Source of the DNA: Streptomyces yatensis
GTDB lineage: Bacteria > Actinomycetota > Actinomycetes > Streptomycetales > Streptomycetaceae
DNA: 64,000 nucleotides
Reading direction: 5' to 3'
Assembly (NCBI RefSeq): GCF_018069625.1
Contig: NZ_CP072941.1
Coordinates: 806,001-870,000 of the forward strand
Shown: one piece after another, positions 1 through 64,000 of the stretch
Position numbering within the stretch: position 1 is the stretch's first letter
Layout of the letters: the number at the start of each line of letters is the position of its first letter
Position numbers and translations under genes: made by a program
The notes under the pieces: model-generated
What the model saw: the letters and a program-made list of their open reading frames with translations, nothing else
Databases searched by the model: none
Told to the model about the DNA's origin: nothing

Positions 1-41
1 CCTGTGCAGGGAGAGTGGGGGTTCGGTGGGCAGCATCGGTG

Positions 42-2153
42 TCACCCCGGGGTTCCGTCGTCGAGCAGATGGGCGTGCGGGCCCAGTTCGGCCGGGCGGA
101 GGAGGCGGGCCTCGCGCTGGAACTGGCGGGCCACCCCGCGGACGATGTGGCGCATCTCGATCGTAGCGCCGCCGCTGTCCGCCGCGCCCAGGGCCGCCGC
201 GCGGGCCGCCGCGGCGATGGCGGCGCCCGTCATGTCCAGGCGGGCCAGGGCGTCCAGGTCCACGTCGGGCGCGAGCGGGGCCTCCTCGGGGAAGGCAAGG
301 CGCCACAGTCTGCGGCGTTCGGCGGCAGCCGGGCGGGGGAAGTGGACGACGAAGTGGAAGCGCCGGGTGAAGGCCGGGTCGATGTTGTCCTTCAGATTGC
401 TGGTCAGGATGACCAGGCCGTCGCTGGCCTCCAGGCGCTGCAGCAGATAGCCGACTTCCAGGTTGGCGTAGCGGTCGGTGCCGTGCTTCACCTCGCCGCG
501 CTTGCCGAACAGGGCGTCGGCCTCGTCGAAGAGCAGCACGGCGTGGCTCTCCTCGGCCTGCCGGAACGCGATCTCCATGTTCTTCTCCGTCTCCCCCACC
601 CATTTGGAGACGACCTGGGCGAGGTCCACCTTGAGCAGTTCCAGGCCGAGCATGCCGGTGACGATCTCGGCGGACATGGTCTTGCCGGTCCCGGGCTCAC
701 CGGTGAAGAGCGCCTTGACCCCGCCGTGCCCCGAGCGGCGGGCGAAGCCCCAGCTCTCGGCGATCCGGGGCCAGGCGCGGAAGGCGGAGGCGATCTCCAG
801 GATCTGGCGGAACTGGACATCGGGCAGGACCAGGTCCCCGACGGTGCGCCGGGGCGTGATCGCGTGGACGGCGCTGCCGCTGCGGCCGCGGGTGACGGTG
901 GCGATGGCGGGCTCGACATGGTCGGCGACCGGCTCCGGATGTCCGTTGCCGGCCAGGCGTGCCCCGGCGTCCGCGACCGAGGCGACGGCGCGCAGTTCGC
1001 CGCCGCTCATCCGGTAGCGGACGGCGAGGTCTTCGAGGAGGGTTCCGGTCAGGTCCGGGAGCGCGGCCGACCACATCGCCCGGCGCTCGGTGAACCCGGG
1101 GACGGGCACGGTGAGTTCGGCGTAGGCGCGCACCGCGAGCAGGCCCGCCGGGCGCCAGGGCTTCAGGCCGGTCAGACACACCGGCACGCGCGAGCGCAGC
1201 AGCGCGGCGGTCACCGCGTCGGCGGCTGGCCCCTGCTGCTCGCCGTGCAGGTCGTCGGTGGGGATCCACAGCACGGCGCCCAGTGCGGCGGCCGTCCGCA
1301 GATCGGCCTCGGGGTCGGCGGTCAGGGTGCGCAGCGGCGCCCCGGCGGCCCGGGCCAGCGCCTGTACGGCGTCGAGCTGGCCGTCGGGCGGGCAGCCCCA
1401 CAGCCCCGCCAGGTCGAGGTCGCCGGAGCCCAGCGCCCGGCCCAGCCGGATGAGCCGGTCCGAGGAGAGGTACGGGGACAGCACGCGCGGCTCCGGCGGT
1501 GCGACCTCGCCGGGGTCGTGGCCGAGCAGTCCCACGTCGCCGCCCCAGCCCAGCAGGAAGTCCAGCACCCCGGGTCCGGGTACCAGTTCCTGGGCCAGTT
1601 CGACCGCGGCCTCGCCGTGCGCGCGCAGCAGCCCGTACCGGCGCAGCGGCCCGGCCGGGCCGAGGGAGCGGCGCAGGGCGAGGCGGGCCGGCGCGGTGTC
1701 CGCGCCCACGGTCACCAGCAACTCCACGCTCGGCAGCCGCCGGTTCAGGTTGTCCACGACGTAGGCGTAGATCCGCTCATAGCCGCGGTCCAGTTCGGGC
1801 GCGACGGTCAGCAGCAGGGCGTCCTGCTCGGCGCGGGTCAGGCCGAACCGGGTGGCGAGCGCGTCCAGCGGCAGGGCCGTGCCCTCGGCGCAGGCGCGCC
1901 GCCTCAGGTCCCGTTCGGCTTCCGGCTCGGGCTGACGGGGGGCGCACGGCTCGGCCATGGTGTCGGTGAAGGCGTGCACCTCGCCCAGCAGCACCTCGAC
2001 CTGTTCGTCGGTCACGCAGTACGGGGTGAGGTCGGGCCTGGTGAGCCGGGCGGCGAGCGACGCCTGGCGCTCGACGGCGGCCCTGAGCGCCCGGTGCAGG
2101 CCCGCCAGCCGTAGCCGCAGATGCTCGAGCGCTGGTTCGCCCATGTGTCTCAC
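42..2153 (-). CDS. AAA+ ATPase of the eCIS (Pvc15-like)
   Basis: About 703 aa. The C-terminal third is a classical AAA+ module: Walker A GEPGTGKT near residue 485, Walker B LLFDEADALF near residue 543, a sensor-1 stretch LVILTSNLKDNID and an arginine-rich RRFHFVV segment. The N-terminal 450 residues are helical and Ala/Arg/Leu rich, with no domain I recognise. In the eCIS family this ATPase sits at the end of the operon next to the tape-measure gene and is needed for particle assembly. I place the start at a GTG whose last two bases lie in the upstream stop (GTGA overlap); an ATG at 2144 is the alternative. The longer open frame upstream of this overlaps the preceding gene and looks spurious. 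Confidence 0.9.
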   Translation of the reverse strand: MRHMGEPALEHLRLRLAGLHRALRAAVERQASLAARLTRPDLTPYCVTDEQVEVLLGEVHAFTDTMAEPCAPRQPEPEAERDLRRRACAEGTALPLDALATRFGLTRAEQDALLLTVAPELDRGYERIYAYVVDNLNRRLPSVELLVTVGADTAPARLALRRSLGPAGPLRRYGLLRAHGEAAVELAQELVPGPGVLDFLLGWGGDVGLLGHDPGEVAPPEPRVLSPYLSSDRLIRLGRALGSGDLDLAGLWGCPPDGQLDAVQALARAAGAPLRTLTADPEADLRTAAALGAVLWIPTDDLHGEQQGPAADAVTAALLRSRVPVCLTGLKPWRPAGLLAVRAYAELTVPVPGFTERRAMWSAALPDLTGTLLEDLAVRYRMSGGELRAVASVADAGARLAGNGHPEPVADHVEPAIATVTRGRSGSAVHAITPRRTVGDLVLPDVQFRQILEIASAFRAWPRIAESWGFARRSGHGGVKALFTGEPGTGKTMSAEIVTGMLGLELLKVDLAQVVSKWVGETEKNMEIAFRQAEESHAVLLFDEADALFGKRGEVKHGTDRYANLEVGYLLQRLEASDGLVILTSNLKDNIDPAFTRRFHFVVHFPRPAAAERRRLWRLAFPEEAPLAPDVDLDALARLDMTGAAIAAAARAAALGAADSGGATIEMRHIVRGVARQFQREARLLRPAELGPHAHLLDDGTPG

Positions 2154-4024
2154 CCGGCCGAGAAGGTCAGGGTCCGGCCGCCCAGCCAGGCCACGTCGGG
2201 CACATCGGCGAGCAGCCCGCCGCGCAGGAGGTCCGCGTGGCGCCGCCCCATCGGGACGCGGACCCGGACGGCCGCGGCCTCGAACCGCACCGTGGCCTCC
2301 AGGTCGGCGAAGCGGTCCAGGGCCAGGAGCGGATCCGGTGTCTCCCGCTCGCGCCAGAGCGTCCAGGCGATCGTGGACAGGCCGAGCCCGGCGGCCAGCG
2401 TGACGGTGCGCTCCAGACCGCCGTCCTGGGCGAGCGGCACCGCCCGGCGCTCGGTGACCAGGGCGGTCACCAGGTCCGCGCACCGCCGGGCGTGGGCGGG
2501 CAGCTCCGCGGCGAGGCGCATGTCGGGTGCGGCGCCCGGCGCGCTCCACAGTGGTGTGCGCCAGGGCAGCCGCGCCACCGGGTCGCCGCGCAGCGGCCGT
2601 ACGCCGGTGAGGAACGGCACGTCCGCGGAGGCGAGGTCGCTCAGGGTGCCCGGGGGCAGGGGCCCGTCACAGAGCAGCACGGACGGCCGCCCGCAGGACC
2701 GCCAGTGCGGCAGCAGCCCGGCGGCCTCCGCGGCCCAGGCGATCGGGAACATGCCCTGGGCGTCGAGGAGAAACAGCCCGTCGTCGGCGCCGTTGAGCAG
2801 CAGCGGGTCGGCGGGGTCGTGGCCCCGGCACACGGACAGCGCCAGGACGCCGTCGAGGACCGGGAGCGCGGGGCGCACCTGGCGGGCGAAGGCGGTCAGC
2901 CGGTCCTCGTCGAGGGGCGGGGAGAGACCGGCGAAGGCGGCCGCGGCCTCGCTGTCCCGTTCGGCGCGCCGCCAGCCCCGTGCGGTGGCGCCCAGCACCT
3001 TGTACGCCAGGGCCGCCGCGAACAGCGGTGCGTCCTCGGCCAGTTCGACGCCGGACAGGGCGGGCCCGATCGCGTCGAGGTAGCCGATGCGGGCCAGCGG
3101 CCCGGCGAGCAGGAAGGGCAGGGCGGACCACACCTGTACCTCCCCCGTGGTGCGCACTCCGGCGGCGGTGCTCGCCCCGGCGGGGGTACTACGCGCCGCG
3201 CCGGTGCCGCCCACCGCGCCGGACGGCTCCTCGGCGCCCGGGTCGTGCGGTCCTGCCGGGGACCTCGCCAGGCGTACCGCCTCCTCGCGGTCCGCCGACG
3301 CCAGGAGGTCGGCGAGCAGCCTCGGCAGGTCCGCCGCGTCGGCGCCCGCGACCGCCGCGCGCAGCCGCTCGGGCAGCGGCTCGACGGGCCCGGGGCGGTC
3401 GGCCTCGCCGTACGGACCGGCGGGCGGAGGGTCTGCCGCGAGGGCGCGCCCGACGAGTTCGGCGAGCAGCCGGGCGGCCGCCGGGTCGTCGACGCCGAGC
3501 AGGGCGAGCAGATACGCCCGTAGCGACGCGTCCGGCAACAGCGCGAGCAGCGCGTCCAGTTCGCCGCGCTCGGCGAGTTCGGCGAAGAGCGAGGCGGCGC
3601 TCGGGGCGGCCCACGGATCCGGCGCCGCCGCGAAGGACTCCTCGAACGAGAAGGCATCGGGGGCGGGCGCGTCTGCGGGAACCTTCACCATCGGAACCGG
3701 CGCGAAGCGGACCTCGACGGGCGGCCCACCGCCCGCCGTCCGGCCGGACCAGCCGTCCCGGCCCGGCCGGACGGTGACGGTCAGCGGTTCGGTGATCTCC
3801 ACATCCGGCCCGTCGGCCGCCAGCCGCTCGGCGAAGTGGTCCGCCAGCAACTCCGGCAGGGCCTCCACCACCCGGCGGACCAGGCCGCGTGGCTCGGGCC
3901 CCCAGCTCCACCCACCGCGCCGGACCACCGTCACGGTGCACCGGTGCACCGTGATCCCGGCGGGCTCACCGTCGTCGCCGATCCCGCCGGTCCCGCCGGC
4001 GGCCGGCGCGGTGGGCGCGCTCAC
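2150..4024 (-). CDS. Probable eCIS tape-measure protein (CIS_TMP / Pvc14-like)
   Basis: About 624 aa, GTG start overlapping the previous stop by 4 bases. The first 80 residues (ITVHRCTVTV, then LVRRVVEALPELLADHF and DVEITEPLTVTV) have the strand-helix-strand pattern expected at the start of contractile injection system tape-measure proteins. Residues about 120-250 are helical and Ala/Leu rich with acidic patches, followed by a low-complexity Gly/Thr/Ala linker and a C-terminal domain rich in Leu and Arg. Position directly before the AAA+ ATPase matches Pvc14-Pvc15 order. In the family this protein sets tube length inside the particle. The family call rests on position and weak pattern only. 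Confidence 0.6.
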   Translation of the reverse strand: MSAPTAPAAGGTGGIGDDGEPAGITVHRCTVTVVRRGGWSWGPEPRGLVRRVVEALPELLADHFAERLAADGPDVEITEPLTVTVRPGRDGWSGRTAGGGPPVEVRFAPVPMVKVPADAPAPDAFSFEESFAAAPDPWAAPSAASLFAELAERGELDALLALLPDASLRAYLLALLGVDDPAAARLLAELVGRALAADPPPAGPYGEADRPGPVEPLPERLRAAVAGADAADLPRLLADLLASADREEAVRLARSPAGPHDPGAEEPSGAVGGTGAARSTPAGASTAAGVRTTGEVQVWSALPFLLAGPLARIGYLDAIGPALSGVELAEDAPLFAAALAYKVLGATARGWRRAERDSEAAAAFAGLSPPLDEDRLTAFARQVRPALPVLDGVLALSVCRGHDPADPLLLNGADDGLFLLDAQGMFPIAWAAEAAGLLPHWRSCGRPSVLLCDGPLPPGTLSDLASADVPFLTGVRPLRGDPVARLPWRTPLWSAPGAAPDMRLAAELPAHARRCADLVTALVTERRAVPLAQDGGLERTVTLAAGLGLSTIAWTLWRERETPDPLLALDRFADLEATVRFEAAAVRVRVPMGRRHADLLRGGLLADVPDVAWLGGRTLTFSAG

Positions 4025-4551
4025 GTCACCCTCACCTTCCCCAGCCGGCCCGCCCAGCCGGCCGCGAGCACCAGCACACCGTGCACGCTGCCCGCCCCGA
4101 GGGTCACCGGCAGTTTCACCTGCGTCTGCTGGGCGGGGATCTCCCCGGCGAGCACATGGGTGTCCTGCTCGTCGGAGATCAGGGCGACCACGGGGGTGGG
4201 GCGGGCCACGGCGACCTGCACGGTGACGGTGAGCCCGTCCGTGGCCAGCGCGATGCCCTCGGTCCACGACGCGAGCCGTACCAGCGCCGGTTTGGGCTTG
4301 CCCTCGGACGTCACCTCGACCCCGAAGGCCAACGGCTCGCCGAGGACCGCCGGTTCGTCGTCCACGGCCGCCACGGCGAGGTCCCGGGCGCTCAGCGGAA
4401 GGGCCGCGACGCGGCCTCCGTCCAGGGACACGCGCAACGGCAGCGCGCGGCCGACGAGTGCGGCCACCTCGTCCGGGGCACCGGTGCCGGTCAGGGCCAG
4501 CGCGCCCACGACGTGGCCGGTGTCGGCGGCGTACACCACGGAAAGCGCCAT
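4021..4551 (-). CDS. Unknown eCIS protein, 176 aa
   Basis: I do not recognise this family. It is a beta-rich, Val/Ala-rich protein beginning MALSVVYAADTGHVVGALAL, with alternating hydrophobic strands throughout and no membrane segment, signal peptide or cysteine. The C-terminus (VHGVLVLAAGWAGRLGKVRV) looks like an Ig-like or jelly-roll strand pair. It starts 2 bases after the previous gene and overlaps the next by 4, so it is translated with the tape-measure protein. Candidate roles are a baseplate or fibre accessory; a small cargo protein cannot be excluded. Confidence 0.7.
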   Translation of the reverse strand: MALSVVYAADTGHVVGALALTGTGAPDEVAALVGRALPLRVSLDGGRVAALPLSARDLAVAAVDDEPAVLGEPLAFGVEVTSEGKPKPALVRLASWTEGIALATDGLTVTVQVAVARPTPVVALISDEQDTHVLAGEIPAQQTQVKLPVTLGAGSVHGVLVLAAGWAGRLGKVRVT

Positions 4552-4553
4552 CG

Positions 4554-5690
4554 TCAGCCACCTCCGTTCGTCGGCGCGACCGTCGCCAGCACGAGGAAGT
4601 CGACCGCTCCGGGCCGTTCGACGACCTCGGCCGTGGCCTTCAGGGGGTCGTACAGGCGCACCCGGCAGCGGACCCGCCGGTCGCCGTCCACGGTGGCCTC
4701 CACCGGGCTGTACAGCGTGGTGTCCCCGAGGGGCGGTGTGCGCGGGGTGAGATGGACATGGATCACGACCCGGCCGTCGGCGACCTGTTCCGGGGTGATG
4801 CCGGACGGTAGCGGCAGCAGCATTCCGTCGGTGGCGGTCCCGGAGGTCACCAGCGTGCTGCCGGCCGGCATCCGGCCGCTGAAGCTGCCCTCGATCGTCA
4901 GATTGCCGTTGGCCGCCACGGTCATCAGCGGGGCGACCGCGCCGCCGCCCTGGTAGAGGCCGAAGACCAGGGTGGGCCGGGCGCCGCCGGACAGGACGAG
5001 GGCGGGCTTGCCCTCCTCGGCCTGCGTGCCGGTCCGCAGGGTCAACGAGCCCGACCGGGCCGAGACGGTGTCCGCGCGCACTCCGGCGAACCGCGCCGCG
5101 ACGCCGCGCGCCGTGGTCTCGACACCGCTGAAGTGGCCGTCCGCCCAGTGGACATAGCCCAGCAGAACCAGCCAGCGGGCGGGCGGATCGGCCGGTGGGG
5201 CGCCGATCGCGGGCGGCTGCTGCTCCGCCGCCAGCCGCTCGTCGCCGCGGCGCCCGAAGAGGATCTGGTACGACTCCTCCACCCGGGTCTTCGTGGCGCC
5301 GCCGGAGCAGGAGACCGGCCCGGGGAGCTGGGCGGGCTCCCGGTCGGCCGCGGTGAGGAAGACCGGGTAGGGCTCGTCCGTCGACTGGTCCGCGCCGTTG
5401 ACCTCTTCGAAGTCGCTCTCGCGCAGCACGACCTGCTCGGTGACGACCACTTCGCGGCCCGTCCCGTCGACGGCGATCCCCGCCGAGACGCTGACCTCGA
5501 CATGGCGGACGCCCGTCAGCGGGTCGGTACGGGGCTCGGTGACGAGGCCGAGCCCTTCGACGATGCCCCACTCGTGCAGGTGCCGCGCGTGCCGGGCGGC
5601 CCCGGCGCGGGCGTACTCCACCGTGGCCGACAGGTCCGCGGCGGCCAGCACCTGGCCCTCGTGGAAGGCGGGGCGCAGGGGGCCCGTCAT
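4554..5690 (-). CDS. eCIS peripheral protein with shared GQ-L--DL N-terminal domain (copy 3)
   Basis: 378 aa, ATG start in an ATGA overlap. The first 90 residues contain FHEGQVLAAADLSATVEYAR, then WGIVEGLGLV and VSVSAGIAVDGTGREVVV. This is the same motif order as in the next two upstream genes, so the three are paralogous over this domain. The remainder (residues 180-378) is beta-rich, with a central segment resembling phage tail-fibre or spike repeats (GNLTIEGSFSGRMPAG) and a C-terminal Ig-like strand set. Likely placement is the baseplate periphery or tail fibres, replacing the Pvc13 fibre that is otherwise not evident. The function is inferred. Confidence 0.75.
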   Translation of the reverse strand: MTGPLRPAFHEGQVLAAADLSATVEYARAGAARHARHLHEWGIVEGLGLVTEPRTDPLTGVRHVEVSVSAGIAVDGTGREVVVTEQVVLRESDFEEVNGADQSTDEPYPVFLTAADREPAQLPGPVSCSGGATKTRVEESYQILFGRRGDERLAAEQQPPAIGAPPADPPARWLVLLGYVHWADGHFSGVETTARGVAARFAGVRADTVSARSGSLTLRTGTQAEEGKPALVLSGGARPTLVFGLYQGGGAVAPLMTVAANGNLTIEGSFSGRMPAGSTLVTSGTATDGMLLPLPSGITPEQVADGRVVIHVHLTPRTPPLGDTTLYSPVEATVDGDRRVRCRVRLYDPLKATAEVVERPGAVDFLVLATVAPTNGGG

Positions 5691-7723
5691 GGCGTCTCAC
5701 CGGGCTTCCGGGTGCGGGGCGAACGGCTGCGTCTGGCCGGGGGCTTGGCGGGTTCGGGCCCCTGCTCCGGCGTCCGGTCAGGCTGATCCGGCTGGTCAGG
5801 TCCCTGATCCGGTCCCTGATCCGCCGCCCGGTCCGATGTGCCTTCGAGGTCCGCGAGGCGGGTCCCGAGCCGTTCCGGCACCTGCTCCTCCAGGTGGCTC
5901 ATCTGCGTCCGGGCGCTGCCCAGTTGGGCGCGCAGCCCCTCCACCGCGGCGGTGAGGTCGGAGACCTGGGTCCTGAGCCGGGCGAGCTCCTGCATGCTGT
6001 CGGTGACTTCGCTGGGGGTCGTGTAGACCTGCTCGTGCAGCGCCTTGGGCGGTGTCTCGCCGGGTGCGGGGGTCAGCAGCAGGGACAGCATCTCCTCCAC
6101 GTCCCCAGTGCGCGGCCAGTCGCCGAGCAGGTCGTCCGCGTACGGGCGCGCCACCGGGCCCTCGGACGGGAGCGTCGGCTTCTCGTGCTGGGGCACGGGC
6201 AGACAGCACACGCGCTCGGCGAGTTCCCGCAGCCGGTAGAGCTTGGGCAGCCACTCGCCGTACGCCGATCCGCCCGGCAGCACCTGCTCCCGGGTGGCCG
6301 AGCAGACCCGTACGACATCGCAGCCGTCCAGCTCCAGGCGCGCGAGCAGGACATCGGTGTCGGTGCAGTCGCCGCACGGCGGGTTGAGCGTGGCGCACGC
6401 CGCGTCGGTCAGGAACCGGCTCAGCGCGGTGCCCAGGACCGCGGCCGCCTCCGCGATCTGCTGCACCTCGGCGACGGTCGCCTTCTCGGTGCTGTCCGGC
6501 GGCGGGGGCGGCAGCAGCGGGGGGACGTCGGCGGCGGCGACGTCCGTGCGCAGCGCGCGGTCGGCGAGGTCGGCGGCCTGGTCCAGCCGGCACAGCAGCC
6601 ACTCCCGGATCAGGCCGAGGTCCGCGCGGAACTCCACCCGCAGCGCGTGGGCGAGCGGCGTTCCCTGGGCCAGCATGCGCACTTCCAGCGGGGCGTCCTG
6701 GTCGCCCCGCTCCGGTACGACGCGGGCCGCGGTCTCGGTGACGACGGCGTGGGCGATCGTGCGGCGCAGCGGGTCCGGCCACGAGGCTTCCCTATCGGCG
6801 CCCTTGAGCCGTTCGCAGGCCGTGCCCAGGACGCCGCGGGCCTCCCGCACGGTGGCGAGGTCCGGGTAGTCCCTTCCGAGCTGCTCCTGTCCGGCCGGGT
6901 CGTAGGTGTCGTAGCGGGCGACGGCGGCGGCCAGCGCGCGGACGTGCTCGGTCATCTCGCGGGCCGTCGGCGGGGAGGGCGGGCCCTCTCCGCCCGCGTT
7001 CTCGCGCAGCCAGGCGAGGGCGGTGGCGTACCGTCCCGCGTCGGCGGCGTCGAAGCGGAAGGCCCGGCCCGTGGCGAGCGACGCGACGGTCAGGGCGTCG
7101 GTGTAGTGGCCGAGCCGCCGGTCGCGGGTGCGGGCCCGGTCGGCCCGTGCGAGGTCGCCGAGGCTCATCAGGAGCCGGGTGCCGGGGTTGTGGCGGTGGT
7201 CCTCGAAGTCGTCGCATTTGACGACGAACTGGAACCCCTCCTGGATCCTGGAGGGCACGCATCCCGGTGAGGGGCAGGGCTCCTCCGTGGCGTACGGGGC
7301 CACCGGCTCGACGGGCAGCTCCCGGTAGCGCACATAGAGCCCGTAGCGGCGCCCGCCCTCATCGTCGCAGTCCTCGCCGCAGTCCACGCCGAGGCCGCTG
7401 ATACGCCGCTCCCGCACCAGGGCCTGGACGTCGACCCGCTCGGTGCAGGGCACCACGATGTCGTTTCCGGCGCAGTCCAGCGCGTGTCCGGGGTGCACCG
7501 CCACGGTTCCGCCGCCGCACGGGTCGCAGGTGACGCCGAGGCCGCAGATGACGCCCGGCCCGTACAGGGAGCGGTTGCGCAGTCTGGCCTTCGCCGTCGT
7601 GTACTCGACCAGCAGGCTGAGATCGTCCTCGGTCAGCAGTTGCCCTGCGAAGAAGCGAGGACGTACGAAGGCGGAGGTCCGGGTGGCGTCGCCACCGCAG
7701 CCGCATCCGCAGTCTGTTCGCAT
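5687..7723 (-). CDS. eCIS peripheral protein with shared domain, Cys-rich, C-terminal coiled coil (copy 2)
   Basis: 678 aa. The protein opens with a cysteine cluster (MRTDCGCGCGGD) followed by RPRFFAGQLLTEDDLSLLVEY, GPGVICGLGV and VAVHPGHALDCAGNDIVVPC, the best copy of the domain shared by this gene and its two neighbours. The middle region is helical and carries further Cys pairs (CGEDCDD, PCGDC, VCCLPVP), which could bind zinc or form disulfides outside the cell. Residues about 570-630 form a heptad-like coiled coil (MQELARLRTQVSDLTAAVEG), and the end is a basic Pro/Arg/Lys tail. I infer a structural role at the baseplate or fibre attachment point. Confidence 0.75.
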   Translation of the reverse strand: MRTDCGCGCGGDATRTSAFVRPRFFAGQLLTEDDLSLLVEYTTAKARLRNRSLYGPGVICGLGVTCDPCGGGTVAVHPGHALDCAGNDIVVPCTERVDVQALVRERRISGLGVDCGEDCDDEGGRRYGLYVRYRELPVEPVAPYATEEPCPSPGCVPSRIQEGFQFVVKCDDFEDHRHNPGTRLLMSLGDLARADRARTRDRRLGHYTDALTVASLATGRAFRFDAADAGRYATALAWLRENAGGEGPPSPPTAREMTEHVRALAAAVARYDTYDPAGQEQLGRDYPDLATVREARGVLGTACERLKGADREASWPDPLRRTIAHAVVTETAARVVPERGDQDAPLEVRMLAQGTPLAHALRVEFRADLGLIREWLLCRLDQAADLADRALRTDVAAADVPPLLPPPPPDSTEKATVAEVQQIAEAAAVLGTALSRFLTDAACATLNPPCGDCTDTDVLLARLELDGCDVVRVCSATREQVLPGGSAYGEWLPKLYRLRELAERVCCLPVPQHEKPTLPSEGPVARPYADDLLGDWPRTGDVEEMLSLLLTPAPGETPPKALHEQVYTTPSEVTDSMQELARLRTQVSDLTAAVEGLRAQLGSARTQMSHLEEQVPERLGTRLADLEGTSDRAADQGPDQGPDQPDQPDRTPEQGPEPAKPPARRSRSPRTRKPGETP

Positions 7724-7725
7724 GA

Positions 7726-8982
7726 TCAGCGCTCCTTCACGAAGAACCAGCTCTCGAAGACGTCCCCGCCCGCGCCGGTGCCGGACGTCCAGGGCCCGAT
7801 GCCCGAGGGCGGGAGGTCACAGCATGCGTCGGCGTGCGCGGCCGAGATGGTCGCACCGGTGTGGATGACCGGGACGCGTCCGCCGACATGCGTGCCGTCG
7901 ACCGGACGGCAGCAGCGGTCCAGGAGAAACGCGGCGCGGACGGTGATCAGTACGCGGTCGCCGTCCTGAAGCGTCTCGCGGGTGGTCTGGCGGTAGCGGA
8001 ACTCCCGGGTGAACTCGTCGCACTCCTCGGCTTCCGGGTCCGGGTCGGCGAAGGCGCCGCCCATGTACCAGGTGGAGGCGTTGCGGCCGCTGCCGCCCTC
8101 GATCACCTGGAGTTCCACCACACCGGGCCGCAGGGTGTCGGACCGTACGTCGGCGGAGAAGCGCACCACGAGCCCGCCGTCCTCGTTCTGGGTGCCGAGG
8201 AGGTCCTTGGCCTCGTCGATGGTGTAGGTGTGTCCGTGGATCCAGTTGATACCGGTGATCACCGTGGGCAGATGGCGGCCGAACGGGCGGCGTACGTTCA
8301 TATGGATCTGGTCGCGGCACACCGGCTCGTACCAGTCCACGCGGTCGATCCTGGCCAGCCACAGCACCGTGTGCTCGCACGCCGAGCAGCAGGTGTCACA
8401 GCGCTCGTCCACCGGTGGTTCGCATCCGGTGACCCGCACCGTGTAGCACTCCTCGGTCCAGCCGAACTCGCAGTCGGAGGTGTCCGCGCAGGCGTCGTTG
8501 TAGACGGCGCGGGTGGGCTCGACGGGCCGCTCGGCGTACTCGATGCCCACCCAGACGGTGTCGGTGTCCCGTTCGTGCGCGGGCAGCGCCTTCCACAGGT
8601 CGATCACGCAGCCGCCGCGCACCACGACCTCGTTGCCCTCGCAGTCCACGGCGAGACCGGGAGTGATCCGCACCTTGGCCCTGCGCCGGGTGCGCTCCGG
8701 CTCGGTGCCGCCCTCCTCGGCGCCCTCCCCGGGCCGGGTGGACTCCTCGGCGGCGTCGTCCGGCGGGCAGTCGTCCTCGTCCCGCGGCACCGGCTCCACT
8801 TGCAGGCCGCACACCACGCCGTAGCCGAGCAGACAGCGCATGCGCAGTCTCAACTTCTCACGGTGGTACTCCTGTTCGCGCTGGAAGTCCCGCGCGCCCA
8901 GCATCTGGCCGTGGAAGTACCGCAGCCGGCGCAGTGGTGGCGCGTCGAACTCCTCGGTCCTCGGTGTTCCTGGCTCGGTCAT
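7726..8982 (-). CDS. eCIS peripheral protein with shared domain (copy 1)
   Basis: 418 aa. Residues 17-130 contain LRRLRYFHGQMLGARDFQRE, LLGYGVVCGLQVEPV and VRITPGLAVDCEGNEVVV, interrupted by an acidic Glu/Asp/Gly insertion. This is the same domain as in the two following genes. A cysteine-rich patch follows (CEPPVDERCDTCCSACEHT), then a beta-rich C-terminal half with two more Cys pairs (DRCCRPVD, ADACCDLPP). No signal peptide or membrane segment. It lies 12 bases after the tail protein I-like gene and 2 before the next copy. Presumed baseplate-periphery or receptor-binding component. Confidence 0.75.
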   Translation of the reverse strand: MTEPGTPRTEEFDAPPLRRLRYFHGQMLGARDFQREQEYHREKLRLRMRCLLGYGVVCGLQVEPVPRDEDDCPPDDAAEESTRPGEGAEEGGTEPERTRRRAKVRITPGLAVDCEGNEVVVRGGCVIDLWKALPAHERDTDTVWVGIEYAERPVEPTRAVYNDACADTSDCEFGWTEECYTVRVTGCEPPVDERCDTCCSACEHTVLWLARIDRVDWYEPVCRDQIHMNVRRPFGRHLPTVITGINWIHGHTYTIDEAKDLLGTQNEDGGLVVRFSADVRSDTLRPGVVELQVIEGGSGRNASTWYMGGAFADPDPEAEECDEFTREFRYRQTTRETLQDGDRVLITVRAAFLLDRCCRPVDGTHVGGRVPVIHTGATISAAHADACCDLPPSGIGPWTSGTGAGGDVFESWFFVKER

Positions 8983-8994
8983 CGCCCCGTCCTC

Positions 8995-10959
8995 TCACGA
9001 CACTTGTGTCTGGATGCCGACGGCGGAGACGACTCCCACGCCCACCCCTCGGCGCAACCCTCTCGGTCCTGGCCTGAGCACCCCGTCGCGGTTCAGCCGC
9101 ACGGGGTGCGCACCGCCCAGTACGGGCGCCGGGAGCGGGACGAACGCGGTGTCCACGCCGACCGTGGACCGCGAACCGACCACAAACCCGGCGCCGCCGG
9201 TGCGTACCGAGCCCACCGTGTGCGCGGGCGCCTGCCGCTCCACCAGCCGCCGCAGCGCCGCCTCGTCCGCCGACCCGGCGGGCAGCAGCAGCCGGAATCG
9301 ATGCGCATGCGCGGTGAACGGGTCGCTGTCCGGCGTGCCGAACGCGCGCAGCGGCGCCGAGCCCATCGCCGTGCCACCGACCCGGAACCGGCTCGCCGAC
9401 CGGCCGAACAGCCGCACGGCGCCGAGCCCTTGGGCCGGTCCGTCTCCTCGCTGTGCTGCGCCCAGCCACGCCCAGCGCCGGTCGGTGGCCAGCTCGTCGA
9501 CGACCGGAGTCACCCCGAACACGATGCGCACCGCCTCCCGCAGCGCCCACGGCGTGCCCCGGCGCCGGTACAGCTCCGGGGCCGCGGCCAGCAGCGCGCG
9601 CCGGGTGCGGGCGTCCCAGCCCGCCTCGAACGACAGGCCCAGCAGACCGGCGAGCCACGGCAGCGCCTGGTCCGGGACACCGGCCGGGTCCAGGAGCGAC
9701 GGATACCGCTCGATCACCCGGTCGAGCTGGTCGAGCGTGGCGTCGAACAGCGACAGGAAGCGCTCGGTGAAGTCGTCGGCCGCGGGGTCCTCGCGGAAGG
9801 CGGGCGGCAGCAGATCGGCGCTGGTGACCCGGGGGAAGTCCAGCCGGATCCGGCGGACGACCGGAGTCGAGCCGCCGTCGCCCGACAGCCGCAGCCGCAG
9901 CCGCAGGAAGCGGCCGGGCGGCTGGTCGACGAGGAAGTCCGTGGCGCCGGCAGCCGACGCCTGCCAGTCGCTCTCCTCGTACCGCCCGTCCTCGCTCACC
10001 ACGATCTCGACGGCGGCCGCCGTCCCGGCGGGCACCTCGGCGTCCACACGCACCCGGTGCCAGCGGCACCGCGAGATGCCGCTGTCGATCAGGGTGGTGA
10101 GGTACGAACCGCTGGTCAGATACGTGTCGGTGGCCGGTGGCGCGGGGTCCCGGGGCAGGCCCTGCCAGGTGAAGCAGCGGGTCTCGGGGCCCTCCGGGCC
10201 CTTCTCGCCCAGGCAGAACCCGTCCTCGTCCGCCGAGGTGAGCGCGGACGGCGGCAGGGCCGCGGCCAGTTCGTCCACGGTGGCGGGGCGGAAGGGGCGG
10301 CCGTGACCGCCCCGGTGGATCCCGAGCCGTCCGCCGTCGTCGGTGAGCAGCCATACGGTCCGCTCCGGCCCGGTGCGCAGGCCGATGACCTCGCCGGGGG
10401 CGCCGGTGCGCAGCACACCGCGGAAGCCGCCGGTCGAATCGTACCGCCGCAGGTCCGTGCCGCCCTGACAGGCCACCAGGATGTCGTCGCCGGGACCGAG
10501 GGCGGCCCACCGGGGCCGCTCGGCCCGGATCACACCGGCGAGTTGCTCGCCCTCCCGGCGCCACACCAGGACCCGATCGGACTCCACCATGGCCAGCCGG
10601 TGTCCGCGCGCGGCGACGGAGACCGGCTCACGCAGCGGGCCGGGGTCGCGGTCGGGCGGCCAGACGGGGGTGAAGGCGCCGCCGCACCCATCGCGGCGCA
10701 GCAGCCGCCGCTCGCCGGGGACGAGCAGATACCAGCCGCACGGTCCGCATCCGGGCGCGAGGCGGGGGTCGGGGAACCACGGCAGCAGCTGGTCGCGGAT
10801 GGGGCCTTCCGGGTCGGCGCCCTGGTGGGCGAGCCGGAGGCCGGCCGGGTCGTCGAAGCCGACGATGCCGTCCACGCCCGGTTCGCCGCCGGCCGGCTCG
10901 TCCCAGCCGACATAGGCGTCCAGCAGCCGGAAGGTCGCGGGGTGCGGTGTGCACGTCAT
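8995..10959 (-). CDS. Tail protein I-like baseplate protein with N-terminal beta-propeller-like region
   Basis: 654 aa. Residues about 390-620 match phage tail protein I-type proteins: ADLLPPAFREDP, then FTERFLSLFDATLDQLDRVIERYPSLLDP, ALPWLAGLLGLSFEAGWD and LYRRRGTPWALREAVRIVFGV, ending with the typical LVERQAPAHT helix. Residues 1-280 look like blades of a beta-propeller (repeated short strands with WR, RRYDS and similar turns). Residues 300-385 resemble a jelly-roll (FLRLRLRLSGDG). In contractile systems this protein joins the J-like wedge proteins. The ATG start overlaps the previous stop by 4 bases. Confidence 0.82.
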   Translation of the reverse strand: MTCTPHPATFRLLDAYVGWDEPAGGEPGVDGIVGFDDPAGLRLAHQGADPEGPIRDQLLPWFPDPRLAPGCGPCGWYLLVPGERRLLRRDGCGGAFTPVWPPDRDPGPLREPVSVAARGHRLAMVESDRVLVWRREGEQLAGVIRAERPRWAALGPGDDILVACQGGTDLRRYDSTGGFRGVLRTGAPGEVIGLRTGPERTVWLLTDDGGRLGIHRGGHGRPFRPATVDELAAALPPSALTSADEDGFCLGEKGPEGPETRCFTWQGLPRDPAPPATDTYLTSGSYLTTLIDSGISRCRWHRVRVDAEVPAGTAAAVEIVVSEDGRYEESDWQASAAGATDFLVDQPPGRFLRLRLRLSGDGGSTPVVRRIRLDFPRVTSADLLPPAFREDPAADDFTERFLSLFDATLDQLDRVIERYPSLLDPAGVPDQALPWLAGLLGLSFEAGWDARTRRALLAAAPELYRRRGTPWALREAVRIVFGVTPVVDELATDRRWAWLGAAQRGDGPAQGLGAVRLFGRSASRFRVGGTAMGSAPLRAFGTPDSDPFTAHAHRFRLLLPAGSADEAALRRLVERQAPAHTVGSVRTGGAGFVVGSRSTVGVDTAFVPLPAPVLGGAHPVRLNRDGVLRPGPRGLRRGVGVGVVSAVGIQTQVS

Positions 10960-13007
10960 GGCCGGTCTCCTACCGGGATCAGCAGCGGGCGCTCCGGCCA
11001 GATCAGGGTGTGGGGCGGGAGGAGGTGGTCGGTGCAGGGCGGGCGGCGCACCCCGTCGACGGTGAGCGCGAGCCGGGTGACGGCCAGCACTCCGTCGACC
11101 GCCAGCAGCCGCCGGACCAGCGCGGTGTGGCGCAGCGCGCCGCCGAACGGCCAGCCCGCGCCGTCCTCCCCGCCGCGCAGCGGATCCAGGTAGGTGCGCA
11201 CCGCGTCCCCGGCCCGGGCCAGGACCGCGGCCCGGTCGAGGTCGGGGTCGAGGGAGACCCAGGACTCCACGGCGACGCGGCGGTACGGCGCGGGGGCGGC
11301 GACCACCGTGACTCCGGCGGGGGCGGCTTCACGGATGAGGAAGTCGGCGACGGCCCGCAGGGTCGCGGCGGTGGGGACCGGCGGTTCGCCCGCGTCGCCA
11401 CCCGGCGGCAGCGGCGGTACGACGAGGACTCCCACCACGCCGGGGATCGGCACCCCGGCGAAGTCGGGGTGGAGGCCGGGCACGCCCCGGGCGCGCGCCA
11501 CCGAGGCGCCGGGCGCGCGGGTGGCGAGCTGCCCGTAGTCGGCCGGGGCCACGGCCCGGCCGCGGGCCCGCAGTTCACCGGCGCCGCGGCGCATGGCGTC
11601 GGCGTCGGGTTCGGCGTCCGTGCCGCCGGAGGCCGGGAACGGGTTGCCCACGCCGGTGACGAACGGCAGCGCGGTCACCACCCCGTTCACCGCGCCCGCC
11701 GCCACGGCGCCGGCGCTGCCGCCGCCCACGCGGTAGCGCACGGCGCGGACGTTGCGGAAGCCGGGCGGAACGGCCGCGCCGCTGACCCCGTCCCCGAAGG
11801 TCACCTCGCCGCTCTCGTGGTCCACGGTGAACACCCGGTCGTCGGCGCCGTACCCGGCCAGGCTCTCCACCTCACGCCACCGGGACGCGGTGCCGGCCGT
11901 GGTGCCGAACACATCGCCGCCCGTGTCGTCGTCGACCTCGATGACCACCGACCCGGCGAGGATGGGCACCTGACTGAGCTTCATGCGACGCCGCCCGGTC
12001 GCCGCGGGGTCCTGGACGGGCTGCAGCGGCTCGTCCCGGATGGTGCGGGCGGCGGTGGCGGCGACCACGTTCAGCCGCAGTCCGGAGAGCACCGGGGCCG
12101 GTCCGGCGAAGGCGCCGTGCGCGATTCGCAGGCGCAGCCAGCGCAGCCGGGGGCGGGTGCCGGAGGGACTGCCCGGCTGCCAGGAGCGGGGGACCCTCAG
12201 CTCGACGGTCCCATCGGCGCCGAGCCCGGCCGTGGAGTCCCGTATCACCTCGGCCGGTACGAGCCGGGAGCCGTCCAGCACGTCCCAGCGCAGCAGCGGC
12301 GCGGGCGGCAGTGGCAGGGGCGCCGCGCCGCCGGAGGCCGCGGGGGCGGGGGGTGCGGCGACGACCACGAAGCCCAGCGACAGCCGCGGGTAGGGGGCGG
12401 CCGGTCCGGCGAGTCCGATCCACAGCGCGTTGCCGGGCTCCGGGTCGCGGCCGAAGGGCTCGAAGGGGCGGCTGGGCCCGGCCGGCCCCAGCGGCAGGGC
12501 CTGCAGCGTTCCGGCCTCCTGAACGGCGAGGTCGGCGAGAGTGGCCGGGGTGGCGTACAGGTCCTGGTCCGTCTCGTAGACGACCTGCCCGGCCGGGGTC
12601 GAGGCCGCGCTCTGGAACCCGGCGGGGACGAGCACGGAGGCGCCGTCCGGCGGGTTGACGGTGAACTCCAGGAGCGCCGCCGCCGCACCGGCCGGACGCC
12701 GGCGCACCCCCGCCGTCGCCAGATGTTCGGCCAGGACCTTTTCCGGCAGCCGGTTGACGCGGCCGAGCACGGGTTCGGCCTGGGTGCCGAAGAGGCGGAC
12801 GAGGGCAACACCGGCGTCCTGCCGGTCGGGGTCGGTCCAGTCCGGGGTGTAGCCCGCGATCCGGGCGCGGACGTCGGCGCGGACGGCCTCGCGGGTCGCG
12901 TCGACCAGTTCGGGCTGAACGCCGGTCGGGCCGGGGCCGGGCACGATCCGCCCGTCCTCCCGCTCCCGTTCGCGCGCGTCCTTCTCCCACCACACGTCGC
13001 CTGTCAT
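10956..13007 (-). CDS. Baseplate J-like protein, second copy (Pvc12-like)
   Basis: 683 aa, ATG in a 4-base overlap with the preceding gene. Shows the J-like layout: an N-terminal helical start (ARIAGYTPDWTDPDRQDAGVALVRLFGTQAEPVL), internal Ig-like strands, the domain core FTVDHESGEVTFGDGVSGAAVPPG, and the C-terminal wedge part APADYGQLATRAPGASVARARGVPG with LDPLRGGEDGAGWPFG. The last motif is shared with the adjacent J-like protein (LDPLVGGEDQDGWPFG), so the two are distant paralogs. In eCIS these two proteins form the baseplate wedges around the spike. Confidence 0.88.
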   Translation of the reverse strand: MTGDVWWEKDAREREREDGRIVPGPGPTGVQPELVDATREAVRADVRARIAGYTPDWTDPDRQDAGVALVRLFGTQAEPVLGRVNRLPEKVLAEHLATAGVRRRPAGAAAALLEFTVNPPDGASVLVPAGFQSAASTPAGQVVYETDQDLYATPATLADLAVQEAGTLQALPLGPAGPSRPFEPFGRDPEPGNALWIGLAGPAAPYPRLSLGFVVVAAPPAPAASGGAAPLPLPPAPLLRWDVLDGSRLVPAEVIRDSTAGLGADGTVELRVPRSWQPGSPSGTRPRLRWLRLRIAHGAFAGPAPVLSGLRLNVVAATAARTIRDEPLQPVQDPAATGRRRMKLSQVPILAGSVVIEVDDDTGGDVFGTTAGTASRWREVESLAGYGADDRVFTVDHESGEVTFGDGVSGAAVPPGFRNVRAVRYRVGGGSAGAVAAGAVNGVVTALPFVTGVGNPFPASGGTDAEPDADAMRRGAGELRARGRAVAPADYGQLATRAPGASVARARGVPGLHPDFAGVPIPGVVGVLVVPPLPPGGDAGEPPVPTAATLRAVADFLIREAAPAGVTVVAAPAPYRRVAVESWVSLDPDLDRAAVLARAGDAVRTYLDPLRGGEDGAGWPFGGALRHTALVRRLLAVDGVLAVTRLALTVDGVRRPPCTDHLLPPHTLIWPERPLLIPVGDRP

Positions 13008-14953
13008 GCCAGCCCCTCCCCCGGTTCGGCGGCGGGCACGATCCGGGTGTGGACCGTCCGCAGGACGGGCAGCTCCCCCGCGCCGAGCGGCACCTCGTCG
13101 CACTCCTCGGCCGGTTCGGCCCCGTCCAGGCCGATCGCCACGGCGGCGATGTCCGCGAGGTCGCCCAGCGACCGCTGCGCGGCCCGCAGCAGGGCCGAGG
13201 GCGGCAGCGGCTGTCCGAACGGCCAGCCGTCCTGGTCCTCACCGCCCACCAGCGGGTCGAGGTAGCGGCGCAGCGCGGCGGTGAGGGCGGTGGACACGCG
13301 GGTGCGGTCGGCCGGGTCGCCGGACAGGGTGACGCGCAGCGCCACCTCGCGGTAGCGGGGCCCGCGGACGAAGACCTCGGAGGTGAGCAGCCGTGCCTGT
13401 TCGAGGCGGGCGGCGGCCGCGCGCAGGGTGCCCGGGTCGGGCAGCGGCGCGGCGACGAAGTCCTCGCGGGTGAGGTCGTCGCGGGGCGCGGCCGGGACGA
13501 TGTGGACGGTCACCGCACCGGGCACGGTGGCGCAGGGGAAGCCGGGGTGTTCGCCGACGGCCGGGTGGGCGCGGGCGATGGCGACGCCGGGTGTGGTGCG
13601 GGCCAGGGTGACGTGGTCGTCGGCGGTAACCGCGCGGGTCACCTCGCCCAGGGAAGCGGCAGCGCGTTGGCGCGCCTCGGTGATCGTCTCCGGGTCGGCG
13701 CCGCCTTCGGCCCGGACGAGGTTGGCGGCCGAGACCGCTGCCCGCGGGGCCGGAAGGTCGTCGGCCGGCCGCCAGTTGCCCGTCATGCCGCCGTTGCCGC
13801 CCCGGCCGCCGCCGGTCACGTAGTCGATGTGCGCGTCCGGGTCCGGGCGGGGGATGCGCCCGGTGAGTCCGTCGCCGAACACCAGCGCGCCCTCGGCCCG
13901 GTCGAGCACGAAGATCCGGTCGGCCGGTGCGCCGAAGGTGAAGTCCGGCACCGGCTGCCACCCCTGGCCCGCCAGCCGCAGGGTGGCCTCCAGGAGGCGG
14001 CCCGCGGCGTCCGGCAGGACGAGATGCTGGCCGGGCAGTCTGAGCCAGGCGTCGATCTGCTCGCGAAGCTCGCCGCCGCTCACGGTGCGGTGCGTACGGT
14101 GGTGCGCGGCGGACACGTTGACGGCGAGCTGGAGGAGGCGGGGCGGGGCCGGGTAGGTGGCCGCCGGGGTCGAGACCAGGAGCCCGGTGTCCCGCGTGGT
14201 CCAGCCGGCCGGGGGATGGAGCCGGACGACACCGGAGCGTCTGAGCCCCGCCGTGCCGTCCTCGACCTTCTCGAACCCGCCGGAGACCTCCGTGCCCGGC
14301 CGGAACCAGGACCAGGTCAGCTCCGCCGGAGGCGGTACGTCGGCGGCCGCCCCGGGCAGCCACGAGGGCACGGACGCGGCGGGCGCGTCCAGTTCGACGA
14401 GCAGGCCGATCGGGCCGGGCGCGGGGTGCGCCCCGGTGAGCGGCAGGGTGAACCGGACCTGTGCCGGGGCTCCGTCGCTCGCCAGCAGCGCGATACCGCG
14501 GCGGGCCCGCAGGTCCGCCGTGCGGTCGCGGTCGGTCCACACGGTGACCTCACCGCCCTCGGCGAGCGGGAGGACGGCCACGGCGTCGTCGAGGGTGAAG
14601 ACCACCTGCCCGCTGGGGTCCCGGGTCAGCGCCGTCCCGGCGGGGACCACGGGGACGTCGGTGCCCTCCTGCCGGGCGGCGAGGCGCAGCACGGTGGCGG
14701 CGGGGCGGGCGGGGCGGGGCGGTTCGAGGCCGAGCAGTCGCAGTATGGCGACCACGAGCGCGTCCGGCACCTGATCGAGCCAGTACAGCCGCTGTTCGAG
14801 GAGGTAGGCGAAGAGTTCCAGGAGGGTGACGCCCGGGTCGACGGGCGCGTGCAGCGTCCAGGTGCCGTCGGACTCGGCGGGGATCCGGCGGCGGATGGCC
14901 GCCATCATGTCGGCCCAGGTGAGGTCGTCCAGCTTCGGTGCGGGCAGGGTCAT
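13004..14953 (-). CDS. Baseplate J-like protein, first copy (Pvc11-like)
   Basis: 649 aa. The N-terminus (LTWADMMAAIRRRIPAESDGTWTLHAPVDPGVTLLELFAYLLEQRLYWLDQVPD) is the characteristic helical head of this wedge family. The middle carries DRAEGALVFGDGLTGRIP and the C-terminus VTADDHVTLARTTPGVAIARAHP and YLDPLVGGEDQDGWPFGQPLP. It overlaps gp25 upstream and the second J-like gene downstream by 4 bases each. Role: wedge component of the contractile baseplate. Confidence 0.9.
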   Translation of the reverse strand: MTLPAPKLDDLTWADMMAAIRRRIPAESDGTWTLHAPVDPGVTLLELFAYLLEQRLYWLDQVPDALVVAILRLLGLEPPRPARPAATVLRLAARQEGTDVPVVPAGTALTRDPSGQVVFTLDDAVAVLPLAEGGEVTVWTDRDRTADLRARRGIALLASDGAPAQVRFTLPLTGAHPAPGPIGLLVELDAPAASVPSWLPGAAADVPPPAELTWSWFRPGTEVSGGFEKVEDGTAGLRRSGVVRLHPPAGWTTRDTGLLVSTPAATYPAPPRLLQLAVNVSAAHHRTHRTVSGGELREQIDAWLRLPGQHLVLPDAAGRLLEATLRLAGQGWQPVPDFTFGAPADRIFVLDRAEGALVFGDGLTGRIPRPDPDAHIDYVTGGGRGGNGGMTGNWRPADDLPAPRAAVSAANLVRAEGGADPETITEARQRAAASLGEVTRAVTADDHVTLARTTPGVAIARAHPAVGEHPGFPCATVPGAVTVHIVPAAPRDDLTREDFVAAPLPDPGTLRAAAARLEQARLLTSEVFVRGPRYREVALRVTLSGDPADRTRVSTALTAALRRYLDPLVGGEDQDGWPFGQPLPPSALLRAAQRSLGDLADIAAVAIGLDGAEPAEECDEVPLGAGELPVLRTVHTRIVPAAEPGEGLA

Positions 14954-15363
14954 GAGCCGCCCCCGGTGAAGCCGGTGAGTCCGGTGTAGAACGGGAACAC
15001 CAGGTTCGCCTTGGTGTTGCTGCGCCGGATGCGGTACACGACCGAGACGGTGATCCGCGACTCATCGGCCGGATCGGCCTCCGCGCGGACCTCCTCCAGT
15101 TCCACCCGTGGCTCATGGTCACGGACGGCGGCGGCGATCGACTGCTCCAGGTCGCGCAGGTTCTGCACACTGCCGGGCGCGAACACCAACTCGTGCGCGC
15201 GGGTGCCCAGTTCGGGCCGCATCACCCGCTCGCCGGTGCCGGTGAGCAGCAGCGCCCGCAGACAGTGCTCGATGCTCTCCTCCCCGACGGCGTACCCGAG
15301 CCGCCCGGACGCGTCGGGCAGGATCGGGAACCGCCAGCCGGTCCCGAGGAACTCCTCGCTCAT
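14950..15363 (-). CDS. GPW/gp25-family baseplate protein
   Basis: 137 aa, the usual length for gp25/gpW proteins. It begins MSEEFLGTGWRFPILPD and contains the diagnostic stretch SIEHCLRALLLTGTGERVMRPELGTRAHELVFAPG, followed by an acidic helix and a terminal strand pair (RVELEEVRAEADP). This protein links sheath to baseplate and corresponds to Pvc9. ATG start in a 4-base overlap with the spike gene. Confidence 0.93.
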   Translation of the reverse strand: MSEEFLGTGWRFPILPDASGRLGYAVGEESIEHCLRALLLTGTGERVMRPELGTRAHELVFAPGSVQNLRDLEQSIAAAVRDHEPRVELEEVRAEADPADESRITVSVVYRIRRSNTKANLVFPFYTGLTGFTGGGS

Positions 15364-16061
15364 GCCGTCCTCGCCTTCTTGGCCAGTACGGCGGGAGTGA
15401 GCGGCGGGGTGGGCGGGCCGGTCGGCCCGGCGGCGGAGGGGTGGGTGTGGGTGTTGAACGCCTGGAGCAGCGCGTTGCCGAGCACGAGTGGTTCGGTGGC
15501 GCCGCCGCCGAGGTCGATGGAGGGGGAATCGAGTGTCACCCTGGGCGCCTTGAGGGTGATCTCGCCCTGCGCGGTCACGGTGACGCTGCCGCCCTCGGCC
15601 GCGGTGATCCGCAGCGCCTTGCCCTGGTCGTCCAGTTCCACCACATGCCCGGCGGCGGAGGTGATGCGTACGGCGGCCTTGGATTCGGTGTCGTCGAAGA
15701 GCACTTCATGGCCGTGCCGGGTCCGGATCATCTTCTGGTCGCGGCCCTCGGTGCGGGCGGTCGGCGGTTTGTCCTCGCCGTTGTAGAGGCCGCCGAGCAC
15801 GATCGGGTACCGCATGTCGCCGTGGACGAAGGCGACGAGCACCTCATCGCCCTTCTCGGGGACGAACACCGAGCCGTAGCCGCCGCCCGCGTACAGCTGG
15901 CCGACCCGGACCCAGTCGGTGACCGTGGTGTCGTCGAACCAGGGGAACTTCAGCTTGACCTGGCCCTCGTCATCGCCCTCGTTCTCCACGACGAGCGCTT
16001 CGACGACGCCGTAGTAGCGCTTGTCGGTGGAGCGGGCGCGTGGCGTGCCCCTCATGGTCAC
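15360..16061 (-). CDS. Spike protein, gpV/gp5 OB-fold type
   Basis: 233 aa. Residues 15-100 form the baseplate-V OB-fold (YYGVVEALVVENEGDDEGQ, KLKFPWFDDT, VRVGQLYAGGGYGSVFVPEKGDEVLVAF, GDMRYPIVLGGLYNG). Residues 110-190 are a beta-helix-like repeat typical of spikes (VRITSAAGHVVELDD, GSVTVTAQGEITLKAPRV). The end has the FNTHTHPSAAGPTGPP motif common in gpV tails. Starts at GTG in a GTGA overlap, with an in-frame ATG two codons later. No separate PAAR tip gene is visible in the cluster. Confidence 0.9.
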   Translation of the reverse strand: MTMRGTPRARSTDKRYYGVVEALVVENEGDDEGQVKLKFPWFDDTTVTDWVRVGQLYAGGGYGSVFVPEKGDEVLVAFVHGDMRYPIVLGGLYNGEDKPPTARTEGRDQKMIRTRHGHEVLFDDTESKAAVRITSAAGHVVELDDQGKALRITAAEGGSVTVTAQGEITLKAPRVTLDSPSIDLGGGATEPLVLGNALLQAFNTHTHPSAAGPTGPPTPPLTPAVLAKKARTA

Positions 16062-17239
16062 TGGTCCCCCTGATGGATCCGCCGAGCGGTGAACTGGGTG
16101 AAGAAACCACTGGTGTTGAGGGTGTGCTCGACCCGTTTGACGAAGTAGGTGCCCGAGAAGCGGCGGCCGAGGCCGTAGATCTCCAGGTTGTCCCCGGGCC
16201 GCAGCTCGGGCAGGCCCGCCACCTTGCCCGTCGCGGTGATGAACTCGTACGCCCGCTCGCGCAGCAGGCTGATCGCCAGTTCGCGGGCCTCCTGGTCGCT
16301 GCCGACGGGCGCGTCGACGACGACCTCCTGGCGGCCCTGCAGCGTGGACTCGGCGGCCTGCGGCCCGCTCTGCCCATCGGCCGTGTTCTGCCCGGCGGGA
16401 AGGTTCTCGGCGGTCGCGGTGAACGCGATGGCCTGTTTGGTGCGGGGGTCCCAGCCGCGCACGGTGACCTTGCTGACCTGCTGGGAGACGGTCAGGGTGG
16501 GGGTGAACTCGATCAGGTTGGGGATCAGCCCCGCGGGCCGGCCGGTGGGGCCGGTGCTCAGCCCCGGCGCGTACGCCAGCCGGTACAGCCGGATCGGGCG
16601 GCCGTCGCGGCCGTCGGTCGGCTTGATGAAGTACAGCGTGTCCTCGCCGGTCTTCGGGTCGGGGAGGATGTAGCAGTCGAAGTCGAGCCGCTTGGCCCGC
16701 TCCAGCAGGAACGTCGCGTCGTCCTGGTTCTTCTGCACCACCCGGACGTGGGTGGGCCCTTCCCTGGTGACCTCGATGCGCAGATGGTTGCGCTGGGCGA
16801 TCTGCTCGGCGATCCGCCAGTCGGGCAGATTGCGGTAGATCTTGGTCTCGTTCTCGGTGGGCTTGCGGTCCTTGAGCCGCAGCAGCCCGTCCACCCCGCT
16901 GACCTGGACGGTGGGCGAGGCGCCGTCGGTGAACTTCGGGCTGAGCGTGGAGATGGTGCCGGTGGCGACGGTCAGCAGCTTGTCGGCGTAGCCGAGCCGC
17001 ACCGAGACCCGGCCGCCGAGCCGGAAGCGCGGCGAATCGCTGTGCTTGAACCGCAGATTGGCGTCGTCCCAGTTGTTCAGGGTGAGGTCGAACCCGGACA
17101 ACTCGTCGATGTCCCGGTTCACCTTGATGTCGATGATGTCGTTCTTGGTGGACGGGTCCATCTCCAGGCCCTCGATGCGCACGTCGAACTCGGGCGCGTA
17201 CCGGTCGGGCGACGCGACCTCGGGTGTGGGAGTGCTCAT
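16058..17239 (-). CDS. Spike hub protein, phage late control gpD / VgrG-N-terminal type
   Basis: 393 aa. Contains the hub barrel pattern of gpD/gp27-type proteins: FDVRIEGLEMDPSTKNDIIDIKVNRDIDELSGFDLTL reduced to its key features of paired strands, then GGRVSVRLGYADKL, an ISTLSPKF strand, DWRIAEQIAQRN and FLLERAKRLDFDCYI. The C-terminal part has the closing barrel strands (LRPGDNLEIYGLGRRFSG). Together with the following gpV-like gene it equals one fused Pvc8/VgrG spike. It starts 10 bases after the LysM gene and overlaps the gpV-like gene by 4. Confidence 0.88.
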   Translation of the reverse strand: MSTPTPEVASPDRYAPEFDVRIEGLEMDPSTKNDIIDIKVNRDIDELSGFDLTLNNWDDANLRFKHSDSPRFRLGGRVSVRLGYADKLLTVATGTISTLSPKFTDGASPTVQVSGVDGLLRLKDRKPTENETKIYRNLPDWRIAEQIAQRNHLRIEVTREGPTHVRVVQKNQDDATFLLERAKRLDFDCYILPDPKTGEDTLYFIKPTDGRDGRPIRLYRLAYAPGLSTGPTGRPAGLIPNLIEFTPTLTVSQQVSKVTVRGWDPRTKQAIAFTATAENLPAGQNTADGQSGPQAAESTLQGRQEVVVDAPVGSDQEARELAISLLRERAYEFITATGKVAGLPELRPGDNLEIYGLGRRFSGTYFVKRVEHTLNTSGFFTQFTARRIHQGDQ

Positions 17240-17249
17240 CGCGCGCTCC

Positions 17250-17921
17250 TCACGGCAGCCGGGGCACGGTCAGCACACGGCCGGGCTGCAGCTCCCGCGG
17301 GTCGCTGATGCCATTGGCGCGGGCCAGCTCCCGCCAGGCGTCGGGCCGCCGGTAGAGCGCGGCGGAGATGGAGCTGAGCGTGTCGCCGCGGCGCACCACA
17401 TAGCTCTTCTCCACCGTGGGCGACGAGCGCGGTGTCTCGGCGACCTGCACGGCGGCGGTGCGGAACTCCTTGAGCGAGAGGTCCAGCATGGCCCGCAGCG
17501 GCACACCGTCCGGCCGGAAGAGCTGGTAGTTGACGTCCAGCTTCTCCACGACGCCGGTGAACACCTCTTCGTCCCAGACGAACCGGACGACCGGCGGGGC
17601 GTGTTCACGGCTGTCGGGCCGCAGGAGGTTGCGCACCGCGTTGACGTAGAGCTTCCGTACGTTCTCCAGGGTGTCGGAGGTGTCCACCAGCGCCTGCACG
17701 GTGAGGGTCTCGGTGCCGCCGCGGACGTACTGCAGGGGCGGTGTCTCCAGGCCGGGGATGGTGATCTCGGCGAAGGTGTTGCTCTTGCTGAGCTTGTAGT
17801 CGGTGGGGTTGAACCGCAGCGGAATCCGCCGCTGCCGCTCGTCGGGGATCACCGGGCGGACGATCTCCAGCCGGGCCTTGGCGGCACCCTGCCGGGCGAA
17901 GGACACGGGCGTCACACTCAC
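17250..17921 (-). CDS. LysM-domain baseplate protein (Pvc7-like)
   Basis: 223 aa. Residues 15-150 form the eCIS/T4-type N-terminal domain (RIPLRFNPTDYKLSKSN, PPLQYVRGGTETLTVQALVDT, VVEKLDVNYQLFRPDGVPLRA). Residues 172-221 are a LysM motif (SYVVRRGDTLSSISAALYRRPDAWRELA followed by NGISDPRELQPGRVL). In Afp/PVC this protein bridges spike and tube within the baseplate. A 112-base gap separates it from the upstream small gene. Confidence 0.92.
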   Translation of the reverse strand: MSVTPVSFARQGAAKARLEIVRPVIPDERQRRIPLRFNPTDYKLSKSNTFAEITIPGLETPPLQYVRGGTETLTVQALVDTSDTLENVRKLYVNAVRNLLRPDSREHAPPVVRFVWDEEVFTGVVEKLDVNYQLFRPDGVPLRAMLDLSLKEFRTAAVQVAETPRSSPTVEKSYVVRRGDTLSSISAALYRRPDAWRELARANGISDPRELQPGRVLTVPRLP

Positions 17922-18033
17922 GGCGCCTCCTCGTTCGCCCCGCCGCGGCAGCGGCTCATGTCACTGTCGCCCGCGCGGCGCAGAGGTGCGGCTTTCGTCG
18001 CTGTCTGCGGCCCGGCGGCCGCGCGTGCGACGC

Positions 18034-18228
18034 TCACAGCTGCACCTCCCCGTCGCCGAAACTGCGTTCGTCCTTGGTGTGTTGGGCGCGCGCGCACTGG
18101 TCCTCGTACAACTTCGCCCAGGCCTGGATGTGCTGGTTGAACAGGCGGGTGAACACGGCGCCGTCGTCGCCGTCCACCTGGAACCGGACCTCGAGATGGT
18201 GAATGGTCACCTTCGGCACCTCGGTCAC
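18034..18228 (-). CDS. Small eCIS protein, 64 aa (Pvc6 position)
   Basis: Starts at a GTG overlapping the previous stop by 4 bases (GTGA); the longer frame upstream is a shadow of the tube gene. The protein starts MTEVPKVTIHHLEVRFQVDGD and has a helical centre with Trp and Tyr (LFNQHIQAWAKLYEDQC). It lies between a tube gene and the LysM gene, the same slot as Pvc6/Afp6, a small baseplate or adaptor protein. Sequence similarity to that family is not demonstrable by eye. Confidence 0.75.
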   Translation of the reverse strand: MTEVPKVTIHHLEVRFQVDGDDGAVFTRLFNQHIQAWAKLYEDQCARAQHTKDERSFGDGEVQL

Positions 18229-18743
18229 CTCCCTCGGCTCAGGCGCGGCAAGGCGCTCGCGGCGGCGTCCTGCAGGACCTTCGTCAGCCCCTCGTGCGCG
18301 ATCTCCAGCGACTCGATGGCGATCGCGTTCTGCTCCGCGTGCAAGTCCGGGCCGGTCCACTTGGCGGCGAGCCCGCCGTGGAAGGCCCACGCCGCGCCGG
18401 GCACCCCGTCCGGGCCGAGTACGAGCACCGCGCCGTCGCGGCGGGCGCCCAGCGAGTCGGCGAGCCCGGCCTGGTACCAGGACCACAGCCCCGGGTCGCG
18501 CACCACGCCGCGCTTGAGCGTGATGCGGTTCCATGAGTGGCGCAGCGGCAGTTGGTGGACCGAGTCGTTGCGGCCGCCCTCCGCGTAGCTCGTCACCTCC
18601 AGCTGTGCGCCGAGCCCGGTGACCTCCTGGAACGCGCCGGAGGCGGCCAGGGGCAGCAGCAGCGCCTGCGCGGCCGGCAGATACGCGTCGCCGGGGTCGA
18701 GGGTGACCAGGAAGCGGTATTTCGGCAGCGGATCCAGGCTCAT
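18225..18743 (-). CDS. Second tube protein (gp19 family, Pvc5-like tube initiator candidate)
   Basis: 172 aa. The T4 gp19-type pattern is clear: YRFLVTLDP near the start, GAFQEVTGLGAQLEVTSYAEGG, LRHSWNRITLKRGVV, LWSWYQAGL and a closing strand set (AWAFHGGLAAKWTGPDLHAEQNAIAIESLEIAHEGL). It is more divergent and longer than the main tube protein. Position after the second sheath and before the small Pvc6-like gene suggests the tube-initiator role of Pvc5. Overlaps both neighbours by 4 bases. Confidence 0.88.
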   Translation of the reverse strand: MSLDPLPKYRFLVTLDPGDAYLPAAQALLLPLAASGAFQEVTGLGAQLEVTSYAEGGRNDSVHQLPLRHSWNRITLKRGVVRDPGLWSWYQAGLADSLGARRDGAVLVLGPDGVPGAAWAFHGGLAAKWTGPDLHAEQNAIAIESLEIAHEGLTKVLQDAAASALPRLSRGR

Positions 18744-20233
18744 GCCTCGATCACCTCCAGACCTCGGTCCTGGCCGAGTACGAGACGCAGCCGGATGAAC
18801 TCCATGGGGACGGCCGGGGCGACCTCGATCTCACAGACCAGCTGCCCCGGGTCCTGCTCGGGCGGGTTGTTCGTGTCGTCGCACACCACCCGGAACGCCT
18901 GCTCGGGCCGGGCGCCGGCGAGCGCCCCGGCCCGGTGGGCCGAGAGGAGCACGGAGGTCAGCGCGCGCACCAACGTCAGCCGCAGCTCGGCCGAGTTGAC
19001 GTCGAACACCAGCGGGCTCGCCGCCCGCCGGATCGCGCGCACCAGCAGGTGCACCAGCCGGCGGTGGGCGATGTAGCGGGTGTTCGGGTCGGTGGACAGG
19101 GTGCGCCCGCCCCACACCACCAGTCCCCGCCCGCGGGTGCAGCGGATCAGGTCGAGACCCGCGTCGAAGAGCCGGACCTGCTGCGGCTCGGGGTATTCGG
19201 CGGCGAGGTCGACCGCCTCCAGGATCACGGCGCCCGCGGGGGTGTGGTGTGCCCCGCGCTCGCCGTCGAGGCGGGCGATGACGCCCAGGACGTGCCCGGA
19301 CGCCGGGACGGTGCGCATGTCCTGCCCGTCGGGGGTGCGCAGCGGCGGGTGGTAGACGGCGGCGCAGCCGAGCAGCCCGCTGTCGCCGGTGGCCGCGAGA
19401 GCGCCCACCCAGTCGACCGCCTGGTCCACGGAGGACAGCCGGGGCGGCACGTCCAGTACGGCGAGGCGGTCGTGCAACGGCTGTACGCTCCGCAGCAGTT
19501 CGAGCACCACGTCGGTGTGCGCGGCCCCGGACAGGTCCGTGCCCAGGTCGGGCAGTGCCACCAGCGCCGGTTCGGGCAGTTCGGCCTGTACGGCCACGGC
19601 GTCCGTGTACGCGTCGCGGGTGGGCGCGGCGTCGGCGCCGCCCGCGAGCGTCAGGTCCCAGGACATCGAGATCGGGCCGGGCCGCCCGGGTGGCGGTGAC
19701 GGCCCGTCCGGGACCAGCCGGATGTAGCGGGACGCGATCAGCCGGTCGGCCAGGGCGGCCGGCGGCAGTCCGGGGAAGGTCTCGGGCGGCTCGCCGGGCA
19801 TCATGACCCGTACGCCCACGGTGGGCGGTCCGGCGACGGTGCTGGCCTGGTAACGGATGGCGACGCGCCCGCCGTTGGCCCAGGCGCCCGGGCTGGTGGC
19901 GATCACCTGGTAGCGCGTGGTGTCCCAGCCGCTCAGCGACCCGACCGCCCACCCGGTACGGGCCGTGGTGGCCGGTCCGGACACCCGGAGCACCCAGGCG
20001 GTGCGGCCGCCGTTCTCGAAGAAGCCGCGCAGTGCGTACGGGGTGGCGAAGGCGCCCTCCGGCGGCCCGAAGGTGGCCACCACGTCGTTCCAGCTCTCCA
20101 CGCGGACCGGAGTGGCGACCGGGCCGCGGCGGAGCCGGCCCAGGAACGCCGCCACATCGGTGCGCAGCGGCTCCGTGCCGGAGTCGCGTGGCGCGAACGC
20201 GAGGGATACGCCGGGGAGCGCTTCGCCTGCCAT
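18740..20233 (-). CDS. Second sheath protein
   Basis: 497 aa. The phage sheath family pattern is present at both ends: an N-terminal segment with FGPPEGAFATPYALRGFFENGGRTAWVLRV, and a C-terminal segment with GARPEQAFRVVCDDTNNPPEQDPGQLVCEIEVAPAVPMEFIRLRL, the strand that interlocks sheath subunits. The N-terminal YxxPGVY-type motif of the main sheath is replaced by ALPGVSLAF. It probably forms a specialised ring near the baseplate or cap, as additional sheath proteins do in Afp/PVC. The start ATG lies 1 base after the main tube gene stop; an upstream frame extension is spurious. Confidence 0.88.
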   Translation of the reverse strand: MAGEALPGVSLAFAPRDSGTEPLRTDVAAFLGRLRRGPVATPVRVESWNDVVATFGPPEGAFATPYALRGFFENGGRTAWVLRVSGPATTARTGWAVGSLSGWDTTRYQVIATSPGAWANGGRVAIRYQASTVAGPPTVGVRVMMPGEPPETFPGLPPAALADRLIASRYIRLVPDGPSPPPGRPGPISMSWDLTLAGGADAAPTRDAYTDAVAVQAELPEPALVALPDLGTDLSGAAHTDVVLELLRSVQPLHDRLAVLDVPPRLSSVDQAVDWVGALAATGDSGLLGCAAVYHPPLRTPDGQDMRTVPASGHVLGVIARLDGERGAHHTPAGAVILEAVDLAAEYPEPQQVRLFDAGLDLIRCTRGRGLVVWGGRTLSTDPNTRYIAHRRLVHLLVRAIRRAASPLVFDVNSAELRLTLVRALTSVLLSAHRAGALAGARPEQAFRVVCDDTNNPPEQDPGQLVCEIEVAPAVPMEFIRLRLVLGQDRGLEVIEA

Positions 20234-20234
20234 G

Positions 20235-20690
20235 TCAGACTTCGATCTCCAGCTTCTCGACCGCCAGGACGAGCGTCTCCATGGCGATCTCGTTCTTGGT
20301 GGCGCTGAGCGTCGGGCCGGTGTACTTGGTGGGCCAGCCACGGTCGAAGTTCCAGCGCATCACGTCGTTGCGGTTCTCGTCGCACAGCACGATCGAGCCG
20401 TGGGTGCGCTTCACCGTGCCGTTGAGCGCGTCGGCCACCCACTTCCAGAAGGCGGCGTGGCCGGTGATGCCGCGCTTGAAGGTGAGGTTGGTGAACTTCT
20501 TCAGTCCCGGGATCTTGCGGACGGTGATGTCCTCGCTCCCGTTGCGGTACTCGATCGGCGGGATCTCCAGCTCCAGCCCGCTCGCCTCGGTGAAGGACCC
20601 GCTCACCGCGAGCCCGTCGTCGCTGACGTTGAACACGAAGATCTTGAAGTTATAGGACGCGTATGGATCGTCCCTGGTCACAGGCGGCAT
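20235..20690 (-). CDS. Main inner tube protein (gp19 family)
   Basis: 151 aa, the standard length for eCIS tube subunits. Motifs include YNFKIFVFNVSDDGLAVSGSFTEASGLELE, IEYRNGSEDITVRKIPGLKKFTNLTFKRGIT and FWKWVADAL, ending in the conserved NEIAMETLVLAVEKLEIE. This subunit polymerises into the inner tube that is pushed out on contraction. It lies 20 bases downstream of the main sheath gene, so tube and sheath are made together. Confidence 0.95.
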   Translation of the reverse strand: MPPVTRDDPYASYNFKIFVFNVSDDGLAVSGSFTEASGLELEIPPIEYRNGSEDITVRKIPGLKKFTNLTFKRGITGHAAFWKWVADALNGTVKRTHGSIVLCDENRNDVMRWNFDRGWPTKYTGPTLSATKNEIAMETLVLAVEKLEIEV

Positions 20691-20710
20691 GGTGGACTCT
20701 CCTCGGGCAC

Positions 20711-22975
20711 TCAGGCGAGTTGGGTCTCGCGGGTCTTCTGCTGGATCCGGAAGATCACGAACTCCGCCGGGAAGACCGGCGCGACGCCGATGGCGCAGAT
20801 CAGACGGCCGCCCGCGAGGTCGTCCTCGGTCATCGTGGTGCGGTCACAGGCGACGAAGAACGCCTCGTCGGCGGTGGTGCCGGCGAGTGCGCCGCCGCGC
20901 CAGACCGTGGTGAGGAAGTTCGTGACCGTCTGGCGGACCGAGGACCACAGCGCCTCGTCGTTCGGCTCGAACACCACCCACTGGGTGCCCTCTTCGATCG
21001 ACTCCTCCAGGTAGAGGAAGAGCCGCCGGACGTTGACGTACTTCCACGAGCTGTCCGAGGAGAGCGTGCGCGCGCCCCAGACCCGGTGGCCGAGCCCGGG
21101 GAAGAACCGCAGCGCGTTGATGCCCTTGGGGTTGAGCACGTCCTGATGACGCTTGGTGATGTCCTGGGCGATGCCGTCGGTCGGCCGGATGCCCCGGATG
21201 ACCGCGTTGGCGGGCGCCTTGTGCACCCCCCGCTCCACATCCACGCGGGCGTAGATCCCGGCCATATGGCCCGAGGGCGGCACCTCGACATCGCGGCCCG
21301 CCGACAGGTCGCGGGTGACCAGCCACGGGTGGTAGAGCGCGGCGTACTTGGTGTCGAAGCGCTCGCGGAACGCCTGGACGCCCTCGAGATCCAGGCCGTC
21401 CTGCGGATCGAGGATCGCGAACCGGTCCCTGAGCAGTTCGCAGTGGGTGACCAGGGCCGATTCGACCGTCCCCGACCACATGCCCGGCACCGCGCAGACC
21501 GCGATCTCGTCGATGTCCTCCAGTGCGGTGATCCCGGTCCGCTTGCCGCTGCCGCCGTCCTCGCCGACGAAGTCGGCCACGCTCAGGCTCCCGTAGGCGT
21601 CGTCCCCGCCTCCCAGCGTCAGCCAGGAGCCGACCGCGGGCAGGGGGAACTTCGTCGGGTCGGTTGACAGGCCGCCCAGCGCCGTCGCCCGCACCAGCCG
21701 GGAGCGGACGGCCAGGGTGGTCACCAGGTTCGCCGCGGTGTCGCCGGTGAGCCGGAGGTTGCGGTGCGTCTCCGTCTCCACGGTCCCGGACGGATCGGTG
21801 AACCGGGCGTCGACCTGCGCCTCGACCAGCTGCAGCCGGTCGGTTTCGAACAGCGTCCCGGGCACGTTCCCATCCAGGGTGACGACGTCCGCGGCGATCG
21901 ACTCGACGGTGCGGATGGTCAGATGGGTGCCGTCGTCGAGCTGGACGACGGCACCCTCGTACAGCCGGCTCGCTCCGCCGATCCGCAGCGTGGGCCCCGC
22001 CGAGGTGGTGCCCCGGCGCACGCGGCGCACCACCAGCCCGCTCCGCCACGCCTCATGTGCGGTGCCGGACGGCAGGGTCAGCGTGACCTTCCCGTCCGCC
22101 GGCTGGCTCAGCTGGACCTTGAACCGGCCGGAGCCGATCTGCACCCAGATGTCGGGCGGCAGTTCGTCGGGGTCGAGCCCGGTCACCGCGGCGACCTCGA
22201 CCGTCTCGCTGTCCGCGGCGGCGTCCGCGGCCAGCCGCGTGACGAACAGCGCGCCCTCCTGCGGATCCGGCAGCACCGGCAGCGCGGCCGAGGCCATCGG
22301 CTGGATCCGCACCTGCACCGCGTCGCCCCATGAGCCGGGGCTGACGGCGGCGAACTCCAGTGTCTCCTCCGCGTTGCGCGTCCCGATCTGCACGTAGTCG
22401 CCGCGGCCCGCCCTGACCTCCGCGGGCAGCGCGGCGTCCAGCTCGATCCGGCGGGTGGCGGCGTCGTAGGCGGCGACACCGGCGCTGTGGATCGACTGCT
22501 GATCGTCGCCGCGGAAGAGCTGGATCTGCTGCCCCACGCCGGAGAACCCGATCAGGTGGCCGAGCTCCAGGCGGGTCGCGCCCTTGGCGGCATCGCCGGC
22601 GACCGGGCTGACCAGGCCGTGGCCCAGCACGCCCGAGGACGGGCTCGCCTGCCTGCCGGCGACCCGCTTGATGTACAGCCGCTGGCCGCCGTTGTCGAAG
22701 AAGCCCTTGACCGCCAGCGGGAACAGCCACCAACGGCCGCCTTCCGCCGGGTCGTTCGCCCAGGTGTCCCGGATCAGCGGGTCCGGCTCACGGAGAAATC
22801 CGCCGAAGGTGTTCTGGAACTCCAGGAAGTTGGTGACCAGCTTGGGCTTGCCGGTGTAGGGACCGCGCACGGTGACCCCGGCCATGCCCGCCGTGCTGGT
22901 GCTCACCCCCGCGATCGGCCGTGGGCCCGCATCGATCTCCTCGATGTAGACCCCGGGGCTCAGATACTCCGCCAT
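20711..22975 (-). CDS. Main contractile sheath protein, enlarged
   Basis: 754 aa, well above the 350-500 aa of many sheath subunits. It begins with the canonical YLSPGVYIEEID and has FFDNGGQRLYIKRV near residue 100. The C-terminal 230 residues are typical (DGLDLEGVQAFRERFD, GIYARVDVERGVHKAPANAVIRGI, FFPGLGHRVWGARTLSSDSSWKYVNVRRLFLYLEESI, and the interlocking LICAIGVAPVFPAEFVIFRIQQ). The extra mass lies between residues about 120 and 460 and is beta-rich with repeated short segments, presumably exposed outside the sheath. Confidence 0.95.
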   Translation of the reverse strand: MAEYLSPGVYIEEIDAGPRPIAGVSTSTAGMAGVTVRGPYTGKPKLVTNFLEFQNTFGGFLREPDPLIRDTWANDPAEGGRWWLFPLAVKGFFDNGGQRLYIKRVAGRQASPSSGVLGHGLVSPVAGDAAKGATRLELGHLIGFSGVGQQIQLFRGDDQQSIHSAGVAAYDAATRRIELDAALPAEVRAGRGDYVQIGTRNAEETLEFAAVSPGSWGDAVQVRIQPMASAALPVLPDPQEGALFVTRLAADAAADSETVEVAAVTGLDPDELPPDIWVQIGSGRFKVQLSQPADGKVTLTLPSGTAHEAWRSGLVVRRVRRGTTSAGPTLRIGGASRLYEGAVVQLDDGTHLTIRTVESIAADVVTLDGNVPGTLFETDRLQLVEAQVDARFTDPSGTVETETHRNLRLTGDTAANLVTTLAVRSRLVRATALGGLSTDPTKFPLPAVGSWLTLGGGDDAYGSLSVADFVGEDGGSGKRTGITALEDIDEIAVCAVPGMWSGTVESALVTHCELLRDRFAILDPQDGLDLEGVQAFRERFDTKYAALYHPWLVTRDLSAGRDVEVPPSGHMAGIYARVDVERGVHKAPANAVIRGIRPTDGIAQDITKRHQDVLNPKGINALRFFPGLGHRVWGARTLSSDSSWKYVNVRRLFLYLEESIEEGTQWVVFEPNDEALWSSVRQTVTNFLTTVWRGGALAGTTADEAFFVACDRTTMTEDDLAGGRLICAIGVAPVFPAEFVIFRIQQKTRETQLA

Positions 22976-22985
22976 GGACGGCTCC

Positions 22986-23711
22986 TTAACTCTCGCGGAT
23001 CTCTATGACGTGCCGGCGCTCGATGTCCTGGGGCAGCCGCACGACCAGCGATCCGGTCCGGCCCGGCCGCTCGGTGGCCTGCAGGCGGAATGTCTCCTCG
23101 ACGGCGTGCTCATCGGCCTTCTCGCCCTCCCACCGCAGGGCCAGCCGGAAGGCGCCCGCGGCGTCGGTCAGGGTGCGCTCGTGCCATGGCGTCAGGTCCC
23201 GGCCGGTCCGTCCCGTGGCCTCGACCAGCGCGCCCGCGATGGGCGATCGGGTGGCCGCGTCGACCACGGCGCCGTGCACCGTGCGCAGACCCGGCGGGTA
23301 GGGGAAGGAGACGCTCGGCAGCAGCCGGACCAGCCGTGGCTCGGTCACTGCGGGCGGCGGGTGGGCGTCGTCATACGGGTGCACCAGGAACTCGACGCCC
23401 ACCAGGGCGGCCGAGAACGGTTGGCCGTCGGCCGGGTACAACGGCTGGTAGCCGGCGGCCGCGAAGCGGGCCCGGTGGCGCCGTGGCCGGGCCGCCCACG
23501 GCTCGGCGCACCGGCCGAGACCCGGATAGGCGAAGGCGGCGCTGGGGGTGCGCACCGCCAGGTCGTCCAGCGGCAGCCAGTCGCCGTCCTCGTAGCGGTC
23601 CAGCTGGACCGTCACCCCGGCGCCGCGCACCCGCCGGGCGTAGTCGTCGAAGGGGATGAACCAGACCGGGCTGTGGAGGGTCGACCGCTCCAGCGGTACG
23701 AAGCGGCTCAT
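22986..23711 (-). CDS. eCIS-associated protein with carboxypeptidase-regulatory-like domain
   Basis: 241 aa. The C-terminal 95 residues read as a carboxypeptidase regulatory-like beta-sandwich (TVHGAVVDAATRSPIAGALVEATG, DAAGAFRLALRW). The N-terminal half has short aromatic-rich strands (SPVWFIPFDDYARRV) and no recognised domain. No signal peptide. It lies between the cap gene (4-base overlap) and the main sheath. A surface decoration, cap-associated or attachment role is an inference from the domain type and position. Confidence 0.75.
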   Translation of the reverse strand: MSRFVPLERSTLHSPVWFIPFDDYARRVRGAGVTVQLDRYEDGDWLPLDDLAVRTPSAAFAYPGLGRCAEPWAARPRRHRARFAAAGYQPLYPADGQPFSAALVGVEFLVHPYDDAHPPPAVTEPRLVRLLPSVSFPYPPGLRTVHGAVVDAATRSPIAGALVEATGRTGRDLTPWHERTLTDAAGAFRLALRWEGEKADEHAVEETFRLQATERPGRTGSLVVRLPQDIERRHVIEIRES

Positions 23712-24286
23712 GGCATCGCCGTCCCGCTGATGACCCGGCTGTGCACCGGGCGGACCGGGGTCTCGATCGCGGAGTCCAGGTTGACGACGCGGACCTCGTA
23801 GTTCAGCGACAGCCGGTAGGGCTTCTGAATCGCGTACCAGACCCAGGACTTCTGGTCCAAGGTGAGCGGGGTGAGGCTGAGGTGCAGCGAGTCGGTGCTC
23901 GCCGCCAGGCTGCCGGACAGCTGGACGCCGTCCAGGATCGCGTCGTCGTAGAAGGTCTGCAGGGCCCGTCCGAGCATCCGGTGCTGGGTCGCCTGGTCGC
24001 CGCCCCAGGGGGTGACCAGATAGCGCAGCAGCAGGGCCATCGGCGGCTTGCGGGTGGTCGGTGGGTCGGGTGGCTGGGAGCGCACCGGCGGCCGGTTGCG
24101 CGATGTGGGGTCCTCGGCGATCTCGTAGAGGAAGACCGTGAGCTTCGGCGGCGGGGTCTGCACCGTCTCGGAGAGGTCGTTGAGTTCCGCGATCGGCGGT
24201 TCCACCTGGCTGAGCCCGCGCAGGGATTGGGTCAGGCTCTCCACGATGACCGTCGAGACATCGGCGATGACGCCGAAGTCCCCCAT
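23708..24286 (-). CDS. DUF4255 cap protein (Pvc16-like)
   Basis: 192 aa. The N-terminal pattern (VIADVSTVIVESLTQSLRGL, PPKLTVFLYEIAEDPTSRN, PMALLLRYLVTPWGGD followed by QHRMLGRALQTFYDD) is that of DUF4255, found in Pvc16/Afp16, which closes the distal end of tube and sheath. First gene of the operon. A purine-rich ribosome binding site (24293-24303 on the minus strand) precedes the ATG. The 178-base gap to the divergent 65-aa gene must hold the operon promoter, though I could not pick a convincing -35/-10 pair. Confidence 0.92.
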   Translation of the reverse strand: MGDFGVIADVSTVIVESLTQSLRGLSQVEPPIAELNDLSETVQTPPPKLTVFLYEIAEDPTSRNRPPVRSQPPDPPTTRKPPMALLLRYLVTPWGGDQATQHRMLGRALQTFYDDAILDGVQLSGSLAASTDSLHLSLTPLTLDQKSWVWYAIQKPYRLSLNYEVRVVNLDSAIETPVRPVHSRVISGTAMP

Positions 24287-24464
24287 GCGAATCCCCCCTC
24301 TCCGCGCTCGAAAGCGTGCTCCGAGAGAATGCCGGTCCCCGCGTGGCCGGACCGCGATGCGCTCATCACACGAGCGTCACCGGTCCGTTTTCGAGGCCGA
24401 CGAAGACGAATCCGGACACACACCGACAACGCCGAGGTGACAGGGGGAGGCATATCTTCTTTTC

Positions 24465-24662
24465 ATGGAAATCCCCTCAGAACGGACCGGTGTCCTGATC
24501 CTCCGGGTCTGGGTGGAAGGCGGCAGGCCGGACGGGTTCCGTGCTCGCATCGTGCGGACGGAGGACCGGCATCAGGCACCCCCCACCGCGGTGAGCGCGG
24601 TCGACGACGCGCTCACCGCCGTGCGCGCCTGGCTCGATCAGTTCATCGAGCCCGACAGGTGA
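24465..24662 (+). CDS. Small conserved-type protein, 65 aa
   Basis: Begins MEIPSERTGVLILRVWVEGG and has an alternating strand-helix pattern ending in VDDALTAVRAWLDQFIEPD. I know similar short proteins only as uncharacterised Streptomyces hypotheticals. A GGGGGAGG stretch lies at 24443-24450, rather far (14 bases) from the ATG, so the start is uncertain. It is divergent from the eCIS operon and 154 bases upstream of the BTAD regulator. Confidence 0.6.
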   Translation: MEIPSERTGVLILRVWVEGGRPDGFRARIVRTEDRHQAPPTAVSAVDDALTAVRAWLDQFIEPDR

Positions 24663-24664
24663 CG

Positions 24665-24679
24665 GTGCCGCGACGGCAC
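24665..24679 (+). terminator. Small hairpin after the 65-aa gene
   Basis: Six-base perfect arms (GTGCCG and CGGCAC) around a CGA loop directly after the stop codon. There is no U-run, which is usual for high-GC actinobacteria. Weak evidence for termination before the regulator gene. Confidence 0.35.
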
Positions 24680-24816
24680 GGTGATGCCTGGCCATATAGC
24701 GTCCTTTAGCGGGAAGGCCGGACACACGATCATGATCTGCTCGTAACATGGCTTTAGGGCATCCCGATGGGACGCATGGGATGGCTCGCTGAAGCCAATA
24801 TCGCCCCGGGGGGCTG

Positions 24817-25635
24817 ATGAGCGCAGAAGGCCATGTCATGACGTTGAGACTGCTCAAGAGTTTCGCGTTGTCGGTCGATCACAAACGCGTTCCGATATCC
24901 TCCAGCGCCCAGCGCCTCGTCGCGTTCCTCGCCCTGCAGAACATGCCACGGAGCCGCACCTATGTGGCCGGAACGCTGTGGCCGGACGTCACCGCGTCCC
25001 GTGCCAACGCCAATCTCCGATCGTCGCTATGGCGCGCCACGCGAACGGGGCATCAGGTCATCGACGCGTCCGCACAGGAACTGGCGATCTGCAAGCACAT
25101 CACCGTGGACATCCACGCGGCGGCGACGCGCGCACACCGGCTGCTCGACATGTCACGCCCGTGCGACGACATCCTCACCACCCAGATGCGGGAGGACCTG
25201 TCGGCCGACCTCTTACCCGAGTGGTCGGAGAACGAGTGGGTGCTGGTCGAGCAGGAGCAGTACCACGAGCTCCGGCTGTATGCCCTGGAGGCGATGACCG
25301 AGCGGCTGACGGCGGCGGGCCGCCATGGCGAGGCCGTGGCCGCGGGGCTGGCCGCCGTACGCGCGGAGCCGCTGCGGGAAAGCGCTCATCGCGTGCTCAT
25401 GAACGCGCATCTCGCCGCCGGCAACAGGGGCGCGGCACTGCGCCAGTACGAGCAATGCCGCCGCGTCCTGCTCGACGAGCTGGGTCTGGAGCCCTCCCCG
25501 ACGCTGAGAAACCTGGTGCCACCCGGGGGTGGCACCCCGGAGCCCCCGGCGCGCCGGATCGTCTCCCGCCCGGCGGGCGATGCCCCGGCGCAGGACACGG
25601 GCACCTCGGCCCCGGCGGGCACCGTGCCCGCGTAA
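24817..25635 (+). CDS. BTAD (SARP-like) transcriptional regulator
   Basis: 272 aa. Residues 8-100 form an OmpR-type winged-helix segment as in SARP proteins (TLRLLKSFALSVDHKRVPISSSAQRLVAFLALQ, then YVAGTLWPDV, RANANLRSSLWRA). Residues 105-235 are the bacterial transcriptional activation domain with its helical repeats (LLPEWSENEWVLVEQEQYHELRLYALEAM, PLRESAHRVLMNAHLAAGNRGAALRQYEQCRRVLLDELGLEPSP). The C-terminal 35 residues are Pro/Ala rich. No ATPase domain. Either the ATG at 24817 (GGGGGG just upstream) or at 24838 (AGAAGG 7 bases upstream) could be used. Placement next to the eCIS suggests control of that cluster; this is an inference. Confidence 0.85.
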   Translation: MSAEGHVMTLRLLKSFALSVDHKRVPISSSAQRLVAFLALQNMPRSRTYVAGTLWPDVTASRANANLRSSLWRATRTGHQVIDASAQELAICKHITVDIHAAATRAHRLLDMSRPCDDILTTQMREDLSADLLPEWSENEWVLVEQEQYHELRLYALEAMTERLTAAGRHGEAVAAGLAAVRAEPLRESAHRVLMNAHLAAGNRGAALRQYEQCRRVLLDELGLEPSPTLRNLVPPGGGTPEPPARRIVSRPAGDAPAQDTGTSAPAGTVPA

Positions 25636-25677
25636 CGGGCGCGGTGCGCGGACCAGCTGACGAGCGGACCAGCGGCC

Positions 25678-27564
25678 TTAGACGGCAGGGACCACCGGCG
25701 CCAGATGAGTGTCGCGCCGCACCAGTGCGGCGTAGCGCCCGTCCTTGGCCAGCAGCTCCTCGTGGGTGCCCCGCTCGGCGATTCGGCCGCCGTCGAGGAC
25801 GACGATCTGGTCGGCGTCGCGCACGGTGGAGAGCCGGTGGGCGATGGTGATCGTGGTGCGACCGGCCGAGAGGGCGTCGATGGCCTGCTGAACGGCCTGC
25901 TCGGTGCGGGTGTCCAGGGCGCTGGTGGCCTCGTCGAGGATGAGGACGGGCGGGTCGCGCAGAATCGTGCGGGCTATGGCCAGACGCTGCTTCTCCCCGC
26001 CGGAGAAGCGATAGCCGCGCTCCCCCACGAGGGTGTCGTAGCCGTCCGGGAGGGAGGCGATGTGGTCGTGGATCTGGGCGGCCTCGGCCGCCGCCACGAT
26101 CTCCTCGTCGGTCGCGTCGGGCTTGGCGAAGCGCAGGTTCTCGGCGATGGAGGCGTGGAAGAGGTAGGTCTCCTGGGAGACGACGCCGACCGCCCGGGCG
26201 AGGCTGTCGAAGTCGAGGTCGCGGACGTCCACCCCGTCGAGCAGCACCCGGCCGGCGGTCACGTCGTAGAGCCGGGGCACCAGATAGCTGAGGGTCGTCT
26301 TGCCGGAACCGGTCGGTCCGACGACTGCCAGGCTGCCGCCCGCGGGGACGGTCAGCTCGATGCCGCGGAGGGTGCCTTTCGACGAGCCGTCCTTCGCGCT
26401 CTTCGACGAGCCGCCGTTCGAGCTCGTCGAAGGGCCGCCCTTCGGCGCGCCGGGGGCGGTGCCCTCGTAGTCGAAGTCGACGCCGTCGAAGCGGACTTCG
26501 CCGCGCACCTTCTCCAGCCGCACCGGATCGGCGGGCTCGGTGATGTCGATCGGCAGGTCGAGGTATTCGAAGATGCGGGCGAAGAGGGCGAGGGAGCTCT
26601 GCACCTGCACACCGGTGGAGAGCAGGCTGACCGTGGGCCGGAGCAGCCCCTGCTGGAGCGAGACGAAGGCGACGAGCGTGCCGATGGAGACGGCCGGGCC
26701 ACCGGCCTGGAGGGCGATTCCCGCGGCCCAGTAGATCAACGCGGGCATGGCGGCCATGACGATGCCGATGGTGGACATCCGCCAGCGGCCGGCCATGTTG
26801 GAGCGCACTTCCAGGCCCACGAGGCGCTCGGACTCCTCGGCGAACTGCCGGGTGAGCGACTCGGACCGGCCCATGCTGCGGCCGAGGAGGATTCCGCTCA
26901 CCGAGAGCGACTCGGTGACCATCGCGGACATGGCCGCCATCTGCTTCTGGCGCTGCGAGGTGATCTTCTTGCGCTCGGCGCCGACACGACGGCTGATCCA
27001 GACGAACACCGGCAGCAGGAGCAGCGAGACGATGGTCAGCCGCCAGTCGAGCGCGAGCATCGCGACGACGGTGGCGACCACACTGGTGAGGTTGGAGACC
27101 AGCGAGGTCGCGGTGGAGGTGACGGTGGCCTGCATACCGCCGATGTCATTGGCGATACGGGACTGCACCTCGCCGGTGCGGGTGCGGGTGAAGAAGGCGA
27201 GCGGCATGCGCTGCAGCCGGTCGTAGACGGCGGTGCGCAGATCGTGCATGACGCGCTGGCCGACGGTGGTGGAGATCAGGGTCTGCAGAACGCCGAAGAC
27301 GCTGTTGACGACGGCCGCGGCGATCATGCCGAGGGCGAGCAGGGTGAGCAGCCCGGTGCGGCCGTCGGGGATGGCGGTGTCGAGGATCTCCCGGAGCAGG
27401 AACGGGGTGGCGACCGAGACCAGCGCGGAGGCGGCGACCAGCAGGCCGACCACGGCGAGGCGGCCGCGGTAGGGACGGAAGAGCCGGAGGATGCGCCGCA
27501 CTTGGGCGGGCCGCTCGGACTCCTGGGCGGACGGGGTCCAGGACGGTGGTGTGTCGGGGTGCAT
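25678..27564 (-). CDS. ABC exporter, fused permease and ATPase
   Basis: 628 aa half-transporter of the type 1 exporter fold. Six membrane helices lie in residues 30-330. The nucleotide-binding domain has Walker A VGPTGSGKTT, signature FSGGEKQRLAIART, Walker B VLILDEATSALD and the H-loop IAHRLST, all intact, so a homodimer would have two working sites. Before Walker A there is an unusual Ser/Gly/Lys-rich insertion (residues about 365-395). A MarR-type gene is divergent with overlapping promoters, so repression by that protein is likely. Substrate unknown; drug or lipid export is typical of the family. Confidence 0.93.
   Translation of the reverse strand: MHPDTPPSWTPSAQESERPAQVRRILRLFRPYRGRLAVVGLLVAASALVSVATPFLLREILDTAIPDGRTGLLTLLALGMIAAAVVNSVFGVLQTLISTTVGQRVMHDLRTAVYDRLQRMPLAFFTRTRTGEVQSRIANDIGGMQATVTSTATSLVSNLTSVVATVVAMLALDWRLTIVSLLLLPVFVWISRRVGAERKKITSQRQKQMAAMSAMVTESLSVSGILLGRSMGRSESLTRQFAEESERLVGLEVRSNMAGRWRMSTIGIVMAAMPALIYWAAGIALQAGGPAVSIGTLVAFVSLQQGLLRPTVSLLSTGVQVQSSLALFARIFEYLDLPIDITEPADPVRLEKVRGEVRFDGVDFDYEGTAPGAPKGGPSTSSNGGSSKSAKDGSSKGTLRGIELTVPAGGSLAVVGPTGSGKTTLSYLVPRLYDVTAGRVLLDGVDVRDLDFDSLARAVGVVSQETYLFHASIAENLRFAKPDATDEEIVAAAEAAQIHDHIASLPDGYDTLVGERGYRFSGGEKQRLAIARTILRDPPVLILDEATSALDTRTEQAVQQAIDALSAGRTTITIAHRLSTVRDADQIVVLDGGRIAERGTHEELLAKDGRYAALVRRDTHLAPVVPAV
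26372..26440. repeat. TTCGACGAGC repeats forming an inverted repeat inside the exporter linker
   Basis: Several copies of CTTCGACGAGC or close variants, including an inverted pair near 26401-26411 and 26421-26431 with a short loop. The repeats encode the Ser/Gly/Lys-rich linker of the exporter. A related stretch occurs at 55500-55545. Confidence 0.6.
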
Positions 27565-27635
27565 GGGCTCCTTCAGGAGTCAGGAAGGCCGCCGCGGGTG
27601 ACGGCATGGTCGAGCCGATCGCGGCGGCGCGGGCT

Positions 27636-27672
27636 TTGAGAGCATAGCTCATTGTTACCTATACTCACAATG
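27636..27672. promoter_or_regulatory. Divergent promoters and MarR operator
   Basis: For the MarR gene: -35 TTGAGA (27636-27641), 18-base spacer, -10 TATACT (27660-27665). For the exporter on the other strand: TTGTGA (27670-27665) and TATGCT (27646-27641), also with 18 bases. A palindrome CATTGT-N11-ACAATG covers 27650-27672 and overlaps both promoters, as expected for autoregulation by a MarR dimer. The operator role is inferred. Confidence 0.7.
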
Positions 27673-27697
27673 AACCCGGTCCTGATAAACTGCGATC

Positions 27698-28138
27698 ATG
27701 CCCACCCCCGAGACATCCGGCCTCCTCGCCGAGCAGCTGCTGCGCCTGACCCGCAGACTGCATCGCGCCCAGAAGCGCCATATGGAGCCACTGGGCATCA
27801 CCCCCGCCCAGTCCCGCCTGCTGCGCACCGTGTCCCACAGCGACCAGCCGCCGCGGATGGCGGACCTGGCGCAGCGCCTCGAGGTGGTCCCGCGCGCCGT
27901 GACGACGCTGGTGGACGCCCTGGAGGCACATGGCTCGGTGCGCCGCGTACCGGATCCGTCCAACCGCCGGGTGGTGCGCATCGAGCTCACCGACACCGGG
28001 CGGGCGACGCTGCGCGCGCTGCGCGAGGCGCGCCGGGCCGCCGCGGAGGACATCCTGGCACCGCTCAGCGATCAGCAGCGCGACGCGCTGGGCGATCTGC
28101 TGAACACCCTCTCCGGCACCCCGGACCACCGCTGCTGA
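27698..28138 (+). CDS. MarR-family transcriptional regulator
   Basis: 146 aa. Typical MarR winged helix: LLRLTRRLHRAQKRHMEPLGITPAQSRLLRTV, PPRMADLAQRLEVVPRAVTTLVDALEAHGSVRRVPDPSNRRVVRIELTDTGRA, then a dimerisation helix. ATG start 26 bases after the predicted transcription start. It is divergent from the ABC exporter and very likely its repressor, released by an unknown ligand. Confidence 0.93.
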   Translation: MPTPETSGLLAEQLLRLTRRLHRAQKRHMEPLGITPAQSRLLRTVSHSDQPPRMADLAQRLEVVPRAVTTLVDALEAHGSVRRVPDPSNRRVVRIELTDTGRATLRALREARRAAAEDILAPLSDQQRDALGDLLNTLSGTPDHRC

Positions 28139-28289
28139 GGTCGCGGTGACGGGCATCCGGACGCAGGAAAAGAGCGGCCGGCCGTGGCGAAAGGGCAGCT
28201 GGACGCGGGGGAAGAGCGGCGCGACGCCGTATCACAGCGCCACCCACTTCCCCTGCGCCCACACGGCCTTCAAGCCGTACTCGCCGCGC

Positions 28290-29030
28290 TCAGGCGGCCA
28301 GATGCGCCTTGTCCCCCATGACCACCACCGGGTGCAGCTTGGGGTCGAGGTTCTTCAGCAAATACTCCATACCGGACTTGGAGAGGCTGACACAGGCCGA
28401 GGTGCCGCTGCCGTGATCCATGTGCAGCCAGATGCTGCCGCCCTTGCTCTGCCCTTCCGGCCGGGTCTGGTCGAGCGGCGAGGCGCCCTTGACGCGGTTG
28501 TAGTCGATGGCGATGACGTAGTTGAAGTCCGTCCAGTGGGACTTGGGCCAGTAGTGGGGCGCCGCGAAGGAGCCGGAGGCGGTGTACGGCAGCCGGGCGC
28601 CGGGGTCGGGCAGCACCCCGCCCGCGTCGCTGAGCGTGTAGACCCCGACCGGGCTGCGCTTGTCGCCCTCATGATGGCTCGTCGTCCAGCCGCGCTTGCC
28701 GTTGTGCGCCGTCCAACTGCGGGTCCGCTCCCATGCCTTGCCCTGCTTGGTATAGAGGACCACGGTCGCGTCCGCGGAGTTCACCCCTTTGCCGTAGACC
28801 GCCACGACTTGCCGGGACTGGTCCGGGATCCGGGACTGGAGCTTGTCCCCCACATCAGGGATACGCGTGGGATCCGGCGCGGGCGCACCGCTGCGCAGCG
28901 CTTGTTTGCCCTGGTTTCCGCCCTTGTCACCGCCGTCATCCCCGCCGCCGTCGCCGCAGGCAGTGAGAAGGACAAGGGCCGCGGCGGCCGCGGCCGCCGC
29001 GCGCATGGACATCGTGCCGGAGATTCGCAT
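28290..29030 (-). CDS. Lipoprotein with L,D-transpeptidase-like catalytic domain
   Basis: 246 aa. A lipoprotein signal peptide ends in the lipobox LLTAC near residue 25, followed by a Gly/Asp-rich linker. The C-terminal 170 residues have the YkuD/ErfK-type pattern, with a beta-rich start, SPVGVYTLSDAGG, and the catalytic region WLHMDHGSGTSACVSLS near residue 205, where the Cys would be the nucleophile. The motif differs from the strict SHGC form. Likely acts on the cell wall outside the membrane. ATG at 29030 has GGTGGGA upstream; an ATG at 29012 would also give a complete signal peptide. Confidence 0.8.
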   Translation of the reverse strand: MRISGTMSMRAAAAAAAALVLLTACGDGGGDDGGDKGGNQGKQALRSGAPAPDPTRIPDVGDKLQSRIPDQSRQVVAVYGKGVNSADATVVLYTKQGKAWERTRSWTAHNGKRGWTTSHHEGDKRSPVGVYTLSDAGGVLPDPGARLPYTASGSFAAPHYWPKSHWTDFNYVIAIDYNRVKGASPLDQTRPEGQSKGGSIWLHMDHGSGTSACVSLSKSGMEYLLKNLDPKLHPVVVMGDKAHLAA

Positions 29031-29184
29031 GTCCCCATGGTCCCACCTGCGTAGGACAGTGCCGTATGCGGGATTGGCGTGTTCCGGCCGCTGCGGGGAA
29101 AACCAGTTGAATTCCGCACCGTAGGAACGTCAACCTTTCACGTCTCCTACCAGCCCTCCTCAGCCCGCCCGACCTTGGGACGTC

Positions 29185-31128
29185 ATGCACATTCGCGATC
29201 TTCCGTATCCCGACCCCGGCCGACCCGACGTACGGTCAGGTCCGCGGTTTCTCTTCTGGCTGGGCAGGAATCAGTTGGGCGGGCAGGTCAAGGCGGCCCT
29301 CTGGGGTCTGGTGCACATGGCCGCGCTGGTGTCCTTCCCCATTGCCATCGGCTTCGGTGTGCAAGCGGTCGTGGACCGCTCCGGCTCCCGGCTGGCTATG
29401 TCCGGAGCGCTGATGGTGGGGCTCACCGTGCTCACCGCGCTGGGGGACGCCATGCTGCACCGCGCGGCGGTCACCAACTGGATCACGGCGGCGGCACGGG
29501 TGCAGCAGCTGCTGGCCCGCAAGGCGGTGGAGCTGGGGTCCGCCCTCACCCGGAAGGTGGCGGCCGGTGAGGTCGTCGCCGTCTCCACGGGCGATGTCGA
29601 GAAGATCGGCTGGTTCGTTGAGGCCCTCTCCCGCTTCACGGCGGCCGCGATCACCACCGTCGCGGTCTGTGTGGCCCTGGTTCTCTACCAGCCGGCGCTG
29701 GGAGTGGTGGTGGCGGTCGGGGTGCCCGCGCTGGCGCTGGCCGTGCTGCCGCTGCTGCCGCGCGCGGCGCGCCGGGCCGATGAGCAGCGGGAGAAGGCGG
29801 GCCGGGCGACCGAGTTGGCCTCGGACACCGTGGCCGGTCTGCGGGTGCTGCGGGGCATCGGCGGGGAGGAGCTGTTCCTGGGCCGCTACCGGCACGCCTC
29901 GCAGGAGGTGCGGGTCGCGGCGGTGCGCAGCGCGCGGATGTGGGCGCTGATCGCGGCCGTGCAGGTCGCGCTGCCGGGGCTGCTGCTGATCGGTGTCGTC
30001 TGGTACGGGGCGTCGCTGGCGCGCGACGGACGGATCGAGGTGGGCGAGCTGGTCACCGTGTACAGCGCGGTGACCTTTCTGCTCTTCCCGCTGCGGCACT
30101 TCGAGGAGATCGCCATGGCGTACTCCTTCTCCCGGCCCTCCGCGCGGCGCGCGGCCCGGGTGCTGGCGCTGCGACGCTCCTCTCCGGGCAGCGAGGGCGC
30201 GGCCACCGGGGACGGCGGCGAGCGCGGGGAGGCGCAGGAGACCACTGGGGACGGCGGGGAGCGCGGGCAGGCGCAGCAGACCACCGCGCCGCTCGGCGGG
30301 GATCTGTACGACCCGGCGAGCGGGATGCTGGCGCCCAGCGGGCTGCTGACCGCGGTGGTGTGCGGCGACCCGGACGCGGCGGGGCGGCTGGCCGACCGGC
30401 TCGGCGGACATCCCACGCACGACGGCCCGGGCGACGGGGACCAGGCCGGGGCACCGTCGGCGCTGCTGGGCGGGGTCGCCCTGGACGAGCTGCCGCTGAC
30501 CACGGCGCGCGCCGCGGTGCTGGTGCAGGACAAGGATCCGGTGCTGCTGTCGGGGGCGCTCGCCGAGCTGCTGGATGTGCCGAGGTCCGGCGAGGTCTCG
30601 GCGGAGAAGGCGCTCGAGGCGGCCCAGTGCGGCGATGTGCTGGACGCGCTGGCGCAGGCGTCGGCGGCCGAGGGGGATGACGCCGGCCCCATGCGCACCC
30701 GGATCACCGAGCGTGGCCGCTCGCTGTCGGGTGGCCAGCGGCAGCGGCTGGCGCTGGCCCGTTCGCTGGTGACCGATCCGGAGGTGCTGGTGCTGGACGA
30801 GCCGACCTCCGCGGTGGACTCGCACACCGAGGCACGGATCGCCGACGGGGTGCGGCGGCTGCGGGCGGGCCGGACGACCATCGTGCTCACGTCCAGCCCG
30901 CTGCTGCTGGACCGGGCCGACCGGGTGGTGTTCGTGCCCGACGGCGCGGCGGCGGGGGTGGGCACCCATCGTGAGCTGCTGGGCACCGATCCCGCGTATC
31001 GCGCGGTCGTCACCCGCGAGACGGAGGACGAGGCCGCCGTGCGGCGGGCCGGGCGGAGCGCCGGGCCGGCCGGACCGGGCCTGGAGGACATCGGGCGGAT
31101 CGAGGAACAGATCGAGGAGTCGGCATGA
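29185..31128 (+). CDS. ABC exporter half with degenerate Walker A
   Basis: 647 aa. Six membrane helices in residues 30-310, then a linker (residues 335-375) carrying a 13-residue tandem repeat, then an ATPase domain. At the Walker A position the sequence is [14 protein letters not shown], so the GKS/T residues are lost. The signature [15 protein letters not shown] and Walker [13 protein letters not shown] are intact, and the H-loop region reads [12 protein letters not shown] with no His. It overlaps the next ABC gene by 4 bases. Together they form a heterodimer with one working composite ATP site. Substrate unknown. Confidence 0.9.
30205..30282 (+). repeat. Tandem repeat in exporter linker, 39-base period, two units
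   Basis: Two 39-base units in frame, encoding [13 protein letters not shown] then [13 protein letters not shown] at residues 341-366 between membrane and ATPase domains. Copies differ at a few bases. Probably a flexible spacer formed by local duplication. Confidence 0.8.
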
Positions 31129-32906
31129 TCGGCGTGGCACCGCCCGGCTATGACCCGGCCGCACCGGAGTCGGCGACGACGCTGCCGGTCGGCACACCCC
31201 CCACCGTGCGGGCCTATGTGGGTGAGCTGCTGCGGCGGCATCGGGCCGCGTTCACCGTGCTGATGGTCGTGAACGCGACCGCGGTGATCGCCTCCATGGT
31301 CGGCCCGCAGCTGCTGGGGGGCCTGGTCGAGGACCTCTCCCAGGGCGAGGAGGACCTCCACATCGGCCGCATCGTGGTGCTGTTCACGGTGGCGCTGGTG
31401 GTGCAGACCGTGTTCGTCCGGATGGTGCGGCTGCGCGGTGCGGTGCTGGGCGAGGAAATGCTGGCGGATCTGCGGGAGGACTTTCTCGTCCGGTCGGTGG
31501 GCCTGCCCCCGGGGGTGCTGGAGCGGGCCGGGACGGGGGATCTGCTGTCCCGGATCACCACCGATATCGACCGGCTGGCGAACGCGATGCGCGAGGCCGT
31601 GCCGCAGCTGGCCATCGGCGTGGTGTGGACCGGGCTGCTGCTCGGCGCGCTGACCCTGACCGCTCCCCCGCTGGGGCTCGCGGTGCTGGTGGCGCTTCCG
31701 GTGCTGGTGATCGGCTGTCTCTGGTACTACCGCCGCGCGCCCAGCGCCTACCGCTCGGAGGCGGCCGGCTATGCGGCGGTGTCCGCGTCCCTCACCGAGA
31801 GCGTGGACGCCGGGCGGACCATCGAGGCCCACCGGCTGGGCGACCGGCGGATCGCCCAGTCCGAGCTGCGCATCAAGCAGTGGACGGCGTGGGAGCGCTA
31901 CACGCTCTGGCTGCGCTCGGTGCTCTTCCCGGTGATCAATGTGAGCTACACGCTGATCACCGGTTCGGTGCTGATGATCGGCGGCGTGTGCGTGATGCGG
32001 GGCTGGATGTCGATCGGCGATCTGACCACCGGGGCGCTGCTGTCGCAGATGCTGGTCGAGCCGATCGGGCTGATCCTGCGCTGGTACGACGAGCTGCAGG
32101 TCGCGCAGGTGTCGCTGGCCCGGCTGGTGGGGGTGCGGGAGATCGAGGAGGGCCCCGCCGACCAGGGGGTGGTCCCCGGCGGCCGGGAGGTGCGGGCGGA
32201 CGAGGTGCGGTTCGGATACCACGAGGGCAGCGATGTGCTGCACGAGGTGTCCATGAAGGTGCCCCCGGGGACGCGGCTGGCGCTGGTGGGCCCGTCCGGG
32301 GCGGGGAAGTCCACCCTGGGGCGGCTGCTGGCCGGGATCTACTCCCCGCGCACCGGCCGGGTGACGCTGGGCGGCGCGGAGCTGGCGCGGATGCCGGCCG
32401 AGCGGGTCCGTGAGCATGTGGCGCTGGTCAACCAGGAGCACCATGTCTTCGTGGGCTCGCTGCGGGACAATCTGCTGCTGGCCCGCGCCGTCGCCACGGA
32501 CGCCGAGCTGTGGGCGGCGCTGGGCGCGGTCGACGCCGATGGCTGGGCCCGCGCGCTGGACGAGGGCCTGGACACCGAGGTCGGATCGGGCGGTCTCGCG
32601 CTCACCCCCGCACAGGCGCAGCAGATCGCGCTGGCCCGGCTGGTGCTCGCCGATCCCCATACGCTGGTGCTGGACGAGGCCACCTCGCTGCTGGACCCGC
32701 GGGCGGCGCGCCATCTGGAGCGCTCGCTGGGCCGGGTGCTGGAGGGCAGGACCGTGGTGGCGATCGCCCACCGGCTGCACACCGCGCATGACGCGGATGT
32801 GATCGCCGTGGTCGAGAGCGGCCGGATCACCGAGCTGGGCAGCCATGACGAACTCGTCGCGGCGGACGGGGCCTACGCCGCGCTGTGGCGCTCCTGGCAT
32901 CAGTGA
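31125..32906 (+). CDS. ABC exporter half with degenerate signature motif
   Basis: 593 aa, ATG in a 4-base overlap with the partner gene. Six membrane helices in residues 40-330. The ATPase domain has intact Walker [11 protein letters not shown], Walker [13 protein letters not shown] and H-loop IAHRLHT, but the signature motif reads [14 protein letters not shown] in place of LSGGQ. Pairing this Walker A with the intact signature of the partner gives one active site; the other site is dead on both faces. This is the classical asymmetric heterodimeric exporter design. Confidence 0.92.
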
Positions 32907-32907
32907 G

Positions 32908-32939
32908 GAGGGTGGCCGCGCCCCGGCGCGGCCGCCCTC
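32908..32939. terminator. Bidirectional hairpin terminator
   Basis: Arms 32908-32921 and 32926-32939 pair over 14 bases with one G-T mismatch around a CCCG loop. It sits between the convergent ABC exporter and YdjM-type genes. Confidence 0.75.
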
Positions 32940-32953
32940 GTCCCGTCCGGGGG

Positions 32954-33745
32954 TCAGATGACGCCGAGGGCGGCCAGTCCGCCCATGCCGCCGAGCAGCA
33001 TGAAGACCGGCATCAGCACCTTCAGCTCGACCCAGCTGCCGGCTCGGAAGCGCATGCCCTTGGGCGGGCCGAGCGCGTACCAGCGCTTGCGGCCGATCGG
33101 GATGGGCCACAGGATCGGGCAGCCGGAGACGGTGAGCGCGTCCCCGATGTCGTGGACCAGGGCGCCGAGCACGATCGGCAGGCCGAGCCAGAGGTACTCC
33201 TGGCCCGGTGCGCTGAACAGCCAGTCCGAGCCGTTGCCCGGCCGGTGCAGCACATCGGCGAGGATCCAGGCGCTGGCCGCGCCGAGCAACCACACCAGGA
33301 CATCGCTGGAGACCCGGGCGGCGCGCCACAGCAGCCCCTCGACGGCCAGCACCATATGCACGAAGAGGATGCCCAGCACCGCCCAGCGCCCGCCGACCAG
33401 GGCGAGCGCCGAGGCTCCGGCGCCGATCAGCACCGCCCATACCCAGGTGTGGGTGAGGGTGCGGTGGCCGCCCGAGCGGCGCGGGTCGCCCTGCTTCCTG
33501 GTCGCCTTGTAGACGGAGTACGAGAGCTTGTCGATCACCTCGCACAGTCCCTTGGAGATGGGCCCGAAGGCGCGCGATATGGTCGCCGCCTTGTGATCGA
33601 GGTCGGGGGCGAGCGCCGCTCCCGCGCAAATCAGCGCGCCGGCGACCAGCACCGGCCAGGGCATCGAGTGGCCGGCCGCCGCGGCAGCCGCCCCCACCCC
33701 CAGCCAGGCCGCCGCTCCGGACAGCGAATGCGCCGGTCCCATCAT
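32954..33745 (-). CDS. YdjM/DUF457-type inner membrane protein (metal-dependent hydrolase family)
   Basis: 263 aa, start at the first of two adjacent ATGs. The N-terminus MGPAHSLSGAAAWLG carries the first conserved His, ALAPDLDHKAA gives the Asp/His pair, and GHRTLTHTWVW is the family signature; a further VHDIGDAL follows. Five or six hydrophobic helices are interspersed. The family (LexA-binding, inner membrane-associated putative hydrolase) has metal-ligand-like residues but no well-established reaction. Convergent with the ABC exporter. Confidence 0.85.
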   Translation of the reverse strand: MMGPAHSLSGAAAWLGVGAAAAAAGHSMPWPVLVAGALICAGAALAPDLDHKAATISRAFGPISKGLCEVIDKLSYSVYKATRKQGDPRRSGGHRTLTHTWVWAVLIGAGASALALVGGRWAVLGILFVHMVLAVEGLLWRAARVSSDVLVWLLGAASAWILADVLHRPGNGSDWLFSAPGQEYLWLGLPIVLGALVHDIGDALTVSGCPILWPIPIGRKRWYALGPPKGMRFRAGSWVELKVLMPVFMLLGGMGGLAALGVI

Positions 33746-33872
33746 GGTCGTACCCCGCCCCTGTTCTTTCCCGCTTCCGCGCGGGAGTTGACTGCTTCGG
33801 CCCGGCACAGCCTAGCGGCGGGCGATCTTCGTCCGCACAGCCGGTTCCCGTCCCGGCGGGGAAACCAGGCAG

Positions 33873-33878
33873 TATAGG
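33873..33878 (+). promoter_or_regulatory. -10 element for a probably leaderless helicase mRNA
   Basis: TATAGG lies 4 bases before the GTG start at 33882, so transcription would begin at or next to the first codon. No convincing ribosome binding site is present, and the -35 is weak. Confidence 0.45.
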
Positions 33879-33881
33879 TGC

Positions 33882-36410
33882 GTGACTCTTATCGATCAGC
33901 TGCCGAGCGACGCCGACCCCGACGCACTTTTCGAGGCGTTCTCCACCTGGGTCGAGGAGCGGGGCATCTCCCTGTACCCCGCCCAGGAGGAAGCGCTGAT
34001 CGAGGTGGTGTCCGGGGCGAATGTCATCCTGTCCACCCCCACCGGATCGGGCAAGAGCCTGGTGGCGGCGGGCGCCCACTTCGCCGCGCTCGCCCGGGAC
34101 CAGGTCACCTTCTACACCGCGCCGATCAAGGCCCTGGTATCGGAGAAGTTCTTCGAGCTGTGCAAGCTCTTCGGCACCGAGAACGTCGGGATGCTGACCG
34201 GGGACGCGTCGGTCAACGCGGACGCGCCGGTCATCTGCTGTACGGCCGAGGTGCTGGCGTCCATCGCCCTGCGGGACGGCAAGGACGCCGACATCGGCCA
34301 GGTGGTGATGGACGAGTTCCACTTCTATGCGGAGCCGGACCGGGGCTGGGCGTGGCAGATCCCTCTGCTGGAGCTGCCGCAGGCGCAGTTCATCCTGATG
34401 TCGGCGACGCTCGGTGATGTGAGCCGGTTCGAGGGCGACCTGACCCGGCGCACCGGGCGGCCGACCGCGGTCGTGCGGTCCGCGACCCGGCCGGTGCCGC
34501 TGAGCTACGAATACCGGACGACGCCGCTGACCGAAACGCTGACCGAGCTGCTGGAGACCCAGCAGGCGCCGGTCTACATCGTGCACTTCACACAGGCGGC
34601 GGCGGTCGAGCGTGCCCAGGCGCTGATGAGCATCAATATGTGCTCGCGCGCCGAGAAGGACGAGATCGCCTCGCTGATCGGCAACTTCCGGTTCACCACC
34701 AAGTTCGGCCGCAACCTGTCCCGTTACGTCCGGCACGGGATCGGCGTGCACCATGCGGGCATGCTGCCCAAGTACCGGCGGCTGGTGGAGAAGCTGGCGC
34801 AGGCCGGGCTGCTCAAGGTCATCTGCGGTACGGACACCCTCGGCGTGGGCGTCAATGTGCCCATCCGCACCGTCCTGTTCACCGCGCTGACCAAGTACGA
34901 CGGTCAGCGGGTGCGGACGCTGCGGGCCCGGGAGTTCCACCAGATCGCGGGCCGGGCCGGCCGGGCCGGTTTCGACACCGCGGGCTTTGTGGTGGCCCAG
35001 GCGCCCGAGCACGTCGTCGAGAACGAGAAGGCGCTCGCGAAGGCCGGGGACGATCCGAAGAAGCGCCGCAAGGTGGTCCGCAAGAAGGCGCCGGAGGGCT
35101 TCGTCAACTGGGGCCAGAACACCTTCGAGAAGCTCATCGCCTCCGAACCCGAGCCGCTCACCTCCCGGTTCCGGGTCACCCACGCGATGCTGCTGTCGGT
35201 CATCGCCCGGCCCGGCAACGCCTTCGAGGGGATGCGCCGCCTGCTGGAGGACAACCACGAGCCGCGCAAGAACCAGCTCCGGCACATCCGCCGCGCCATC
35301 GCGATCTACCGCTCGCTGCTGGACGGCGGGGTGGTCGAGCGGGTGGAGCCACAGGGCGCCGACGGTGCGGACGGGGGCGCCCCGATCGTCCGGCTGACGG
35401 TGGATCTGCAGCAGGACTTCGCCCTCAACCAGCCGCTGTCCACCTTCGCGCTGGCCGCCTTCGAGCTGCTGGACCCCGAATCGCCCTCCTACGCCCTGGA
35501 CATGGTCTCGGTCGTCGAGTCGACGCTGGACGATCCCCGGCAGATCCTGGCGGCGCAGCAGAACAAGGCGCGCGGTGAGGCGGTCGCCGCGATGAAGGCG
35601 GACGGCGTCGAGTACGAGGAGCGCATGGAGCGGCTCCAGGACATCTCCTACCCCAAGCCGCTGGAGGAGTTGCTCTTCCACGCGTACGGGCTCTACCGCA
35701 AGAGCCATCCCTGGGTCGGTGACCACCCGCTGTCGCCCAAGTCGGTGATCCGCGACATGTACGAGCGGGCGATGACCTTCACCGAGTTCACCTCGTTCTA
35801 CGACCTGGCGCGGACCGAGGGCATTGTGCTGCGCTACCTGGCCAGCTCCTACAAGGCCCTGGACCACACCGTGCCGGACGACCTGAAGTCCGACGACTTC
35901 CAGGACATCGTCGCCTGGCTCGGCGAGATGGTGCGGCAGGTCGACTCCAGCCTCCTCGACGAGTGGGAGCAACTGGCCAATCCGGAGGACGAGTCGGCGG
36001 AGGAGGCGCAGGAGCGCGCCGACCAGGTCAGGCCGGTCACCGCGAACGCCCGCGCCTTCCGCGTGCTGGTGCGCAACGCGATGTTCCGCCGGGTGGAGCT
36101 GGCCGCTTTGGACAAGGTCGCCGAGCTCGGGGAGATGGACGCCGACTCCGGCTGGGACGAGGACGCCTGGGCGGAGGCGATGGACGGGTACTGGGAGGAG
36201 TACGAGGAGCTCGGCACCGGGCCGCAGGCCCGCGGGCCGAAGCTGCTGCTGATCGAGGAGGACCCCGAGCACGGCCTGTGGCGGGTGCGGCAGACCTTCG
36301 ACGATCCGAACGGCGACCACGACTGGGGCATCTCGGCGGAGGTCGATCTCGCCGCCTCCGACGAGGAGGGCCGGGCCGTGGTCCGGGTCACCGACGTGGG
36401 CCAACTGTAG
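33882..36410 (+). CDS. DEAD/DEAH-box helicase with DUF3516 C-terminal domain
   Basis: 842 aa, GTG start. Helicase core: Walker A LSTPTGSGKS (residue 50), motif Ia TAPIKALVSEKF, motif II MDEFH (DEFH in place of DEAH), motif III LMSATLGD, then the second RecA domain with VHHAGMLPKYRRLVE, CGTDTLGVGVNVPIRTV and the arginine-finger motif HQIAGRAGRAG. This is the Ski2-like layout. Residues 450-840 match the actinobacterial DUF3516 extension (LEDNHEPRKNQLRHIRRAIAIYRSLLDGG). A role in RNA processing is likely for this group. Probably transcribed as a leaderless message. Confidence 0.93.
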   Translation: MTLIDQLPSDADPDALFEAFSTWVEERGISLYPAQEEALIEVVSGANVILSTPTGSGKSLVAAGAHFAALARDQVTFYTAPIKALVSEKFFELCKLFGTENVGMLTGDASVNADAPVICCTAEVLASIALRDGKDADIGQVVMDEFHFYAEPDRGWAWQIPLLELPQAQFILMSATLGDVSRFEGDLTRRTGRPTAVVRSATRPVPLSYEYRTTPLTETLTELLETQQAPVYIVHFTQAAAVERAQALMSINMCSRAEKDEIASLIGNFRFTTKFGRNLSRYVRHGIGVHHAGMLPKYRRLVEKLAQAGLLKVICGTDTLGVGVNVPIRTVLFTALTKYDGQRVRTLRAREFHQIAGRAGRAGFDTAGFVVAQAPEHVVENEKALAKAGDDPKKRRKVVRKKAPEGFVNWGQNTFEKLIASEPEPLTSRFRVTHAMLLSVIARPGNAFEGMRRLLEDNHEPRKNQLRHIRRAIAIYRSLLDGGVVERVEPQGADGADGGAPIVRLTVDLQQDFALNQPLSTFALAAFELLDPESPSYALDMVSVVESTLDDPRQILAAQQNKARGEAVAAMKADGVEYEERMERLQDISYPKPLEELLFHAYGLYRKSHPWVGDHPLSPKSVIRDMYERAMTFTEFTSFYDLARTEGIVLRYLASSYKALDHTVPDDLKSDDFQDIVAWLGEMVRQVDSSLLDEWEQLANPEDESAEEAQERADQVRPVTANARAFRVLVRNAMFRRVELAALDKVAELGEMDADSGWDEDAWAEAMDGYWEEYEELGTGPQARGPKLLLIEEDPEHGLWRVRQTFDDPNGDHDWGISAEVDLAASDEEGRAVVRVTDVGQL

Positions 36411-36471
36411 CCTCCCGGACGCGGTCCACGCCGAGGACCGGCCCGGCCCCCTCAGTGAAGGAGCACCACCG

Positions 36472-37386
36472 ATGACCAATCCCGCCGAGCGCCTGGTCGA
36501 TCTGCTCGATCTGGAACGGATCGAGCAGGACATCTTCCGCGGCCTCAGCCCCGATGAATCGCTGCAGCGGGTGTTCGGCGGGCAGGTGGCGGGCCAGGCG
36601 CTGGTGGCCGCCGGACGGACCACCGACGGGCTGCGTCCGGTGCACTCGCTGCACGCGTACTTCCTGCGGCCGGGACGGCCGGGCGTGCCCATCGTGTACC
36701 AGGTGGAGCGAATCCGGGACGGGCGCTCCTTCACCACCCGCCGGGTCGTCGCCATCCAGCAGGGTCGCACGATCTTCAATCTGACGGCCTCCTTTCATTC
36801 TGCTGAGCCGGGTATCGAGCAGCAGCTGCCGATGCCCGAGGTGCCCGGGCCGGAAGGTCTGCCGACTCTCGCCGACGAGGTCCGCTCCCATCTGGGAGCG
36901 CTCCCCGAGGCGTTCGCCCGCATGGAGCGCCGGCAGCCCTTCGACGTCCGCTATGTGGAGCGGCTGCGCTGGACGGACGAGGACTTAAAGGGCGTGGAAC
37001 CGCGCAGCGCCGTATGGATGCGCGCGGTGGGGCCGCTCGGGGACGACCCGCTGGTGCACACCTGCGCGCTCACCTATGCGAGCGACATGATGCTGCTGGA
37101 CGCGGTGCGGATGCCGGTCGAGCCGCTGTGGGGCCCACGGGGCTTCGACATGGCCTCGCTGGATCACGCCATGTGGTTCCACCGGCCGTTCCGCACGGAT
37201 GAGTGGTTTCTCTACGACCAGGAGTCGCCCGTGGCCACCGGCGGCCGGGGACTGGCGCGCGGCAGGATCTACGACCGTGCGGGCCGGCTGCTGGTGTCGG
37301 TGGTGCAGGAGGGGCTGTTCCGCCCGCTGCGGCCCGCCGAAGGTGCTGCCGGAGGAGCGGCCGAAGGCGCCGCCGACGGTGGCTGA
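36472..37386 (+). CDS. tesB: Acyl-CoA thioesterase II
   Basis: 304 aa, double hotdog fold. The first hotdog has DIFRGLSPDESLQRVFGGQVAGQALVAAGRT and SLHAYFLRPGRPGVPIVYQVERIRDGRSFTTRRVVAIQQG. The second has CALTYASDMMLLDAV and the active-site segment FDMASLDHAMWFHRPFRTDEWFLYDQESP with GRIYDRAGRLLVSVVQEGLFR. It hydrolyses acyl-CoA to fatty acid and CoA in the cytoplasm. GAAGGAG stands 10 bases before the ATG. A Gly/Ala-rich C-terminal tail is added. Confidence 0.94.
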   Translation: MTNPAERLVDLLDLERIEQDIFRGLSPDESLQRVFGGQVAGQALVAAGRTTDGLRPVHSLHAYFLRPGRPGVPIVYQVERIRDGRSFTTRRVVAIQQGRTIFNLTASFHSAEPGIEQQLPMPEVPGPEGLPTLADEVRSHLGALPEAFARMERRQPFDVRYVERLRWTDEDLKGVEPRSAVWMRAVGPLGDDPLVHTCALTYASDMMLLDAVRMPVEPLWGPRGFDMASLDHAMWFHRPFRTDEWFLYDQESPVATGGRGLARGRIYDRAGRLLVSVVQEGLFRPLRPAEGAAGGAAEGAADGG

Positions 37387-37416
37387 GCGCCACCGGGGTG
37401 TGTGCCGCGCCGAGCC

Positions 37417-38370
37417 TCATCGCCTGCCGACCAGCTTCTGCCACAGGCTCCGCGGGCGGCCCGGAGCCGGGGTGCGGTCCTCGATCGGCCGCTCCGCCCC
37501 GGCGTCCGGGCGCGGCGCCGGCCGGGCCCGGCGGGCGTCGCCCAGTGAGGAGGCGAGGGCGACCCGATAGCGCCGGATCTCCCGTGGGTCGTCGGCCGTG
37601 ACCACCGCATCGATGACATCCCGGACCGCGCCGGCCTCGGGGCGCATCCGGACGAGCGCGGGGCGAAGCTGCCGCAGATGTGTCCGCTCATACGGATCGG
37701 CCACGGCCGAGGCCAGTTCGACGGAGCCGAGCACCGAGGCCAGGACCGCGGCCCGCTCCCAGGGGTCCTCGGTCTGGTCGAGCAACTGGCCGATCCGGCG
37801 GCTACGCCATTTCGCGGCCCGCCAGTCCTCCCCGGCGGCCAATGCGGCGCTCAGCCCCGGCGGGGTGCGGCCGCTCAGCAACTCCGGCTGCCTGATGGCG
37901 AACTCGGTCAGCTCCGACGCCAGATAGAGCCATACGACGGCCCGATAGCGATTGACATAGAACCGGACGGGGGCGAAGAATCCCCCGCGCGCGAGACGGC
38001 TGAGCCGGCCCTGGCTGATGCCGAGCAGCTGCGCGCCCTCCGCCGTGCCGACCACGCGCAGACGGGCGATGAGCGCCTCCGGGAAGCCCTCGGCGGCGGT
38101 CACCCGCCTCAGCTCCTCGCACGCCACCCGCCGACCCAGGCCGGTGGTGACGGTGCGCACCTCTCCCAGCTGCACGGCCAGCTCGAACTCTCGCGATTTC
38201 AGCCCCAGCGCCCGGGCCGCCGCGCCGAACCCGACGCTCTCGCCCGGCTCCGCCGGCCCGCCAGGGTCTTCCGGCCCGCTCGCCTGCCCCGGTACGCCCG
38301 GCTCGCCGAGCCACTCCAGGCTCCACGGCCCCTGGCTCTCCCGCAGCTCCTGATCCATCCGCACTGCCAT
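37417..38370 (-). CDS. DUF6397-family protein
   Basis: 317 aa. The core (GFGAAARALGLKSREFELAVQLGEVRT, GRRVACEELRRV, LRVVGTAEGAQLLGISQGRLSRLARGGFFAPVRFYVNRYRAVVWLYLASEL) looks like tandem helix-turn-helix or excisionase-type units followed by a DNA-binding-like basic segment. This matches what I know as DUF6397, widespread in Streptomyces and without known function. The C-terminus is a Pro/Arg/Ala-rich tail ending SLWQKLVGRR, which could contact membrane or nucleic acid. Convergent with tesB. Confidence 0.8.
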   Translation of the reverse strand: MAVRMDQELRESQGPWSLEWLGEPGVPGQASGPEDPGGPAEPGESVGFGAAARALGLKSREFELAVQLGEVRTVTTGLGRRVACEELRRVTAAEGFPEALIARLRVVGTAEGAQLLGISQGRLSRLARGGFFAPVRFYVNRYRAVVWLYLASELTEFAIRQPELLSGRTPPGLSAALAAGEDWRAAKWRSRRIGQLLDQTEDPWERAAVLASVLGSVELASAVADPYERTHLRQLRPALVRMRPEAGAVRDVIDAVVTADDPREIRRYRVALASSLGDARRARPAPRPDAGAERPIEDRTPAPGRPRSLWQKLVGRR

Positions 38371-38469
38371 CGCGACGCCCTCCCCCGCACTGCCTCAATC
38401 ACTGACAGTGACGACGATAGCCGCGAAGCACGACGGTCGGTCAGGCCTGTGGATAACTTCCGCGCGACA

Positions 38470-38874
38470 TCAGCCGGGGGTGCCGGTCTCCTGCCTGGCC
38501 TCGACTCCCAGATGCTCCCCCACCCGGTTGACCAGCAGCGCCATCTCGTAGGCGACCTGCCCCACATCGGAGTCCGGCCCGGTGAGCACACACAGACAGC
38601 TGCCGTCCCCGGCCGCGGTGACGAAGAGGACGCCCTCGTCGAATTCGACCATCGTCTGCCGCACCCGGCCCGTCCGGAAGTGGTGCCCGGACCCCTTGGC
38701 GAGGCTGTGCAGCCCCGAGGCCACCGCGGCCAGGTGCTCGGCGTCCTGGCGCACCAGTGTGGAACTCGCCCCCGTCACCAGCCCGTCGTTGGACAGCACC
38801 AGCGCATGCCGTATCTCCGCGATCCGCTCGGTCAGGTCGTCCAGTAACCAGTCGAGCCCCTTGTTCACTGCCAT
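38470..38874 (-). CDS. Roadblock/LC7-domain protein (first of two)
   Basis: 134 aa. Single roadblock fold: LDWLLDDLTERIAEIRHALVLSNDGLVTGAS, QDAEHLAAVASGLHSLAKGSG, RQTMVEFDEGVLFVTAAGDGSCLCVLTGPDSDVGQVAYEMALLVNRV. Such proteins regulate small Ras-like GTPases, usually within conservon operons with a histidine kinase-like gene, a DUF742 gene and a GTPase. None of those partners lies here. A strong GGGGAGGA site is 8 bases before the ATG. A related roadblock gene is 1.8 kb away. Confidence 0.92.
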   Translation of the reverse strand: MAVNKGLDWLLDDLTERIAEIRHALVLSNDGLVTGASSTLVRQDAEHLAAVASGLHSLAKGSGHHFRTGRVRQTMVEFDEGVLFVTAAGDGSCLCVLTGPDSDVGQVAYEMALLVNRVGEHLGVEARQETGTPG

Positions 38875-38993
38875 ATCCGATTCCTCCCCGATTCCCCTTC
38901 AGCTGCGTGCCAGCCTTTCTCACTGCCGCCGTCTGGGCAACCCGCCCCGCCCGGCACCCCACGGTTGTGCGCTGATTGACGCAGGATGGGGAC

Positions 38994-39422
38994 ATGGCAC
39001 AGAACATGACCAAGGATCAGTGGCAGAAGTTCCTCATGGAGGGCACCCGCACCGCGAAGCTGTCGACCGTGCGGGCCGACGGAAGCCCCCATATCGCCCC
39101 CGTGTGGTTCCTGCTGGACGGTGACGACCTCGTCTTCAACACAGGTCAGGAGACGGTCAAGGGACGCAACTTGGCCCGGGACGGCCGGGTCGCCATCTGC
39201 GTGGACGACGACAGGCCGCCGTTCGCCTTCGTCACGCTGCGGGGCCGGGCCGAACTCATCGACGATCTGCCGCAGGTCCGCGACTGGGCGACCCGGATCG
39301 CCGCCCGTTATATGGGCGAGGACCGCGCGAAGGAGTTCGGCGACCGCAACGGCGTGCCGGGCGAGCTGCTGGTCAGGGTGCGCATCGACAAGGTACTCGC
39401 GCTCGCCGGAGTCGCCGACTAG
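38994..39422 (+). CDS. PPOX-class F420-dependent oxidoreductase
   Basis: 142 aa, split-barrel flavin-type fold. Key features are FLMEGTRTAKLSTVRADGSPHIAPVWFLLDGDDLVFNTG, the basic cofactor-binding KGRNLARDGRVAICVDDDRPPFAFVTLRGRAELIDD, and a terminal strand VRIDKVLALAG. This family uses F420 as hydride carrier in actinobacteria; the substrate is not predictable. I use the ATG at 38994, preceded by GGATGGGG, in place of a TTG 18 bases upstream. Confidence 0.88.
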   Translation: MAQNMTKDQWQKFLMEGTRTAKLSTVRADGSPHIAPVWFLLDGDDLVFNTGQETVKGRNLARDGRVAICVDDDRPPFAFVTLRGRAELIDDLPQVRDWATRIAARYMGEDRAKEFGDRNGVPGELLVRVRIDKVLALAGVAD

Positions 39423-39475
39423 CGAGATTCGACCGAAATCCATTCCTTCACGGCGCACCCCCGCCCATCCGACGT

Positions 39476-40669
39476 TTACGGGCGCATGAGGACCTTTATC
39501 GCACCGTCCTCCTTGTGCTGGAACATCTCATAGGCGCGGGGTGCCTCCTCCAGCGGCATGCGATGGGTGGCGAACCCGTCGACGCCCAGCGGGTCGTCGT
39601 CCGTCAGCAGCGGGAAGATGTCGTCGGCCCAGCGCCGCACGTTCGCCTGGCCCATCCGCAGCTGGATCTGCTTGTCGAACATGGTCATCAGCGGCAGCGG
39701 ATCGGCCATGCCGCCGTACACCCCGCTGAGGGAGATCGTTCCACCGCGCCGCACCAGCGCGATGGCCAGCCGCAGCGCCGCCAGCCGGTCGACCCCGGCC
39801 TTCTCCGTGAGCTTGGCGGCCCAGTCCCGCGGAAGGAGGCCCGTGACCCGCTGGGCGGTCCGGCCGAGCGGGCTGCCGTGGGCCTCCGTCCCCACCGCGT
39901 CGATGACCGCGTCCGGTCCGCGGCCGCCGGTGGTCGAGAGGACGGCCTCGACCAGGTCCTCCTGACGGGAGAAGTCATCGAGGTCATGGACCTCGACACC
40001 GTCGGCACGCGCTCGGCGCAGCCGTTCGGGGACGAGGTCCACTCCGATGACCCGGTCGGCCAGGCCCCGCACCTTCGCCACCCGGCAGGCCATGATGCCG
40101 ATGGGGCCCAGTCCCAGGACCGCGAGCGTGCCGCCGCGCGGAATCCCGGCGTACTCGACGGCCTGCCACGCCGTGGGCAACACGTCGGACAGATAGACGT
40201 AGCGGTCGTCCTGGACTCCTTCGGGCACCTTGATCGGGCCGTACTGGGCCTGCGGCACCCGCAGATACTCCGCCTGGCCGCCGGCCACCGCGCCGTAGAG
40301 CTTGGTGTAGCCGAAGAGCTCCGCCCCCATGCCGTGCTCGGCGACCTGGGTGGTCTCGCACTGCGTCTGCAGACCGGATCGGCACATCCAGCAGTGTCCG
40401 CAGGCGATCTGGAACGGAACCACCACGCGGTCGCCGGGACTGATGTGCGTCACCTCCGGACCGGTCTCCTCCACGATGCCCATCGGCTCGTGGCCGAGGA
40501 TGTCGCCGGGGGTCATGAAGGGCGTGAGCACCTCGTACACATGCAGATCGGAGCCGCACAGGCCGGTGGTGGTGATCCGGACGACCGCGTCCGTCGGCTC
40601 CTTGATGATCGGGTCCGGCACCGTCTCGACCCGCACATCATGTCGGCCCTGCCAGGTCACCGCTCGCAT
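39476..40669 (-). CDS. Zinc-dependent alcohol dehydrogenase
   Basis: 397 aa medium-chain dehydrogenase. Catalytic zinc ligands are in GLCGSDLHVYE and the GHEPMGIVEETG segment; the structural zinc lobe is present as CGHCWMCRSGLQTQC. The NAD(P) site is VLGLGPIGIMACRVAKVRG. Length and the inserted EHGMGAELFGYTKLYG segment fit the formaldehyde dehydrogenase-like or threonine dehydrogenase-like branch. Substrate not assigned. Its first 32 bases overlap the end of the upstream roadblock gene on the same strand. Confidence 0.92.
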   Translation of the reverse strand: MRAVTWQGRHDVRVETVPDPIIKEPTDAVVRITTTGLCGSDLHVYEVLTPFMTPGDILGHEPMGIVEETGPEVTHISPGDRVVVPFQIACGHCWMCRSGLQTQCETTQVAEHGMGAELFGYTKLYGAVAGGQAEYLRVPQAQYGPIKVPEGVQDDRYVYLSDVLPTAWQAVEYAGIPRGGTLAVLGLGPIGIMACRVAKVRGLADRVIGVDLVPERLRRARADGVEVHDLDDFSRQEDLVEAVLSTTGGRGPDAVIDAVGTEAHGSPLGRTAQRVTGLLPRDWAAKLTEKAGVDRLAALRLAIALVRRGGTISLSGVYGGMADPLPLMTMFDKQIQLRMGQANVRRWADDIFPLLTDDDPLGVDGFATHRMPLEEAPRAYEMFQHKEDGAIKVLMRP

Positions 40670-41156
40670 CGCCGCATCCCTTCGCCGTGGTCGTCGGCAT
40701 GGTCTTCCGGGGGCCGCTACGGGTACCCCGGCGGATCCGGCCGAAGCGCCGGCGGGACCACGGCCCGCGCCGCCGGTCCACCAGGTCCACGAGCCGGGAT
40801 GTCTCCGCGGCGACCACCGACGGCTCGGCGCCCGCGGTGCTCAGCACGGCCAGGCACGCGCCGTCCGCCAGCGCCGCGACGAAGAGGAGCCCGGCCGCCA
40901 TCTCGATCATCGTCCGCCGGGGCGGACCGCCGCGCCCCCGGCGCCCCGCGCTCGCGGCGACGCGGTGGAACCCGGAGGCGACGGCGGCCAGGTGCTCGGC
41001 CTCCTGACGGGAGAGCCCACGGGACGCGCTGACGGTCGCCCCGTCCCGGGAGAGCAGCACGGCATGGCGTACGCCTCCGGCCCCGGCCACCAGATCGTCC
41101 AGGATCCGGTCGAGATCGGCCATGGAGCGTTGGGCGGCGCTGCGGGGCTTGGTCAT
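40638..41156 (-). CDS. Roadblock/LC7-domain protein (second of two), with basic tail
   Basis: 172 aa. Residues 12-120 carry the roadblock fold (DLDRILDDLVAGAGGVRHAVLLSRDGATVSAS, QEAEHLAAVASGFHRVAAS, RTMIEMAAGLLFVAALADGACLAVLSTAGAE). The AEHLAAVASG core is identical to that of the other roadblock gene. A basic C-terminal extension (RRRGPWSRRRFGRIRRGTRSG) is absent from the first copy. The last 32 bases overlap the alcohol dehydrogenase start, so the C-terminus is uncertain or the two are translationally coupled. No conservon partners nearby. Confidence 0.88.
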   Translation of the reverse strand: MTKPRSAAQRSMADLDRILDDLVAGAGGVRHAVLLSRDGATVSASRGLSRQEAEHLAAVASGFHRVAASAGRRGRGGPPRRTMIEMAAGLLFVAALADGACLAVLSTAGAEPSVVAAETSRLVDLVDRRRGPWSRRRFGRIRRGTRSGPRKTMPTTTAKGCGDASGDLAGPT

Positions 41157-41397
41157 GGGCGGTCTCCCTCGGTCGGGATGCGCCGCGCCGTGCGGCGCTC
41201 CAGGTGTCCCCTGGGCCAGGGACGCTAGACCCGGCGGGGGCGCACATTGGGGGCGCATTACGGAACCTGTTGAAATTTGACAGAGTCAGATGCCAGTGCG
41301 ATCGGCCAGCGTCCGAATCTGCACTCGATGCGGGCGTAGGCTGCTTGTTCACCGCATCGCTTCACCGTTCGTATCCAAGGTGTCCCGAGGAGTTCCC

Positions 41398-42018
41398 GTG
41401 CCACATGAGCCCTCCCGCGGAAACAGCGCGGCCGACGTGAGGGACTTCTTCGGCCCCCGGGCGGCCGACTGGGACAGCCGCTTCCCGGACGACGGCCCCG
41501 CCTACGCCGCCGCCGTCGCCGACCTCGGACCGCGCCCCGGGGACGCGGTCCTCGACGCGGGGTGCGGGACGGGGCGCGCGCTGCCCGCGCTGCGCGCCGC
41601 GGTCGGCCCCGAGGGGACCGTCCTCGGCGTGGACCTCACGCCCGCCATGCTGGACGCCGCCGTACGCGCGGGCCGGGACGGCTTCGCGGGCCTCGCCCTC
41701 GCCGATGTGGCGCGGCTGCCGCTGGGTGACGGCTGCCTCGACGCGGTGTTCGCCGCCGGACTGATCTCCCACCTCGCCGAGCCCGGGCCGGGCTTGCGGG
41801 AACTGGCCCGGGTGGTGCGCCCCGGCGGGCGGCTCGCGCTGTTCCATCCGGTGGGGCGGGCCGCTCTCGCCGCCCGCCACGGCCGCACCCTCACCCCCGA
41901 CGACCTGCGGGCGGAGCCCCAGCTGCGGCCGTTGCTGGCGGGCGCCGGCTGGCGCCTGGAGTCCTACGCCGACGAAGACGCACGCTTTCTCGCGCTCGCC
42001 GTCCGCGAAACCGACTGA
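41398..42018 (+). CDS. Class I SAM-dependent methyltransferase
   Basis: 206 aa. The SAM-binding motif is VLDAGCGTGRALPAL, followed by the acidic strand VLGVDLTPAMLDAA, the LALADVARLPLGDGCLDAVFAAGLISHL segment and LARVVRPGGRLALFHPVGR. It lacks a recognisable substrate domain. I choose the GTG at 41398 with GAGGAG 5-10 bases upstream; the frame is open further upstream but without a better site. Confidence 0.88.
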   Translation: MPHEPSRGNSAADVRDFFGPRAADWDSRFPDDGPAYAAAVADLGPRPGDAVLDAGCGTGRALPALRAAVGPEGTVLGVDLTPAMLDAAVRAGRDGFAGLALADVARLPLGDGCLDAVFAAGLISHLAEPGPGLRELARVVRPGGRLALFHPVGRAALAARHGRTLTPDDLRAEPQLRPLLAGAGWRLESYADEDARFLALAVRETD

Positions 42019-42296
42019 CCGACTTGGCGCTCCGCGGGAAGTGCCGCGAGGTGCGGTCGTCCATCCGCGGCTGTGTCGTGGCCGCCACGCGGCGGAGCCG
42101 CATATCGACACAGCACCGCGCCCCTTCGGGCCGCACCCGAACCGCACCGGGCTTCATCGAGGCCGCTCAGACGGGCCGGACCGGCCAGGGCTGATCCGCG
42201 ATCGCCGCCGCGCGGCCGGGGGCGTTGTCGACCATGACGTTGTGCCCCGCCCCGGATCGGTGCGGTTCGCGCCGGGCGCCCGACAATACACTGGCA
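42019..42296. other. Intergenic stretch without recognised gene
   Basis: Between the methyltransferase stop and the PadR palindrome I see only short, poorly coding frames and no hairpin, RNA or repeat I can support. Confidence 0.5.
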
Positions 42297-42316
42297 ATAC
42301 ATCGCCCTCGATGTAT
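42297..42316. promoter_or_regulatory. Probable PadR operator palindrome
   Basis: Perfect inverted repeat ATACATCG-CCCT-CGATGTAT, 41 bases upstream of the padR-type start. PadR proteins bind ATGT/ACAT-type palindromes, and this fits autoregulation. Inferred from sequence only. Confidence 0.65.
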
Positions 42317-42357
42317 GACATCTACGAGGTACAGCGGTCATCGGGCACAATGCGGCC

Positions 42358-42894
42358 ATGCTCGAACTCGCCATCCTGGGCTTCCTCCATGACGCCCCTC
42401 TGCACGGTTACGAGTTGCGCAAGCGCATCGCCGCACTGACCGGACAGGTCAAACCCGTGGCCGAGAGCACCCTCTATCCGGCGATCAAGCGGCTGGAGAA
42501 GGCCGGACTGCTGGCCCGCCGGACCCAGCCCGGCGCGGGTGCGGCACCCCGGCACGTCCTGACGCTGACCGCCGAGGGACGTGCGGAGCTGCGGCGCCGC
42601 CTGGCGCATCCGGCGGACATCGACATCACCGACGAGAACCGCTGGTTCACCCTGCTGGCGTTTCTGCGGCATCTCGAGGACCCGTCGGCACAGACGGAGC
42701 TGCTGGAACGCCGGATGGCCTTTCTGCGGCAGCCGTCGAGTTTTTTCTACGACGGCGACCGTCCGCTGCGGGCCGAAGAGGTGGAGGACCCCTTCCGGCG
42801 TGGCATCCTCACCATCGCCCGGGCCGCCGGCCAGGCCGAACTGTCCTGGCTGCGGCGCACGCTCGACACGCTCCGGGCGGCGACCGACGACTGA
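42358..42894 (+). CDS. PadR-family transcriptional regulator
   Basis: 178 aa. The N-terminal winged helix is textbook PadR: MLELAILGFLHDAPLHGYELRKRIAAL, AESTLYPAIKRLEKAGLLARR, HVLTLTAEGRAELRRRL. The C-terminal helical domain (FTLLAFLRHLEDPSAQTELLERRMAFLRQ) is longer than in minimal PadR proteins. A palindrome at 42297-42316 is a likely binding site. No transporter is adjacent, so the regulated target beyond itself is unknown. Confidence 0.93.
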   Translation: MLELAILGFLHDAPLHGYELRKRIAALTGQVKPVAESTLYPAIKRLEKAGLLARRTQPGAGAAPRHVLTLTAEGRAELRRRLAHPADIDITDENRWFTLLAFLRHLEDPSAQTELLERRMAFLRQPSSFFYDGDRPLRAEEVEDPFRRGILTIARAAGQAELSWLRRTLDTLRAATDD

Positions 42895-42995
42895 CGCCGA
42901 CCGCGACCCGATGTCTCGACTCCATGGCTACTGGGTGGTTAAGGTGCGCGACGACGGATCGCCCTTCGGATCCGCATGCGCAAGAGGAGGCTGTC

Positions 42996-43793
42996 GTGCC
43001 CGCCACGGAGGAGTCAGGCGACGAGGCACTGTATGTGCTGACCGCGGTGCTGCTGACACCCGCTCAATTCCCGAGCGTGCTCGGTGACGACTATCCCGAG
43101 GCATGTGCCGTGCTCGGGCTGGAGCCGTACGACACCGGCTACGGACTGGTGCTGGGGCAGGACGGCGGCGGCGCCCGCTGGACGGTGGTCACCGACGATG
43201 TGTCACTGGTGGCGTGTGCCATCGCGACCTGGGACTGCGGTATGGAGTACGCCCTGGCCATCGACGACCGGACGGTGGTCGCCTCCCTTCCCGGCTGGCC
43301 GCTCGCGGTGGCCGTGGCCGCCCCGGGCATTCCGGCTCCCCATGACCCCGCTCCCGGCGCCGAACTGGGGGCGGACGCCTCCCGGGCGCCGCTGACGCCG
43401 CCGGACTCCGAGCGGTGGGGCCCGGCCCAGCGGCGGCTCGGCGCCGATGAGATCGCGCTCCAGTGGGCGATCTGGCGTGAGCAGGTGGACAGCGATGTGA
43501 CGTTCGTGGCCCCCGGCGAGAAGCCGCACGGGGGCGTACGGCGGGTGCTGGAGGAGGCGCGCGGCTATCTGGCCTCGCCCCCGCCGGCGGGCCGGATCCG
43601 TTCGGCGTTCGCCTCCGGTGACGCGCGGACGCTGCGGGCCGACGGCCCGGGCTGGAGCATGGTGGCCCGAACCGACGACATCGCCTTCGTGCTGCTGGAC
43701 GACGCTCCGGGCGAGGTGCTGCCGGTCGGCCGTGGCCCCGAGCTGCCGGAGCTGCTGACGGCCCTGGACAAGCTGGCCATGCGACCCCACTGA
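42996..43793 (+). CDS. Hypothetical protein, 265 aa
   Basis: I do not recognise the family. The chosen GTG has GAGGAGG 6 bases upstream; an ATG at 42924 lacks such a site. The N-terminal 110 residues are beta-rich with aromatic and acidic residues (DEALYVLTAVLLTPAQFPSVLGDDYPE, WTVVTDDVSLVACAIATWDCGMEYALAI). A Pro/Gly-rich linker follows, then a second alpha/beta domain (ADEIALQWAIWREQVDSDV and a closing strand FVLLDDAPGEVLPVG). No signal peptide or membrane segment. The stop codon lies inside a tandem repeat. Confidence 0.75.
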   Translation: MPATEESGDEALYVLTAVLLTPAQFPSVLGDDYPEACAVLGLEPYDTGYGLVLGQDGGGARWTVVTDDVSLVACAIATWDCGMEYALAIDDRTVVASLPGWPLAVAVAAPGIPAPHDPAPGAELGADASRAPLTPPDSERWGPAQRRLGADEIALQWAIWREQVDSDVTFVAPGEKPHGGVRRVLEEARGYLASPPPAGRIRSAFASGDARTLRADGPGWSMVARTDDIAFVLLDDAPGEVLPVGRGPELPELLTALDKLAMRPH

Positions 43794-43843
43794 GGCGCGA
43801 CCCGACTGAGGCGCGACCCCACTGAGAGCGCGGCCCCGCTGAG
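43779..43843 (+). repeat. Four tandem units of about 16 bases across a stop codon
   Basis: Units like GCGCGACCCCACTGAG repeat four times with few changes. The first unit contains the last three codons and the stop of the upstream gene, and each later unit carries another TGA in a different frame. Confidence 0.75.
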
Positions 43844-43990
43844 ACACCGCTCCCCCAGCCGGCCGGGCCCCGAAACGGGGTCGCGGGCGGTCCGCGATCG
43901 GTACTGCACGGTCACTCCCGGCTGCGCGCCGCCCGTGGCCCCGAGCCCGGCCGGCCGCCTTCCGCGGCCGCGCTCGGCGGCCCGGCTGCC

Positions 43991-44173
43991 TCAGCGACCC
44001 AGCTGCTTACGGGAGACCCTGTGCAGCCTGCGGCGCTGGGAGGAGTCGAGCAGCAGATAGGCCGCCGCCGGCACCCCCACGATCACCAGCAGCGCCGCCC
44101 AGAAGGGCAACACCCAGAGCAGGATCACACCTGCCACCACACCACCGGTGGCGACCTTCGCGCGTGTGGACAT
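43991..44173 (-). CDS. Small membrane protein, 60 aa
   Basis: Begins MSTRAKVATGGVVAGVILLWV and has two hydrophobic segments (residues 8-24 and 26-44) separated by a short turn, then a basic tail SSQRRRLHRVSRKQLGR. A GAGGCGGGTG site precedes the ATG; the longer frame upstream has no good start. Similar short DUF-type membrane proteins are common in Streptomyces. No function assigned. Confidence 0.7.
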   Translation of the reverse strand: MSTRAKVATGGVVAGVILLWVLPFWAALLVIVGVPAAAYLLLDSSQRRRLHRVSRKQLGR

Positions 44174-44303
44174 TTCACCCGCCTCCTTCACGGCCCATAG
44201 CCGCACTCACTCCACACAACGGACACCGACGGCACCCGGTTCCTCCTCGCGCCCTCATCCTGTACCCTCGGGCGGCCCGGGCTCCACTAGTCAAATTTGA
44301 GGA

Positions 44304-47252
44304 ATGCTCAGCGCTGTGACCCCACCCTCCGCGGCAACCCCCTCCGAGGTCGCCGAACTCTCCCGCTGCACCGCGGTCTTCCTTCCCGGTGACCCGGCAC
44401 GCACCGGCCGGATCGCCTTCTGGCGGCCGGACGGCTCGCCCCCTTCCGGCCCCGCCACCGGCTCCGCCGAGGAGCTGACGGTCGCCGTCCCGGTGGACCC
44501 CGACGACGGCTCCACCGGCCCCACGCCCACCGGCCCCGACGTCCGGACACGGACCGTACGGGCGCTCGTGCTGCCCTTGGGCGAGGCGCTCCCGGTGCTC
44601 ACCCGGGCCCGCGCTCGGGCCGCACAGGCCGGTCCGGGGCAATGCGACCCCGCCACGGCCTTCTGGGGCGCCGCCGCCGTACTCGCCCTCCAACTCGCGG
44701 CCCGGGGAAAGCTGCTGCCCGGGCTCACCGCCACCGACCACGACGCCTGGCGCGTCGGCCCGCTCACCCCCGACGACCTGACACGGGTGCGTGAACTGGC
44801 CGCAGCCATGCCGGCCAGCGCGCACGCGACGCCCCTGCCCGCCTCCGGCCCGCTGCTGCTGCCCGAGCCCGAGCGGCATCTGCGCGCGTTCCTGGACGGG
44901 GTGGCGGACGGCCTGCCGCGCTCGCCCGCCGCGGCGCCGGCCGCGGGCGGCCCCGCCTTCGCCGCCACCGCACCCCGGCGGATGCCCGAACAGCGTGCCT
45001 GGGCCGCCGATGTGGCCGCCGGGCATGACGCGGGGGTGCGGCTCTCGGTCCGTATCGAGCTGCTGCACGGCGGCGGTGGGAACGGTAAGGCGGACAGGCC
45101 GCACTTCCGTGCCGTCCTCCAGCTGCACAGCCTCACCGACCCGGCGCTGGTCGCGGACGCCGCCGATGTCTGGGCGGGCACCTCGCCCGTCATCCCGGCC
45201 CTCGGTCCGCGCGCCCGTATGGACGCGCTGCTGACCCTGCGGCGGGCGGCCCGCGCCTGGGCGCCGCTCGCCCCGCTGCTGTCGGCCGCCGTGCCCGACG
45301 CCCTGGACCTCGCCGACGAGGAGGTCGCCGAGCTGCTCGGCCCGGCGGCCGGGGCGCTGGACGCCGCCGGGGTCCAGGTGCACTGGCCCAGGGAGCTGGC
45401 CCGCGGGCTCACCGCGCGTGCCGTCATCGGCCCGGACGGCGACGACGAGGCCCAGGACGATGCCGGGCTCCGGTTCCCCGCCTTCCTCTCCGCCGACGCG
45501 CTGCTGCGCTTCAGCTGGCGGTTCGCCGTGGGCGACCAGGAGCTCACCCGCGCCGAGCTGGACCAGCTCGCCGAGGCCAGCCGGCCGGTGGTGCGGTTGC
45601 GCGACCAATGGGTCCTCCTCGACCCCGAGGCGGCGCGCCGGATCCGCGACCGGCAGGACCGCAAACTCACCCCCGCCGACGCCCTCGGTGCCGTCCTTAC
45701 CGGTCGCGCGGAGGCCGACGGCACCGAGGTGGAGGTGCGGCCCACCGGCTGGCTGGAGGCCCTGCGGGACCATCTCGCCGACCCCGAGGGGACCGGAGGC
45801 ACACAGCCGCCGCCCGTGTCCCAGCCGGCCGCTCTGGCCGCCACACTGCGCGACTATCAGCTGCGCGGCCTGGACTGGCTGGTCCGTATGACCTCGATCG
45901 GCCTCGGCGGCTGTCTCGCGGACGACATGGGGCTCGGCAAGACCATCACCCTGATCGCCCTCCATCTGCACCGCAGATCCATCCCCGAAGCCTCCGGGCC
46001 CACTCTGGTGGTCTGCCCCACCTCGCTGATGGGCAATTGGCGGCGCGAGATCGAGAGGTTCGCGCCGGGCACCCCGGTGCGCCGTTTCCACGGCCCCGCG
46101 CGCAGCCTGGACGGCCTCGCGGACGGCGAGTTCGTCCTCACCACCTACGGCACGATGCGGCTGGACGCGCAGCGGCTGGCCGAGGCCGGACCGTGGGGCA
46201 TGGTGGTCGCGGACGAGGCGCAGCATGTGAAGAACCCGTTCTCGGCGACGGCCCGGCAGTTGCGCACCATCGGCGCGCAGGCCCGCGTGGCGCTCTCCGG
46301 AACCCCCATCGAGAACAACCTCTCCGAGCTGTGGGCGATCCTCGACTGGACCACGCCGGGGGTGCTGGGCACCCATGGCGCGTTCCGCAGGCGCTACGCC
46401 CAGGCCGTGGAGAGCGGAAGCGACCCCGAGGCCGCCGCGCGGCTGGCGAAACTGGTCCGCCCCTTTCTGCTCCGGCGCCGCAAGTCCGACCCCGGTATCG
46501 CGCCCGAGCTGCCGCCCAAGACCGAGACGGACCGGGCCGTCGCGCTCACCAAGGAGCAGGCCGGGCTCTACGAGGCGGTGGTGCGCGAGGTCCTCGCCGA
46601 GATCTCCGGCACCGGCGGTCTCGTCCGGCGCGGGCTCATCGTCAAGCTCCTCACCGGTCTGAAGCAGATCTGCAACCACCCGGCGCAGTATCTGAAGGAG
46701 GACCGGCCCGTGATCCCGGGGCGCTCCGGCAAGCTGGAGCTGCTCGACGAGTTGCTGGACACCATCCTGGCCGAGGGCGCGAGCGTCCTGGTCTTCACCC
46801 AGTACGTCCAGATGGCGCGCATCCTCGAGGGCCATCTGGCCGCGCGCGGGGTACCGGCCCAGCTGCTGCACGGCGGTACGCCGGTGGCGCGGCGCGAGGA
46901 GATGGTGCGGAGCTTCCAGGACGGCGAGGTCCCGGTGTTCCTGCTGTCGCTGAAGGCGGCGGGCACGGGGCTCAACCTCACCCGGGCCGGGCATGTCGTG
47001 CACTACGACCGCTGGTGGAACCCGGCCGTCGAGGCGCAGGCCACCGACCGCGCGTACCGCATCGGCCAGACCCAGCCGGTGCAGGTGCACCGCATCATCG
47101 CGGAGGGGACCGTGGAGGACCGCATCGCCGCGATGCTGACGCGCAAGCAGGAGCTGGCGGACGCCGTGCTCGGCTCCGGCGAGGGCGCGCTGACCGAACT
47201 GACCGACGCCGAGCTGGCAGAGCTCGTGGAGCTGCGGGGGACCGAACGATGA
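44304..47252 (+). CDS. SNF2-family DEAD/DEAH-box helicase
   Basis: 982 aa. The C-terminal half is a complete SNF2 motor: DYQLRGLDWLVRMTSIGLGGCLADDMGLGKT reduced to its Walker A DMGLGKT near residue 545, VVCPTSLMGNWRREIERFAPG, motif II DEAQHVKNP, motif III ALSGTPIENNLSELW, then LVFTQYVQMARILEGHL, FLLSLKAAGTGLNLTRAGHVVHYDRWWNPAVEAQATDRAYRIGQTQ. Residues 1-450 are the SNF2-associated N-terminal region seen in bacterial YwqA-like helicases. GAGGA ends directly before the ATG; an in-frame GTG at 44316 has better spacing. It overlaps the SWIM gene by 4 bases. Confidence 0.93.
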   Translation: MLSAVTPPSAATPSEVAELSRCTAVFLPGDPARTGRIAFWRPDGSPPSGPATGSAEELTVAVPVDPDDGSTGPTPTGPDVRTRTVRALVLPLGEALPVLTRARARAAQAGPGQCDPATAFWGAAAVLALQLAARGKLLPGLTATDHDAWRVGPLTPDDLTRVRELAAAMPASAHATPLPASGPLLLPEPERHLRAFLDGVADGLPRSPAAAPAAGGPAFAATAPRRMPEQRAWAADVAAGHDAGVRLSVRIELLHGGGGNGKADRPHFRAVLQLHSLTDPALVADAADVWAGTSPVIPALGPRARMDALLTLRRAARAWAPLAPLLSAAVPDALDLADEEVAELLGPAAGALDAAGVQVHWPRELARGLTARAVIGPDGDDEAQDDAGLRFPAFLSADALLRFSWRFAVGDQELTRAELDQLAEASRPVVRLRDQWVLLDPEAARRIRDRQDRKLTPADALGAVLTGRAEADGTEVEVRPTGWLEALRDHLADPEGTGGTQPPPVSQPAALAATLRDYQLRGLDWLVRMTSIGLGGCLADDMGLGKTITLIALHLHRRSIPEASGPTLVVCPTSLMGNWRREIERFAPGTPVRRFHGPARSLDGLADGEFVLTTYGTMRLDAQRLAEAGPWGMVVADEAQHVKNPFSATARQLRTIGAQARVALSGTPIENNLSELWAILDWTTPGVLGTHGAFRRRYAQAVESGSDPEAAARLAKLVRPFLLRRRKSDPGIAPELPPKTETDRAVALTKEQAGLYEAVVREVLAEISGTGGLVRRGLIVKLLTGLKQICNHPAQYLKEDRPVIPGRSGKLELLDELLDTILAEGASVLVFTQYVQMARILEGHLAARGVPAQLLHGGTPVARREEMVRSFQDGEVPVFLLSLKAAGTGLNLTRAGHVVHYDRWWNPAVEAQATDRAYRIGQTQPVQVHRIIAEGTVEDRIAAMLTRKQELADAVLGSGEGALTELTDAELAELVELRGTER

Positions 47253-48526
47253 GCCGTGCCGAGGTCGAGCGCACCTTCGCCGCCCTGCCGCCCGTCCGTG
47301 GCCGCGGCTTCGCCGGCACCTGGTGGGGACGGGCGTGGCTGAAGGCCCTGGAGGACACGGCGCTGGACGGGGAGCAGCTGAAGCGCGGCCGCAAGCAGGC
47401 GCGCGAGGGCGCGGTGGGGGCGGTGTGCGTACGTCCGGGCCGGGTCACCGGCGTGGTGCGGGACCGCGACCGCACGCCTTACCGATCCGATGTGCTGCTG
47501 CGGGAGTTCACCGAGGCGGAGTGGGACCGGCTGCTGGAGGTGGTCGCGGACCGCTCGGGCCATATCGCCGCCCTGCTGGACCGCGACATGCCCCCGCAGC
47601 TGGCCGAGGACGCGGCGGCCGTGGGCGTCGAACTGCTGCCGGGGATAGGTGATCTGGAGCCGGAGTGCGGTTGTGAGGCGTGGGACCACTGCCCGCACAC
47701 CGCCGCGCTCTGCTACCAGCTGGCCCGGCTGCTGGACGAGGATCCGTATCTGCTGCTCCTGATGCGCGGACGCGGGGAGCGGGAGCTGCTGGACGAGCTC
47801 CAGGTGCGCAGCGCGGCGCGGGCCGCCCCGCACCTCCCGCGGGCGGCGGAGGACGCCACCTCCCCGGCACCGAGGGGCGTACCGGCCCGGGAGGCGTTCG
47901 CCGCGCCCGGTCCGCCGCCGCTGCCCGCCCCGCCGCCCGCCGTCGCGGTGCCCGGCCGGCCCCCGGCGCTGGCGGGCGGCACGGACCCGGCCGAGGGGCT
48001 GGACGTCGCCGCGCTGGAGTTCCTGGCGGCGGACGCCGCCGTACGCGCCCAGCGGCTGCTGGCCGAGGCCCTCTCGCCCGGCCATGGCTCCTCCCCGATT
48101 CCGGCCGCGCTGACGGTGTGGCAGGACACGGTGCGGCTGACCGCCGCCGGTCCCCCGGCGCCGATCGCCGCCCGGCTGGCCGCCGGCTGCGGGCGCGACC
48201 GCACCGATCTGGCGCGTGCCGTCCGTGCCTGGGAGCACGGCGGGGCCGCCGCGCTCACCGTTCTGGAGGAGGAGTGGGCGCCGGACGCGGCAGCCCTCGC
48301 GCGTGCCCGCGTCCAGCTCGCCACCGCCTGGGAGGAGGACGAGCGGGCGCCCGAACTGCGCGCCGCGGGGAACCGCTGGACCGTGGTGGGAGCCGATCTC
48401 CAGGTGCGCTACGGACGCGACGGCCGCTGGTGGCCGTATCGCAAGGAACGCGGCCGCTGGTGGCCGGCGGGCCCGGCCGGACAGGACCCGGCGGCGGCGC
48501 TGGCGGTGCCCGGCGCCGACGGCTGA
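47249..48526 (+). CDS. SWIM zinc-finger protein, partner of SNF2 helicase
   Basis: 425 aa, ATG in a 4-base overlap with the helicase stop. Residues 1-100 carry GFAGTWWGRAWLKALEDTALDGEQLKRGRKQAREGAVGAVCV, the usual N-terminal region of bacterial SWIM proteins. The SWIM finger is ECGCEAWDHCPHTAALCY near residue 145 (Cys-x-Cys, then Cys-x-His). Later residues are Pro/Ala-rich linker and a helical domain, ending in repeated WWP motifs (RDGRWWPYRKERGRWWPAGP). SNF2-SWIM pairs are also known from Bacillus YwqA-YwqB; the biological role is unresolved. Confidence 0.9.
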   Translation: MSRAEVERTFAALPPVRGRGFAGTWWGRAWLKALEDTALDGEQLKRGRKQAREGAVGAVCVRPGRVTGVVRDRDRTPYRSDVLLREFTEAEWDRLLEVVADRSGHIAALLDRDMPPQLAEDAAAVGVELLPGIGDLEPECGCEAWDHCPHTAALCYQLARLLDEDPYLLLLMRGRGERELLDELQVRSAARAAPHLPRAAEDATSPAPRGVPAREAFAAPGPPPLPAPPPAVAVPGRPPALAGGTDPAEGLDVAALEFLAADAAVRAQRLLAEALSPGHGSSPIPAALTVWQDTVRLTAAGPPAPIAARLAAGCGRDRTDLARAVRAWEHGGAAALTVLEEEWAPDAAALARARVQLATAWEEDERAPELRAAGNRWTVVGADLQVRYGRDGRWWPYRKERGRWWPAGPAGQDPAAALAVPGADG

Positions 48527-48542
48527 CCGGCCCACGGCCGGT
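48526..48542 (+). terminator. Hairpin after the SWIM gene
   Basis: Arms ACCGGCC and GGCCGGT around a CAC loop, beginning at the last base of the stop codon. Short but GC-only stem. Confidence 0.5.
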
Positions 48543-48933
48543 GCCTGGCCGCCGACGTCGCCGGGCTGTCCCTGCGGGCGGTCGCCACGTTCACCTGCCT
48601 GCGCCGCGCGGTCGACCTGGCGTACGCGGGCGGCGCACGGCCCGTGGCGGCATTCCCCTGCCACTGGCCGTGCGCCGGGAAGCCACCCGGCGTCGACGGC
48701 GCCGCCCGTAAGGATGGGCGCGCCAGTGAGTGGCCCCCAGGCCGTCACCCCAGCGCGGGGGCGGCCTCGGGGCTGCCCCTCCCGGCCGCCGTCCCGTGGC
48801 CGGTGAGGGCGGACGGGACCGGTGGCAGATCCGGCCGGGCCGCAGGGGCGGGGCGGCAACCTTTGGGTGGGCCGTGGAGACCGTAAGGGCGTCAACCCCC
48901 TCGGCACGTCTCCACGGGACGGAGTCACCCACC
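48543..48933. other. Intergenic stretch before the pectinesterase
   Basis: About 390 bases. Residual plus-strand coding-like composition at 48545-48720 (a frame reading LSLRAVATFTCLRRAVDLAY) has no start, domain or clear relative, and could be decayed coding sequence. The rest should hold the pectinesterase promoter; I see no convincing -35/-10 pair. Confidence 0.4.
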
Positions 48934-50037
48934 ATGACCCTCAGCCCACGGCGCCCCCGGCGGCGCCGCCCCGCTCCGCTCATCGGCTCCCTGGCCCTGG
49001 CCACGGGTGCCGGGCTCGTCGCCGCTCCGGCCGCCGGCTGGCTCGGCGACGGCGCCCGGGCCCATGCCGCCACGCCTCCGGCCGCGGCGGCGACCATCGT
49101 GGTGGCCAAGGACGGCAGCGGCAACTACACCACCGTGCAGGCGGCCGTCGACGCGGTGCCGGCCAACAACCCGTCCGCCGTCACCATCTCCGTCAAACCC
49201 GGTACGTACCGCGAGACGGTGAAGGTCCCCGCCGACAAGCCGCATATCCGGCTGGTGGGCACGACGAGCGGCAAGAACGATGTGACGATCGTCTACAACA
49301 ACGCCTCCGGCACCCCCAAGCCCGGCGGAGGCACCTACGGCACCAGCGGCAGCGCGACCGTCGCCGTCGAGGCCGATGACTTCCAGGCCCGCAATCTGCG
49401 GTTCGTGAACGACTTCAACGAGGCCAACAGCGCCATCACCGACAAGCAGGCGGTGGCGCTGCGCACCGCGGGCGACCGGATCGTCCTGGACAACATCGGG
49501 GCGGTCGGGGACCAGGACACCCTGCTGCTGGACTCCGCGAGCAAGTCCACCGTGGGCCGGGTGTACATCAACAACGCCTGGATCCAGGGGAACGTCGACT
49601 TCATCTTCGGCCGTGCCTCCGCCGTCATCGACAGGTCGGCGATCCGGCTCGTCAAGCGCTACGACGGCAGCTCCGGCGGCTATGTCGCGGCGCCCTCGAC
49701 GGCGGCCGGAAGGAAGGGCTTCCTGTTCATCAACAGCAACATCACCGGGGATGTCGGCAGCCGGTCGTACTACCTCGGCCGCCCCTGGCACGCGGGCGGC
49801 GACGCCAGCCTCGATCCGCAGGCGATCGTCCGCAATACGGATCTGTCAGCGGCGATCAAGACCACTCCGTGGACGGACATGAGTGGCTTCTCCTGGAAGG
49901 ACGACCGCTTCGGGGAGTACAAGAACACCGGCGCCGGTTCCGGTGCGGCGAGCACCGACCGGCCGCAGCTGACCGACGCCCAGGCCGCGGACTACGAGAT
50001 CGCCGACTGGCTCGGCGGCTGGCAGCCGTCGGCCTGA
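48934..50037 (+). CDS. Secreted pectinesterase (carbohydrate esterase family 8)
   Basis: 367 aa. A Sec signal peptide with a basic start (MTLSPRRPRRRRPAP), hydrophobic core and AHA cleavage site near residue 44. The parallel beta-helix contains all family landmarks: GSGNYTTVQAAVDAVP, VKPGTYRETV, the catalytic acid in GDQDTLLLDS, the second catalytic Asp in VDFIFGRASAVID and the substrate Arg/Trp in YYLGRPWHAGG. It demethylates pectin outside the cell. GGAG is 9 bases upstream of the ATG. Ends at a strong hairpin shared with xylA. Confidence 0.95.
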   Translation: MTLSPRRPRRRRPAPLIGSLALATGAGLVAAPAAGWLGDGARAHAATPPAAAATIVVAKDGSGNYTTVQAAVDAVPANNPSAVTISVKPGTYRETVKVPADKPHIRLVGTTSGKNDVTIVYNNASGTPKPGGGTYGTSGSATVAVEADDFQARNLRFVNDFNEANSAITDKQAVALRTAGDRIVLDNIGAVGDQDTLLLDSASKSTVGRVYINNAWIQGNVDFIFGRASAVIDRSAIRLVKRYDGSSGGYVAAPSTAAGRKGFLFINSNITGDVGSRSYYLGRPWHAGGDASLDPQAIVRNTDLSAAIKTTPWTDMSGFSWKDDRFGEYKNTGAGSGAASTDRPQLTDAQAADYEIADWLGGWQPSA

Positions 50038-50052
50038 CGATGAGCCCCGGCC

Positions 50053-50080
50053 GCCGGTCCCGTCGGGGGGCGGGACCGGC
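50053..50080. terminator. Bidirectional hairpin terminator
   Basis: Perfect 10-base arms (GCCGGTCCCG and CGGGACCGGC) with an 8-base loop between the convergent pectinesterase and xylA genes. Confidence 0.8.
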
Positions 50081-50093
50081 GTCCGGACGCGGG

Positions 50094-51263
50094 TCAGCGC
50101 GCGGCGAGCAGATGGTCCATGGCGAGCTGGTCCAGGCGCTCGAAGGCCATACCGCGCTCGGCGGCCGCCTCGACGTCGAAGTCCTCGAAGGCGGTGCGGT
50201 CCGCGAGCAGCGCCGCCGGGGTCTCGCCCTCCCGAAGGGTCGGCTCGCCCAGCTGGTCCAGGCGCGAGGCGCGCAGCGCCTCCTGGACCTCGGGGTCGGC
50301 GCGGAAGGCGGCCGCCCGCTCCTTGAGGATGAGGTAGTTGCGCATGCAGCCGGCCGCCGAGGCCCAGACGCCCGAGATGTCCTCGGTGCGCGGGGGCTTG
50401 AAGTCGAAGTGGCGCGGTCCCGCGTAGCCGCCCGTCTCCAGCAGGTCGACCAGCCAGAAGGCGGCCCGCAGATCGCCCGCGCCGAACCGCAGGTCCTGGT
50501 CGTACTTGATGCCGTTCTGGCCGTTGAGGTCGATGTGGAAGAGCTTGCCCGCCCACAGTGCCTGGGCGATACCGTGCGGGAAGTTCAGCCCGGCCATCTG
50601 CTCATGGCCGACCTCCGGGTTGACGCCGTACAGCTCGGGCCGCTCCAGCCGCTCGATGAAGGCCAGCGCGTGGCCGACGGTCGGCAGCAGGATGTCGCCG
50701 CGCGGCTCGTTGGGCTTGGGCTCGATGGCGAAGCGCAGATCGTAGCCCTGCTCGGTGACGTAGGCGCCGAGCAGGTCGAACGCCTCCTTCATCCGGTCGA
50801 GCGCGGCGCGCACGTCCTTGGCGCCGCCGGACTCCGCGCCCTCGCGGCCGCCCCAGGCCACATAGGTCTTGGCGCCCAGTTCGGCGGCGAGGTCGATATT
50901 GCGCATGGTCTTGCGCAGCGCGTAGCGGCGCACATCACGGTCGTTGGCGGTGAAGGCGCCGTCCTTGAAGACCGGATGGGTGAAGAGGTTGGTGGTGGCC
51001 ATGGGCACGGTCATCCCGGTGGCGTCCAGGGCCTGCCGGAAGCGCTTGATATGCGATTCGCGCTCGGTCGCCGAGGCCCCGAAGGGGATGAGGTCGTCGT
51101 CGTGGAAGGTGACGCCGTACGCGCCGAGTTCGGCGAGCCGGGTCACGGACTCCACGGGGTCGAGCGCCGGGCGGGTGGCGTCCCCGAACGGGTCCCGGCC
51201 CTGCCAGCCGACCGTCCACAGTCCGAAGGTGAACCTGTCCTCGGGGGTGGGGTTGTAGCTCAT
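50094..51263 (-). CDS. xylA: Xylose isomerase
   Basis: 389 aa, the class I size of Streptomyces enzymes. The catalytic His is His54 in [12 protein letters not shown], metal ligands are in [12 protein letters not shown] (Lys183 region), [14 protein letters not shown] and [32 protein letters not shown] is the usual substrate-loop motif. It interconverts D-xylose and D-xylulose in the cytoplasm. Divergent from xylB with 118 bases between starts, so the pair is probably controlled from one operator region by the ROK repressor encoded after xylB. Confidence 0.97.
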
Positions 51264-51279
51264 CGCGGCTCCCTCGCCT

Positions 51280-51330
51280 ATTTCGTCATGGCGCTTTACA
51301 AATTAGTATGCGCGAGCATTCCGGGGAAGA
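51280..51330. promoter_or_regulatory. Divergent xylA/xylB promoter region
   Basis: The only AT-rich island in the 118-base gap (51295-51309). It contains TAGTAT (51304-51309) as a plausible -10 for xylB and, on the other strand, TAATTT with TTCCCC 17 bases away for xylA. GCGC blocks flank the AT island symmetrically. It is the best candidate for the ROK repressor site; no direct proof. Confidence 0.45.
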
Positions 51331-51381
51331 CCCGTTCCACCCGCACACCGCACGACCCATGGACGCAAGGGAGAGCGCGAG

Positions 51382-52839
51382 ATGGCAGCAGCAGCCGTGC
51401 CCGTGCCGCAAGGACCGCTCGTCGTCGGCGTGGACAGCTCCACGCAATCGACCAAGGCGCTCGTCGTCGACTCCGCGACCGGTGCGGTCGTCGCCCGGGG
51501 ACAGGCCCCGCACACCGTCGGCGGCGGCGACGACGGCACCGGTAAGGAGTCCGCCCCCGAGCAGTGGTGGGAGGCGCTGACCGAGGCGCTGCGCCAGTGC
51601 GGCACCCCGGCCCGGGAGGCCGCCGCGATCTCCGTGGGCGGCCAGCAGCACGGCCTGGTCACCCTCGACGCCTCTGGCCGCTCGGTGCGGCCCGCACTGC
51701 TGTGGAACGATGTGCGCTCCGCGCCGCAGCGCGACCGGCTCATCGAGGAGCTGGGCGGCCCGAAGGCATGGGCGGAGCGGATCGGCAGCGTGCCCCCGCC
51801 CGCCTTCACCGTCACCAAGTGGGCCTGGCTCATGGAGAACGAGCCGGAGGCGGCCCGCGCCACCGCGGCCGTCCGGCTCCCCCACGACTACCTCACCGAG
51901 CGGCTCACCGGCTACGGCACCACCGACCGGGGTGACGCCTCGGGCACCGGCTGGTGGTCCTCGGCCACCGAGTCCTACGACGAGGAGATCCTGGACCGGG
52001 CCGGGCTCTCGCCCGAGCTGCTGCCGCGCGTGCTGCGCCACGGCGAGGCCGCCGGAACCGTACGGGAGCTGCCCGATCTGCCGCTGCCCACCGGAGCCCT
52101 GGTGGCCACCGGCACGGGCGACAACATGGCGGCCGCCCTGGGGCTCGGACTGCGGCCGGGGCAGCCGGTCCTCAGCCTGGGCACCTCCGGCACCGTCTAC
52201 GCGGTCTCCGCCCACCGGCCCGCCGACCCCAGCGGGGTGGTGGCAGGGTTCGCCGACACGCGGGACGCCTGGCTGCCGCTGGCGTGCACGCTCAACTGCA
52301 CGCTCGCGGTGGACCGGATCGCGGCGCTGCTGGGCCGCGACCGGGAGGCCGTGGAGCCGGGCGGCTCGGCCGTGCTGCTGCCGTTCCTCGACGGCGAGCG
52401 CACCCCCCATCTGCCGCACGCCTCGGGGCTGCTGCACGGTCTGCGCCACGACACCACACCGGGGCAGGTGCTCCAGGCCGCCTACGACGGGGCCGTCTTC
52501 GCCCTGCTCACCGCGCTGGACCAGGTGCTGGACGCGGACGCGGCGCCCGACGCCCCGCTGTTGCTCATAGGGGGTGGTGCCAAGGGCACGGCGTGGCGGG
52601 AGACGGTCCGGCGGCTGAGCGGACGCCCGGTGCAGGTGCCCCGGGCCGAGGAGCTGGTCGCCCTCGGGGCCGCCGCGCAGGCCGCGGGGCTGGTGCTGGG
52701 CGAGGACCCGGCGGCAGTGGCACGGCGCTGGGCGACCGCCGAAGGGCCGTCCTACGGTCCGGTGCCCCGCGACGAGGCGGCGCTGGAGCGGCTCTCCCGG
52801 GTGCTGGCGGACGCGGAGGGCCTGCTGCGCCACGCGTGA
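51382..52839 (+). CDS. xylB: Xylulokinase
   Basis: 485 aa, FGGY kinase family. N-terminal phosphate motif VVGVDSSTQSTKALVVD, substrate region VGGQQHGLVTLD with LLWNDVRS, then LPHDYLTERLTG, the second-domain ATP motif TGTGDNMAAALGLGL and SLGTSGTVYAV, and LLLIGGGAKGTAWRE. It phosphorylates D-xylulose to feed the pentose phosphate pathway. About 12 Ala/Pro/Val-rich residues (MAAAAVPVPQGP) precede the conserved fold. Xylulose kinases are among predicted cargos of family 2B encapsulins, whose genes lie 3.2 kb downstream. Confidence 0.96.
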   Translation: MAAAAVPVPQGPLVVGVDSSTQSTKALVVDSATGAVVARGQAPHTVGGGDDGTGKESAPEQWWEALTEALRQCGTPAREAAAISVGGQQHGLVTLDASGRSVRPALLWNDVRSAPQRDRLIEELGGPKAWAERIGSVPPPAFTVTKWAWLMENEPEAARATAAVRLPHDYLTERLTGYGTTDRGDASGTGWWSSATESYDEEILDRAGLSPELLPRVLRHGEAAGTVRELPDLPLPTGALVATGTGDNMAAALGLGLRPGQPVLSLGTSGTVYAVSAHRPADPSGVVAGFADTRDAWLPLACTLNCTLAVDRIAALLGRDREAVEPGGSAVLLPFLDGERTPHLPHASGLLHGLRHDTTPGQVLQAAYDGAVFALLTALDQVLDADAAPDAPLLLIGGGAKGTAWRETVRRLSGRPVQVPRAEELVALGAAAQAAGLVLGEDPAAVARRWATAEGPSYGPVPRDEAALERLSRVLADAEGLLRHA

Positions 52840-52922
52840 GCGCCGTACGGCGGCGGCCGGACGGACCGGTGTCGTACCGGCCGGGCACAATGAGCGGATC
52901 GGGCGAGAGGAGACAGATTCAG

Positions 52923-54188
52923 GTGGCAGCGCCACTGCCCAACACCCAGCAGGCGATGCGCCGGCGCAATCTCTCCCTCGTGCTGCACGCCGTGGCCGCG
53001 CACGGCCCGCTGTCCCGCGCGTCGGTGGCGGCCCGTGTGGGGCTCACCCGGGCCGCCGTCTCCACGCTCGTCGACGAGCTGATCCGGGACGGGCTGCTGG
53101 TCGAGCTGGGCCCCTCCCGGCCCGGTACGGTCGGCCGCCCCGGCAGCGCCCTGCAGCTCAATGAGCGCGGTCCGGCCGGACTCGGCGCGGAGATCGGGGT
53201 GGACCATCTCGCGGTGTGCGCGGTGGACCTCACCGGGAGGGTGCGGGCCCGCACGGAGATAGCGTCGGCGAACCGCGACCGTTCACCGGCCCCGGTGCTC
53301 ACCCAGCTCTCCTCCCTGGTGCGGCAGGTCGCGGCGGAGGCGGAGCTGATGGGGTTGCGGCCGGTGGGGCTCTCGGTGGCGGTGCCCGGTCTGGTGGCGC
53401 GGGACTCCTCGCTGGTCGTCCGCGCCCCCAACCTGGGCTGGGAGGGGGTGGACATCGGCCCCGAGCTGCGCACGGCGCTGCCCGGTCTGCCGGTCACCGT
53501 CGACAACGAGGCGAATCTGAGCGCGCTGGCCGAGCTGTGGCGGGGCGGCCACGACCCCGCGCCCCGGGATTTCGTCCATGTCTCGGCCGAGATCGGCATC
53601 GGCGCCGCGGTCGTGCTGGAGGGCCAACTGCTGCGCGGCACCCACGGTTTCGCGGGCGAGCTGGGCCATGTGCCGGTGCGCCCCGAGGGGCCCGAGTGCG
53701 CCTGCGGCGGCCGCGGCTGTCTGGAGCAGTACGCGGGCGAGGAGGCGGTGCTGCGGGCGAGCGGCCTGTCCCCCGAGGAGGCCGCGGCCCAGCACCCGGG
53801 CCCCGGCGGCCGCATCACCGTGCTGGCCGTAAGGGCGGCGAGCGGCGACCAGCGGGTGCGGCGGGCGCTGCGCGGCGCGGGCTCGGCGCTCGGGATCGCC
53901 CTCGCGGGCGCGGTGAACCTCCTGGACCCGGAGAAGGTGGTGCTCGGCGGCGCGCTGACGCCGCTGGCGCCCTGGCTGCTGCCCGCCCTGGAGCGGGAGT
54001 TGGGGCGGCGCCTCACCGACCCGGCCCGTCCGGGCAGCGGGGCGGTGACCGTCTCCCGGCTCGGCCCGGACGGTCCCCTGCTGGGCGCGGCCAACTCGGT
54101 GGTGCAGGCGGTCCTCGACGATCCGGCGGGGTTCAGGGATCCGGCCGGAGCCGGTGAGCCGGCCGAGGTCAGAGGAAACGATGCATGA
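52923..54188 (+). CDS. xylR: ROK-family repressor, XylR type
   Basis: 421 aa with the GTG start at 52923, preceded by AGAGGAG 10 bases upstream; an ATG at 52890 is less well placed. The N-terminal helix-turn-helix is NLSLVLHAVAAHGPLSRASVAARVGLTRAAVSTLVDELIRDGLL. The sugar-kinase-like ROK domain follows (EIGVDHLAVCAVDLTG, VDNEANLSALAELW, HVSAEIGIGAAVVLEGQLLRGTHGFAGELGHVPV) with the zinc motif CACGGRGCLEQY. It most likely represses xylA and xylB in the absence of xylose. The 3' end overlaps the convergent GNAT gene by 20 bases. Confidence 0.92.
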   Translation: MAAPLPNTQQAMRRRNLSLVLHAVAAHGPLSRASVAARVGLTRAAVSTLVDELIRDGLLVELGPSRPGTVGRPGSALQLNERGPAGLGAEIGVDHLAVCAVDLTGRVRARTEIASANRDRSPAPVLTQLSSLVRQVAAEAELMGLRPVGLSVAVPGLVARDSSLVVRAPNLGWEGVDIGPELRTALPGLPVTVDNEANLSALAELWRGGHDPAPRDFVHVSAEIGIGAAVVLEGQLLRGTHGFAGELGHVPVRPEGPECACGGRGCLEQYAGEEAVLRASGLSPEEAAAQHPGPGGRITVLAVRAASGDQRVRRALRGAGSALGIALAGAVNLLDPEKVVLGGALTPLAPWLLPALERELGRRLTDPARPGSGAVTVSRLGPDGPLLGAANSVVQAVLDDPAGFRDPAGAGEPAEVRGNDA

Positions 54189-54669
54189 TGTGCAGCCCCA
54201 CATAGCCCTTCGTGGGGTGGTCGAACGCCTTGGGGACGGTGCCGATGACCTCGAAGCCCAGTGAGCGCCACAGCGCCACCGCCCGGGTGTTGCTCTCCAC
54301 CACGGCGTTGAACTGCATCGCCTTGTAGCCCTCGGCGCGCGCCCACTCCAGGACATGCTCCCCCAGGGCCCGGCCCACACCGCGCCCGCCGTGCTCGGGC
54401 GCCACCATGAAACTGGCCCCCGCGATATGCGCGCCGGGTCCCATGTGGTTGGGGTTCATCTTGGCCGAGCCCAGGATCGTGCCGTCAGGGTCGGTGGCGA
54501 CGACGGTACGGCCCGGGGGGCTCGGCATCCAGATGTCGCGGGCCCCGTCCTCGTCCAGGTCGCGAGGGTAGGTGTAGGTCTCACCCGCGGCGACGATGCG
54601 GCGCAGGAAGGGCCAGATGGCGGGCCAGTCCTCGGCGGTGGCGGTCCTGATCGGCATGCGGGCCAGCAT
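54169..54669 (-). CDS. GNAT-family N-acetyltransferase
   Basis: 166 aa. Acetyl-CoA motif A is ASFMVAPEHGGRGVGRALGEHVLEWAR; motif B contains MQFNAVVESNTRAVALWRSLGFEVIGTVPKAF. The N-terminus IRTATAEDWPAIWPFLRRIVAAGETYTYP with the Pro/Gly-rich WMPSPPGRTVVA fits the phosphinothricin/other small-substrate branch. Substrate not assigned. Tail-to-tail overlap with xylR. Confidence 0.9.
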   Translation of the reverse strand: MLARMPIRTATAEDWPAIWPFLRRIVAAGETYTYPRDLDEDGARDIWMPSPPGRTVVATDPDGTILGSAKMNPNHMGPGAHIAGASFMVAPEHGGRGVGRALGEHVLEWARAEGYKAMQFNAVVESNTRAVALWRSLGFEVIGTVPKAFDHPTKGYVGLHIMHRFL

Positions 54670-54688
54670 GACGGTGCGGGCGACGGCG

Positions 54689-54748
54689 CGCGAGAGGTTT
54701 TCCCTGCCGCCGCCCGCGAAGGGTTTTCCCGGCCGCCGCCCGCGAGGC
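54689..54748. repeat. Tandem 26-base repeat between two minus-strand genes
   Basis: Two full units (54689-54714 and 54715-54740) built on CGCGARRGGTTTTCCC-GCCGCCGCC plus the start of a third. Only a few mismatches. It lies between the GNAT start and the end of the phosphodiesterase-like gene. Confidence 0.75.
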
Positions 54749-54749
54749 G

Positions 54750-55655
54750 TCAGCGGGCCGCGCGCAGGAACGCCTCCAGCCCCGCCAGGTCATCGGTGTT
54801 GAGGTAGTCCACATCGGCGGCCAGGAGCTCACGCCACAGGGCGTCGCGCTCCGGTCCGGCCACGTCCGGGGTGGCCCAGAAGCGCACGGTCTGCCCGGCG
54901 GCGTGCGCGGAGGCGACGAGGCGGTGCAGCGTCTCGCGCTCCGCCCGCGGCATCGGACCGGTGCCCGTCCAGGTGAAGGTCTTGGTCCAGTCGGCGCTGA
55001 TGAGCGGGATGAAGGAGGCGGGCACGCCCGAGCCGAGGTCCTCCAGACGTCCGTCGTAGAAGGCGTGGCGCACCTTCTCGGCCTCCATGGGCGCCCGTGC
55101 GCCGCGGTCGCCGGAGATGACGGCCGTCACCGCGCCGCGGCGCACCCGGCCGTCCACCCCGCCGTAGGCGGCGCTGAACAGCGGGCCGTAGTGGCGCAGC
55201 CGCTTGGCCAGTTCCAGGTAGGTGGCCTCCCCGGCGGTCTTGAGGTCGATCAGCAGCTGCAGCGACAGGTCGTGGCCGCGGTAGACCCGGCCGCCGTTGG
55301 CCTTCACCCGCCGGGCCAGCGGGTCGAGGTAGAGCGACTCCAGGGTGCGGGTGGGGTCGAGGTCGGTGGCGTCGTGCGCGACCAGCAACTCGCCCTCGAC
55401 CAGCCAGATGTCGGCCTCGACGCTGCCGAAGCCGTGGGAGAGCGCGTCGAGGAGCGGACGCGGGTGCTCGTAGTCGTTGTGGGCATGGGCTCTGGCCAGC
55501 GGCCGCTTGCCCTTCGAGAGGTCCTTCGAGCCGTCCTTCGAGACGGAGGTGGTGCCGAACGAGCTGGCCGTGCTGGCGAACGCGGGCGCGGCCGCGCCGC
55601 CCGCCAGAGCGGCTCCGAGGGTGACGACAAAGGCACGGCGTGTACGGCGGACCAT
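54750..55655 (-). CDS. Secreted PI-PLC/glycerophosphodiester phosphodiesterase-like protein
   Basis: 301 aa. The start MVRRTRRAFVVTLGAALAGG has the TRRAFVV form of a Tat signal, followed by ASTASS near a cleavage site. The catalytic barrel starts LARAHAHNDYEHPRPLLDALSHGFGSVEADIWLVEGELLVAHD, with the His and Glu-x-Asp residues expected of this superfamily, and ends with FWATPDVAGPERDALWRELLAADVDYLNTDDLAGL. Between signal and barrel lies a short Ser/Lys/Asp repeat (SKDGSKDLSKGK). The ATG at 55655 is better than the upstream frame start. Likely hydrolyses phosphodiesters outside the cell. Confidence 0.85.
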   Translation of the reverse strand: MVRRTRRAFVVTLGAALAGGAAAPAFASTASSFGTTSVSKDGSKDLSKGKRPLARAHAHNDYEHPRPLLDALSHGFGSVEADIWLVEGELLVAHDATDLDPTRTLESLYLDPLARRVKANGGRVYRGHDLSLQLLIDLKTAGEATYLELAKRLRHYGPLFSAAYGGVDGRVRRGAVTAVISGDRGARAPMEAEKVRHAFYDGRLEDLGSGVPASFIPLISADWTKTFTWTGTGPMPRAERETLHRLVASAHAAGQTVRFWATPDVAGPERDALWRELLAADVDYLNTDDLAGLEAFLRAAR

Positions 55656-56052
55656 GGGGCCTCCCGGCTCTCGTCCCGGCGCGGTGCCGGATACGCAGGA
55701 TGGACGCCAGTGAGTATCGGGCGGCCGTGCGCTCAAAGGGCAGTGCTGCGCGAAGAGTTCCACGGGTGGTCCCCGGCCATTTCCTCACCGTTCCCGGGGT
55801 GCCGAGGCGATGGCCGCGCCCGCCCGCGGGGGCGCGTGACGGGTGCGCGGGCGCCGGGTGAACGGGCGGGGTCGCGGAGGCCGTCGGCCCGCGGCGCGCA
55901 TTCGGAGTGTTTACCCGTCCGCGGCCGCCGACATAACCATCACCCGGGCACTCTTTTGAGTGAATGCACCACCCAAAGTCCGCTGATAGCTTGGCAGTTG
56001 CTCGAGCGGAATTTGTCCTCAAGGTCCGTACAGGGATGGGTGAGCATTCACG
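55656..56052. other. Upstream region of the encapsulin genes
   Basis: About 400 bases between the divergent phosphodiesterase-like and encapsulin genes. Contains a small inverted repeat CACTC-TTTT-GAGTG (55949-55962) and an AT-richer segment (55982-56015) likely to hold the shell promoter. The -35/-10 choice is not secure. No gene seen. Confidence 0.45.
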
Positions 56053-57465
56053 ATGACGACGTCCGTTGAACCGGGTTCCGGTACCGAGAATTCGCAGCCG
56101 CAGTTGAGCCTCGGCACGGCGGCCGCGCGGAATCTGGCGACGACGACCAAATCCGTTCCGCAAATGCAGGGCCTCAGTTCCCGATGGCTGCTGCGCATGC
56201 TGCCGTGGGTGCAGGTTCCGGGCGGTTCCTATCGTGTGAACCGCCGGGCGTCCCATACGCTCGGCGACGGCCGGGTGGAGTTCACCACCACCGGGTCCGA
56301 GGTGCGGGTCATCCCGGTCGAGCTGCGCGAGCTGCCGCTGCTGCGCGGTTTCGAGGACGCCTCGGTGCTCGGGGCCCTGGCGGACCGCTTCACCCAGCGG
56401 GAATTCGCACCGGGCGATGTGCTGGTCGAGGCCGGGCGCCCGGCCGATGAGCTCCTCCTCATCGCCCATGGCAAGGTCGACAAATTGACCGAGGGCGCGT
56501 TCGACGAACCCGCGGTGATCGGTTCGGCCGCCGGCGGCGACCACATCGGGGAGCCGGAGCTGACCGCCGCCGAGGCGGGCACCTGGGGCATCACCGTGAA
56601 GGCCGTGACCTCGTGCACGGTACTGGCCCTGCCCCGGCAGGAGTTCGAGGAGCAGCTGGACCGTTCACCCCAGCTGCGGGCGCATGTGGAGGGAGTGCGC
56701 TCGGCGCCGCAGGCCGAGCAGAACGAGCACGGGGAGGCGGCCATCGCGCTGGCCTCGGGGCATTCGGGCGAGCCGGTCCTGCCGGGCACCTTCGCGGAGT
56801 ACGAACTGACGCCGCGCGAGTACGAGCTGAGCGTGGCCCAGACCGTGCTGCGCGTCCACACCCGCGTCGCCGACCTCTACAACGAGCCCATGAACCAGGT
56901 CGAGCAGCAGCTCCGCCTCACCATCGAGGCCCTGCGCGAACGCCAAGAGCACGAGCTCGTCAACAACCGCGAATTCGGCCTGCTGCACAACGCCGACCTC
57001 TCCCAGCGCATCCACACCCGCAGCGGACCACCCACCCCCGACGACCTCGACGCGCTGCTGGCCACCGTCTGGAAGGACCCGGGGCTGATCCTGGCGCATC
57101 CGCGCGCCATCGCGGCGATCGGCCGCGAGTTCAACGCCCGTGGCATCTCCCCGCAGCCCACGGAGGTGAACGGCCATGCGATGCCGGCCTGGCGGGGCGT
57201 GCCCATCTTCCCGTGCAACAAGATTCCGGTGTCCCGGAGCGGGGTGACCTCCATTCTCGTCCTGCGCACCGGGGAGGAGAACCAGGGGGTCATCGGACTG
57301 CACCGCACCGGAATTCCCGACGAATACCAGCCGAGCCTCTCGGTGCGATTCATGGGAATCAGCGAGCAGGCCATCATCTCGTATCTCGTCAGTGCCTACT
57401 ATTCCGCGGCCGTGCTCGTCCCGGACGCGCTCGGAATTCTGGAGAACGTGGAAATCGGGCTCTGA
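56053..57465 (+). CDS. Family 2B encapsulin shell protein 1 with cyclic-nucleotide-binding-like insert
   Basis: 470 aa. Residues 15-95 form the N-terminal arm and start of the HK97-type shell fold ([49 protein letters not shown]). Residues about 95-220 are a cyclic-nucleotide-binding-like module ([46 protein letters not shown]). The shell fold resumes with [50 protein letters not shown] and ends [38 protein letters not shown]. No helix-turn-helix, so not a Crp-type regulator. Such proteins assemble into compartments around an enzyme cargo. Confidence 0.93.
56767..57052 (+). repeat. Near-identical tract shared by both encapsulin genes, copy 1
   Basis: Pairs with 58230-58515. Over the 230 bases from 56821 only 5 differences occur, all silent third positions, while flanking DNA of the two genes is clearly diverged. 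Confidence 0.9.
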
Positions 57466-57536
57466 CGCCCACCCGACCGGGCCCATGGCCTTCGCATACC
57501 TTCCCGAAGATCTACCGAAATGGGTGATGAGCACTT

Positions 57537-58925
57537 ATGACCACTTCCGTGGAGTCCGGTGAGCAGCCGCTGAGTCTGGGCACGGCCGCCGCACGGAATC
57601 TGGCGACCACCACCAAGTCCGTTCCGCAGATGCAGGCCATCTCCTCCCGGTGGCTGCTGCGCGTCCTCCCCTGGGTGCAGGTGTCGGCCGGTACGTACCG
57701 GGTGAACCGCCGACTGACGTACACGGTCGGAGACGGTCGGGTGGAGTTCATCAGCACCGGATCGCAGGTGCGGGTCATCCCACCGGAGCTGGGCGAGCTG
57801 CCGACGCTGCGCGGCTTCGGGGACACCGGCGTACTGGAATCGCTGGCCGACGGGTGCGTCCAGCGCGAGTACGCGCCCGGGGATGTGCTGGTCGAGGCGG
57901 GCCGCCCGGCCGACCAGGTGTTCCTGATCGCCCACGGCAAGGTCCGCCAGATCGCCCCCGGCGCCTATGACGAGGGCACCACGCTGGCGGTGCTGGCCGA
58001 CGGGGAGTACTTCGGCGACGCGGTGCTGACCGGTCCGGAGCACACCTGGGAGTTCACCGCCCGGGCCGTCACCCGGACCACGGTGCTCACCCTCCCGCGC
58101 CGCGTCGTCCAGGAGGCCGCCGACCGCTCCGATGCGCTGCGCGACCATCTCCAGGGGCTTTCGGAGCGCTCCACGCCCGCTCAGAACCGGCGCGGCGAGG
58201 CCGATATCGCCGTCGCGTCCGGCCACGCGGGCGAGCCGGTCCTGCCGGGCACCTTCGTGGACTACGAACTGGCGCCGCGCGAGTACGAGCTCAGCGTGGC
58301 CCAGACCGTGCTGCGCGTCCACACCCGCGTCGCCGACCTCTACAACGAACCCATGAACCAGGTCGAGCAGCAGCTCCGCCTCACCATCGAGGCCCTGCGC
58401 GAACGCCAGGAGCACGAGCTCGTCAACAACCGCGAATTCGGCCTGCTGCACAACGCCGACCTGTCCCAGCGCATCCACACCCGCAGCGGACCGCCCACCC
58501 CCGACGACCTCGACGAGCTGCTGGCACGGCGCCGCAAGACCCAGTACCTGCTGGCGCATCCGCGCACCATCGCCGCCTTCGGGCGTGAGTGCAGCGACCG
58601 TGGTCTGTATCCGCAGGGCATCGAGGTGGCCGGGGTCGCGGTGCGGGCCTGGCGCGGGGTTCCGCTGCTGCCCTGCAACAAGATCCCGATCAGCGAGTCG
58701 GGCACCAGCTCCATCCTGGCGATGCGCACCGGGGAGGAGAGCCAGGGGGTCATCGGTCTGCATCAGACCGGTATCCCGGATGAGTACGAGCCCAGTCTGA
58801 ACGTCCGGTTCATGGGCATCAGCGAGCAGGCCGTGACGTCCTACCTGGTCTCCGCCTATTACTCGGCGGCGATTCTGGTGCCCGACGCGGTCGGTGTGCT
58901 GGAGGACGTCGAGATCGGCCGCTGA
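57537..58925 (+). CDS. Family 2B encapsulin shell protein 2 with cyclic-nucleotide-binding-like insert
   Basis: 462 aa, 71 bases after shell gene 1. Same architecture: [22 protein letters not shown], then [21 protein letters not shown], the nucleotide-binding-like insert at residues 85-210 ([46 protein letters not shown]), the conserved [21 protein letters not shown] block and the C-terminal [38 protein letters not shown]. The insert differs from copy 1 more than the shell core does, so the two may bind different ligands or form a mixed shell. The 5' leader resembles that of copy 1. Confidence 0.93.
58230..58515 (+). repeat. Near-identical tract shared by both encapsulin genes, copy 2
   Basis: Partner of 56767-57052. 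The sharp boundaries of similarity argue for gene conversion. Confidence 0.9.
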
Positions 58926-58927
58926 GC

Positions 58928-58945
58928 CCGGCCGGAAGAGGCCGG
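58928..58945. terminator. Short hairpin after encapsulin gene 2
   Basis: Arms CCGGCC and GGCCGG with loop GGAAGA just after the stop codon, between convergent genes. Short stem, so moderate support. Confidence 0.45.
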
Positions 58946-58961
58946 TCGCCGCGGGCGTGGG

Positions 58962-59156
58962 TCAGGGACGGACGCTGCTGACCACGTCCGCGGTGGCGGC
59001 GAGCCCCTCGGAGATGGTGGGCGCCACACTGCTGCTCGCCAGGTAGAAGCCCAGCGTCACACAGACCAGCGCATGCGAGATGCGCAATCCGCCGCTGCGG
59101 AGGAAGACCACCGTCAGGATCAGAAGCAGCAGGACCACGGAGATGGAAATGGCCAT
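58962..59156 (-). CDS. Small membrane protein, 64 aa
   Basis: Begins MAISISVVLLLLILTVVFLRSGG, a clear membrane helix, then GLRISHALVCVTLGFYLASSSVAPTISEGLAATADVVSSVRP with a second hydrophobic segment. GGCTCCCC-complement (GGGGAGCC) lies just upstream of the ATG on the minus strand. I recall similar uncharacterised proteins in Streptomyces genomes. Convergent with the encapsulin genes, so unlikely to be co-transcribed with them. Confidence 0.75.
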   Translation of the reverse strand: MAISISVVLLLLILTVVFLRSGGLRISHALVCVTLGFYLASSSVAPTISEGLAATADVVSSVRP

Positions 59157-59330
59157 GGGGAGCCTCCTCGGCCACGGAGCATCGGAATCCGGCCGTCAGT
59201 GTGGCCCAGAATCGCCCCTGCACCGCCGTCGGCTGGTGCTCCATACGGGTGCCGATCTGCTGTGCGGTTACTCCCCGGCCATCGCCGCGGGGTGGTGAGC
59301 GGGCGTGGCGAGCGGGCGTGGCGAGCCGTC

Positions 59331-60851
59331 TCAGGCGTCGGCGCGGATCAGCTCGGCGGCCATCTCGCCGATCATGACGCAGGCCGCGTTGGTGTTGGCC
59401 GAGACGATCGACGGCATGATCGATCCATCGGCGATCCGCAGCCCCTCCACGCCCCGTACGCGCAGCCGGGGGTCCACCACGGACTCCTCGTCCCCGCCCA
59501 TCCGGCAGGTGCCGACGTGGTGGAAGTAGGTGCCGGTGTTCTCGCGGACGAAGTCGGCCAGGCCGTCCCGGTCGCTCACACCGGGGCCCGGCAGCAGTTC
59601 GCGCGGCTGCCACGCCGCGAACGCGTCGGTGGCGGCCAGCGACCGGGCCAGTTCGACTCCCTGGACCAGGGTGGCGAGGTCCCTTGCGTCGCCGAGATAG
59701 CCGGGGTCGATCAGCGGCCGGTCCTCGGGGTCCGCGCCGGAGAGCCGGACCGTGCCCCGGCTGTGGGGCTGCATCGCGGCGGCCGTCAGGGTGAAGGTGT
59801 TCCGCGGGAACGGCAGCAGCCTCGGGTGGAAGGGGATGTGAAAGAGGAACACCTCGAGGTCGGGGCGGGGCAGCCCGGGGTCGGTCCGGGTGAACAGGGC
59901 CGCCTCGGCGGTGGTCAAGGGGGGCGGCGGCAGCGGGGTGCCCGCCTCGTGGACCAGCCCGACCAGGGGGTGGTCCTGCAGATTGGCCCCCACCTCCGGG
60001 GCGTCCACCAGCACCGGGACACCCACCTCGCGCAGATGGCCGGCCGGGCCGATCCCGGAGAGCATCAGCAGCTTGGGCGAGTCGATCGAACCGGCGCACA
60101 CGATGACCTCCCGCGCCGCGCGCACCCGACGTGCCACTCCGCCGGAGCCCGCGTATTCGACGCCGACGCAGCGGGTGCCCTCGAAGAGCAGCCGGTGTGC
60201 GTGCGCCTCGGTGCGGACGGTGAGGTGGGGTCGGTCCATCGCCGGATCGAGGTAGGCGACCGCCGTGCTCTGGCGGCGCCCCTCGTGGATCGTCCACTCA
60301 TGGCGTCCGGCGCCGTCGCTCTCCGCCCCGTTGAAGTCGTCGTTGTAGGGATGGCCGAGTTCCTTGGCGGCGTCGAGGAAGGCGGCGGACAGCGGGTTGG
60401 GCGTGTCGGCCCGGCTGAGCCGCAGGGGGCCGCCGGTACCGCGGAAGCGGGGGTCACGGCCCTCGGTGTGCTCGATGGCGCGGAAGATCTCCAGCACCGA
60501 CGCGGCGTCCCAGCCGGTGCAGCCGTCGGCGGCCCATGCGTCGAAGGTGCCGAGGTGGCCGCGGACATAGGTCATCACATTGATGCTGCTGGAGCCGCCG
60601 AGCACCTTGCCGCGCGCGGCGGCCTGCGGATGCCCGGCCAGGCCCGGCTGCGGGACGGTGGTGTAGCCCCAGTCGTGCTCACCGCCGATGAGGGTGAACC
60701 ACGCGGTGGGGTCGTGGATCTGCTCGGCCGCGTCGTCCTTACCGGCCTCCAGCAGCAGCACCCGCGTGTCCGGGAGGTCCGTCAGCCGGGCCGCGAGCAC
60801 CGCGCCGGCCGAGCCCGCGCCCACCACGATGTAGTCGAAGTCGCTCATCAT
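59331..60851 (-). CDS. GMC-family oxidoreductase (choline dehydrogenase-like)
   Basis: 506 aa. FAD-binding DFDYIVVGAGSAGAVLAARLTD at the start, VLLLEAG, the GMC signature region GKVLGGSSSINVMTYVRG, second signature GSIDSPKLLMLSGIGP, and the catalytic His in TYFHHVGTCRMGG with a C-terminal ADGSIMPSIVSANTNAACVMIGE. It oxidises alcohol substrates with FAD; the substrate is not predictable. Two adjacent ATGs at 60851 and 60848. It lies two genes from the encapsulin pair but on the opposite strand, with no leader or C-terminal peptide I recognise as a targeting signal. Confidence 0.94.
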   Translation of the reverse strand: MMSDFDYIVVGAGSAGAVLAARLTDLPDTRVLLLEAGKDDAAEQIHDPTAWFTLIGGEHDWGYTTVPQPGLAGHPQAAARGKVLGGSSSINVMTYVRGHLGTFDAWAADGCTGWDAASVLEIFRAIEHTEGRDPRFRGTGGPLRLSRADTPNPLSAAFLDAAKELGHPYNDDFNGAESDGAGRHEWTIHEGRRQSTAVAYLDPAMDRPHLTVRTEAHAHRLLFEGTRCVGVEYAGSGGVARRVRAAREVIVCAGSIDSPKLLMLSGIGPAGHLREVGVPVLVDAPEVGANLQDHPLVGLVHEAGTPLPPPPLTTAEAALFTRTDPGLPRPDLEVFLFHIPFHPRLLPFPRNTFTLTAAAMQPHSRGTVRLSGADPEDRPLIDPGYLGDARDLATLVQGVELARSLAATDAFAAWQPRELLPGPGVSDRDGLADFVRENTGTYFHHVGTCRMGGDEESVVDPRLRVRGVEGLRIADGSIMPSIVSANTNAACVMIGEMAAELIRADA

Positions 60852-60974
60852 GTGCCCCTGTTCCGGCCTCGCCCGACGTGCCGCACGGCCGCTCGCCACC
60901 AGAGCGCCGAACGGCTGTGCGGCACTCTAGTGGCGTGATCGCGGAACGGGGGCGGGTTCGCCGGATCCGGCCGG

Positions 60975-62114
60975 TCAGCCGGTGGGGGCCGCCAGATCGA
61001 CCAGCCCGGCGAGCGCCTGCCGGTGGCGGCCGGGGGTGCCCAGCGCGATCTCGTCGCTCTTGGCCCGCTTGAGATACAGATGCGCCGGGTGCTCCCAGGT
61101 CATGCCGATACCACCGTGCAGCTGGACGCACTCCTCGGCCGCGCGCACCGCCACCTCGGCGCAGTGCGCCTGGGCCACGGCCACCGCGACCGGTGTGTCC
61201 GGGCTGTCCGTGGCCAGTGCGTCGGCCGCGTACCGGGCGGTGGCACGTGCCGAGACCAGCTCCAGCCACAGCGCGGCCATGCGGTGTTTGAGCGCCTGGA
61301 ACGAGCCGACGGGACGCCCGAACTGATGGCGCTCCTTGGTGTGGCGGACGGTCTCGGTCAGACACCATTCGGCCACGCCCAGCTGCTCGGAGGCGAGCAG
61401 CCCGGCCCCGGTCAGCAGCGCCCGCCCGATGGCCGCCGCGGCCCGGTCGGGCCCGGCCAGCCGGCGGGCCGGGGCGCCGGTGAGGGTCACCGCGGCGAGC
61501 GGACGGGTGAGGTCGAGCGAGGTGAGGGGTTCGACGGTGACGCTGGCCTCGGCGGTCTCCACGGCGTACAGCCCGTATCCGTCCGCACCGGTGGCGGGGA
61601 CGAGGAGCACATCGGCGCCCGCCGCGCCCGCGACCCCGGAGACCTGGCCGCTGAGCGTTCCGTCGCCGTCGGCCCGTACGGTCGCGGTGGGCGGGCCGGG
61701 CGCACCGGCCGTGGTGGACAGCGGCACCGCGAGGGCGCCGACCGTGCGGCCCTCGGCGAGCGCACCGAGCAGCCGGGCCACCGGCTCCTGGTCGGTGTCG
61801 CAGCCGAGCAGGGTACCGGCGGCGAGGACGGCGCTGGTGAGGTAGGGCACGGGGGCGACGGCGCGGCCGAGCTCCTCCATGACGACGGCCGCCTCGCGGG
61901 CGGTGGCGCCCTGGCCGCCGAGCTTGTCGGGCACCATCAGCCCGGCGGTGCCCATCTCGGCGCCGAGGGCGCCCCACAACGCGATGTCGTGGGCCCGGCC
62001 GCTCTCGGCCTCGAGGAGCACGGTGGCGGGCGGGCAGCGGTCGGTGAGCAGCGACCGTACGGCCGCGCGCAGATCGTCCTCCGCCTCGGAGTAGAGCAGG
62101 TCCGGGGTGCTCAT
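60975..62114 (-). CDS. Acyl-CoA dehydrogenase (second in operon)
   Basis: 379 aa, ATG in a 4-base overlap with the preceding gene. Features: DLRAAVRSLLTDRCPP, GLMVPDKLGGQGATAREAAVVMEELGRAVAPVPYLTSAVLA, then the C-terminal helical bundle with TKERHQFGRPVGSFQALKHRMA, QAHCAEVAVRAAEECVQLHGGIGMTWEHPAHLYLKRAKS. The FAD- and substrate-binding residues are partly diverged, as in the second subunit of heteromeric acyl-CoA dehydrogenases. Works with the following gene product in acyl-chain or steroid side-chain oxidation. Confidence 0.9.
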   Translation of the reverse strand: MSTPDLLYSEAEDDLRAAVRSLLTDRCPPATVLLEAESGRAHDIALWGALGAEMGTAGLMVPDKLGGQGATAREAAVVMEELGRAVAPVPYLTSAVLAAGTLLGCDTDQEPVARLLGALAEGRTVGALAVPLSTTAGAPGPPTATVRADGDGTLSGQVSGVAGAAGADVLLVPATGADGYGLYAVETAEASVTVEPLTSLDLTRPLAAVTLTGAPARRLAGPDRAAAAIGRALLTGAGLLASEQLGVAEWCLTETVRHTKERHQFGRPVGSFQALKHRMAALWLELVSARATARYAADALATDSPDTPVAVAVAQAHCAEVAVRAAEECVQLHGGIGMTWEHPAHLYLKRAKSDEIALGTPGRHRQALAGLVDLAAPTG

Positions 62115-63316
62115 CGGGGCAGGTCCTTCCACGGGACGTCCTTGTCGGTCCGCGGCTCGGGCGGCAGGCCCAGGACGCGTTCGGCGATGATGTTGAGCAG
62201 CACCTCCGAGGTGCCGCCCTCGATGGAGTTGCCCTTGGCGCGCAGATAGCGGTAGCCGGCCTCGCGCCCGGTGAAGTCCACCAGTTCGGGGCGGCGCAGC
62301 GTCCAGTCGTCGTAGCCCAGCCCCTCCTCGCCCAGCAGCTCGACCTCCAGCGCGCTGATGTGCTGGTTGAGGCGGGCGAAGGCGAGTTTCATGGCCGAGC
62401 CCTCGGGGCCGGGCTGGCCGACCGCGAGCTGCTGACGCAGCCGCTCGCCCGCGAGCCGGGCCGCCTCGGACTCCATCCACAGCCGCAGCAGCCGCTGGTG
62501 GAGGTCGTGGGTGCGCAGTTCGGGCCGTTCGCGCCAGGTGTCGGCGACCAGGCCGATCATGCCGCCCTCGCGGGGGACGCGGCCGCCGCCGATGGCGACC
62601 CGCTCGTTCATCAGGGTGGTCTGGGCGACGCGCCAGCCCTCGCCGATCTCGCCGAGCCGCCGGCTGTCGGGGATCCGGACACCGGTGAGGAAGACCTCGT
62701 TGAACTCCGCCTCGCCGGTGATCTGGCGCAGCGGCCGGACCTCGACCCCGGGGTCGGTCATATCGCAGATGAAGTAGCTGATCCCGCGGTGTTTGGGCTG
62801 GTCGGGGTCGGTGCGGGCGATGAGGATGGCCCAGCGGGCGATATGGGCGCTGGAGGTCCAGACCTTCTGTCCGTCGACCACCCAGTCGTCGCCGTCGCGC
62901 ACGGCGCGGGTGGCCAGGGCCGCGAGGTCGGATCCGGCGCCGGGCTCGCTGAACAGCTGGCACCACACCTCCTCACCGGTCCACAGCGGACGCAGCAGCC
63001 GCCGCCGCTGCTCGTCGGTGCCGAAGCCGAGGATGGTGGGGGCGGCCATGCCCAGGCCGATGCCGATGCGGCGGGGGTCGTTGTCGGGTGCCCCGGCGGC
63101 CGCCAGCTCGGCGTCGACGACGGCCTGCAGGGAGCGCGGGGCGTCCAGGCCGCCGAGTCCGGCCGGATAGTGCACCCAGGCGAGTCCGGCGTCGAAGCGG
63201 GCGCGCAGGAAGTCCAGGGGGGCGGTGGTGGCGGGCGGATGGGCGTCCAGGAGGTCGCGGACGCGGCGGCGCAGTTCGTCGGCGTCCACGGCGGGGTGCT
63301 GCCCGGCGGCGCTCAT
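62111..63316 (-). CDS. Acyl-CoA dehydrogenase (first in operon)
   Basis: 401 aa, start overlapping the preceding stop by 4 bases. It begins MSAAGQHPAVDADELRRRVRDLL and contains WVHYPAGLGGLDAPRS, LWTGEEVWCQLFSEPGAGSDLAALATRAVRDGDDWVVDGQKVWTSSAHIARWAILIARTD, GEAEFNEVFLTGVRIPD and the closing IEGGTSEVLLNIIAERVLGLP. All hallmark segments of FAD-dependent acyl-CoA dehydrogenases are present. Likely forms a complex with the downstream paralog. Confidence 0.92.
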   Translation of the reverse strand: MSAAGQHPAVDADELRRRVRDLLDAHPPATTAPLDFLRARFDAGLAWVHYPAGLGGLDAPRSLQAVVDAELAAAGAPDNDPRRIGIGLGMAAPTILGFGTDEQRRRLLRPLWTGEEVWCQLFSEPGAGSDLAALATRAVRDGDDWVVDGQKVWTSSAHIARWAILIARTDPDQPKHRGISYFICDMTDPGVEVRPLRQITGEAEFNEVFLTGVRIPDSRRLGEIGEGWRVAQTTLMNERVAIGGGRVPREGGMIGLVADTWRERPELRTHDLHQRLLRLWMESEAARLAGERLRQQLAVGQPGPEGSAMKLAFARLNQHISALEVELLGEEGLGYDDWTLRRPELVDFTGREAGYRYLRAKGNSIEGGTSEVLLNIIAERVLGLPPEPRTDKDVPWKDLPR

Positions 63317-64000
63317 CGGGCGCCTCCGGCGGACTGCCCGGGGACGACCACCACACGGCCGGTGGTCACACCGTCGGCGACGCGCTGCACGGCGTCGGCC
63401 GCGCCCTCCAGCGGTACGCGCTCGCTGACCAGCGGCTTGACGGTGCCCTGTGCGGCGAGCTTGGTCAGCTCCTCGTGGCAGGCGCGGACCGCGGCCGGGT
63501 CGTGGGTGCTGTACAGGCCCCAGTGGAGGCCGAGGATGGCGTAGTTCTTGACCAGGGCGTGGTTGAGGGCGGCCTGGGGGACGACGCCGCTGGCGAAGCC
63601 GACGATAACGATCCGGCCCTCGAAGGCGACGCATTTGACGGACTTGGCGAAGGCGTCGCCGCCGACCGGGTCGTAGACGACGTCCGCGCCGCGTCCGCCG
63701 GTGGCCTCCTTGACGGCCGCCACGATGTCATCGGCGCGCCGGTCGAGGACGAGGTCGCAGCCGAGCTCGCGGGCGACCCGGGCCTTGTCGTCGCCGCCGA
63801 CGACCCCGATCACCGTCGCCCCGGCCGCCTTGCCGAGCTGGACGGCGGCGCTGCCGACCCCGCCCGCGGCGGCGTGCACCAGGAGCGTCTCGCCGGACTG
63901 GAGGCGGGCCCTGCGGTGCAGGCCGAACCAGCCGGTCTGGTAGCCGATGTGCAGCGCCGCGGCCTCGGCGTCGTCCAGGGCGTCGGGCGCGGGCAGCGCG
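63313..64000 (-). CDS. NADPH:quinone oxidoreductase, truncated by the window end
   Basis: The C-terminal 229 codons of a medium-chain zinc-free dehydrogenase. The nucleotide-binding segment is LLVHAAAGGVGSAAVQLGKAAGATVIGVVGGDDK, followed by VVYDPVGGDAFAKSVKCVAFEGRIVIVGFASG and LVSERVPLEGAADAVQRVADG. The frame stays open to position 64000 (EAAALHIGYQTGWFGLHRR upstream), so the true start is outside. It overlaps the next gene by 4 bases and belongs to the same operon. Confidence 0.92.
   Translation of the reverse strand, partial: ALPAPDALDDAEAAALHIGYQTGWFGLHRRARLQSGETLLVHAAAGGVGSAAVQLGKAAGATVIGVVGGDDKARVARELGCDLVLDRRADDIVAAVKEATGGRGADVVYDPVGGDAFAKSVKCVAFEGRIVIVGFASGVVPQAALNHALVKNYAILGLHWGLYSTHDPAAVRACHEELTKLAAQGTVKPLVSERVPLEGAADAVQRVADGVTTGRVVVVPGQSAGGAR

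Follow-up and report, generated by a model that had tools for sequence, protein, structure and literature searches.

The question raised by this locus is what is enclosed by the shell that its two adjacent encapsulin genes would build. The stretch of DNA analysed here (the window) comprises 64,000 nucleotides, positions 806001-870000 of the 10.36 Mb single-contig genome of Streptomyces yatensis. A first-pass annotation, made from the letters of the window, had described the pair as a two-component Family 2B encapsulin with no adjacent known cargo, and as the best candidate in the window for an undescribed compartment system. The pair is a real, well-conserved two-component Family 2B encapsulin, but of a published class that was catalogued in 2021 [PMC8346489] and of which one member had its shells solved in 2025 [PMC12407261]. 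The class is therefore already known, and what is new is that its cargo is questioned and that a geosmin synthase encoded in trans is proposed in its place.

The shell gene pair

The two shell genes are in tandem on the forward strand with a gap of 71 bp between the open reading frames, and their products, Enc1 and Enc2, share 73% identity over their alignment. Features of the pair, numbered from the first letter of the window, are as follows.

56053..57465, forward strand: Enc1, Family 2B encapsulin shell protein, 470 aa (PF19307 and PF00027; NF041163; PDB match 9bje)
56107..56130, forward strand: N-arm motif SLGTAAAR of Enc1, similar to the terpene cyclase cargo motif GLGTSAAR
56398..56664, forward strand: cyclic-nucleotide-binding-like insert of Enc1, residues 116-204 (PF00027)
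57064..57075, forward strand: diagnostic motif 1 of Enc1, TVWK, read from the sequence; letters match Sl-Enc1 [PMC12407261]
57537..58925, forward strand: Enc2, Family 2B encapsulin shell protein, 462 aa (PF19307 and PF00027; NF041163; PDB match 9bix)
57573..57596, forward strand: N-arm motif SLGTAAAR of Enc2
57864..58127, forward strand: cyclic-nucleotide-binding-like insert of Enc2, residues 110-197 (PF00027)
58527..58538, forward strand: diagnostic motif 1 of Enc2, RRRK, read from the sequence; letters match Sl-Enc2 [PMC12407261]

Both proteins contain the SrpI-like HK97 domain PF19307 (E = 4.9e-137 in Enc1 and 1.4e-141 in Enc2) and, N-terminal to that match, a PF00027 match (E = 2.6e-12 and 1.4e-14, respectively), which bears out the earlier description of two tandem shell paralogs with nucleotide-binding-like inserts. 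By analogy with solved relatives, the insert probably lies within the E-loop. The designation as Family 2B is likewise upheld, as Enc1 (763.6 bits) and Enc2 (782.9 bits) both pass the cut-off of 400 for the NCBIfam Family 2B shell equivalog NF041163, and the best PDB matches, 9bje for Enc1 (721 bits) and 9bix for Enc2 (692 bits), are the pair of shell structures deposited for the two-component encapsulin of S. lydicus [PMC12407261, data statement]. Both proteins fall below the cut-off of the Family 2A model; Family 2A encapsulins (SrpI, MMP-I) have the HK97 domain in common with the window shells but not the insert. In the whole genome PF19307 was found at three places, namely Enc1, Enc2 and one single shell 8.2 Mb away. 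Among the best 80 of 572 candidate loci, Enc1 is 94-95% identical to relatives from S. iranensis, S. endocoffeicus and S. rugosispiralis.

The window pair resembles Sl-Enc1 and Sl-Enc2 (9bje, 9bix) in its tandem arrangement, HK97 fold, cyclic-nucleotide-like insert and TVWK/RRRK letters. The two S. lydicus shell proteins co-assemble, and its Enc1 forms no shells when alone [PMC12407261]; a closed, mixed shell of the window's Enc1 and Enc2 would be expected from that relationship.

Genes around the pair

The genes flanking the pair are listed below.

50094..51263, reverse strand: xylA, xylose isomerase (TIGR02631, 736.1 bits)
51382..52839, forward strand: xylB, xylulokinase, proposed in print as the cargo for this type of locus (TIGR01312, 458.9 bits, cut-off 380.25)
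52956..54188, forward strand: ROK-family regulator, likely xylR (gene call; ROK-type NCBIfam matches below cut-off)
54169..54669, reverse strand: GNAT acetyltransferase (PF00583)
54750..55763, reverse strand: GDPD-like phosphodiesterase with a twin-arginine-type signal sequence recognised by eye (PF13653)
58962..59156, reverse strand: 64-aa small membrane-type protein, frequent after Enc2 (at least 16 loci in clustering)

The xylB gene is 3.2 kb upstream of Enc1, from which it is separated by the ROK, GNAT and GDPD genes. Downstream of the pair, the gene for the 64-aa protein is followed by a GMC oxidoreductase gene. Among the genes called in the last 20 kb of the window there is no 2-MIB synthase, other terpene cyclase, prenyltransferase or cysteine desulfurase, as the first-pass annotation had reported. 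Its statement that no known cargo is adjacent holds for these enzymes but overlooked xylB. Inspection of the XylB termini revealed no cargo motif and no long tail. Searches for sigma-70-like promoters and terminators gave none above shuffled sequences.

The window pair has two shell genes within 10 kb, as used to define the class in PMC12407261, and xylB no more than 20 ORFs away, as in PMC8346489, where xylA and xylR commonly accompany it; here xylR is present only as the ROK regulator. The 2021 survey included 124 Family 2B Streptomyces loci that carry xylB; every one has two shells, and xylA and xylR are common in them. Cargo was assigned by neighbourhood, and the xylulokinases did not consistently carry disordered stretches [PMC8346489]. 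The authors of the 2025 structures state that no native cargo had been determined for xylulose-kinase-type systems [PMC12407261]. The S. lydicus system and the window pair both belong to the xylulose-kinase type; in the window the ROK, GNAT and GDPD genes intervene between xylB and Enc1, and the cargo assignment is questioned here.

Distribution of xylB among loci with the pair

The loci compared were the best 80 of 572 candidates and 39 more, with some species present twice, and the Streptomyces pairs among them fall into five gene-order groups, A, I, B, V and F. Group A resembles the window, with xylA-xylB-ROK-GNAT-GDPD before Enc1 (in locus L013 the gene caller shows no xylB), and Group I has xylB-GNAT-GDPD-NAGPA before Enc1 and lacks xylA. 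Among the Group B loci compared, xylB is directly before Enc1 in 7 of 17, and in the other 10 a ROK gene, in some with one more gene, lies between them; xylB of L115 was absent from the gene calls and was recovered by a genome search with XylB. Group V, which includes S. netropsis, S. olivoverticillatus and other mostly verticillate-type names, is flanked by the same SNF2-SWIM and GDPD-NAGPA genes, with xyl genes missing, and the GDPD-like gene stays next to the pair in this clade as well. Group F has a different setting without xylB, and a cyclase is found in only 1 of its 12 loci among those compared.

Whole-genome searches recovered a XylB ortholog (at least 77% identity) in 33 of 40 pair-bearing genomes, that is, in all 33 outside Group V. 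In 29 of the 40 the gene and Enc1 are no more than about 7 kb apart (A 9/9, I 3/3, B 17/17), and in four genomes (G089, G145, G298 and G368) it is at least 80 kb away or on another contig. No XylB ortholog was detected in the 7 Group V genomes searched, all 93-100% complete and all with both shells; the best matches (44-54% identity) are within the range of other FGGY kinases in the genome set. A search for xylA in 18 genomes found it in 6 and not in the 7 Group V genomes, nor in G058, G031, G154, G089 and G090. In four of these tested genomes (G058, G031, G154 and G090) xylB is kept near the pair, which favours a real role for the xylulokinase.

Pairwise dN/dS values for the shells are 0.13-0.23 in Group V (9 comparisons), 0.14-0.26 in Group A (5) and 0.11-0.31 in Group B (4). 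Since the constraint is equal with and without xylB, the Group V shells appear to be kept for something other than XylB. Enc1 and Enc2 of Group V each form one clade (support 99 and 96), and the loss of xylB in this group therefore looks old. The Enc2 proteins of Groups A, I and V, together with one extra sequence from an A-like locus, form one set (support 97), and the Enc1 tree gives no settled branching order among A, I and V. XylB is therefore not obligate for keeping the shells, as all 7 Group V genomes searched retain both under ordinary purifying selection with neither xylB nor xylA found. The stronger proposition that xylB-less loci disprove any xylulokinase link was dropped because Group B has xylB 0-2 genes from Enc1.

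A conserved site upstream of Enc1

An inverted repeat precedes the first shell gene.

55948..55963, forward strand, upstream of Enc1: conserved inverted-repeat site GCACTCTTTTGAGTGA, likely an operator or promoter element

The site has the consensus CCACTC(T/G)TT(T/C)GAGTGA-TGC or a close variant, and among the loci compared it precedes the first shell gene at 67 of the 71 in the five Streptomyces groups (A 18/18, B 17/17, I 4/4, V 17/20, F 11/12), the second shell gene at none of 65, and shells outside the five groups at 2 of 72. These counts come from a loose pattern and from loci that include repeats of one species, and at least 2 of the 48 training sites look spurious. In a scan of the window the Enc1 site scored 36.9 and the next site 10.2. 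In Group B the site lies between xylB (or ROK) and Enc1, so the pair is likely to have its own promoter.

No site of comparable score was found elsewhere in the window, including at xylB, or in the 2-MIB synthase locus (L005), and the best score in 30 geosmin synthase loci was 10.6, against a training median of 32.7. Co-regulation of geosmin synthase with the pair is therefore not supported, and shared regulation was dropped from the interpretation. A 14-mer common to the xylA-xylB gap and the region upstream of Enc1 (at least 6 listed) was also rejected, as most shuffles reach 6. The group consensus sites match the published BldM Group I consensus [PMC4125116] at 9 or 10 of 14 positions; for Groups A and F this likeness does not exceed the best that shuffled upstream regions give, and for V, I and B it is slightly above shuffles (mostly 10 versus mostly 8-9). 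BldM is at most a possible regulator of the site. Activation of the S. venezuelae EshA-2-MIB synthase operon by BldC [PMC6428758] provides a precedent for developmental control of such shells.

A tagged geosmin synthase encoded elsewhere

The geosmin synthase gene of this genome is at 5.44 Mb, 4.6 Mb from the pair, and the shell genes are at 0.86 and 9.10 Mb; no shell gene adjoins it. An exact copy of the Family 2B cargo motif GPTGLGTSAAR is present at its C-terminus, 20 residues from the end, where the protein reads HGPTGLGTSAARI, and the linker between the two cyclase domains carries only a diverged SGLGVSAAS. The NCBIfam model NF041168 ('family 2 encapsulin cargo terpene cyclase') aligns to the protein over all 735 model positions and scores 1181 bits, 19 bits short of the cut-off of 1200. 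GLGT is the core of the cargo motif in the 2021 survey [PMC8346489], and in the first locus set (best 80 of 572) it is present in 31 of 35 geosmin-synthase-like cyclases, of which 33 are in shell loci and 2 are the standalone copy of the window's genome, included in L004 and L006. The DNA pattern for GPTGLGT has one exact match in the genome, as does a reversed control, and the weight of the match is in where it falls, at the C-terminus of geosmin synthase. As a genome-wide cargo finder the pattern for GPxGLGT was abandoned, its matches being no more numerous than those of the reversed-pattern control.

Two related arrangements carry a cyclase in cis. The 2-MIB synthase encapsulin (EshA/SgEnc type) has a Family 2B shell and a GLGT-motif cyclase and is also present in the window's genome at 9.10 Mb; it has one shell with the cyclase in cis, whereas the window pair has two shells and no cyclase in cis. 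This second shell locus, adjoining the 2-MIB synthase gene, could itself take a tagged cyclase. Terpene-cyclase two-component loci have two shells with a geosmin-synthase-like cyclase bearing a GPTGLGTSAAR-type motif between or beside them, whereas the tagged cyclase of the window's genome is distant from its pair. Within the open-licence literature, to which the search was confined, only the 2021 survey [PMC8346489] was relevant by title and abstract to a link between encapsulins and geosmin.

Association of the tag with the pair

The tails of 127 standalone Streptomyces geosmin synthases, a non-random set, were classed, 54 from pair-bearing and 73 from pair-less genomes. The pair-bearing genomes are the 40 of the XylB search and 14 more, and those left out comprise at least G073 plus the half pairs found in G120 and G150. 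The rest of the 127 include Streptomyces from a class-wide draw, all remaining genomes from G001-G054, and 3 genomes with a full geosmin synthase out of 13 in which Enc1 has no strong match. Tail calls were reset by hand to tagged in G086, G025, G030 and G328 and to untagged in G639, and G265 was called tagged by eye. The motif follows the second domain in 53 of the 54 pair-bearing genomes (46 strict, 6 variants, and G265, in which a long extra tail follows) versus 34 of the 73 pair-less genomes (12 strict, the rest variants). The sole pair-bearing exception, G035, keeps the linker copy of the motif. A motif-less tail ending like HGFLPDRAP is found in 36 of the 73 pair-less and none of the 54 pair-bearing genomes.

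Descent limits how these counts can be read. A tree of the two geosmin synthase domains has 8 changes of tag state and only 4 of the pair label, and a pairwise sign test on this tree has no power (median p = 1). A Fisher value of p = 5.7e-13 for tag and pair, which like the tree tag states predates the hand corrections, was rejected as independent evidence of coupling because of this confounding, and loading in trans is accordingly proposed rather than demonstrated. The remaining support is that the tag is retained where the pair is the only shell and is often absent elsewhere, although at least one 2B shell is present in all 65 genomes of the shell-count sample. Where the pair are the only 2B shells detected, the motif is present in 18 of 18 genomes, in 4 as a variant (G096, G058, G031, G154, G145, G037, G113, G135, G138, G156, G271, G330, G388, G345, G631, G088, G711 and G655), counting G271, in which the second shell is cut, and G037, G156, G330, G388, G631 and G655, in which the second-shell match spans one stop codon. 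The motif is also found in G298, G357, G360, G368, G263 and G294, for which the two-shell status comes from a stricter Enc1 search only.

A similar motif in shell and proposed cargo

Among the loci compared, 209 of 225 shell proteins have an N-arm motif of the SLxTxAAR type, most commonly SLGTAAAR (88). Within both Enc1 and Enc2, GLGTSAAR matches the N-arm best, and 3 of 2000 shuffled motifs score at least as high. In a set of 121 proteins drawn from the window and five loci, with the window's Enc1 start-trimmed, only two shell proteins reach the N-arm score. With a 12-letter motif the likeness is weak for Enc1 (149 of 2000 shuffles reach it) and clearer for Enc2 (7 of 2000). The N-arm of the S. 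lydicus shells is resolved in Enc1 and not in Enc2 [PMC12407261]. Given the resemblance of the cargo motif to the shell motif, the tag may use an N-arm site that is unoccupied in Enc2. The likeness is not mentioned in the available parts of PMC12407261 and PMC8346489.

What the shells may enclose

The presence of both shells in 7 related genomes with no XylB found points to the tagged geosmin synthase as the likely cargo instead, and with moderate confidence geosmin synthase in trans is the leading alternative to the published cargo. Our preferred, though tentative, reading of the window is a mixed two-component 2B shell whose cargo would be the distant geosmin synthase, recruited in trans by its C-terminal tail. 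Enc1 and Enc2 would co-assemble into one nanocompartment, the GPTGLGTSAAR tail would dock on the interior of the shell, and the docked tail would bring the cyclase inside; more speculatively, the tag would use the N-arm site unoccupied in Enc2. A wider form, in which the tandem 2B shells of Streptomyces in general are a geosmin compartment, a trans-loaded tag mimics the N-arm and docks in the sites that Enc2 leaves open, and the xylulokinase is a passenger, must be regarded as rather unlikely.

It is about equally doubtful that XylB is the native cargo, as the name of the class suggests, held in the mixed shell by an unrecognised signal, and that in the verticillate-type clade the enzyme was lost and the shell put to a new use. 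The close linkage of xylB in two gene orders, its position in Group B, its persistence where xylA was not found and the 124 published loci all speak for this, but the Group V shells show unchanged constraint with neither XylB nor XylA found, XylB is distant in four further genomes and has no motif or consistent tail, and a conserved site of its own precedes the pair even in loci with xylB immediately upstream. A slightly smaller chance is given to a third enzyme encoded elsewhere, without the terpene cyclase motif or neighbourhood, with XylB and geosmin synthase both bystanders. The GDPD, NAGPA and small membrane proteins near the pair look exported or membrane-bound by eye, so the neighbourhood yields no cytosolic enzyme common to all groups, and because GLGT is present in none of the 40 prenyltransferases of the loci, a motif search would miss such a cargo; however, nothing positive points to such an enzyme, and geosmin synthase already has a published cargo-type motif. 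Least probable is that Enc1 and Enc2 each form a shell apart from the other, or that their shells stay empty or serve a regulatory role. Separate assembly could not be excluded in the 2021 survey [PMC8346489], but the S. lydicus proteins co-assemble, with no shells from Enc1 alone, and the window proteins share the diagnostic motif 1 letters of that pair.

The preferred reading, geosmin synthase loaded in trans, agrees with the earlier suggestion of a mixed shell with its cargo elsewhere, as one clade that retains the shells can dispense with XylB, and a tagged terpene cyclase is encoded far away. The known cargo with an N-terminal disordered tag that the first-pass annotation had set against its own proposal has a counterpart in this cyclase, but here the tag is C-terminal and its loading is presumed. 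The comparison indicates that the shells can be kept without xylulokinase, and it offers one further enzyme and a single peptide as candidates. If the proposal is correct, many species would produce the earthy odour of soil within a protein shell, and surveys that assign cargo by neighbouring genes only would overlook cargos encoded in trans.

Contractile injection system-like cluster and antisense RNA matches

One end of the window is occupied by a cluster whose predicted proteins resemble those of a contractile injection system.

42-24286, contractile injection system-like cluster, with genes for a phage-tail-like sheath, for Tail_P2_I and for Baseplate J

In domain searches, the sheath protein or proteins matched PF04984/PF17482, the Tail_P2_I protein matched PF09684 and the Baseplate J protein matched PF04865, and a CIS12 match in the same cluster was sub-threshold.

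Both shell genes, Enc1 and Enc2, carry an antisense match to Rfam family RF02735 (Sernc350), an antisense RNA of Saccharopolyspora.

56092-56600, - strand, RF02735 (Sernc350) match antisense to Enc1, 121.1 bits
57557-58063, - strand, RF02735 (Sernc350) match antisense to Enc2, 109.6 bits

These matches may reflect only the original description of the RNA as antisense to a related shell gene.

Shell pairs and geosmin synthases in relatives

A further Streptomyces group with an Enc pair, designated F-type, includes loci L105, L106 and L110 among others; beside the pair lie genes whose products look, by eye, like one protein of right-handed-repeat type and one large membrane protein. No known cargo gene was seen adjacent to the pair in L105, L106, L110 or the other F-type loci. 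The second-shell-gene match spans one in-frame stop codon, which may be either a break or the end of the gene, in six F-type genomes (G156, G330, G037, G388, G631 and G655).

In Streptomyces, most tails of geosmin synthase, the enzyme proposed as trans cargo of the window's pair, are either GLGTSAAR-like or HGFLPDR-like (loci L156-L288). TCACGCGATGGTGTGA is found 67-68 bp upstream of the geosmin synthase start in all of the HGFLPDR-type genomes listed (8/8).

Two relatives, L090 and L092, have additional genes between xylB, the published putative cargo gene, and Enc1, placed between the GNAT and GDPD genes. One or two of these resemble 1-deoxyxylulose-5-phosphate synthase, a possible link to terpenoid precursors.
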